From: Methylocystaceae bacterium | Lineage (GTDB): Bacteria > Pseudomonadota > Alphaproteobacteria > Rhizobiales > Beijerinckiaceae | Reading direction: 5' to 3' | DNA: 34,206 nt | Assembly (NCBI GenBank): GCA_009773555.1 | Contig: WSXZ01000066.1 | Location: 1-34,206, forward strand | Shown: positions 1 through 34,206 of the stretch, in pieces | Position numbering within the stretch: position 1 is the stretch's first letter | Layout: each line of letters starts with the position of its first letter | Notes under the pieces: model-generated | Database searches by the model: none | Told to the model about the DNA's origin: nothing | The model's input: the letters and a program-made list of their open reading frames with translations, nothing else | Translations under genes and position numbers: made by a program

Positions 1-1
1 C

Positions 2-805
2 GTGATGGCGAATTACTGGATGCATAATGGCTTCCTGCAGGTCGAGGGCGAGAAAATGTCCAAGAGCCTGGGGAATTTCGTGACGATCCACGAGCTGCTG
101 CACACGGAGAAGTTCGGCGGCAGAGGCTGGCACGGTCCAGTGTTGAGATTCGCGATGCTGCGCACGCATTATCGCCAGCCGATCGATTGGACGGTGAAGG
201 CGCTAGAGGAGGCGCACGCAGAGCTCCAGGAGTGGACGAATTTGCTCGCAAATCGTGCTGCTGAAGCAGAATATCGTGTACATGCGAGCCTGCTACAGCC
301 TAACGAAAAAGTAATGGCTGCTCTTTGCGACGATCTGAACACTCCCCAAGCAATTAGCGAATTGAGAGCGCTTGCTCGATCAAAGGTCCATGAGGATCAA
401 GTGACACTCTTGGACACCTGTATATTCTTGGGGATCGTGAATCCAGAAAGAATGTTCATTCTAAACCCTTACCACGTGGGGGAGAGCGTTCTTGCGTCAA
501 GTGATGTGATGCGACGGCTCGATGAGCTTCAAATTGCTTTCGCGAACAACAACGAAGAACGCCAGAGAGCGATAACTGAGGAATTAAAGGAACAAGGGGT
601 TGAAGCCGACGTCAGGCATACCGGATCGGTCAGTTACAAAATATGTGGCACAGACAAGGTCGGGGAATTAATTCATCTACGCAACGCCGCCCGCGCTACA
701 AAAAACTGGGCCGAGTCCGATCGCATCCGTGACGAGCTCGCCGCCATGGGCATCGCGCTCAAGGACAACAAGGATGGGACGACGACCTGGGAGGTGAAGC
801 GGTGA
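2..805 (+). CDS. cysS: Cysteine--tRNA ligase, C-terminal part (5' end outside window)
   Basis: This is the 3' portion of the class I enzyme that charges tRNA-Cys in the cytoplasm. The KMSKS signature, which closes the ATP site, is read directly near residue 18 of the visible part (KMSKSLGNF), followed by the helical DALR-like anticodon region. The C-terminus has the typical ending in which an arginine/aspartate-rich helix (SDRIRDELAAMGI) precedes a short Lys-Asp-Gly-Thr-Thr-Trp tail. The catalytic HIGH region lies upstream of the window, so no start can be assigned. Base composition changes inside the gene: about 240-680 is AT-richer with unusual codons, while the last 100 bases return to GC-rich usage (541-600 is 29/60 G+C, 721-780 is 38/60). 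This suggests a recombined segment. Identity is secure; the mosaic origin is inference. Confidence 0.95.
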   Translation: MMANYWMHNGFLQVEGEKMSKSLGNFVTIHELLHTEKFGGRGWHGPVLRFAMLRTHYRQPIDWTVKALEEAHAELQEWTNLLANRAAEAEYRVHASLLQPNEKVMAALCDDLNTPQAISELRALARSKVHEDQVTLLDTCIFLGIVNPERMFILNPYHVGESVLASSDVMRRLDELQIAFANNNEERQRAITEELKEQGVEADVRHTGSVSYKICGTDKVGELIHLRNAARATKNWAESDRIRDELAAMGIALKDNKDGTTTWEVKR

Positions 806-815
806 GCGTGCCTTC

Positions 816-996
816 CCCCACCCGTCGCGCTTCGCGCGCCACCCTCCCCGCAAGGGGGAGGGATCAGAACGGCGCGACTCGGCGTAACGTTCCGTCTCTT
901 ATGCAGTTCGTCGCGCAAAAAATTTTGCGTTTCGCTGATGCAGGCCAATCCCTCCCCTTGACGGGGAGGGTGGTTCGCGAAGCGAACCGGGTGGGG
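816..996. repeat. Palindromic intergenic element, copy A, left of the DUF559 gene
   Basis: The outer ends are imperfect inverted repeats: a ccccaccc...cgcgcttcgcgcg stretch on the left and cgcgaagcgaaccgggtgggg on the right half. Internal hairpins are built from runs of the ctccccgcaagggggag type. A second copy lies at 1374-1554. The left about 70 bases of the two copies are nearly identical and the right about 50 bases very similar, while the centre diverges. It looks like a REP/MITE-like non-coding element. Short reading frames across it are not credible genes. Confidence 0.8.
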
Positions 997-1004
997 TGAC
1001 GGAC

Positions 1005-1358
1005 ATGGCCAGCCCTCGCGCGCGCGAATTGCGCAAGAACATGACGCCCCAGGAAGTGAAGCTGTGGTCGCAGTTGCGTAAGCTTCGCCCGCAAGGGTTT
1101 CATTTTCGTCGTCAGGCGCCGATTGAAGGCTATGTGCTCGATTTTGTTTGTTACAAGTATCGGTTGATAGTGGAAGCTGACGGCGCGCAGCATGGAGAGG
1201 ATAAGGGTCTTCGCCATGACGCTAGGCGCGACGCGATTTTTCGAGCGAACGGCTTTCATGTGCTGCGCTTCTGGAATCACGAGATCGACGCCAATCTGAT
1301 CGGCGTCGTGGAGACCATCATCGCCCGAGCGAAGGAACATATGCGGGAGGCGTCATGA
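1005..1358 (+). CDS. DUF559 (Vsr-like) endonuclease-domain protein
   Basis: A 117-residue protein of the DUF559 family, which shares the Vsr/restriction-endonuclease-like fold. Visible residues fit that active site: D46 in VLDFVC, E57 and D59 in VEADGAQH, H63, and a later D76, followed by the family's FHVLRFWN strand. The role is unknown; DNA cleavage or nicking is inferred from the fold. The start is taken at ATG 1005. A GTG in frame at 996 would add three residues and would sit in the last bases of the upstream repeat. The gene is bracketed almost exactly by two copies of the same palindromic element (816-996 and 1374-1554), which suggests that gene and repeats form one unit. It has no operonic partner. 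Confidence 0.85.
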   Translation: MASPRARELRKNMTPQEVKLWSQLRKLRPQGFHFRRQAPIEGYVLDFVCYKYRLIVEADGAQHGEDKGLRHDARRDAIFRANGFHVLRFWNHEIDANLIGVVETIIARAKEHMREAS

Positions 1359-1373
1359 GAAGCGCTGGCGTCT

Positions 1374-1554
1374 CCCCCACCCGTCGCGCTTCGCGCGCCA
1401 CCCTCCCCGCAAGGGGGAGGGATCAGAACGGCGCGACTCGACATAATGAAGAGTCGCCTGTGCATTTCGCCGCGTACGACGATGTGCGTTTAGCTGATGC
1501 AAGGTCCATCCCTCCCTCGATGGGGGAGGGTGGTTCGCGAAGCGAACCGGGTGG
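1374..1554. repeat. Palindromic intergenic element, copy B, right of the DUF559 gene
   Basis: Second copy of the element at 816-996, in the same orientation, starting about 15 bases after the DUF559 stop codon. Both arms and the internal ctccccgcaagggggag hairpin are conserved, and the central about 60 bases differ from copy A. It ends about 20 bases before the start of the next small gene, so it may also contribute that gene's upstream region. Confidence 0.8.
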
Positions 1555-1574
1555 TGAACAGAAGGGATTATCCT

Positions 1575-1709
1575 ATGTCCAACGATGACTGGAAAAAGAC
1601 GCTTCCCTTCAAGCGCCACTGGGCGCTCTATCTCGCGTTCAAGCTGATCGTGCTGGCGCTCGCGGCCTTCATCGCCTGGCATCTGCTGCGCGCCTTCGAG
1701 ATCGTGTGA
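1575..1709 (+). CDS. Small single-pass membrane protein, 44 aa
   Basis: The peptide has a short charged N-terminus (MSNDDWKKTLPFKRHW), then one hydrophobic helix of about 20 residues rich in Leu/Ala/Ile, and a short tail ending FEIV. This predicts an inner-membrane protein with a positively charged cytoplasmic N-terminus. ATG 1575 is preferred because further upstream the frame reads into the palindromic repeat. Its stop overlaps the ATG of the GNAT gene (TGATG at 1707-1711), and the next junction has the same form, so translation of the three genes is probably coupled. No family was recognised. Confidence 0.65.
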   Translation: MSNDDWKKTLPFKRHWALYLAFKLIVLALAAFIAWHLLRAFEIV

Positions 1710-2218
1710 TGGCGCGCAGCGCGCCAACGCCCGGTCTGCGGCCGTTTCTTCCCACAGACGCGGCGACGCTCGCGGCGCTCTTTCGCGCCAGCGTCGCGGC
1801 GCTTGCAGCCGACGACTATGACGATGCGCAGCGTGAAGCCTGGGCGTCCGCGGCTGACGACGAAGCGGCCTTCGCGTCGCGCCTTGCGGATGCGCTGACC
1901 ATCGTCGCGCTTGTCGACGGCAACATCGCCGGCTTCGCATCGCTGCGCGACAATAAGATGTTCGACATGCTCTATGTGCGGCCCGACATGGCGCGCAAGG
2001 GCGTCGGGTCGGCGCTGGCGGAGGCGATCGAAAAACTCGCCGCCGCGCGGGGGACGACGCTGCTGACGGTCGAGGCCTCCGACGCGGCGCAGGACTTTTT
2101 CGCGGCGCGCGGCTATGTGGCGACGACGCGCAATATGAAAACGATCGCCGGCCAATGGCTCGGCAATACGACGATGTCCAAGGAGTTGGCGGCCCCCGCC
2201 GCCGGGAGAGCGCATTGA
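1709..2218 (+). CDS. GNAT-family N-acetyltransferase
   Basis: A 169-residue protein with the GNAT fold, which transfers an acetyl group from acetyl-CoA to an amine. The acetyl-CoA-binding motif A is seen as VRPDMARKGVGSAL (the R-x-x-G-x-G/A loop) about two thirds along. It is followed by the usual LTVEAS strand and a FFAARGYVATTRN segment, typical of the PhnO/ElaA-like small-molecule or protein acetyltransferases. The substrate cannot be told from sequence. ATG 1709 shares one base with the stop of the preceding membrane peptide, and its own stop shares a base with the cimA start, so the three genes form a tight operon. Whether the enzyme relates to citramalate/isoleucine metabolism is unknown. 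Confidence 0.85.
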   Translation: MARSAPTPGLRPFLPTDAATLAALFRASVAALAADDYDDAQREAWASAADDEAAFASRLADALTIVALVDGNIAGFASLRDNKMFDMLYVRPDMARKGVGSALAEAIEKLAAARGTTLLTVEASDAAQDFFAARGYVATTRNMKTIAGQWLGNTTMSKELAAPAAGRAH

Positions 2219-3873
2219 TGGCCAAGGATCGGGCCAAGGAACGGCTGACGCTATACGACACCACGCTGCGCGACGGCGCGCAGACGACGGGCGTCGATTT
2301 TTCGCTCGACGACAAGCGTCAGATCGCCGCCATGCTGGACGAGATCGGAATCGACTATATCGAAGGCGGCTATCCTGGCGCCAATCCGCTCGATACGGAG
2401 TTTTTTGCGCAGCGTCCGAACCTTCGCGCGCGCTTCGCCGCCTTCGGCATGACGCGCCGGCAGGGCCGCTCCGTCGAGAACGACCCCGGCGTCGCCGCGC
2501 TCCTGGACAGCAGCGCCGACGCCATCACTTTCGTCGCCAAGAGCTGGGACTTTCAGGTTCGCGTCGCCTTACGCTCCACGGAAGAAGACAATCTCGCAAG
2601 CGTTACGCAATCCGTAAACGCCGCCGTCGCGCGCGGTAAGGAGGTTGCGGTCGATTGCGAGCATTTCTTCGACGGCTTCAAGGCGAACCCCGACTACGCG
2701 CTGGCCTGCGCGAGAGCAGCGCATGCGGCTGGCGCGCGATGGATCGTGCTCTGCGACACCAATGGCGGCACGCTGCCGCACGAGGTCGAGCGCATCGTCG
2801 CGGAGGTCGTCAAGCAGATTCCGGGAGACCGCGTCGGCGTGCATTGCCACGACGACACCGGACAGGCGGTGGCGAATTCGCTTGCCGCGGTGCGCGCCGG
2901 CGCGCGGCAGATCCAGGGCACCCTCAACGGTCTTGGCGAACGCTGCGGCAACGCCAATCTCACCACGATCATTCCGACGCTACTGCTCAAGAGCGAATTT
3001 TCCGAGCGCTTCGAGATTGGCGTGACGCAAGAGAAGCTGACGCATCTCACGCGGGTCAGCCATGCGCTCGATGAGCTTCTCAACCGCGCGCCCAACCGTC
3101 ATGCGCCCTATGTCGGCGCCAGCGCCTTTGCGACGAAAGCCGGCATTCACGCCTCGGCCGTGCTGACCGATCCGCGCACGTACGAACATGTCACGCCGGA
3201 TTCGGTCGGCAATGTGCGGCGCGTGCTCGTATCGGATCAGGCGGGGCGCTCGAACATCGCGGCCGAGCTTGGCCGATTGGGCGTCGTCCTCGACAAGGAC
3301 GATCCGCGTCTGGCGCGGCTTCTCGATGAGGTGAAGGAGAAGGAAGCGCAAGGCTACGCCTATGAAGGCGCCGACGCCTCGTTCTTTCTTCTGGCCAAGC
3401 GCGTGCTCGGCGAGGCGCCGCATTTCTTCGACATCGAACGCTACAGCGTCGCGGTCGATCGGCGCTTCGCCAGGAATGGCGGCTTTGAGGACCAGGGCGC
3501 CGAGGCGATCGTCAAGATCAATGTGGATGGCGAGAGCCGGATTTCCGCCGCCGAAGGCAATGGGCCCGTCAACGCCCTCGATCTCGCGCTGCGCAAGGAT
3601 CTTGGCGCCTATCAGCGCTTCATCGACGACGTTCGGCTCGTCGATTATCGCGTCCGCGTGTTCCAGGGCGGCACCGATGCGGTGACGCGCGTTCTCGTCG
3701 AATGCGCCGACGGCGAGGGCGAGCGGTGGTCGACCGTCGGCGTCTCGGCCAATGTCATCGACGCGTCCTTCGAGGCGCTCGTCGACGCGATCAACTACAA
3801 GCTGCTGGTGTCAGTCGAGCGCGAAAAAACAGATTCGAAAAACCTCCGAGATCCACTTTGGGGAAGTTTTTAA
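2218..3873 (+). CDS. cimA: (R)-citramalate synthase
   Basis: A 551-residue cytoplasmic enzyme of the HMGL/LeuA family that condenses pyruvate and acetyl-CoA to citramalate, the threonine-independent entry to isoleucine. The N-terminal catalytic motif LYDTTLRDGAQ is at residues 12-22. The metal-binding GVHCHDDTG and the NGLGERCGNANL segment lie in the barrel, then come the linker and a C-terminal LeuA-type allosteric domain (RISAAEGNGPVNAL). Long length and the TTG after GAQ favour CimA over 2-isopropylmalate synthase. ATG 2218 overlaps the GNAT stop by one base. After the usual INYKLL ending about 20 further residues follow that do not look like family sequence, possibly a shifted 3' end. Feedback inhibition by isoleucine is known for the family. 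Confidence 0.92.
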   Translation: MAKDRAKERLTLYDTTLRDGAQTTGVDFSLDDKRQIAAMLDEIGIDYIEGGYPGANPLDTEFFAQRPNLRARFAAFGMTRRQGRSVENDPGVAALLDSSADAITFVAKSWDFQVRVALRSTEEDNLASVTQSVNAAVARGKEVAVDCEHFFDGFKANPDYALACARAAHAAGARWIVLCDTNGGTLPHEVERIVAEVVKQIPGDRVGVHCHDDTGQAVANSLAAVRAGARQIQGTLNGLGERCGNANLTTIIPTLLLKSEFSERFEIGVTQEKLTHLTRVSHALDELLNRAPNRHAPYVGASAFATKAGIHASAVLTDPRTYEHVTPDSVGNVRRVLVSDQAGRSNIAAELGRLGVVLDKDDPRLARLLDEVKEKEAQGYAYEGADASFFLLAKRVLGEAPHFFDIERYSVAVDRRFARNGGFEDQGAEAIVKINVDGESRISAAEGNGPVNALDLALRKDLGAYQRFIDDVRLVDYRVRVFQGGTDAVTRVLVECADGEGERWSTVGVSANVIDASFEALVDAINYKLLVSVEREKTDSKNLRDPLWGSF

Positions 3874-3910
3874 ACAGAGAAGCAACGTCATTTGCGTTTA
3901 ACTTCTCGCG

Positions 3911-4019
3911 GGTCATTCCCGACGCGCGCTATGCGCGCGATCGGGAATCCAGAGCAAAATCATCGCTCCTGAATTGGCTCTGGATTCCCGGTCAGGCCTC
4001 CGGCCTGCCGGGAATGACA
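3911..4019. repeat. Double-hairpin intergenic repeat
   Basis: Two hairpins in mirror order: ggtcattcccga...tcgggaatccagagc, and then gctctggattcccgg...ccgggaatgacag. The halves are also complementary to each other, so the whole can fold as one long stem. It sits between cimA and the convergent LOG-family gene, where it could also end transcription from both sides. This type of gtcattcccg repeat is common in alphaproteobacterial intergenic DNA. The remaining bases to 4114 show nothing recognisable. Confidence 0.8.
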
Positions 4020-4114
4020 GGCCCAGCGAACGGATCAAATGGAATTTGTATAGAGTCGCGCCTGATCGCGTCGTTCCCGCGTCGCTTCCTTCGCGATCGC
4101 ATGGACTCGAACGG

Positions 4115-4717
4115 TTAAAGCCGTTCGGTGATCGCTGTCTCGCTGATGTCAGGCGAATGGCGGACCGCCGCGAAAATCATCGGCAGGATGTCTTCGACGC
4201 GCTCGGCCACCAGATAGCGCACGTTATCGACTTCGCCGAAGAATTCCTGGTTCCGCATATGCGCGAAAAGCGACAGCAGGGGACGCCAGAAGCCGCCGAT
4301 GTCGGCGATGACCAGAGGCTTGGTGTGACGGCCGAGCTGGATCCAGGTCAGCTGCTCGGTCAGTTCCTCCAAAGTGCCGACGCCGCCAGGCAGCGCGATG
4401 AAGGCGTCGGATCGTTCGAACATCAGGCGCTTGCGCGTGTGCATGTCGTCGACGACGACGAGCTCCGTTGCGCCGGTGAAGGGAATTTCCCTTCGGTCCA
4501 GGAACTCGGGAATGATCCCAGTGACAACGCCGCCGGCGGCGACCGTGGCCTTCGCCAGAACGCCCATTAAGCCAATGGCCCCACCGCCGTAAACCAGGCC
4601 GACCCCTGCGCGCGCAAGGGCCGCGCCCAGCGCCCGCGCCGCCGCTGTGTAACGCGGATCGGCGCCGATCGAGGAGCCGCAATAGACGCAAACGTTTTTA
4701 ATTTCTCGCATATTCAT
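4115..4717 (-). CDS. LOG-family nucleoside-monophosphate phosphoribohydrolase (TIGR00730)
   Basis: A 200-residue Rossmann-like cytoplasmic protein. The family's defining motif PGGVGTLEEL is at residues 110-119 and the upstream R97 lies in the TRKRLMF helix; together these give the PGGxGTxxE catalytic signature. The N-terminal VCVYCGSSIGAD strand-loop is also typical. Characterised LOG proteins hydrolyse cytokinin riboside 5'-monophosphates to the free base. In bacteria the physiological substrate is often AMP-like and unknown. ATG 4717 is chosen (a GGGAAG stretch lies upstream). A second ATG at 4711 is possible, and the longer open frame to 4807 is not family-like. It is divergent from the ABC exporter gene, with about 100 bases between them. 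Confidence 0.9.
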   Translation of the reverse strand: MNMREIKNVCVYCGSSIGADPRYTAAARALGAALARAGVGLVYGGGAIGLMGVLAKATVAAGGVVTGIIPEFLDRREIPFTGATELVVVDDMHTRKRLMFERSDAFIALPGGVGTLEELTEQLTWIQLGRHTKPLVIADIGGFWRPLLSLFAHMRNQEFFGEVDNVRYLVAERVEDILPMIFAAVRHSPDISETAITERL

Positions 4718-4817
4718 TCTCTGTGCTTCCCACCAGGACCGGGCGGGGTGCGCATTCCTTCTAAAGGTCATATATGACGCAAAACGCCGTGACAGCGGCC
4801 CATTCATTCGGAGCGCT

Positions 4818-6697
4818 ATGCTTAAACCTGATCAAGTCGAAACGAGCGACGAACCCAACGCGCTCGATCCGGAAGACGCCGCGCCCCAGCCCGCTACAGA
4901 TCAGCAATTGTCGGAAGCGTCTCTTTTCAAGACGATAGGGCGTTTGTGGCCCTACATCTGGCCACGCGGCCGGCGGGATCTCGAGCTTCGGGTCGCCGCG
5001 GTTTTTGCGCTTCTCGTCGTCAGCAAACTGTTCAACGCCGCGACGCCATATGCTTTCAAATGGGCGACGGACGCGCTTGCGGAGGGTGGCGCGGGCGCGT
5101 GGGAAAAGGTGGGGGCCGCCGCGATTTACTTCACGCTGCTGATGGGCGCCATCCGCATTGTGGCCGTCGTGCTGATGCAGCTGCGCGACGGCATCTTCGC
5201 GGCGGTGGCGATGCACGCCGTGCGTCGCCTGGCGACCGACCTCTTCGTGCATATGCATGAGCTGGCGTTCTGGAGCGCGGGCGCAACGGCATCGAAACGC
5301 TGTCGCGCCTCATCATGTCGACGGGCGCCCCGACAGTGCTGGAGATCGCGCTGGTCCTGGGCATTTTTCTCTACCAGTTCGGCTGGCGTTACGGGCTGGT
5401 CCTGGTCGCGACTCTCGCCGGATATTTTCTTTATACGACGCTCGCCACGAACTGGCGGATCGCCATTCGGCGCAGGATGAACGACAGCGACACCGACGCC
5501 AATCAGAAGGCGATCGACAGCCTGCTGAACTATGAAACGGTCAAATATTTCGGCGCGGAAAGGCGAGAGGCTGAGCGCTACGACAAATCGATGATCCATT
5601 ACGAGCAGGCGAGCACGCAGTCCTATGTCTCGCTTGCGGTGCTCAACGCCGGCCAGACGGTGATCTTTATCATCGGCCTCACCACCATGATGGTGATGTG
5701 CGTCTATGGCATCGAGGCCGGCCGCAATACGGTGGGCGATTTCGTCCTGATCAACCTGATGATGGGGCAGCTGGCGCAGCCCTTGAATTTCATGGGCACC
5801 TTCTATCGCGAGGTGCGGCAGGCGATCATCGATATCGAGACCATGTTCTCGATTCTGGCGCAGAGCCCCGAGATCTTGGACAAGCCCGGCGCTTCTCCGC
5901 TCGTCGTGCGCGAAGGGCGGATCGTTTTCGACAATGTCGCGTTCCACTACGAGCCGAACCGGCCGATCCTTAAGGGCGTGAGCTTTGAAGCCGAGCCCGG
6001 ACAAACCATCGCGATCGTCGGGCCGTCCGGCGCGGGAAAATCGACGATTTCGCGCCTGATGTATCGTTTCTACGAGCCGCAAGGCGGGCGCATCACGATC
6101 GACGGGCAGAACATACTGGACGTCACGCAGGAAAGTCTGCGGGCGGCGATCGGCATGGTGCCGCAGGACACCGTGCTGTTTAACGATTCGATCGGCTACA
6201 ACATTCGCTATGGAAGATGGGACGCGAGCGACGAAGAGGTTCGCGAGGCGGCGCGGCTCGCCCAGATCGACCGCTTCATCGAGAGCGTGCCGGAGGCCTA
6301 TAGCGCACAGGTCGGCGAGCGCGGGCTGAAGCTTTCCGGCGGCGAGAAGCAGCGCGTCGCGATTGCGCGCACGATTCTCAAAGGTCCGCCGATCCTCATC
6401 CTCGACGAAGCGACGTCGGCGCTCGACAGCTTGACGGAACATGAAATTCAGGAGGCGTTGAGGCGGGTCGCGCGCGGCCGCACCACGCTCGTCATCGCGC
6501 ATCGTCTGTCGACCATCGTCGACGCCGACGAAATCCTGTTTCTCGATCACGGCCGCATCGTCGAACGCGGCACGCATAAGGAGTTGCTGGCGCTTAGCGG
6601 CCATTACGCCGGCATGTGGAATCGCCAGCGGGAGGCCGCGGAGGCGCGCGCGAAATTGCTGGAGGCGGAGCGGGAGGAAATGGAGGAGGCGGAGTAG
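4818..6697 (+). pseudogene. Atm1/ABCB7-type ABC exporter gene with internal frameshifting deletion
   Basis: This would encode a half-size exporter, membrane domain plus ATPase, of the Atm1/HMT1 group, which exports glutathione-linked sulfur or metal compounds across the inner membrane. The first frame runs from ATG 4818 through the first membrane helices to HMHELAF, ending at 5270. The family then continues in another frame from ERGRNGIETLSR at 5273 to 6697. That second part has Walker A GPSGAGKST, Q-loop PQDTVLFND, signature LSGGEKQRVAIART, Walker B ILILDEATSALD and the H-loop VIAHRLST. The conserved loop normally between the two parts (Arg-Lys-Thr-Gly-Gly type) is missing, consistent with loss of about 37 bases. 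Everything else is intact, so this is a recent loss or a sequence error. Confidence 0.88.
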
Positions 6698-6879
6698 CCG
6701 ACCCGGCGCCATGGCGAATTCTGGCCGCTCTTTGGCAAGATCGCGTCTTTGTCAAAATCGCGGTCGGCGGCAGAGTCGTTCTCTCGAGCATCCACGGGCG
6801 CGGCGGCTGTGCACGGCTCTTTGCCCGCAAGGCGACGGCGGAAAGCCGCTGCTTGCGCGTTACGCCCGGAGAGGGTCCG

Positions 6880-7452
6880 ATGAAGGGGAGACTCCTATTC
6901 GCCGCGCTTCTCGCCTGCGTATGCGTCAGCATCGCTCAGGCGCAGATAAGGGCGGAACATCCGCGCCATTGCGTGATGAGCGTCGGTCCGACGCAAATGA
7001 TGTTCAGCGCCTTTCAAGAAAATCAGTCCGACGAGATTTTCTGCCGGCACGTGCCGACGCTCGGTCCGACGATGATCATTCTCGATGCGCGGCAGGTCGA
7101 GCTGCGCGACATGAACATCGAAATCCGCGTGCTGCGCAATGTCGGTCAGGCCGATTGGCGCGACGATCTCGACGCCAACACCGTCGCCGTTTTGCCGCCG
7201 CAGAAATATTTGGCGGACAAGGGCACGACAAGCTTTACGCATAATTTCGTCAGCGACGGAAGCTATGTCGCTCTCGTCAGGGCGACCAGCGACGACGGCG
7301 CCAAGGAATATGTCGGGCAGTATGATTTTTCGGTGGGCGAGCTTGTGGGGGCCGGCTGTGCGCTGGCGATGTGGCGGCGCAAGCGCGCGGCGCCCCGGCC
7401 ACGGTTTGCCCCAGACAAGCCGTCGCCGTCAGCGCTTCGACAGTCGCGTTAG
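6880..7452 (+). CDS. Secreted protein of unknown function
   Basis: A 190-residue protein with a clear Sec signal peptide (Met-Lys-Gly-Arg, a Leu/Ala/Val core, Ala-Gln-Ala cleavage site near residue 21). The mature part starts RAEHPRHCVMSVGPTQMMF and has a second cysteine in EIFCRHVP, so one disulfide is possible. The sequence then looks beta-rich, with a statement-like segment EIRVLRNVGQADW and FTHNFVSDGSYVALV, suggesting an immunoglobulin-like fold, and ends in a weakly hydrophobic stretch followed by an arginine-rich tail. ATG 6880 is chosen because it gives the signal peptide; the longer open frame upstream is not protein-like. It ends 24 bases inside the convergent gene at 7429. No named family was recognised. 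Confidence 0.75.
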   Translation: MKGRLLFAALLACVCVSIAQAQIRAEHPRHCVMSVGPTQMMFSAFQENQSDEIFCRHVPTLGPTMIILDARQVELRDMNIEIRVLRNVGQADWRDDLDANTVAVLPPQKYLADKGTTSFTHNFVSDGSYVALVRATSDDGAKEYVGQYDFSVGELVGAGCALAMWRRKRAAPRPRFAPDKPSPSALRQSR

Positions 7453-7698
7453 ATTGCCGTCGATCCGCTTTGCATAAACGGCGAGGGCGCGTTCGGCGGC
7501 GCGATGCGGTTGCCCTGTCGCCATACACATCGCAGCCGCGAGACTGGCCTCGGCCGCGGCCTCGAGCTTTTCACTCACCATCAGATCGCTTTCGCGTTTG
7601 CCATGCGCGCCGCCCGTGGCGATCTTCATCAGCCGCAGGCCGATCACCTGATTGGCGACGAAGCCCATCTTGAGCGTGTCGGTGAAGAGTTTGTTCAT
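7429..7698 (-). CDS. Small helical conserved hypothetical protein
   Basis: An 89-residue protein with no signal or membrane segment, predicted mostly alpha-helical. The N-terminal part MNKLFTDTLKMGFVANQVIG, followed by LRLMKIATGG, and the later alanine-rich EKLEAAAEASLAAAM helix resemble small phasin-like/helical proteins common in Hyphomicrobiales, whose roles are not established. ATG 7698 is preferred over the longer frame to 7764, because the extra residues are arginine/serine-rich and unlike the rest. Its 3' end overlaps the convergent secreted-protein gene by 24 bases. Function unknown. Confidence 0.65.
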   Translation of the reverse strand: MNKLFTDTLKMGFVANQVIGLRLMKIATGGAHGKRESDLMVSEKLEAAAEASLAAAMCMATGQPHRAAERALAVYAKRIDGNLTRLSKR

Positions 7699-7813
7699 TT
7701 TCGATCGACGTCTGCGCATGGTGGCCCCTATCGAGGCAGATAGCGCGGTCGAGGCGTTGTCCAACTCTCACCGCTAAACATTGCAAGTAACGGGCACTGC
7801 GAGCGGAGCATCG

Positions 7814-8089
7814 CTACGCCATGGCCGGGCGCAAACCGAGGCGCTCGACGAATGGGTCGAAATCCCTATCGCTGTAGAGCAGCGGCAGATCGCTTTCGAT
7901 GCAGCGGGTGGCGATGATCGTGTCGATGGTTTTCCTCGGCGTGACGCCGAGACCGCGCAGCTTGCGATGATTTTTTGCCGCGCGTAGGGCCATTTCCCTT
8001 CCGCCGAGTTCGACGATCGTCAATGCGGTCAGGAATTTCTGGGCGCGATTGAAGTCGTGGTCGCGATCGAAGCCCGCGCGGCGCCGCCT
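7814..8089 (-). pseudogene. VapC-type PIN-domain toxin remnant
   Basis: The frame keeps the C-terminal part of a VapC ribonuclease: a FDRDHDFNRAQKFL segment, the acidic DTIIATRCIES helix and the SDRDFDPF strand with the last conserved aspartates. The N-terminal PIN segment, with the first catalytic Asp, is absent. Upstream the frame closes at a stop (8090-8092), while a neighbouring frame continues with KELLKA, which resembles the QEVLQG part of the family, so at least one frameshift is involved. No antitoxin gene is recognisable upstream. It is therefore a decayed toxin gene. The 110 bases to the gene on its right in transcription order show nothing. Confidence 0.7.
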
Positions 8090-8153
8090 TCAAGAGCTCT
8101 TTGCGCGCGCTTCAGGGCTCCGAATCCAGATAAACAATGCGTCATCTCAGCGC

Positions 8154-8290
8154 GTCATGGCCGCGCTTGTCGCGGCCATCCACGCGACGACGCGATGCGA
8201 ATGTGAAAACATGAGCGGAAGATACCGTCTCCGCGCAATGCGTTTCGCGATTGTCCGGCGTGGGCGCCCGGCACAAGGCCGGGCATGACG
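8154..8290. repeat. Inverted-repeat intergenic element
   Basis: It starts with gtcatggccgcgcttgtcgc followed by ggccatcc, and ends with ccggcacaaggccgggcatgac, so the ends are imperfectly complementary and each end can fold into its own hairpin. This is another common alphaproteobacterial intergenic repeat. The gap 8090-8429 holds only this element and the upstream region of the next gene, where no clear promoter is visible. Confidence 0.7.
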
Positions 8291-8429
8291 TCTGAAAGTG
8301 AGCCGAATTTAACCCGAGTTCGAAGCCCTGGCGCGGGCTTTCACCTCGCGCGGATCGGGCTTTTTGCTCACTGCACCAAGCGTGTTAGCTTGAGCGTGGA
8401 AGGGATATTTTTCACGAAAGAGTTTCAAC

Positions 8430-10097
8430 GTGGCGAAGAGTCCGAAGGATGGTGATCCGCCTCGTCAGATCGATAATCGCGAAGACCTTGAAGCATGGCT
8501 GAGGAGGCGGCCGCGCGAAGTAGCTGTCGCCATAGCCGCCAGAACGGCGCTACGGGCAGCGCCGCTCGTGGAGGTTTATTTTCCGAAGCGGCGAAATGCA
8601 GAAGCGATAGGTCGTTTTCTCGATTTGACGGGCGCCGTTTTCCGAGCTGCCGCATTGGCGCGGGTTGCGGCTGTTCATCCAACCCGCGCCAATGAGCTTC
8701 GGACCTACGCCTCCGCCGCCATCGTCACCGCCACCGCCGCCGCCGCCGACGCCGACGCCTCCGCCGCCACAGCCGCCGCCTACGCCGCCGCCCGCGCCGC
8801 CATCACCGTCGCTGTCGCCGCCTCCGCCGACGCCGACGCCGCCGCCGCCACTGCCTACGCCGCCACCGCCGCCGCCGCCGTCGCCTCCGCTGCCGACGCC
8901 GATATTTGGACCGCAGTCTCGCTCGACGCGGCTTTTATTGAGAAAGGCGGCGCGCCGAGCGCGCTCGCTTCGCAACCATTGTGGCCGAACGGCGCGCCCG
9001 CCTGGGCGGAGGATGTGTGGAAAACGCTTAGGAGCAATTTACCCGCCGAGGACAATTGGCAGGTGTGGACCAATTGGTACGACTCTGTTCTGAGAGGCGT
9101 GCATCTCTCGGAGGAACAAAGCCTCATCTATGCGACCGTTCCCGAATCCGAATGGAACAAAGGTCCCGCCGCCGCCAACGCCTGGATCGCGGCGCGGCTG
9201 GAGGAGCTTGGCAAGAAAGGGCCCGATGAGGTTTTCGATGTCGTTGCTTCGCCAGAAGTTCTTGACTTGGTGCCACCTCCCGCTGTCGAAAACGTTCCTT
9301 CGGTCTTCACTTATGGCGTCAACGCCGCGGGTCAGATCGACATCGCCTCGGGCCCGCAAAATCTCCCCTTCATTGCGCATCCCGGCGACGAAGCTGTGCA
9401 TCGCCGCTGGCTCGACGCCGCGCGCAAACTCGCCGATCGCCTCGCGAGTGATCTCAAGGCGCAGAAATTCAACGCCAATCAGCAGTATCGCGAGCGGCTG
9501 GACCAATATGTCGCTGACCTTCCTTCTTCGACGGACGACGGCAACATCGTCCTTGCCGACGCTGAGGCGCGCGCTCTTCACAGTCTGTTTCTCGCCGAAA
9601 GGTCCGCGCTGAACGAAGGATTCGCGGCGCGTCTGAAAGCGTTTTTGGAGACGCATTTCGCGCTGCTCGCTTTTTATGAAGACGAGATGCAGCGCTTCCA
9701 TGCCGCTGCGAAGAAAGGCAGTCTCGCCGCGCCTTTCCCGCGAGAGGCGGTTCAGAAAGTCGACGCCGTCATAGACGCGAACACGCCCACGGTTTTCGCG
9801 CCGCGTGTTTCAGAAGGGCTCAAAGAAGCCGAGCGCGAAGCGCCGAAAATCGAACTGGAGCCTGAGGATTTGCGCGCCAAGGCGCCGATCCAGCCGCCAC
9901 CCTATCCTTACGGCGACGCCGAATACGAAAAGACTCGGCGGCTCGGCGTCGGCGGCTCTATCAACGCGCTTTACCGGGCCGTCCTGGAGCGCGCTAAAGA
10001 CCCGGAAAAAGCCGCTGCGATGCTCGTCATCGCCAAGGAAATCTATCATCAGGGAAAACCGATCTTCGAATATTTGAAACAGATTTCGGGGCTATGA
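8430..10097 (+). CDS. Alanine-rich-repeat hypothetical protein
   Basis: A 555-residue protein in three parts. The N-terminal about 85 residues carry the segment EAWLRRRPREVAVAIAARTA, seen in a group of uncharacterised Hyphomicrobiales proteins. Residues about 90-160 are a low-complexity tract of Ala with Asp, Thr, Ser and Tyr. The C-terminal part is ordinary and conserved-looking (WQVWTNWYDSVLRG, later ARALHSLFLAERS, and an ending with IAKEIYHQGKPIFEYL). No catalytic motif, signal peptide or membrane segment is seen. The alanine tract may form long helices or a spacer. Codon use outside the tract matches neighbours. The family association is from memory of similar proteins, and no function is known. 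Confidence 0.75.
   Translation: MAKSPKDGDPPRQIDNREDLEAWLRRRPREVAVAIAARTALRAAPLVEVYFPKRRNAEAIGRFLDLTGAVFRAAALARVAAVHPTRANELRTYASAAIVTATAAAADADASAATAAAYAAARAAITVAVAASADADAAAATAYAATAAAAVASAADADIWTAVSLDAAFIEKGGAPSALASQPLWPNGAPAWAEDVWKTLRSNLPAEDNWQVWTNWYDSVLRGVHLSEEQSLIYATVPESEWNKGPAAANAWIAARLEELGKKGPDEVFDVVASPEVLDLVPPPAVENVPSVFTYGVNAAGQIDIASGPQNLPFIAHPGDEAVHRRWLDAARKLADRLASDLKAQKFNANQQYRERLDQYVADLPSSTDDGNIVLADAEARALHSLFLAERSALNEGFAARLKAFLETHFALLAFYEDEMQRFHAAAKKGSLAAPFPREAVQKVDAVIDANTPTVFAPRVSEGLKEAEREAPKIELEPEDLRAKAPIQPPPYPYGDAEYEKTRRLGVGGSINALYRAVLERAKDPEKAAAMLVIAKEIYHQGKPIFEYLKQISGL
8706..8892. repeat. GCC-type trinucleotide tract inside the alanine-rich gene
   Basis: A degenerate tract of gcc, gac, tcc and acc triplets with few breaks. 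In the gene frame it reads Ala/Asp/Thr/Ser, in the next frame a Pro/Thr run, and on the opposite strand a Gly/Val run, all without stops. This is expected from a triplet repeat. Such tracts expand and contract by slippage, so length may vary between strains; changes in whole triplets keep the frame. Confidence 0.85.
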
Positions 10098-10098
10098 C

Positions 10099-10227
10099 CC
10101 GCCCCCTCCCCAACCCTCCCCCGCTGAAGCGGGAGAGGGAGTAGATTCGGCGCTTTATCGGGATTTCGCTAACGCCGATCGCTAGCGTCCCCTCTCCCGC
10201 GCAGCGGGGGAGGGACAGGGAGGGGGC
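10099..10227. repeat. Palindromic intergenic element upstream of uvrB
   Basis: Inverted repeat with arms ccgccccctccccaaccctc and, at the right, gggacagggagggggcg, each beside an inner hairpin of the ccgctgaagcgggagaggg type. It differs in sequence from the elements around the DUF559 gene. It occupies most of the gap between the alanine-rich gene and uvrB, leaving about 50 bases for a uvrB promoter or leader. Confidence 0.75.
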
Positions 10228-10277
10228 GTGGAGCCTTCCCGCTTCCATCCCGCCGCCGTCTCCCCCATATTGCCGCC

Positions 10278-12875
<2,598 letters not shown>

Positions 12876-12886
12876 CGCCGTTTCAC

Positions 12887-12908
12887 CTTCTCCCGTAATC
12901 GGGAGAAG
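12887..12908. terminator. Hairpin after uvrB
   Basis: Perfect 9-base stem cttctcccg/cgggagaag with a 4-base loop (taat), about 12 bases after the uvrB stop. There is no T-run on the + strand, so it is a weak terminator candidate or an mRNA-end hairpin. Confidence 0.4.
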
Positions 12909-12977
12909 CCATGAAACCGGTCCAGATACTTGCTCGCGCGCCAGATTTCCGGTAACTCTTCCGGAAGAATGCCCAGG

Positions 12978-13262
12978 ATGCCAAAGCCTCTAAAATCTAG
13001 CGTCCAAATCTATCGACAGCGGATGAAGCGAAAGGGCCTCGTGCGTATCGAGGTGCAGGCGCGCAAGGAAGATGCGGCGCTTGTTCGCGGCGTCGCCGCC
13101 GCGCTCGCCGATCCCCTCCGCGAAGCGGAAGTACGCGCCGTTCTCCGCGATGTCGTGCCCTCCCCAGCTCCGGGCTCGCTCAAGGCGCTTCTCGCCGCCG
13201 CGCCGCTTGAAGGGGTTGACCTCGAACGCCCGCGGGATCTTGGCCGGGACGTCGCTTTTTGA
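12978..13262 (+). CDS. Antitoxin of a type II VapBC-like pair
   Basis: A 94-residue protein whose N-terminal part (YRQRMKRKGLVRIEVQ, then KEDAALVRGVAAAL) resembles the ribbon-helix-helix type DNA-binding half of small antitoxins. The C-terminal segment LKALLAAAPLEGVDL, ending in Gly-Arg-Asp-Val, is the part that would wrap the toxin. Its last four bases overlap the TTG start of the PIN toxin gene, the usual coupled arrangement, with antitoxin first. Antitoxins of this kind repress their own operon, and a site upstream is likely but not identified. The start is uncertain: ATG 12978 is used, ATG 12969 is also possible, and neither has a strong ribosome site. Confidence 0.75.
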   Translation: MPKPLKSSVQIYRQRMKRKGLVRIEVQARKEDAALVRGVAAALADPLREAEVRAVLRDVVPSPAPGSLKALLAAAPLEGVDLERPRDLGRDVAF

Positions 13263-13693
13263 ATTTTCTCATCGACACCAATGTGATTTCCGAGTTTCGC
13301 AAGGGCGCGCGATGCGACGCGCGCGTCGCCTCTTGGTTCGCCTCCGTAAATGACGAGCAGCTTTATCTGAGCGTGCTGACGCTCGGCGAAATTCGCCGGG
13401 GGGCGGAAAAGCTGCGGCGACGGGACGTAAGCGGCGCCGACGCTCTAGATCGTTGGTTGGTTGACGTCGAACGCGCGTTCGTCGGACGTATTCTGCCGGT
13501 CGATACTGACGTTGCGGGAGAGTGGGGGAGAATGAGCGCTCTTCGGACCGCCCCTGTTGTGGACTGCCTGCTTGCGGCCACGGCCAAAGCGAATGATCTA
13601 ACGCTTGTGACGCGCAATGTTCGAGACGTTGACGGACTCGGGGCCATCATTCTTGATCCCTTCGCGGCCGTTAAACCCAAGAAGGGGCGTTGA
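13259..13693 (+). CDS. vapC: VapC-type PIN-domain ribonuclease toxin
   Basis: A 144-residue PIN-domain protein. The acidic residues that bind the metal are visible: Asp in LIDTNVISE near the N-terminus, Glu in LGEIRRG, Asp in [10 protein letters not shown], and a final Asp in [10 protein letters not shown]. VapC toxins cut specific tRNAs or rRNA and are held inactive by the partner antitoxin encoded just upstream. The start is TTG at 13259, overlapping the antitoxin stop by four bases; the family begins exactly at this Met-Asn-Phe-Leu-Ile-Asp, so no other start fits. The gene is complete, unlike the VapC remnant at 7814-8089. Cleavage target unknown. Confidence 0.9.
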
Positions 13694-13847
13694 GGCCCCT
13701 CAACTCCCTGGTTCACAAATCCTTCGTTCTCGATTAGGGTCCGCGCCGAGTCCGCTCCCCGGCCGGGGCAGCGGGTTTTTCGCTTTTTTCGCGCTATCTA
13801 AGCCGCGCGGCCACACTCGCGGCGGGAAGCGCCTTACAAGGAACCAC

Positions 13848-13992
13848 ATGGCCAAGGAAGAACTGCTCGAATTTCCCGGCGTCGTCACCGAACTGCTGCC
13901 GAGCGCGATGTTTCGCGTCAGGCGATAAGGTGCTTGTCGAGATGACCCCTTATGATTTGACCAAAGGGCGTATAACATATCGCTTCCGGTAA
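13848..13992 (+). pseudogene. infA: Translation initiation factor IF-1 gene with internal deletion
   Basis: From ATG 13848, with a purine-rich ribosome site upstream, the sequence reads 24 residues of canonical IF-1 ([18 protein letters not shown], then SAMFRV). The frame then ends at once after two arginines. Directly at 13921 another frame resumes the family at residue 50, [17 protein letters not shown], and ends normally with TYRFR and TAA at 13990-13992. Alphaproteobacterial IF-1 is 72 residues; 47 are present, so 25 codons are lost, corresponding to about 74 bases and a frame change. The OB-fold core is destroyed. IF-1 is essential in characterised bacteria, so either another intact copy exists or the sequence is wrong here. 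Its position just ahead of maf is the ancestral alphaproteobacterial place. Confidence 0.92.
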
Positions 13993-14016
13993 TTTTCTTT
14001 TGGCGGAGCGACATTC

Positions 14017-14655
14017 TTGACAGCCAATCCTCCAATCGCCCGTCCCAAGCTCGTTCTCGCATCAGCTTCGCCGAGGCGCTTGGCGCTGTTGCAGCAGGCG
14101 GGACTCGACGTCGACGCCCTGCTGCCGGCCGACATCGATGAGACGCCGCACCGCGGGGAATCGCCGCGCGCCTACGCCACACGAATCGCCAGCGAGAAGG
14201 CGGCTGCCGCGGCGAAGCTGCGCGCGACGCAGCCCGAGCTGAAGGAATCCTTTCTGATCGCCGCCGACACGGTCGTCGCCGTCGGCCGGCGCATCCTGCC
14301 CAAAGCGGAGACGCGGGAGGAGGCCGAGGAGTGCCTGCAGCTGCTCTCGGGGCGCCAGCACCGGGTCTTTTCGGCGGTGAGCCTGATCACGCCGCGCGGC
14401 TATGAGCGCAGGCGTCTCGTCGAGGCGCGGCTGCGGTTCAAGCGCCTCGGCTCGACCGAGATCGAAGCCTATCTCTCGACCGGCGAGTGGCGCGGCAAGG
14501 CGGGCGGCTACGCCATTCAGGGACGGGCCGGCGTGTTTCTGGTGAAGATCGTCGGATCTTATACGGCCGTGGTCGGCCTGCCGCTGCATGAGACGGTGTC
14601 GCTCCTCGCAGGCGAGGGATATCCCGTGCTCGCGCCGTGGTTCGCGATGGCGTGA
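14017..14655 (+). CDS. maf: Maf-family nucleotide pyrophosphatase
   Basis: A 212-residue member of the Maf/HAM1 superfamily, which hydrolyses non-canonical or excess nucleoside triphosphates to monophosphates and pyrophosphate. The N-terminal signature [12 protein letters not shown], the acidic [14 protein letters not shown] strand, and the C-terminal segment ending [14 protein letters not shown] are all present. The start is TTG 14017, placing Met about 10 residues before the conserved [10 protein letters not shown]; no ATG lies nearby in frame. It follows the broken infA by 24 bases and probably shares its transcript. It ends 7 bases from the convergent alr. Historic naming as a septum inhibitor is not implied here. 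Confidence 0.9.
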
Positions 14656-14662
14656 CGCCGAG

Positions 14663-15799
14663 CTAAGCCCCCAGATAGCGCCGCGAGAATCGCGCGCCGA
14701 GCCGCGTGAGAATCTCATAGCCGATGGTGCCGGCGCGGGCTGCGGCGTCCTCGAGGCAAATGCCGTCGCCCAGCAGCTCGACCCATTCGCCGCGCTGCGC
14801 GGCCTCGCGCGGCGCCTCGGAAACGTCCAGCACGACATAATCCATCGATACGCGGCCGATGAAGGGGCAGCGAACTCCGCCGACGAGCGCTTCGCCTGTC
14901 GGCTTTTCAGTGCAAGAGGCAGCCCCGACCGGCACGCCGTCCGCATAGCCGACGCCGATCGTGGCGATGCGCGTGCGCCTCGGCGCAGACCATAGCGCGT
15001 CATAGCCGACGCAGGCGCCTGGCTCGATCTCGCGCGTTGAGAGAATGCGCGCGCTGAGCCGCGCGACCGGCCGCACCGGGCATTCGGCGTAAGGCGTGGG
15101 GTTGCCGCCAAAGAGCGCGTAACCGGGACGAACGAGATCGAAATGCGGGCGCTGCGGCAAGAAGACGGCCGAGGAATTCGCCATAGACGCCGGAATCTCG
15201 GCGAAGCGCGCGCGGGCGTCGAGGAACGCCTCGATTTGCCGGGCGTTGCAGGGGGCGTCGCGCAGTTGCGAACTGACGAAATGACTCATCACCAGCGTAG
15301 GCGCGATATGGCGCGCCCGCTCGGCCGCCTGCGCCGCCTCGCTGATCGGAATTCCGAAGCGATTCATCCCCGTGTCGAAATGGATCGCGGCTTTGGGCTT
15401 GCGCCCAGTCGCCGCCCATTCGTCGATTTCGCCGAGGGAACCCAGGGCCGGAATAAGATCGGCGGCGACGAGCCGCGGCGCCGCGCCGGGCACGAGCCCG
15501 TCCAGCACATAGATCGTCGCGTCGTTGGCGACGGCCCGGGCCGCTTCGCCTTCCACAACATTGGCGACGAAGAAGGTTCGGCAACTGGCCGAGAGCAGCG
15601 CGCGCATCGCGGGCGCGAGCCCCAAGCCATAGGCGTCGGCCTTCACCACCGCGCCGCATTCCGCGCCGCCGGCCAGTCGAGCCATTGTGCGCCAATTATC
15701 GGCGAGGGCGGCGAGGTCGACGATCAAAACGCCGGTCTCCGCCGGGTCCGAAGGCTCGGTCCGGGGCCGCAGGCGCGCAGCGGTTTCGTTGATTCCCAT
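14663..15799 (-). CDS. alr: Alanine racemase
   Basis: A 378-residue PLP enzyme making D-alanine for peptidoglycan. The PLP lysine is K53 in VVKADAYGLG, and the second catalytic base, the tyrosine, is Y266 in CVGYDALW. The conserved SMDYVVLDVS and RPGYALFGG segments are also present, and the C-terminal beta domain is complete. ATG 15799 gives a normal N-terminus and has a GGCGAG-type ribosome site. Its first 76 bases overlap the 3' end of the upstream ybgC frame on the same strand, an unusually long overlap. It lacks the dnaB or radA neighbours often seen beside alr in this class. Confidence 0.94.
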   Translation of the reverse strand: MGINETAARLRPRTEPSDPAETGVLIVDLAALADNWRTMARLAGGAECGAVVKADAYGLGLAPAMRALLSASCRTFFVANVVEGEAARAVANDATIYVLDGLVPGAAPRLVAADLIPALGSLGEIDEWAATGRKPKAAIHFDTGMNRFGIPISEAAQAAERARHIAPTLVMSHFVSSQLRDAPCNARQIEAFLDARARFAEIPASMANSSAVFLPQRPHFDLVRPGYALFGGNPTPYAECPVRPVARLSARILSTREIEPGACVGYDALWSAPRRTRIATIGVGYADGVPVGAASCTEKPTGEALVGGVRCPFIGRVSMDYVVLDVSEAPREAAQRGEWVELLGDGICLEDAAARAGTIGYEILTRLGARFSRRYLGA

Positions 15800-16218
15800 C
15801 TCGCCGCCATTTTAGGCCGCAAAAGGCGGCGTCCAGATGGCGACGGCATTCGGCCGGCTTCGACGCACACGATCCGGACTTTGGCGCGGACAAGCAGTTC
15901 CGCCTGCCGCAAAACCCGCTGCTCAAGCGTGAGCGAGGCGCCGCCAAGCTCAAGAGTCTCGGTCTCGACGGTCAGCAGGTCGTCCATCGTCGCGGGCTTT
16001 TGGAAGTCGACGTCCATCGACCGGACGACGAAAAAAACCGGCGCGCCTGCGGCGCCCTCGAGCAGCGCCTTCTGATCGAGCCCGAGGGAACGCAACATCT
16101 CGGTGCGCGCCCGCTCCATGAAGCGCAAATAGGAGGCGTGATAGACGAGTCCGGAAAAGTCCGTGTCCTCGTAATAGACGCGAATGGACAGGGACTGACA
16201 TGGCGCGATCGTCGTCAT
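15724..16218 (-). CDS. ybgC: YbgC-family acyl-CoA thioesterase (hotdog fold)
   Basis: A 164-residue hotdog-fold protein. The catalytic region YYEDTDFSGLVYHASYL (residues 15-31) is followed by the FMERARTEMLRSLG helix, both diagnostic of YbgC, which is usually linked to the Tol-Pal envelope system. The start is taken at ATG 16218, since the frame further upstream is not family-like. The core ends near VRIVCVEAGR. The remaining about 35 residues are arginine/proline-rich and run 76 bases into alr, which is odd for the family. In another frame a stop lies at 15813-15815, so a small shift near the end is possible. In alphaproteobacteria ybgC normally sits between ruvB and tolQ; here tolQ is absent. 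Confidence 0.85.
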   Translation of the reverse strand: MTTIAPCQSLSIRVYYEDTDFSGLVYHASYLRFMERARTEMLRSLGLDQKALLEGAAGAPVFFVVRSMDVDFQKPATMDDLLTVETETLELGGASLTLEQRVLRQAELLVRAKVRIVCVEAGRMPSPSGRRLLRPKMAARWESTKPLRACGPGPSLRTRRRPAF

Positions 16219-16392
16219 ACTGCGTTCTGCTGGCGGCCAGGTTGGAGTTTCATCAAAGAGGCGGGTTGGCTTGAACGCGGCTGTTCTTGATACTGAGCGA
16301 AACAATCGCATTTATAGGCATACGCTCTCAGGCGGCGAAGAGCGTCGCTCGCGCTCCAAGGCGCGTCGCAACCATAACCGAGGAGCTTCCAC

Positions 16393-17052
16393 ATGTCTTT
16401 CCAGATTGGCGACACCGCGCCGGATTTCGAAGCCGACACGACGCAAGGACATATCAAGTTTCATGATTGGATTGGCGATTCCTGGTGCATCCTATTCTCG
16501 CATCCGAAGGATTTCACGCCGGTTTGCACGACCGAACTTGGCTACATGGCCAAACTCGAGCCCGAATTTAAGCGACGCAACGTCAAGATCATCGGGTTGA
16601 GCGTCGATCCGGTCGACAATCACGCCAAATGGGCGGTCGACATCGAGGAAACTCAAGGCGCCAAGCCGAATTATCCGATGATCGGCGACCCGGACCTTCG
16701 CATCTCCAAACTCTATGGAATGTTGCCGGCGAGCGCGGGCGGCGACGCCAGCGTCAGGACGCCGGCCGATAACCAGACCGTGCGCAATATTTTCGTCATC
16801 GGACCCGACAAGAAGATCAAGCTCATCATGGTCTATCCGATGACGACCGGCCGCAACTTCGATGAAGTGCTCCGAATCATCGACTCGCTGCAATTGACCT
16901 CGACACATAAGGTCGCGACGCCCGTCAACTGGCGGCCGGGCGATGACGTCATCATCGCCGGTTCAGTCTCCGACGAGGAGGCCAAGAAGATCTATCCTGA
17001 GGGCTGGAATGCGCCGCGGCCCTATCTTCGCATTGTCCCGCAACCGAAGTGA
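16393..17052 (+). CDS. 1-Cys peroxiredoxin (Prx6 type)
   Basis: A 219-residue thiol peroxidase that reduces hydrogen peroxide and alkyl hydroperoxides. The peroxidatic cysteine is C45 in FTPVCTTELG, inside the thioredoxin-fold motif, and the long C-terminal extension with VNWRPGDDVIIAGSV and YPEGW is typical of the Prx6/1-Cys group. A second cysteine at 32 is not in the resolving position. ATG 16393 follows an AGGAGC ribosome site. It lies about 27 bases before the persulfide dioxygenase gene on the same strand, and joint transcription is likely, linking peroxide and sulfane-sulfur handling. The physiological reductant cannot be told from sequence. Confidence 0.93.
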   Translation: MSFQIGDTAPDFEADTTQGHIKFHDWIGDSWCILFSHPKDFTPVCTTELGYMAKLEPEFKRRNVKIIGLSVDPVDNHAKWAVDIEETQGAKPNYPMIGDPDLRISKLYGMLPASAGGDASVRTPADNQTVRNIFVIGPDKKIKLIMVYPMTTGRNFDEVLRIIDSLQLTSTHKVATPVNWRPGDDVIIAGSVSDEEAKKIYPEGWNAPRPYLRIVPQPK

Positions 17053-17079
17053 CGCGGGGCGGGCGCAGGAAAGCGCGCG

Positions 17080-18117
17080 ATGATCTTCAGGCAACTGTTC
17101 GATAGCGTCTCCAGCACCTACAGCTATCTCCTCGCCGGCCATCGCGGCGGGGAGGCGCTGATCATCGATCCTGTGCTCGACAAGGTTGAACGCTATCTGC
17201 AGCTGATGCGCGAGCTCGACGTACGGCTGGTCAAGTCTTTGGACACGCACACCCACGCCGATCACATCACCGGATCGGGCGCGCTGCGCGACCGCACGCA
17301 CTGCATCACGGTGATGGGCGAGCGCAGCAACGCCGACGTGGTGTCGATGCGCGTGCGCGAAGGCGAGCGCATCCGAATTCCGGGCGTCGAGCTCGATGTT
17401 CTCTACACGCCTGGTCACACGGACGATTCATACAGCTTTGTGATGGCCGACCGGGTGTTCACCGGCGACACGCTGTTGATTCGCGGCACGGGCCGCACTG
17501 ACTTTCAGAACGGCGACGCGCGGGCGCAGTTCGAGTCGCTTTTCGGCAAGCTGTTGAAGCTTCCGGACTCGACGTTTGTCTATCCTGCGCACGACTACAA
17601 GGGCGATACGGTCAGCACGATCGGCGAGGAGCGGGCGTTCAATCCGCGTTTGCAGGTCAAGTCCGTCGATGAATATGTCGCGCTGATGGAAAGCCTGCAT
17701 CTGCCCAATCCGAAAATGATGGACGTCGCGGTGCCGGCGAACATTCACGTCGGATTGCATCAGGAGGACATCGCGCGGCGGGGCTGGTCGTTGACGCCGC
17801 AAGAAGCGCTCGGCGTTCTCGGTCAACCTTCAACAGCTCTCGTCGATCTGCGCGAGGCGCGCGAGCGCGAAGTTCATGGCGTTATCCCCGGTTCGCTGCA
17901 TATGCCCTATGACGAACTCGAAGAGAATATTCGCGATGGCGGGCTGCTGCATGAGCTGGCGGTCGCAACCGGCAAGCGCATCGTATTTTATTGCGCCTTC
18001 GGCGAGCGTTCGGCGATGGCGGTCGAGGCCGCGCAGGAAGCGGGACTAACGTCCGCCCGTCACATTCAGGGCGGCCTCGACGCCTGGACAAAGGCCGGCG
18101 GTCCGCTCGTAGGTTAA
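17080..18117 (+). CDS. Persulfide dioxygenase-rhodanese fusion (MBL-fold ETHE1-like)
   Basis: A 345-residue two-domain enzyme. The N-terminal metallo-beta-lactamase domain (about 1-235) has THTHADH with H57, H59, D61 and H62, a further metal histidine H113 in TPGHTDD, D130 in FTGDTLLIRG and H171 in YPAHDYKG. This matches the mono-iron ETHE1/PDO group that oxidises glutathione persulfide to sulfite. The C-terminal rhodanese domain (about 245-345) has the sulfur-carrying C305 in FYCAFGERSA. The fusion suggests that sulfane sulfur is passed between the domains. It follows the 1-Cys peroxiredoxin closely. Substrate preference is inferred from the family, but the metal ligands and rhodanese cysteine are all visible. 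Confidence 0.93.
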   Translation: MIFRQLFDSVSSTYSYLLAGHRGGEALIIDPVLDKVERYLQLMRELDVRLVKSLDTHTHADHITGSGALRDRTHCITVMGERSNADVVSMRVREGERIRIPGVELDVLYTPGHTDDSYSFVMADRVFTGDTLLIRGTGRTDFQNGDARAQFESLFGKLLKLPDSTFVYPAHDYKGDTVSTIGEERAFNPRLQVKSVDEYVALMESLHLPNPKMMDVAVPANIHVGLHQEDIARRGWSLTPQEALGVLGQPSTALVDLREAREREVHGVIPGSLHMPYDELEENIRDGGLLHELAVATGKRIVFYCAFGERSAMAVEAAQEAGLTSARHIQGGLDAWTKAGGPLVG

Positions 18118-18207
18118 TTCGGATATTGGCTCGATCGAGTTGACTCCTCGTAAGGATCTGGAAAGCGTAGCTTGAGACGCCATGTACTTTCCTATGGAGG
18201 GTGCATT

Positions 18208-18315
18208 ATGAACTCGAAGCTCGTAAGCCGCGCGCTCAAGGCGCTGGAGCATGCCGGCGAGATCGCCGCCGTTCTCTTATTTGGCGCAATGATTTATTTC
18301 GTGCTCACCGCGTGA
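18208..18315 (+). CDS. Small single-pass membrane peptide, 35 aa
   Basis: ATG 18208 is preceded by a strong ggaggg ribosome site at about 7-9 bases. The peptide starts MNSKLVSRALKALEHAGEIA, an amphipathic basic helix, and continues with a hydrophobic stretch (AVLLFGAMIYFVL) before ending Thr-Ala. This predicts an inner-membrane micro-protein. It sits 90 bases after the persulfide dioxygenase gene on the same strand and 7 bases from the convergent ruvB end. No family was recognised. The ribosome site and composition make it a real gene candidate rather than a chance frame. Confidence 0.65.
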   Translation: MNSKLVSRALKALEHAGEIAAVLLFGAMIYFVLTA

Positions 18316-18322
18316 TCGCTGG

Positions 18323-19378
18323 TTAGTCTTCGCCTTCGCCAAACAATCCGAACTGCGCGGCAGGGCGCGCCGGCTCGGCGAGGCCAAGGTGACGGAAAGC
18401 GTGCGGCGTCAGCAAGCGCCCGCGCGGCGTGCGCTGCAAAAAACCCTGCTGCAAAAGAAACGGCTCGATAATGTCCTCGATCGCGTCGCGAGGCTCCGAC
18501 AGCGCCGCGGCGATCGTCTCGATGCCGACCGGGCCGCCGCCGAAATTGACGGCCACCAGATTGAGATAGCGACGATCCATCACGTCAAGGCCGATTGAAT
18601 CGACCTCGAGGAGCGACAGAGCGTGATCGGCGAGTTTGCGGGTGATTGATCCCACGCCATCCACCACGGCGAAGTCGCGCACGCGTCGCAGAAGGCGCCC
18701 GGCGATGCGCGGCGTGCCGCGCGAGCGGCGGGCGATTTCCTTCGCGCCCGAGGCGTCGACGCCGATCCCCAGCACGCGCGCGCCGCGCTTGACGATCAGC
18801 TCCAATTCTTCCGCCGTGTAGAAATTTAATCGAACAGGAATGCCGAAGCGATCGCGCAGCGGCGTGGTCAAAAGGCCGGCGCGCGTCGTGGCGCCGACGA
18901 GGGTGAACTTCGCAAGGTCGATCTTCACCGAACGCGCCGCCGGACCCTCGCCGATGATCAGGTCGAGCTGGAAATCCTCCATGGCCGGATAGAGGATTTC
19001 CTCCACCGCCGGATTGAGCCGGTGAATTTCGTCGATGAACAGCACGTCGCGCGGCTCAAGATTGGTGAGCAGCGCCGCGAGGTCGCCGGCCTTGGCGATG
19101 ACGGGGCCGGACGTGGAGCGAAAATTGACGCCAAGCTCGCGCGCAACGATCTGCGCCAGCGTGGTCTTGCCCAGTCCGGGCGGGCCGACGAGCAGCACAT
19201 GATCGAGCGCGTCGCCGCGCGTCTTGGCGGCCTCGATGAAGACCTTGAGATTGGCGCGCGCCGCCTCCTGACCCGTAAAGTCCGAAAGCGACAGTGGACG
19301 CAGCGACGCGTCGGCGTCGTCGTCACGCTGCTCGGGGCTGACAAGGCGCGCGGGGGTGTTCAAACGGGCGGCTCCCAT
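18323..19378 (-). CDS. ruvB: Holliday junction branch-migration ATPase RuvB
   Basis: A 351-residue AAA+ motor that, with RuvA, drives branch migration of Holliday junctions. Walker [12 protein letters not shown] begins at residue 65, Walker B is LFIDEIHRL, sensor I is in [10 protein letters not shown], and the winged-helix C-terminal domain contains FLQRTPRGR. Length and motifs are normal. ATG 19378 is the only good start. It is separated from ruvA by a Uma2-family gene on the other strand, so the usual ruvC-ruvA-ruvB transcript is broken and ruvB needs its own promoter, which must lie in or across the start of the Uma2 gene. Confidence 0.96.
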
Positions 19379-19425
19379 GCGCTGGCGCAGGCGCTATGCT
19401 ATGATGCGGCAAACGGAGCCGCGCC

Positions 19426-20010
19426 GTGAATCGCCCGTCCTCGCAGTATGAGTATATGTCCCTCGACGATTTCGAGGAACTTCTCCCCGACAAGCCCGCC
19501 GATGAGAAGTGGGAGCTGATCGGCGGCCGCGTCGTGCGCATGATGGTCGGCGCACGCTGGGAGCACAACTACATCATCCAGAATTTGGCGAATGGCATCC
19601 GCGAGCGCTTGCGTGCGTCGGGTTCGCCCTGCCGGACCTTGGTTGAGTCGTTTCGGCTGCGGAGCCGCCCGACAGAGTCTTCAACGCTGCCGGACGTGAT
19701 CGTCCATTGTAATGTGCTTGAGCCAGGAGCCGCGTATCTGTCCGATCCGACGGTGCTCATCGAAGTGATGTCGGAAGGGAGCAAGGCGCGAGATCGATTC
19801 GAGAAATGGGCGGTCTATCAACTGCTGCCGAGCCTGAAGCATTATGTGCTGGTTGAGCGCGATCGCGCCCATATCGAGACTTTTGACCGCGTCGCAGATG
19901 AGTGGGGGGGCGTGCGGATCTTTGATGGGCTCGCCGCGACTTTGGAGTTGCCGGCGATCGGGGTTGGCGTTCCGCTCGCCGAAATCTACCGCGACGTGAT
20001 CGCCGCCTGA
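19426..20010 (+). CDS. Uma2-family (DUF820) endonuclease-fold protein
   Basis: A 194-residue member of the Uma2 family, a PD-(D/E)xK-type fold widespread in cyanobacteria and accessory DNA. The active-site pattern is seen: D90 in LPDVIVH, E113 in LIEVMSEGS, and then D123/K127/Y131 in the RDRFEKWAVY helix. No role is established for the family, and restriction- or transposon-related activity is only inferred. The start is GTG 19426; ATG 19456 is an alternative. It lies in the gap between ruvA and ruvB on the opposite strand, ending 8 bases from the convergent ruvA. Neither direct repeats nor a transposase is visible around it, so the mode of insertion is unclear. Confidence 0.88.
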   Translation: MNRPSSQYEYMSLDDFEELLPDKPADEKWELIGGRVVRMMVGARWEHNYIIQNLANGIRERLRASGSPCRTLVESFRLRSRPTESSTLPDVIVHCNVLEPGAAYLSDPTVLIEVMSEGSKARDRFEKWAVYQLLPSLKHYVLVERDRAHIETFDRVADEWGGVRIFDGLAATLELPAIGVGVPLAEIYRDVIAA

Positions 20011-20018
20011 TCGCGCGC

Positions 20019-20633
20019 TCAGCGCGCGAGTTCCCGCAGGCCTTGGCGAATCAGCGCGCTCGCCTCGGCGGCTTCGCCAAGCTGCTTGAGGCTCTCGGCC
20101 ACTGCGGCCGCAGCTTGCGGGCGTCCGTAGCCGAGATTGACCAGAGCGGAAATCGCGTCGCGCGCGGCCGACGGCGCGCCGTCCGGCTCCTCGCCCGAGA
20201 GCCGCGCCAAGGCGGGGTCGACCGCGCCGAAGGCGGGCGCCTTGTCCTTCAGCTCCGCGACGATGCGCGCGGCGAGCTTGGGGCCGACGCCGGGCGCGCG
20301 GGAGACGCTCGCCTTGTCCTGCATGGCGATGGCCGAGGCGAGATCGTTCGCAGGAAGAATTGAAAGAATGGCCAGCGCCACTTTAGCGCCGACGCCCTGC
20401 ACGCTCTGCAACAGCCGAAACCAGTCGCGCTCGGCCTCGGTCGCGAAGCCAAAGAGCCTGATCGAATCCTCGCGCACCTGCGTTTCGATGGCGAGCGCGG
20501 AGGCCTCGCCGACGCGCGGCAGCTTCTGCAACGTGCGTGTCGAACAATGCACCACATAGCCGACGCCATTGACGTCGAGGATGACGAAATCCTCGCCATA
20601 GCTGTCGATGAGGCCTTTGAGCTTGCCGATCAT
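20019..20633 (-). CDS. ruvA: Holliday junction DNA-binding protein RuvA
   Basis: A 204-residue protein of the RuvAB branch-migration complex that binds four-way junctions as a tetramer. The N-terminal OB domain begins [19 protein letters not shown], the helix-hairpin-helix segments are in [17 protein letters not shown] and [16 protein letters not shown], and the C-terminal RuvB-contacting domain ends at ELAR. ATG 20633 is chosen because family members start here, although the frame stays open upstream through the palindromic repeat. That repeat (20645-20727) separates it from ruvC. Confidence 0.95.
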
Positions 20634-20644
20634 CGCCGCGCCTC

Positions 20645-20727
20645 CGTCATCGCGAGGAGCGAACGCGACGAAGCGATCCAGCGTTCGCGCCTGGAAGCTG
20701 GATTGCTTCGCTTCGCTCGCAATGACG
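20645..20727. repeat. Palindromic repeat between ruvA and ruvC
   Basis: Arms cgtcatcgcgaggagcgaac and gcttcgctcgcaatgacg are inverted, with an inner pair gcgatccag/ctggattgc, so the whole can fold as a long hairpin. This is a known kind of alphaproteobacterial dispersed repeat that encodes Ser-Glu-Ala-Ile/Lys-Gln peptides when it falls in a gene. Here it supplies the last codons and the stop of ruvC. Confidence 0.85.
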
Positions 20728-21207
20728 GCCCCGATGCTGGGCGTGGCAGATCGCGACCGCCAGAGCGTCGGCGGCGTCGGCGCTCGTCGCTCCACTCGCC
20801 GGCAGCAGCACCCGCACCATCATCTGCACTTGCGCCTTGTCGGCGTGGCCGGCGCCGACCACGGTCTTCTTGACGAGATTGGCGGCGTATTCGGCGATGA
20901 CGAGGCCGGCGAGCGCGGGGGCGGTGAGCGCCACGCCGCGCGCCTGTCCGAGCTTCAAGGCCGACTGCGGATCGCGGTTGACGAAGGTCTCCTCGATCGC
21001 CGCTTCATGCGGCGCATGATCGGCGATGACGCCCATCAGCCCTAAATGCAGCTGCGAAAGCCGCTCACCCATGTTGAGGCTTGCGTCGGAGCGCACGCGC
21101 CCGCAGGCGATGAAGGAGAGCCGCGAGCCCTGCGTCTCGATGACGCCCCAGCCGGTGTTGCGCAGGCCGGGATCAATGCCGAGGATGCGAATCGGGGCAG
21201 GGGTCAT
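20647..21207 (-). CDS. ruvC: Holliday junction resolvase RuvC, with repeat-encoded C-terminus
   Basis: A 186-residue crossover-junction endonuclease, the resolving part of the RuvABC system. The metal-binding acids are present: D12 in [12 protein letters not shown]72/E73 in AAIEETFVN, and D144/D147 in [12 protein letters not shown], with H155 after. The family normally ends near HAQHR (158). The last about 27 residues here (reading [11 protein letters not shown]) are translated from the palindromic repeat at 20645-20727, which also gives the stop. The core is complete, so activity is expected. ATG 21207 gives a normal N-terminus a few residues before the first aspartate. It heads the ruvC-ruvA pair on the minus strand. 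Confidence 0.94.
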
Positions 21208-21278
21208 GCGGCGAGCGTAGGCGGAAAGGGGCGGCGGGGCGAGACTCTTGCGTGTTTCTTTGCGGCGTCTCGGACGCC

Positions 21279-22535
21279 TCAGGGCGGTCGCGTCTCCGGC
21301 CGCTCGCGCGTTTTGCCATCGAGCAGACAGCTGACCGTCACGTCGCCCATGACGTTGATGGCCGTCCGGCAGCGGTCCAGGAACCAGTCGACGGTGAAAA
21401 GCATGGCGATGTAGTCGGTGGGCAGCGCCACCGCCTTGAAGACCATGGTCATCGTCACCAATCCCGCTTCCGGAATGCCGGCCGCGCCGACGGACGCGAC
21501 GACGGACGTCACCGCGACGATGAACTGCTGGCTGAGCGTCAAATGCATGCCGAGCAATTGCGCGACGAACAAGGCCGACATGGCTTCATAGAGCGCCGTG
21601 CCGTCATTATTGAAATTCGCGCCCACGAGCGCGCCCATGCTGGCCGACTCCTCGCGCAGCCCGACATTTTCGCGCAGGCGCGCATAGGTCACAGGCATCG
21701 TGGCCGTGGAGCTGCCGGTCGAAAACGCCATCACCAAAGCGTCGCGCACGCCCCGCAGCACATAGAGTGGTGGCGCCCAAGAACCAAGCCGCACGCGAAT
21801 GAGGTAGTAGCCGGCTTGCAACGTCAGCGCCGCGAGCACGGCGACGACGAAGCCCCCCAATGCGAGGAAATCGCCAAAGCCCTTCACGCCGATGATGCTG
21901 GCGACGATGCCGAAAACGGCCAGCGGCACCAGGTCGATGATCCAGTGCAGAATGGTGATCAGGCTGGTCAGCGCCACGTGAACGAGGTCTTCGACGGTGC
22001 GCACCTCATGATGCCGCAGGCTTCTCAGCGCGACCCCCAGCGCCACCGCAATGAAGATGACGCCCATCACCGCGCCATTGTCTGAAAACGGTCCGCCGAT
22101 GCTCCTTGGCACGCTGTCCAGGAATTGCGCGAGGGGATCGGCGCCGGCGGCGGCCTTCGCGGGCGCATGCGCCGGCGCGGGGCTCCACCACGACCCGGGC
22201 TGAAGGACATTGGCGACTAGGAGGCCGATGCCGATCGCCACCAGCGTATTCGTCAACAGCAGCGTCACCAGCCGCAGCGCCTGCCGCCCGCCAAGATGCG
22301 CGCGCATCAGCGCCTGCATGATCGCCAGCAGAATCAGCGGAGGGGCGAGCGCCCCCAGGAGCCGCAGGACGAGCTTGGCCGGCGTCTCGAGCACCGCCGC
22401 CTGATCGCCAAGCGCGACGCCAACGACAAGCCCCAGCGCCACGGCCCCTAAAATTCGCAGATAGAGGGGCGTCGCGCGCCACCAGTCGAGGACGTCCTGG
22501 CGGCCGGTCGTTCGTTCCGCATCTTGTGAGATCAA
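21279..22535 (-). CDS. Dicarboxylate/amino acid:cation symporter (DAACS family)
   Basis: A 418-residue inner-membrane transporter related to GltP/DctA, importing dicarboxylates or acidic amino acids with sodium or protons. Several long hydrophobic helices are visible, and the re-entrant serine-rich loop [18 protein letters not shown], which lines the substrate site, is intact. The following [14 protein letters not shown] motif, the family's N-x-D-G-T site, is also present. It has a variable Pro/Ala-rich external loop after the fourth helix. It has no clear partner: the neighbours are ruvC 71 bases downstream and the NifU-like gene 88 bases upstream, both on the same strand. Substrate identity is not resolvable. 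Confidence 0.92.
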
Positions 22536-22623
22536 CTGAGACGACCCTTGTCTTGGCGAAAGACCGCTATTGAGCGTGCGTTGGCGTCAGAATGAGAGCT
22601 TTTCCGCCCTCTTCGGCTTGCGA

Positions 22624-23049
22624 TCAAGCCTCCGCCTTCGTCACCGCGTCCGCCACGGCGTCAAACGCCAGCATCGTCGACCCATGCCGGGCCTTGTAGT
22701 CGCGCACCGGCTCCAGCACCGCAAGATCCGCCCATTTGCCGGTCGGCGGCGGACCGTTCTCCTTGAGCATTCTACGCAGCGCCTCGCGCGTCTCGCGCAG
22801 CTCCTGCGGCGTGGAGCCGACCACGTTGCGCGCCATGATCGACGCCGACGCCTGGCCGAGCGCGCAGGCCTTCAGCTCATGCGCATAGTCGGCCACTTTC
22901 CCGTCTTCCAGCCTCAGATCGACGGTGATCGTCGAGCCGCAAAGTTTGGAATAGGCCGAGGCGGTCGCGTCGGGGCGCGGCAACCGGCCGATGCGCGGAA
23001 TGTTTCCGGCAAGCTCCAGAATGCGTTGATTGTAAATGTTGTCGAGCAT
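22624..23049 (-). CDS. NifU/IscU-like iron-sulfur scaffold family protein
   Basis: A 141-residue protein of the NifU N-terminal/IscU family. Two of the cluster cysteines are seen, C37 in SKLCGSTITVDL and C62 in KACALGQASASI. At the third position the sequence reads ARHGSTMLAFDA with no cysteine, so an IscU-style three-cysteine cluster site is not complete. Alphaproteobacterial proteins of this subgroup commonly lie divergent from folE, as here, and appear to share the change. An ordinary scaffold role should therefore not be assumed; metal binding or cluster delivery is inference. ATG 23049 is preferred over 23067. The 246-base gap to folE holds both promoters. Confidence 0.85.
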   Translation of the reverse strand: MLDNIYNQRILELAGNIPRIGRLPRPDATASAYSKLCGSTITVDLRLEDGKVADYAHELKACALGQASASIMARNVVGSTPQELRETREALRRMLKENGPPPTGKWADLAVLEPVRDYKARHGSTMLAFDAVADAVTKAEA

Positions 23050-23295
23050 CGCCACCGGTGCATCCAAGCCAAGGCCTTACCATCGCCTCGGTAAATCTCT
23101 ATATAGGATTTTGCGCGCCCTCGCGAAAGCGATCGCCGCGCCGGGGCCGTCAGCGGCCCTCGTTCGTCTCGAATTCTCGCGTGATCTCGAACCATCTGGA
23201 GAGGGCGACGATTTGAGGGACCGCCTCGCTCGCGCGAGGCATTCGCTGCCGTTGCGCCTTTTCGAGGCGCGCGCTGAAGCATATGGAGGCGCCAC

Positions 23296-23925
23296 ATGGA
23301 TGACGTGGTTAAGACCTGTCCCTTTTCTTCGCTCGAGACGGTTAAAACCGTCGAACGCCCCTCCCGCGATGAAGCCGAAGCCGCCGTGCGCACCCTGTTG
23401 CGCTGGGCGGGAGACGATCCGGACCGCGAGGGACTGCTGGACACCCCGCGTCGAGTCGTCAAAGCCTATGAAGAGTTCTTCAGCGGCTATCGGGAGAGCG
23501 CCGACGAGGTCCTGTCGAAAGTCTTCGAGGAGGTCGAAGGCTACGACGATCTCGTGCTCGTTCGCGACATTCCCTTTACCTCGCATTGCGAGCACCACGT
23601 CGTGCCATTCGTTGGAAAGACGCACATCGCCTATTATCCGGCGGGCGGGGTGGTCGGTCTGTCGAAGCTTGCCCGGCTTGTCGAGATTTTTGCCCGCCGC
23701 CTCCAGACTCAGGAAGCGATGACGGCGCAGATCGCGGCGGCGATCGACGAAGCGCTCGCGCCGCGCGGGGTCGCCGTTATGGTCGAGGCGGAACATATGT
23801 GCATGTCGATGCGCGGCGTGATGAAGCAGGGATCGTCCACGGTCACCATGCAGTTTTCTGGCGTGTTCCGTGACGATCCGGCCGAGCAGGCGCGTTTTTA
23901 TACGCTGCTACGCGGGGCGCGGTGA
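23296..23925 (+). CDS. folE: GTP cyclohydrolase I
   Basis: A 209-residue enzyme opening tetrahydrofolate (and pterin) synthesis by converting GTP to dihydroneopterin triphosphate. The zinc ligands are visible as C98 and H101 in [11 protein letters not shown] and C169 in HMCMSMRGV. The N-terminal [20 protein letters not shown] helix region and the QEAMTAQIA segment match the T-fold decamer family. ATG 23296 follows an atatggaggcg ribosome site. Its stop overlaps hisI by one base (TGATG), indicating coupled expression of folate and histidine steps, an arrangement found elsewhere in alphaproteobacteria. No riboswitch was recognised in the upstream gap. Confidence 0.96.
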
Positions 23926-24314
23926 TGTCGCAGGCTTCGAAAGAGGTGGAGGAGGGGAGCATGTTCGCGCCGAAGTTCGACGCGAACGGCCTCATCGTCT
24001 GCGTCACCACCGAGGCGGCGACGCACGAAGTGCTGATGGTCGCCTATATGAACGAACTCGCGCTCGAGAAGACGATCGAGACGGGTCTCGCCCATTATTG
24101 GTCGCGGTCTCGGGGGTCGCTCTGGCGCAAAGGCGAGACTTCGGGGCAGACGCAAAAAGTGCTGGCGCTGCGCGTCGACTGCGATCAGGACGCCGTGCTG
24201 CTTGAGGTCGAAGTCGGCGGCGACGGCAAGGCCTGCCATACGGGGAGAAAGTCCTGCTTTTATCGGGCGCTCGGCGCCGAGGGCGCGCTGGTTTTCTCCG
24301 CCGAGGGCGCGTAG
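23925..24314 (+). CDS. hisI: Phosphoribosyl-AMP cyclohydrolase
   Basis: A 129-residue enzyme that opens the adenine ring of phosphoribosyl-AMP in the third step of histidine synthesis. The signature [17 protein letters not shown], the metal-binding [12 protein letters not shown] and the zinc-site [11 protein letters not shown] are all seen in order, and the protein is of the short type without a HisE domain. ATG 23925 overlaps the folE stop by one base; GTG 23922 would be the longer alternative. Other his genes are not in the window, so histidine synthesis is dispersed in this genome. Confidence 0.95.
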
Positions 24315-24484
24315 GCGCTTTTTGGGCGGAAAGTTAACCTGAAGCCCACCTTCCGAAGCGCAGGCTGGTCTCCAAATATATCTTGTGCCGCTTCCCATGA
24401 CGGAGACGGCGGCGCGGGAAGGCCCGCATGTTATCGCTACGCTCACGCAACCCTCAACTTCCCGATGCCGAGGCGGCTGGCGCG

Positions 24485-25483
24485 ATGACGGACGAACCAC
24501 AAGCTCCTCCGACGACCCTCGTCCGCAAGGCCGATACCGAGGCCAAACGGCAAAGACGCGGTCAGCCGACGATCGGGCTGGCGCTTGGCGCGGGCGCGGC
24601 GCGCGGCTGGTCGCACATCGGCGTGCTGCGCGAACTCGCCGCCCATGACATCGTGCCCGATGTGATCGCAGGCACGTCGATCGGCGCCGTCGTCGCCGGA
24701 TGCTATGCCGCCGGCAAGCTTGATCAGATCGAAGCCTTTGCCCGCACGCTGACCAAGCGGCGCGTCTTCACGCTGATGGATCTCTCATTTTCCGGAGCGA
24801 GCCTCATTACCGGCGAACGGTTGCGGTCCGCTTTGGAAAAGGAACTCGAAGGCCTGGAGATCGAGGATCTGGCCATACCCTTCGCCGCGGTCGCGACACA
24901 GGTTGGGACGGGCCATGAGGTGTGGCTGCAGCATGGCTCCGTGTCTCTCGCCATCCGCGCGTCTTATGCATTGCCGGGCGTTTTCGAGCCGGTGCGCATT
25001 GGCGATCGCTGGCTCTTTGATGGGGCGCTGGTCAATCCCGTGCCGGTCACCGTGTGCCGCGCGCTCGGCGCGGAATATGTGATCGCCGTAAACGTCACCG
25101 CCGACACAATGTATCGCGCGCGCGTCATCCGCGACGATCCCGGCGCGCTGCATCGCGCCGCAGAGGCCGGGCCGTTCGGACAGAAAGCCGACGCCTCCTT
25201 CGTCGATCGATTCCTGCCCCGCTATTTCGATCGTCAGCCGGGCGATGCACCGAACGTCGCCACGGCGATGATCGACGCATTCAACATCATCCAGGATCGC
25301 ATCTTGCGTTCGCGGTTGGCCGGCGACCCGCCAGACGCCACGATCACGGCGCGACTGGAGGAGGTCGGCATGTTCGACTTTCACAAGGCGGAGCAGCTCA
25401 TCCATGTGGGGCGCGAGGCGACGAAGCGCGCGCTGCCGAACATCTTCGCCCACATCCCGCTATCGACCTCGCCCGGTCCTTAG
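24485..25483 (+). CDS. Patatin-like phospholipase (RssA type)
   Basis: A 332-residue patatin-fold serine hydrolase. The oxyanion loop GAGAARGW is at residues 35-42, the nucleophile S65 sits in GTSIGAVV, and the catalytic aspartate is D179 in LFDGALVNP. Together they give the Ser-Asp dyad of bacterial RssA/YchK-type phospholipases acting on membrane lipids. No signal peptide or membrane helix is seen, so it is probably cytoplasmic. ATG 24485 is preferred; ATG 24428 in frame adds a poorly conserved lead. Its 3' end overlaps the convergent CBS gene by four bases. The physiological substrate is unknown. Confidence 0.9.
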   Translation: MTDEPQAPPTTLVRKADTEAKRQRRGQPTIGLALGAGAARGWSHIGVLRELAAHDIVPDVIAGTSIGAVVAGCYAAGKLDQIEAFARTLTKRRVFTLMDLSFSGASLITGERLRSALEKELEGLEIEDLAIPFAAVATQVGTGHEVWLQHGSVSLAIRASYALPGVFEPVRIGDRWLFDGALVNPVPVTVCRALGAEYVIAVNVTADTMYRARVIRDDPGALHRAAEAGPFGQKADASFVDRFLPRYFDRQPGDAPNVATAMIDAFNIIQDRILRSRLAGDPPDATITARLEEVGMFDFHKAEQLIHVGREATKRALPNIFAHIPLSTSPGP

Positions 25484-25911
25484 GCTTGCGCGATGTATTC
25501 GCGCATCGATCGGTGCTCTTCCTCGATGACGCGAATGCGGTATTTGACCACGTCGCCGATCGACACGAGGCCCACGAGGCGCGTTTCCCGGATCACGGGG
25601 ATATGCCGGCGCCGTTCGATGGTCATCACCCGCATCGTGTTCTCGACGGCGTCATCTTCTCCAGCCGGTTGGGGGCTGGGCTGCATATACGCAGCTATGC
25701 GTTGCGTCAGCGCCTCTGGCCCATCCAGCGCTACCGCCGAAACAATGTCGCGCTCGGCGATCAGTCCGGCCAGTCGGCCGCTGTCGTCCAGAATGACAAG
25801 CGCGCCGATTCGATAGCGCATCATCAGCTGAGCCGCCTGCTGCAGCGTCGTGTCGGCGCTCGCAGTCACCACCTCTCGTCCTTTCTCTGCGAGTATGTTC
25901 GAGATCGTCAT
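25480..25911 (-). CDS. CBS-domain pair protein
   Basis: A 143-residue protein made of two CBS domains (about residues 8-60 and 75-135) and little else. The first shows TTLQQAAQLMMRYRIGALVI and the second has IERRRHIPVIRETRLVGLVS, the usual beta-alpha-beta units with a hydrophobic ligand pocket. CBS pairs bind adenosine nucleotides or SAM and commonly regulate a partner; none is evident. It follows the rhomboid gene by 60 bases on the minus strand, possibly in one transcript, and overlaps patatin convergently. A purine-rich site (gagggccagatg region) precedes ATG 25911. Confidence 0.9.
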   Translation of the reverse strand: MTISNILAEKGREVVTASADTTLQQAAQLMMRYRIGALVILDDSGRLAGLIAERDIVSAVALDGPEALTQRIAAYMQPSPQPAGEDDAVENTMRVMTIERRRHIPVIRETRLVGLVSIGDVVKYRIRVIEEEHRSMREYIAQA

Positions 25912-25971
25912 CTGGCCCTCCTTTTCGCTCTCGACCGGCCTCCCGCGCCAGCCGAAGGGCGTTACTGCGAA

Positions 25972-26603
25972 CTAAAGGGCATGCCGACCCGCGCGATCGA
26001 AGAAGCTGAAAAAGAGCAGGCCGAACAAAAACCCTCCGACGTGCGCTTCCCAAGCGATCGCGCTCGATATGCCGACCGCCTGCGGAAAGACGCCAAGAAG
26101 CACGTTCACCGCTAGCCATGCGAGAAGGAAAAACATCGCCTGTCGGTTCAAATGCAGTTGCGACAGCGAAGTGGAATGCGATTCCTCGTCGTATGGCGTC
26201 CCGGGGCTGCGCCGCTTGTCCGCCAGACGCGCTCCTGGCGTAAATGCGAAACGCACAATTGCCCCCATTGTTCCTGAGATTGCGCCTGATGCGCCCACGA
26301 CGGGGGCGATTTCGTATGGGTGCAGCGCAAGAAACAACAACGCGCCTGCGAAGGCGCTCGCGGCGAGAAAGAGGAGGTAGCCCGCCGAACCGAATCGACG
26401 TTCGACCGGCGTGCCGAATGCTGCAAGCGCTAACGCATTCACGATGAGATGCGTCCAATCGCCGTGCAAGAAAAAGTCGTGAGCAGCCAGTTTGAGAATT
26501 CCAAAGGACCGTAAGCGACGACGAGCTGCGTCGCCGCCAGCACGATGATCAGCGTCTTTGTCACTATCGGGAGATTGAAAATTTGTTCTCGCCTCGCGTG
26601 CAC
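25972..26603 (-). pseudogene. Rhomboid-family intramembrane serine protease gene with internal frameshifting deletion
   Basis: The gene starts at GTG 26603 with a good ribosome site (acaggagcgaac) and reads VHARREQIFNLPIV and a first membrane helix, LIIVLAATQLVVAYG, ending near LLTTF. Between about 26468 and 26478 it changes frame and continues with FFLHGDWTHLIVNALALAAF, the second-helix motif. The serine motif GASGAISG and the final catalytic histidine in WEAHVGGFLFGL follow. The loop normally between helix 1 and the HGxWxHL motif (some tens of residues) is missing. Catalytic Ser and His are intact in the second part, but a continuous protein cannot be made. An internal start might yield a truncated one. 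Confidence 0.8.
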
Positions 26604-26651
26604 GTTCGCTCCTGTCCGTTTTGCTGGGCAAGAGCCCGCGCAGCCTCAATG

Positions 26652-26783
26652 CTAATCTAGCGCGACCGGCCTCGGCGAGCGTCCCGATTTGAAGCGCCGG
26701 GCCACGCGGCGCGACACCATCTGCGAGCGCCAGCGGTCGGTGGAGACGGCTTCCGACAGGTTCAGTTTGGTGGTTTCGCTCAT
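26652..26783 (-). CDS. Small basic ORF, 43 aa (uncertain)
   Basis: Reads MSETTKLNLSEAVSTDRWRS and then a run of Arg/Lys-rich residues (RRVARRFKSGRS), ending VALD. An AGGA lies about 9 bases upstream of ATG 26783. It is divergent from the PAS_5 gene, which begins 150 bases away, and ends 48 bases upstream of the rhomboid start. It resembles no family I recognise. It may be a real small gene, a leader, or the end of a decayed longer one. Confidence 0.35.
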   Translation of the reverse strand: MSETTKLNLSEAVSTDRWRSQMVSRRVARRFKSGRSPRPVALD

Positions 26784-26933
26784 GATGCGGGGTCCTGGCC
26801 GTTGGTCAGTTCCCCATCCTGGCGATCGCCGTTCCGATGGCACGATCGCTGCTCCCTTCGGCAAGGGTTGGCGCGCGGCGGGGCAAGGCGTCCCAATCCT
26901 GGGCGGGGGCGCGCGAGCGTCGGGCGGATTTGA

Positions 26934-27472
26934 ATGATATTGCCGGTCACCAGGGATCTTCACAACTATTGGGGTCGATTAAAGGGAGAACGGGCGGCGC
27001 CGGATCGAGCGGAAATCGATCCCGTCGCGATTCGCCACATTCTGCCCGACATCTTCATCATCGAAGTGGACCCGGAACGCCGACTTCCGCTCCGTCTCTG
27101 CGGCGCTCGGGTTAACGCCCTCTGGCAGCGCGAGCAGAATGGTGGCGAGCGCAGCGGCGGGAGGAGGCGGCTGAGGCGATTCGCCGGGTCATCGACACTC
27201 AAACGCCGCTTGTCGCGCGAGCCCGGACCGCGCCGGACCGCGATGCGGCGGAATTCGAGCTTCTGCTTTTGCCTCTGCGTCATTTTGGCAAAAGCTGTTC
27301 GCGCGTAATGGGGTCGCTTGCGCCCGCGCGGCGGCTCGACTGGGTCGGAGTTTGCCCCGTGGGACCGCTCGATCTGGTCGCCGCGCGGATGCTGGAGGAC
27401 AAGGCGGCGGAAGGCTCGAAGGAGGAACGGCGCTGCGGCGAGATCGCGCGCCTGGAGGCCTCCAACGGCTAG
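26934..27472 (+). pseudogene. PAS_5 (DUF1457-type) domain protein gene with internal deletion
   Basis: PAS_5 proteins are single-domain, alphaproteobacterial, sensor-like proteins of unknown ligand. From ATG 26934 the frame shows the family start (RDLHNYWGRLKGERAAPDRA, then HILPDIFIIEVDPERR and CGARVNALWQREQ), and ends usefully at about 27142. From 27143 another frame resumes with WRAQRREEAAEAIRRVID, then LLLPLRHFGKS and RVMGSLAPARRLDWVG, to the stop at 27472. The family's short RSFLDL-type strand between the two parts is missing, matching a loss of about 19 bases. The gene would otherwise be near normal length. It is divergent from the small ORF at 26652-26783. Confidence 0.8.
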
Positions 27473-27637
27473 CAGCCTTTCGATTGCTGAGCCATCGCCT
27501 CCAAACATGATCATAGCAGAGCGAAGCCTCACGCTATGCGCGCGCGCCGAAACCCTTCGGGCGCGCTCCATAACTCGAGTCGCGACGTGAGCCTCCCGGG
27601 TCGATCCAAATTCTGAGCGCTGCGCCATTGTGGCGCC

Positions 27638-27706
27638 GGCGCCACACCAGCCGGAATTCCGACCGAACGCCCGCCAGATACAGGGCTTTTGCATTGACTG
27701 TGCGCG
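27638..27706 (+). promoter_or_regulatory. Upstream region of first outer-membrane barrel gene, shared with the second
   Basis: The gap 27473-27784 holds no gene. It contains ggcgccacac at 27638-27647 and ttgactgtgcgcg at 27694-27706. The same two blocks in the same order occur before the second barrel gene (28940-28949 and 28985-28997). The ttgac stretch could serve as a -35 box, but a -10 box is not clear. Shared regulation of the two genes is inferred. Confidence 0.4.
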
Positions 27707-27784
27707 GCCTCGACTGACGATCGCTGAAGGTTTTCAACTAGGCAATCGGGCGAAGGTTTCCGCCTCAAGCTAAAGAGGACACAG

Positions 27785-28732
27785 ATGAAAAAAGCTCTTT
27801 CCGTCGCCGCTCTTCTGGTCGCGCTGACGGGCTCGGCTTTGGCGGCCGATCTTCCCAGCTACAAGGCTCCTCCGCCGCCCCCGCTGCCGCCGCCACCGCT
27901 GTGGAGCGGCTTCTACGTCGGTCTGAACGCCGGCGGGACTTGGGGCGGCAGCAATAACATTTGGACGTCGTCAGCCCCGCTTTACTCCTCCCCCGGAGTC
28001 GGCGGCGCGGCGAATTTATATGCCGCGTATTCCGCGCTCGGGGCTTCGGGCGTTTCGCAGGGCAATACCAGCGGATTCATCGGTGGCGGTCAGATTGGCT
28101 ATAACTGGCAGTTTTGGGGCGGCCGCCTTGTCGCGGGCGTAGAGGCTGACATCCAGGGCGTCGCCAGCGGCAACAGCAACAAGACGTCGGTCACCGCGGC
28201 GGGCGCATTTCCGTTTCTCGGCGCCAGCGAAGTCATTACAACCGCGATCACGACTTCGAAGCGTCTCGACTATATCGGGACGGTTCGCGGCCGACTCGGT
28301 TGGCTCTTCACCCCGACCTTGCTTGTCTACGGCACCGGCGGTCTCGCCTACGGCGGCGTCTCCGTGTCGACCGGCATCGCGCAGTTCAGCAATGACTGCG
28401 CCCAGATCCCGGCGGCGTGTCTCGCGGGCGCCGCTTTCTCGTCCGGAGCCTTTTCCGACACGCGTGTCGGCTGGACAGTGGGCGGCGGCTTGGAATGGAT
28501 GTTCATGCCGAACTGGTCCGCCAAGGTCGAATATCTGTATTACGATCTCGGCAATGTCAGCTACTCGGCGGGCCTCTTGACGACCGTCAACAGCACGATC
28601 ACGGCTTTTCCGGCGGGGAGCATCGCTGGTGTGGTGTCGCAGTCGCAGACTCGCTTCAATGGCAACATCGTCCGCGCTGGCGTCAACTATCACTTCAACT
28701 GGGGCGCCGCCCCGATTGTTGCGAAATACTGA
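27785..28732 (+). CDS. Outer-membrane beta-barrel protein, paralogue 1
   Basis: A 315-residue protein with a 20-residue Sec signal peptide (MKKALSVAALLVALTGSALA), a proline run (YKAPPPPPLPPPPLW) and then an OmpA-like/porin-like 8-strand-type barrel. It starts with the hallmark WSGFYVGLNAGGTWG and has alternating hydrophobic strands such as LDYIGTVRGRLGWLF, VGWTVGGGLEWMFMPNW and KVEYLYYDLGNV. The C-terminus ends in NYHFNWGAA plus a short tail, with aromatic residues in the last strand as expected for assembly by the Bam machinery. An AGAGGA ribosome site precedes ATG 27785. It belongs to a family abundant in Bradyrhizobium and methanotrophs. Its role is probably envelope structure or transport, not determinable. 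Confidence 0.9.
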   Translation: MKKALSVAALLVALTGSALAADLPSYKAPPPPPLPPPPLWSGFYVGLNAGGTWGGSNNIWTSSAPLYSSPGVGGAANLYAAYSALGASGVSQGNTSGFIGGGQIGYNWQFWGGRLVAGVEADIQGVASGNSNKTSVTAAGAFPFLGASEVITTAITTSKRLDYIGTVRGRLGWLFTPTLLVYGTGGLAYGGVSVSTGIAQFSNDCAQIPAACLAGAAFSSGAFSDTRVGWTVGGGLEWMFMPNWSAKVEYLYYDLGNVSYSAGLLTTVNSTITAFPAGSIAGVVSQSQTRFNGNIVRAGVNYHFNWGAAPIVAKY

Positions 28733-28756
28733 TCCAGCCTGAACAATCGATATGAA

Positions 28757-28787
28757 AGAGCCCGGCCGGTTGGCCGGGCTCTTTTTT
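28757..28787 (+). terminator. Rho-independent terminator after barrel gene 1
   Basis: An 11-base stem agagcccggcc/ggccgggctct with a 4-base loop is followed directly by a run of T (cttttttgct). It starts 24 bases after the stop codon. It is a strong intrinsic terminator, so the second barrel gene needs its own promoter. Confidence 0.9.
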
Positions 28788-28939
28788 GCTGTCCGGAGGT
28801 TGCTCGCACCCGCTCTCAGGCCGGCGCTTTGGCGAGTGTGAACGTAGGCGGCGCGCCCGAAGTTGACGCGGAGATCGATCGGGCGCCGCAGATATGGCCC
28901 GGCGCATCGACGCGCCAGTGATTTAGCGCCTGTGGCCTC

Positions 28940-28997
28940 GGCGCCACACTGCTGGAAAATTCGACTGAGGCTCGCGGTCTTGCGTTGACTGTGCGCG
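28940..28997 (+). promoter_or_regulatory. Upstream region of second outer-membrane barrel gene
   Basis: Contains ggcgccacac (28940-28949) and ttgactgtgcgcg (28985-28997), matching the region before the first barrel gene, at 45 instead of 56 bases apart. It lies in the 365-base gap 28733-29097, which otherwise shows only the terminator of gene 1. The blocks are 113 and 91 bases upstream of the two start codons respectively. Confidence 0.4.
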
Positions 28998-29097
28998 CGC
29001 TTCATCGCTTGATTGGGCTTAAGGCAAAGCAATTGCTTGGGTTTTCCAGCAGCGGTCCCGGCGGAAGTTTTTCGCCTGTAGGCAGTGAGGATTTCAG

Positions 29098-29982
29098 ATG
29101 AAAAGAATATTCGTCACGCTGGCGCTAGCGCTGACCGCGGGCACGGCCCTGGCGGCTGATCTCCCCATCTACAAGGCTCCGCCGCCACCACCGCCGCCGC
29201 CATTGTGGACAGGGTTTTACGCGGGTTTGAACGCAGGCGGCACTTGGGCCAGCAATAACTCAGTCTATGTGACGAATTTGCCCGCATTTGGAGCGATCAG
29301 CATTCTAAACCTGCCGTTGAGCGGCAGTCAGTCCGCAAATAATGGCGCGGGCTTCATCGGCGGCGGCCAGATTGGATATAATTGGCAGTTTTGGGGCGGC
29401 CGCCTTGTCGCGGGCGTAGAAGCGGATATCCAGGGTATTGCCGGGTCGCGCGGTGGCAGCTCCTCTTGGACAGCCGCTCCGCTGGGTACGATCATCATCG
29501 GGGACTTTCCCTTTCCGCTCAATTTGCTCTCGAACGTCAGCGTAAGGAAGTCGCTTGACTACATTGGCACCGTGCGGGGGCGCCTTGGCTGGCTCTTCAC
29601 GCCGACGCTTTTGGTCTACGGCACCGGCGGGTTGGCCTATGGCGGCGTGAACGTCAATCTGAACAGCTTCCAGGCTCTCTCCTTTGCGGGCGCCCTCCTA
29701 CCCCTTCAAGGCGGGACAGCCAGTGTCTCCGACACGCGGGTCGGCTGGACAGCCGGTGGCGGACTCGAATGGATGTTCATGCCGAACTGGTCGGCGAAGG
29801 CGGAATATCTGTATTATGATCTTGGCAATGTGACGGGATCCGCGGTGAACGTAGCGTTTGGTGGAGCGCCGACGATCGCCTCCGTGTCGCAATTTTCAAC
29901 CCGGTTCAACGGCAATATTGTCCGCGCCGGCGTGAACTACCACTTCAATTGGGGCGCTCCTCCCATTGTTGCGAATTACTGA
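29098..29982 (+). CDS. Outer-membrane beta-barrel protein, paralogue 2
   Basis: A 294-residue paralogue of the gene at 27785-28732. Signal peptide MKRIFVTLALALTAGTALA, mature start ADLPIYKAPPPPPPPPLW, then TGFYAGLNAGGTWASNN. Long segments match the first copy almost residue for residue: GGGQIGYNWQFWGGRLVAGV, GRLGWLFTPTLLVYGTGG, and GWTAGGGLEWMFMPNWSAK. The loop lengths between strands differ, as expected for surface-exposed parts under different selection. Its own terminator follows at 30007. ATG 29098 has a weak purine-rich site (gaggatttcag). The pair arose by tandem duplication including the upstream region. Confidence 0.9.
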   Translation: MKRIFVTLALALTAGTALAADLPIYKAPPPPPPPPLWTGFYAGLNAGGTWASNNSVYVTNLPAFGAISILNLPLSGSQSANNGAGFIGGGQIGYNWQFWGGRLVAGVEADIQGIAGSRGGSSSWTAAPLGTIIIGDFPFPLNLLSNVSVRKSLDYIGTVRGRLGWLFTPTLLVYGTGGLAYGGVNVNLNSFQALSFAGALLPLQGGTASVSDTRVGWTAGGGLEWMFMPNWSAKAEYLYYDLGNVTGSAVNVAFGGAPTIASVSQFSTRFNGNIVRAGVNYHFNWGAPPIVANY

Positions 29983-30006
29983 TCAAGCTGAGCGACTGAT
30001 GTGATT

Positions 30007-30038
30007 GAGCTCGGCCGTGAGGCCGAGCTCTTTATTTT
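30007..30038 (+). terminator. Rho-independent terminator after barrel gene 2
   Basis: A 10-base stem gagctcggcc/ggccgagctc with the loop gtga is followed by tttatttt. It lies 24 bases after the stop codon. It is unrelated in detail to the first terminator but of the same design, and separates the barrel gene from luxR. Confidence 0.88.
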
Positions 30039-30072
30039 ACAAAGCTTGACGCCCATTTCGTTTTGCAGCGGA

Positions 30073-30086
30073 TGACCATTTCGTCA
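30073..30086. promoter_or_regulatory. Short inverted repeat upstream of luxR
   Basis: tgaccatttcgtca is a 4-base inverted repeat with six bases between the arms, starting 33 bases before the luxR start codon. A second ccatttcg copy lies at 30053-30060. This could be a regulator-binding site, but it is short and not a standard lux box, so the call is weak. Confidence 0.2.
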
Positions 30087-30105
30087 ATCTGAGGGCGGCG
30101 GCGCA

Positions 30106-30912
30106 TTGCCTAACCTCGGGCGACGCTGTATCAAATTGATAATCGTTTCCGGCCACGGGCGTCGCGTGTATTGCGAGGATGTTTTCGATCTCATCGATCG
30201 GCTCACGCGCGCCGACAGATTCCCCATTCCCAACAGCTTCCTCAGTGAATTCCTGCGGGCGACAGGCCAACCGCTGCTGTCCGCCGTTCATGCCGCCTCT
30301 TGGCGAAAATCCTATGCCCAGGCGCGCCGAGTCGATCTCGAGCCCGTCGTGCGCGTTGGGTTTGGCGGGATAATGCCGCTCGATTGGCGCCTGCTGGATC
30401 GCGACGATCCGATGGTTAGTAAACTCCTGGGCGAAGCGCTCGAGCTCGACCTCGGCGCCGACGGCTTCTCCATTCCCCTGCGCGGCCGAAGCGGCGAATA
30501 TGGGCTGTTTAGCGTGTGTTGCCCTGAAGACGCTTCTCCCCTGCTGTCGCCGCGCCATGCTCTGATTCGCCGGCTCATGGCGATGAGCGCGATTTTTCAC
30601 TCCAGCGTGCGAGACGCCTTCACAGGAGAATCCCACGTCGACGTGCGGATGTCTGATCCCGAATTGGCTTGCCTGCGCCTCAAGGCCCAAGGAACCGGCG
30701 ATCATGAGATCGGGGTGGCGCTTGGCGCTGGTCCAACTGCTGTGCGCTTCTGGCTCGAAACGGCGCGCGCGCGGCTTCACGCCGTCTCGGTCGCCGAGGC
30801 CGTCGAGGAGGCCTGCAGGATGGGGCTGGTTCAGGTCCGCGCAGAGCGGCTTCGTCCCGCGATCGAAACTGCTCCCGCTGATTTTTCTTCGATCGATCGG
30901 CGGGAGAGATGA
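30106..30912 (+). CDS. LuxR-family quorum-sensing regulator (acyl-homoserine-lactone type)
   Basis: A 268-residue regulator. The autoinducer-binding domain is about residues 28-170: the DLEPVVRVGFGGIMPLDW part and DGFSIPLRGRSGEYGLFSV are the pocket segments typical of LuxR/TraR relatives. The C-terminal helix-turn-helix is about 183-242 (ELACLRLKAQGTGDHEIGVA, then VRFWLETARARLHAVS). The HTH is divergent: the usual LTPRE start is replaced by MSDPE, though the EIG and the V-x-F-x-L pattern are kept. Start is TTG 30106, supported by a gagggcgg ribosome site; GTG 30166 is possible. It overlaps luxI by four bases, so the two are coupled. The signal it binds is probably the product of that luxI. 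Confidence 0.85.
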   Translation: MPNLGRRCIKLIIVSGHGRRVYCEDVFDLIDRLTRADRFPIPNSFLSEFLRATGQPLLSAVHAASWRKSYAQARRVDLEPVVRVGFGGIMPLDWRLLDRDDPMVSKLLGEALELDLGADGFSIPLRGRSGEYGLFSVCCPEDASPLLSPRHALIRRLMAMSAIFHSSVRDAFTGESHVDVRMSDPELACLRLKAQGTGDHEIGVALGAGPTAVRFWLETARARLHAVSVAEAVEEACRMGLVQVRAERLRPAIETAPADFSSIDRRER

Positions 30913-31565
30913 TCGCGCTGCTGCCTGGCGAATCGCGCGCGCTTTTTCCCCGTCTCATGGATGAGATGTATGATCTGCGCCTCGGCGCTGCTCGCGCGCA
31001 TGCCGGTCGGCCGTCCGGCGCTGTCCATCGTTTGGCGGTCGTCGATTATTTTGATTCGCTTGATCCGCTTTACGTTCTTGCGCTCGACGAAATGGAATGC
31101 GTCGCGGGCGCGCTGAGATTGCTGCCGACGACCGGCGTTACGATGTTGAACGACGCTTTCGCGGGCGCGCTGCCGGATGGGTTACGCGTCGAGAGCCCGC
31201 TGATCTGGGAAGCGAGTCGTTTGACGCTGCGCGGCGCCGGCGATTCTCGTGCGACGGACGCCGCCATGAATCGAACGATCGGTCAGCTCGGCGTCGCGCT
31301 GAATGCGATCGCCCAAACCGCCGCGCTGACGCATTTGATCGGCGTTTTCGACAGGTCGATGCATCGGCTGCTGTCGCATCGCGGCTGCGCCGGCGAAACA
31401 TTAGCCCCGCCGATGCGCATCGACGGCGCCGACATGTTTGCTGTGCTCTATGAAGTCGGCGCCGCGATGGACGCGCCGTTCCAAACTCTTGCGGGCGACG
31501 CCTGGGCGCCGCCGATCAATCTTGCCGATCTGGAACGTTTGCGCCAGACGGACTGCCGGTCATGA
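30909..31565 (+). CDS. Divergent LuxI-family autoinducer synthase
   Basis: A 218-residue protein placed right after luxR, with a four-base ATGA overlap. LuxI landmarks are visible at the expected spacing: R24, D46 and D49 in VVDYFDSLDP, R70 in GALRLLPTT, F84, then E101 and R104 in WEASRLTL. At the usual Phe28 and Trp34 positions this protein has other residues (AARAHAG), so it is a divergent member. LuxI enzymes make acyl-homoserine lactones from SAM and an acyl donor; the acyl chain cannot be predicted here. The C-terminal half is the least conserved, as usual in the family. Pairing with luxR supports a self-contained quorum-sensing unit. A non-standard signal is possible given the substitutions. 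Confidence 0.82.
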   Translation: MIALLPGESRALFPRLMDEMYDLRLGAARAHAGRPSGAVHRLAVVDYFDSLDPLYVLALDEMECVAGALRLLPTTGVTMLNDAFAGALPDGLRVESPLIWEASRLTLRGAGDSRATDAAMNRTIGQLGVALNAIAQTAALTHLIGVFDRSMHRLLSHRGCAGETLAPPMRIDGADMFAVLYEVGAAMDAPFQTLAGDAWAPPINLADLERLRQTDCRS

Positions 31566-31995
31566 GCGGAACACCCTCTCGCCTGGCGAGCTTGCGATGG
31601 GCGATTTAAAAAAATTAGGACGTCGACGTCTCGCCGCAGGGCGGCGAGCGACGCTTCTTCAAGATGTGGCCGCGCGAAAGTTCAGGCGTTCACGAATGCG
31701 GTGATCGCAAGCGTGATGGCGGCGGCGGCGGCAAAAATCGAAAGAATCGCTGAGATCGCATTCATGGCGTTTGTCCTGTGGCTCGCTGCCCATTGAGGAA
31801 ACGAAGAGCCGCATCTGAGGCAGGCGCGACAAATTAGCGCACTGACTTAGAAATAAGCCAAGTAGGAAAAGATTTTGCATTGCACCGGCCGCGTCGCGAA
31901 AGAGCGCGCTGCGCGGTTTCGGCTTGTTGCCAGTATTCCGGCTCGAAACAACGATTAGTCGGCCAGGCTTCAGCGCCCGTGCGCCGCAATGACGA
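31566..31995. other. 430-base gap between luxI and the LOV-regulator gene
   Basis: The gap lies between convergent genes. It holds a possible 27-aa membrane peptide (31682-31765, minus strand) and a 35-codon + strand frame at 31597-31704, Arg/Lys-rich, that I do not believe. The stretch 31800-31980 is AT-richer. No strong terminator or further gene is seen. Confidence 0.5.
31682..31765 (-). CDS. Possible 27-aa hydrophobic micro-peptide
   Basis: ATG 31765 to TGA gives MNAISAILSIFAAAAAITLA and then ITAFVNA: one continuous hydrophobic helix, predicted to insert in the membrane. A weak ribosome site (cagg near -12) is present. It resembles small membrane peptides of type I toxins or stress micro-proteins by size and composition only. 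Below the usual gene-calling length; could be chance. Confidence 0.35.
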   Translation of the reverse strand: MNAISAILSIFAAAAAITLAITAFVNA

Positions 31996-33462
31996 TTAAT
32001 CCGTCAGCGACATAAGCTTCGCTTTAAGGTCGCCGATTTCCAGTTCGGCCTGCACCTGATCGCTGACGTCATATTGCACGCCGAGGAAATACAGCAGGCG
32101 GCCGTCGGCGTCGAAGAGCGGCGTGATGTTGAGCTTGTTGTGAAACAGCGCGCCGTCCTTGCGATAATTGCGCAGCGTGACTTCGATCTGTTCTCGATTG
32201 CGGATCGCGTCGCGCAGCCGCAGTCTTCCTTCTTGATCGCGGTCGTCGGCTTGGAGAAAGCGGCAGTTGCGTCCGATAATCTCGTCGAGTTCATAGCCGG
32301 TGATCCGCATGAACGGTCGATTGGCGTAAATGATCGGCGAGTCTTCGAGGTCGGGGTCCGCGAGCGTGACGCCATTGACGCAGGCGTCGAATATGGTCGT
32401 CAGCATTTTCGGAATGATTTCCGCTTCCTTGCGCAGGGCGAAAAGCTGGCCTTTGTTCTGGCTTCTGGCGCGCGCCCACACCCGATAGGCGCTCGGCGCC
32501 ATGCCGGCGAAACGCCGGAACGCGCGCCGAAAACTCGCCTCGTCGGCGAAGCCGGCGCTGGAGGCAAGCTCCTTGACTGGCTTGGCGCTGGTTTCCAGCA
32601 ACATGCGCGCAGTCTCGACGCGTATCCGATCGATGAACGTCTTCGGCGACTCTCCGGAGGCCAGTTTGAGCCTGCGATGCAGCGTTCGCTCGGACGTCGA
32701 AAGCGCCCGTGCGAGCTCCTGAGCGCTCATTGACGAGTTGGACTGCCGAACGATTCGCTCGGCATCCGACAAAAAGGCGCCGGCGCCTTCGTTCAGCCCT
32801 GTTGTGTTGTAGACGGTCGGGCCGAGCTGCGCGCCTTTGAAGGGCGCGGCCTCGCCCAGGGTGAACTCCGCCGCGATCCGCGCCGCATCGACCCCGCAAA
32901 GCTCTCGAATGACATGCAGAGCGACGTCGATCCACGACAAGGGGCCGGCGGCGGTGACCACTCGACGGTCCTCGATCAGCCGCGCGCCCCAGGCGGCGTC
33001 GATTCGGGCATACCGCTGCTTCAGCTCCTCATGATGCCGCCAACTCGTCGTGCAGCGGCGGCCATCGAGGAGACCCGCCTCGCCGAGAAGAAAAGCGCCC
33101 GATCCACAGCCTGCGATGAGCGCCCCGCGCGCATGGTGGCGGCGTAGCCAGGCGGCGGTCGCGCCAAAGGGCGACATGTCCGGCGGCTTTCCGTCCTCGC
33201 CGGGCCAGAAACTCGGCACGATGATCGCGTCGCAGGTCGTAATGGCGTCGAACGACGCGGCGACGGGGAAGCTCGCCCCCGTGCGATCGCGGATCGACTC
33301 GCCATCCGCGCTTGCCGTCACGACATAGAAAGGATCTTCAGCGCTTTCAGTGGGCGCGGCCGCCCGACCGACGGCGCGCCGCGCGAGCGTCAAAACATCC
33401 GCCAGTCCCGAGAAAGCCGAGCCTAGGCATTCATTTAGGCCGGCGATGACAATCTTTCGCAT
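31996..33462 (-). CDS. GlxA-type (DJ-1/PfpI) AraC-family regulator with C-terminal LOV photosensor domain
   Basis: A 488-residue three-part protein. Residues 1-210 form the DJ-1/PfpI-like domain of GlxA regulators, with C119 at the nucleophile elbow (AGCGSGAFLLGEAGLLDG). Residues about 233-332 are an AraC helix-turn-helix pair (LARALSTSERTLHRRLKLAS, then FADEASFRRAFRRFAGMAPS). Residues about 353-470 are a LOV domain with the flavin-binding motif GRNCRFLQ and its photoactive C400, N432 (NYRKDG) and N442 in the flavin pocket, and Q463 in FLGVQYD, followed by a C-terminal helix. Light would form the flavin-cysteinyl adduct at C400 and change DNA binding. It is divergent from ftsH and convergent to luxRI. 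Each domain call is firm; the fusion is unusual, and light control of transcription is inferred. Confidence 0.9.
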   Translation of the reverse strand: MRKIVIAGLNECLGSAFSGLADVLTLARRAVGRAAAPTESAEDPFYVVTASADGESIRDRTGASFPVAASFDAITTCDAIIVPSFWPGEDGKPPDMSPFGATAAWLRRHHARGALIAGCGSGAFLLGEAGLLDGRRCTTSWRHHEELKQRYARIDAAWGARLIEDRRVVTAAGPLSWIDVALHVIRELCGVDAARIAAEFTLGEAAPFKGAQLGPTVYNTTGLNEGAGAFLSDAERIVRQSNSSMSAQELARALSTSERTLHRRLKLASGESPKTFIDRIRVETARMLLETSAKPVKELASSAGFADEASFRRAFRRFAGMAPSAYRVWARARSQNKGQLFALRKEAEIIPKMLTTIFDACVNGVTLADPDLEDSPIIYANRPFMRITGYELDEIIGRNCRFLQADDRDQEGRLRLRDAIRNREQIEVTLRNYRKDGALFHNKLNITPLFDADGRLLYFLGVQYDVSDQVQAELEIGDLKAKLMSLTD

Positions 33463-33633
33463 CCGTTCAACTTTTGGCGAATTATGACGCCTGTTTGGCT
33501 ATTGCGCCATCCTGACCTAGATTACTTCTAATCTCATCCTGCGCTAGTCGAGGCACCTTCGCCTCCGGCGGGGGATGCATACATATTGACGACGACGCCC
33601 GGCCCGCCGCGGCTCTCGTCATGGAGGTGAAAA
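33463..33633. promoter_or_regulatory. Divergent promoter region between the LOV regulator and ftsH
   Basis: The 171-base gap carries both promoters. At 33520-33533 there is an inverted repeat gattacttctaatc (5-base arms, 4-base loop). A looser pair of tggcg/cgcca lies at about 33477-33508. These are candidate operators for the LOV-AraC protein, but the evidence is only positional. The ftsH ribosome site ggaggtgaaaa at 33623-33633 is clear. Confidence 0.35.
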
Positions 33634-34206
33634 ATGAAGGCGAATTGGAAGAAATATTTGCCTTGGGTCCTGTTTGTCGCGGTCGGCGCGTTGCTTTTCG
33701 GGCTGTTCCAGCATCAGCAGACCCGCACGCCGGCGCGCGAGATCACCTTCAGCGAGCTGCTGGTGCAGATCGACGAAGGCCGCGTCCACGACGTGACGAT
33801 GTCCGGCAATGAGATTTCCGGCCACTTTAACGACAACCGCTCCTTCACGACCTACGCGCCGAGCGATCCGAGCCTCGTGCAGAAGCTTGAGTCGAAGAAG
33901 GTGCAGATCAGCGCCAAGCCCGCGAACGACAGTCCGGGTTGGCTCATGACTCTGCTCGTCAATGGGCTGCCGTTGCTGCTCTTCATCGCCGTCTGGATTT
34001 ACATGGCGCGGCAGATGCAAGGCGGGGCAGGCGGCCGCGCGATGGGCTTTGGCAAATCGAAAGCGAAGCTGCTGACGGAGACTCAAGGCCGCGTCACCTT
34101 CGAGGACGTCGCCGGCGTCGACGAAGCCAAGGAGGATCTGCAGGAGATCGTCGAATTCCTGCGCGATCCACAGAAGTTCCAGCGACTCGGCGGGCGCATT
34201 CCGCGC
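33634..34206 (+). CDS. ftsH: ATP-dependent zinc metalloprotease FtsH, N-terminal part (3' end outside window)
   Basis: The first 191 residues of the membrane-bound AAA+ protease that degrades misfolded membrane proteins and regulators. A short cytoplasmic start (MKANWKKYLPWVLFVAVGAL) leads into the first membrane helix. The periplasmic domain follows (REITFSELLVQIDEGRVHDV), the second helix is LPLLLFIAVWIYMARQMQ, and the family's VTFEDVAGVDEAKEDLQEIV AAA lead-in and FLRDPQKFQRLGGRIPR are present. The Walker A and zinc motifs lie beyond the window. ATG 33634 with ggaggtgaaaa is chosen; an ATG at 33621 is in another frame. The open frame runs to the window end without a stop. Confidence 0.94.
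   Translation, partial: MKANWKKYLPWVLFVAVGALLFGLFQHQQTRTPAREITFSELLVQIDEGRVHDVTMSGNEISGHFNDNRSFTTYAPSDPSLVQKLESKKVQISAKPANDSPGWLMTLLVNGLPLLLFIAVWIYMARQMQGGAGGRAMGFGKSKAKLLTETQGRVTFEDVAGVDEAKEDLQEIVEFLRDPQKFQRLGGRIPR

Follow-up and report, generated by a model that had tools for sequence, protein, structure and literature searches.

A LOV-domain DJ-1/AraC regulator of Methylocystis with predicted operators at accessory genes of particulate methane monooxygenase

The LOV-TF gene and its surroundings

The window, by which we mean the whole 34,206-nucleotide stretch of DNA that was analysed, is from Methylocystis and carries near one end a gene for a LOV-domain regulator, LOV-TF, facing away from an ftsH gene designated ftsH-B (Table 1). 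The earlier note on this DNA had described an intact DJ-1/AraC/LOV fusion, and a profile search confirmed the reading frame and found all three domains in the order claimed. A DJ-1 domain followed by an AraC helix-turn-helix (HTH) is the GlxA/FtrA order, and NCBIfam models described the front of the protein as FtrA-like and its back as YtvA-type LOV, both with scores below the cut-offs; against FtrA proper (NF006902) LOV-TF reached 153 bits versus a curated cut-off of 425 bits. The top PDB match was 3sw1, a short LOV protein (E 5e-32 over residues 350–482), and the AlphaFold model helped little with the LOV part, which lies below pLDDT 50. The LOV signature proposed from C400, N432, N442 and Q463 proved complete, as N399-C400-R401-F402-L403-Q404, N432, N442 and Q463, the residues of a LOV photoreceptor, are unchanged in 21 of 21 orthologues. 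Pfam and the single-ORF orthologues likewise support a one-component LOV regulator with this domain order. That two genes had been joined by a frameshift or misassembly, a danger the earlier note had raised, is excluded because 21 of the 39 Methylocystis genomes, including the one-contig genome G190, have a full-length single-ORF orthologue; we found no evidence for such an artefact in LOV-TF and give it virtually no chance of being right. LOV also sits directly on the DNA-binding domain in EL222, where it stands in front of a LuxR-type HTH; in LOV-TF it stands behind an AraC HTH. The BLADE AraC-LOV chimeras (PMC9614035) share this direct attachment to the DNA-binding domain and are engineered, whereas in LOV-TF the LOV domain follows a natural AraC HTH.

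Table 1. Positions in the window of the genes, domains, codons and predicted operators discussed in the text.
Feature	Position	Strand	Remarks
pmoD-type gene, PmoD family, 190 aa	6880..7452	+	PDB 6cpd PmoD, E 1e-14; start set at signal peptide
Second predicted operator, upstream of pmoD-type gene	6712..6738	−	19.3 bits, highest of the 68,360 positions scanned
LOV-TF gene, 488 aa, DJ-1 / AraC HTH / LOV	31996..33462	−	ATG start, 0 internal stops
LOV (PAS) domain, residues 371–468	32059..32352	−	Pfam PAS_9, 1.8e-21
Adduct Cys400 codon	32263–32265	−	Inside LOV domain
AraC-type HTH, residues 250–327	32482..32715	−	Pfam HTH_18, 1.7e-23
DJ-1/PfpI domain, residues 45–186	32905..33330	−	Pfam DJ-1_PfpI, whole-protein E 2e-13
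Elbow column 120, Gly codon	33103–33105	−	Position computed from residue number
Cys119 codon	33106–33108	−	Position computed from residue number
Predicted tandem operator, LOV-TF/ftsH intergenic	33475..33501	−	18.9 bits, LOV-TF-free matrix
ftsH-B, first 191 codons	33634..34206	+	Contig ends inside gene; lone pmoC next in relatives

In 2015 El-Arab, Pudasaini and Zoltowski (PMC4416707) described from Methylocystis Rockwell and M. rosea a LOV-TF that combines an amidotransferase-like (ARAC) domain, an HTH and a C-terminal LOV domain. The window protein, which has a DJ-1 (amidotransferase-like) front, HTH and C-terminal LOV domain in a single protein, shares genus and domain order with these McLOV-TFs and is 97% identical to the one at M. 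rosea SV97 locus L038. The suggestion that the layout was new, with no described family placing LOV behind an AraC HTH and a DJ-1 domain, therefore fails, since El-Arab et al. had published it in the same genus. Their work also lends direct support to the claim of light sensing: full-length Rockwell LOV-TF was insoluble, and its isolated LOV part (337–490) was dimeric in the dark, bound flavin, was bleached by blue light and formed an adduct with a lifetime of 130 s (PMC4416707). A short LOV protein is described there alongside LOV-TF (PMC4416707).

The methane-oxidation link is invisible in the window alone because the contig ends inside ftsH-B. LOV-TF and ftsH-B were both present and divergent in 22 of the 24 loci compared, one of the 22 (L043) having only a LOV-TF remnant; L039 and L050 hold only the LOV-TF end. 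Behind ftsH-B in relatives lies a lone pmoC, 2.3–2.5 kb from LOV-TF in nine of ten genomes and 7.4 kb from it in G277. In G234 two further copies match the PmoC behind ftsH-B exactly, and behind each of the two lie 252- and 420-aa frames that by eye look like PmoA and PmoB. The assembly to which the window belongs lacks the ftsH-pmoC junction and has a 56% homologue as its sole PmoC match; a second ftsH of this genome, on contig C32 (ftsH-A; L055, G000:C32:16140-16691), is 71% alike over residues 7–191. The neighbourhood resembles ftsH1-pmoC1Gs of Methylocystis SC2, where a monocistronic pmoC also stands right behind ftsH and where a quality-control role was speculated for the pair with no regulator named; 'AraC' occurs 0 times in the main text of that paper, and its passages on the pair draw no link to light (PMC3794950). 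Convergent with LOV-TF, the window encodes a LuxR-type autoinducer-binding regulator and a LuxI-type synthase (30106–31565; Autoind_bind, Autoind_synth), and a LuxI match was seen in 17 of the 24 loci, some of which belong to the same genome. Two mutually alike proteins (27785–28732 and 29098–29982), which have copies in relatives, resemble outer-membrane beta-barrels by eye and gave no NCBIfam match.

Towards the other end of the window lies the pmoD-type gene, whose product has 6cpd as its sole significant PDB match; PmoD is a copper protein associated with particulate methane monooxygenase (pMMO) (PMC6189053). The window protein has no Met and no His in the published CuA columns. Its frame is open further upstream of 6880, and the start at 6880 is supported because in G234, G272, G203 and G310 the whole open frame has only 206 codons for a 202-codon match.

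Distribution, relatives and origin of LOV-TF

Full-length LOV-TF orthologues were found in 21 of 39 Methylocystis genomes, with one more split by contig ends, and the 11 that carry names (L028–L038) belong to Methylocystis or to alphaproteobacterial MAGs. Across a family sample of 298 genomes from 43 genera, where the best five or fewer candidates per genome were scored, full-length matches occurred in at least 15 genomes, all Methylocystis. A class sample, with the best four or fewer candidates per genome scored, gave 0 of 384 other genomes at E ≤ 1e-70, and a plasmid search matched 236 records, 0 of which covered more than 80% of the LOV-TF query. At four loci (L069, L070, L074 and L260, in genomes G226, G267, G305 and G307) LOV-TF remnants were seen at the same place; the gene has been lost repeatedly there while ftsH-B stays.

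We define here a pmoC-linked family of DJ-1/AraC regulators, of which LOV-TF is, judged by sequence, the light-sensing branch. Among 42 rows of LOV-less DJ-1/AraC regulators, some of them near-copies (e.g. contigs C4 and C5 of G177), at least 28 have pmoC within 500 bp and at least 23 of these are divergent from it, a count that left out the weak row G241:C3 (31% identity, three stops). Within 6 kb of the 42 rows there is a PmoD-family gene in at least 20, drawn from the 114 PmoD-family matches listed, and ftsH in at least 8, drawn from 8 preselected ftsH rows. In an AraC tree the 8 LOV-TF fronts used formed a single clade (100/98), with 23 LOV-less relatives from Methylocystis as its neighbours. 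All 21 LOV-TF LOV domains likewise formed one clade (98/96) in a 46-row LOV tree, whose bootstrap was not fully settled; this clade lies beside short LOV proteins and close to those of Methylocystis, and two LOV-like domains of long proteins, which we labelled HK by assumption, fall far outside. These two clades fit a single fusion, in which, we infer, a LOV domain from a short-LOV-like protein would have been joined once to a regulator of the pmoC-linked family.

FtrA/GlxA-type DJ-1/AraC regulators have the front 335 residues, the HTH and the operator type in common with LOV-TF. They differ at the elbow of the DJ-1 domain (alignment column 120), where Cys is kept by all 26 LOV-less relatives examined, among them those from Pantoea and Erwinia, whereas all 21 LOV-TFs have Gly. 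Cys119 of the window protein, put forward in the earlier note as a redox input, lies one residue before the elbow and is Ala in 2 of 21 orthologues; being off the elbow position and not universal, it was rejected as the DJ-1 redox centre. The loss of the ancestral elbow cysteine suggests that an older chemical input of the DJ-1/AraC ancestor has probably given way to light or been overridden by it. A small-molecule input at the DJ-1 domain of LOV-TF is possible.

Predicted operators in the window and across genomes

Intergenic stretches of pmoC-divergent LOV-less relatives contain tandem GCCA-type repeats 21 bp apart, and an operator matrix was built from 14 sites of LOV-less regulators, picked by eye, and 0 from LOV-TF. 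These came from 14 of 26 distinct upstream stretches after 4 near-copies and 8 stretches with no repeat visible near the start were dropped; none of the latter 8 is divergent from a listed pmoC. When the window was scanned with this matrix, the two best positions were those at 6712 and 33475, and the third best reached 10.1 bits. As a control, 3.42 Mb of sequence simulated with a first-order Markov model gave 38 matches of at least 12 bits, 5 of at least 16 and 0 of at least 18. The site at 33475 has TTTGGC half-sites from 33473 and 33494 (+ strand), 21 bp apart, one of which begins ~10 bp before the LOV-TF ATG, and the site at 6712 is placed after an ABC transporter frame (ends 6697) and before the pmoD-type gene. 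These two are the high-scoring ones among six core-pattern matches in the window genome, the other four reaching at most 4.2 bits; over the 39 genomes the core pattern matched 197 times versus 37 for a reversed control. A promoter scan of the LOV-TF/ftsH intergenic stretch found nothing, nor did an Rfam scan.

We compared the sites in genomes with and without LOV-TF. Before the lone pmoC behind ftsH-B, a predicted operator was found in 10 of 10 LOV-TF genomes examined (13.7–25.4 bits, ~115 bp before the start), and 10 other pmoC copies, two of which were checked for pmoA/pmoB-like frames behind them, scored at most 4.0 bits. The five genomes without LOV-TF gave 14.4 bits in G267, where a LOV-TF remnant is still visible, 16.4 in G215, 5.7 in both G177 and G151, and 0.7 in G241; the site has thus decayed in three of five, perhaps in one event since these three are close kin. 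The ftsH-B site reached at least 11.3 bits in 22 of 22 LOV-TF genomes and at least 12.1 bits in 10 of 11 genomes examined without LOV-TF (G215, 1.4; G309 has its top-scoring site at a different position, with 14.3 bits at the usual one), so that it does not depend on LOV-TF alone and something else may read it. The conserved LOV-TF/ftsH intergenic stretch, which persists without LOV-TF, was therefore rejected as sole proof. No operator was found in the 201 bp before ftsH-A of the window genome (−0.7 bits). For the pmoD-type gene, 16 LOV-TF genomes carry the gene, with site scores of at least 14 bits in 10, 7.8–9.8 in 4, 6.9 in G282 and less than 5 in G292. Without LOV-TF, the score was below 5 bits in G307, G308 and G309, 12.5 at another place in G303, and 19.5 in G310, whose LOV-TF region may be unassembled because only one ftsH was found there. 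Five non-orthologous PmoD copies scored below 5 bits.

Operator-like sites were also seen elsewhere. Two loci (L135 and L145, in G299 and G304) have sites of 16.1–18.6 bits, and this motif also occurs in G303 and G164. In G234 a gene resembling an antibiotic-biosynthesis monooxygenase precedes a LOV-less regulator and pmoC, and a site of 17.9 bits stands before this gene (L304, 1789–1813); a gene annotated as antibiotic-biosynthesis monooxygenase also precedes a LOV-less relative on the M. rosea plasmid pGW6_2.

A possible blue-light input to methane monooxygenase genes

The matches suggest that the three predicted targets around LOV-TF all concern pMMO. We favour, with somewhat better than even confidence, the explanation that LOV-TF, in which a blue-light receptor is joined to a DJ-1/AraC regulator, sets the transcription of ftsH-B, the lone pmoC, the pmoD-type gene and itself. 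A LOV-TF dimer would bind the tandem TTTGGC-type repeats 21 bp apart, the lit LOV domain would alter this binding, and the changed binding would set transcription of ftsH-B, the pmoC behind it and the pmoD-type gene, with the half-site just before the LOV-TF ATG giving control of its own gene. The products of these targets would serve the supply, copper handling or turnover of pMMO, and light could act on them in either direction. A light-gated repair cycle of pMMO resembling photosystem II repair, in which LOV-TF would reset FtsH-B (removing damaged subunits), the lone PmoC (as replacement) and the PmoD-type protein, is a tentative and rather doubtful extension. The layout of LOV-TF is known; within the reach of our searches, its likely function of coupling blue light to pMMO accessory genes is new. 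The main text of El-Arab et al. (PMC4416707) contains 'pmo', 'methane', 'ftsH' and 'operon' 0 times, the targets being predicted in the present analysis, and no LOV-TF targets were found in the literature searched, which lay outside supplements and most subscription journals.

The tandem sites could instead belong to the LOV-less DJ-1/AraC relatives or to another regulator, with LOV-TF mainly controlling itself or acting elsewhere. The ftsH-B sites kept in 10 of 11 genomes without LOV-TF speak for such a reader, as does G215, which keeps a 16.4-bit pmoC site and lacks both LOV-TF and any relative at E ≤ 1e-30. However, the window genome and G190 keep their sites in the presence of LOV-TF with no LOV-less relative at E ≤ 1e-30, making LOV-TF the likeliest reader there, whereas G177, G241 and G151 own LOV-less relatives and their pmoC site has decayed. 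The presumed DNA-contact helices of LOV-TF are moreover, by eye, nearly identical to those of its relatives, and we regard this explanation as unlikely. It is more improbable still that the physiological input is redox rather than light, with the LOV flavin or LOV cysteines as sensors as proposed for fungal ENVOY. El-Arab et al. pointed out a conserved N-cap Cys common to LOV-TF and ENVOY (PMC4416707), and C361, taken as that residue, is unchanged in 21 of 21 LOV-TFs; but the adduct and pocket residues are equally invariant, and the orthologous LOV part bleaches under blue light (PMC4416707).

El-Arab et al. also proposed that LOV-TF acts with the short LOV protein through competitive dimerisation (PMC4416707), which we consider unlikely and which does not exclude the regulation of pMMO accessory genes favoured here. 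Short LOV proteins were present in 17 of 22 LOV-TF genomes versus 5 of 17 without (Fisher p 0.004, kinship ignored; a G267 fragment was not scored as present), and among 30 fairly complete genomes in 14 of 19 with LOV-TF versus 2 of 11 without (p 0.007, kinship ignored). Against this, the short LOV protein is missing from 5 of 22 LOV-TF genomes and occurs in those 5 of 17 that have no LOV-TF.

If the favoured explanation is true, light would be tied to a main biological methane sink through a blue-light regulator acting on pmoC, a pmoD-type gene and ftsH. Inhibition of methane oxidation by light has been reported from lakes and is debated (PMC7474682), and what role monocistronic pmoC plays is an open question (PMC3794950); a repair cycle, if true, would give a genetic handle on the light suppression of methane oxidation in surface waters and on the role of the lone pmoC.

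The window genome also carries a short LOV protein. Short-LOV genes were rejected as general further targets, only 4 of 21 short-LOV loci scanned having any site of at least 9 bits. An operator-like site of 18.7 bits was seen near a short-LOV gene of G057 (L114, around 943).
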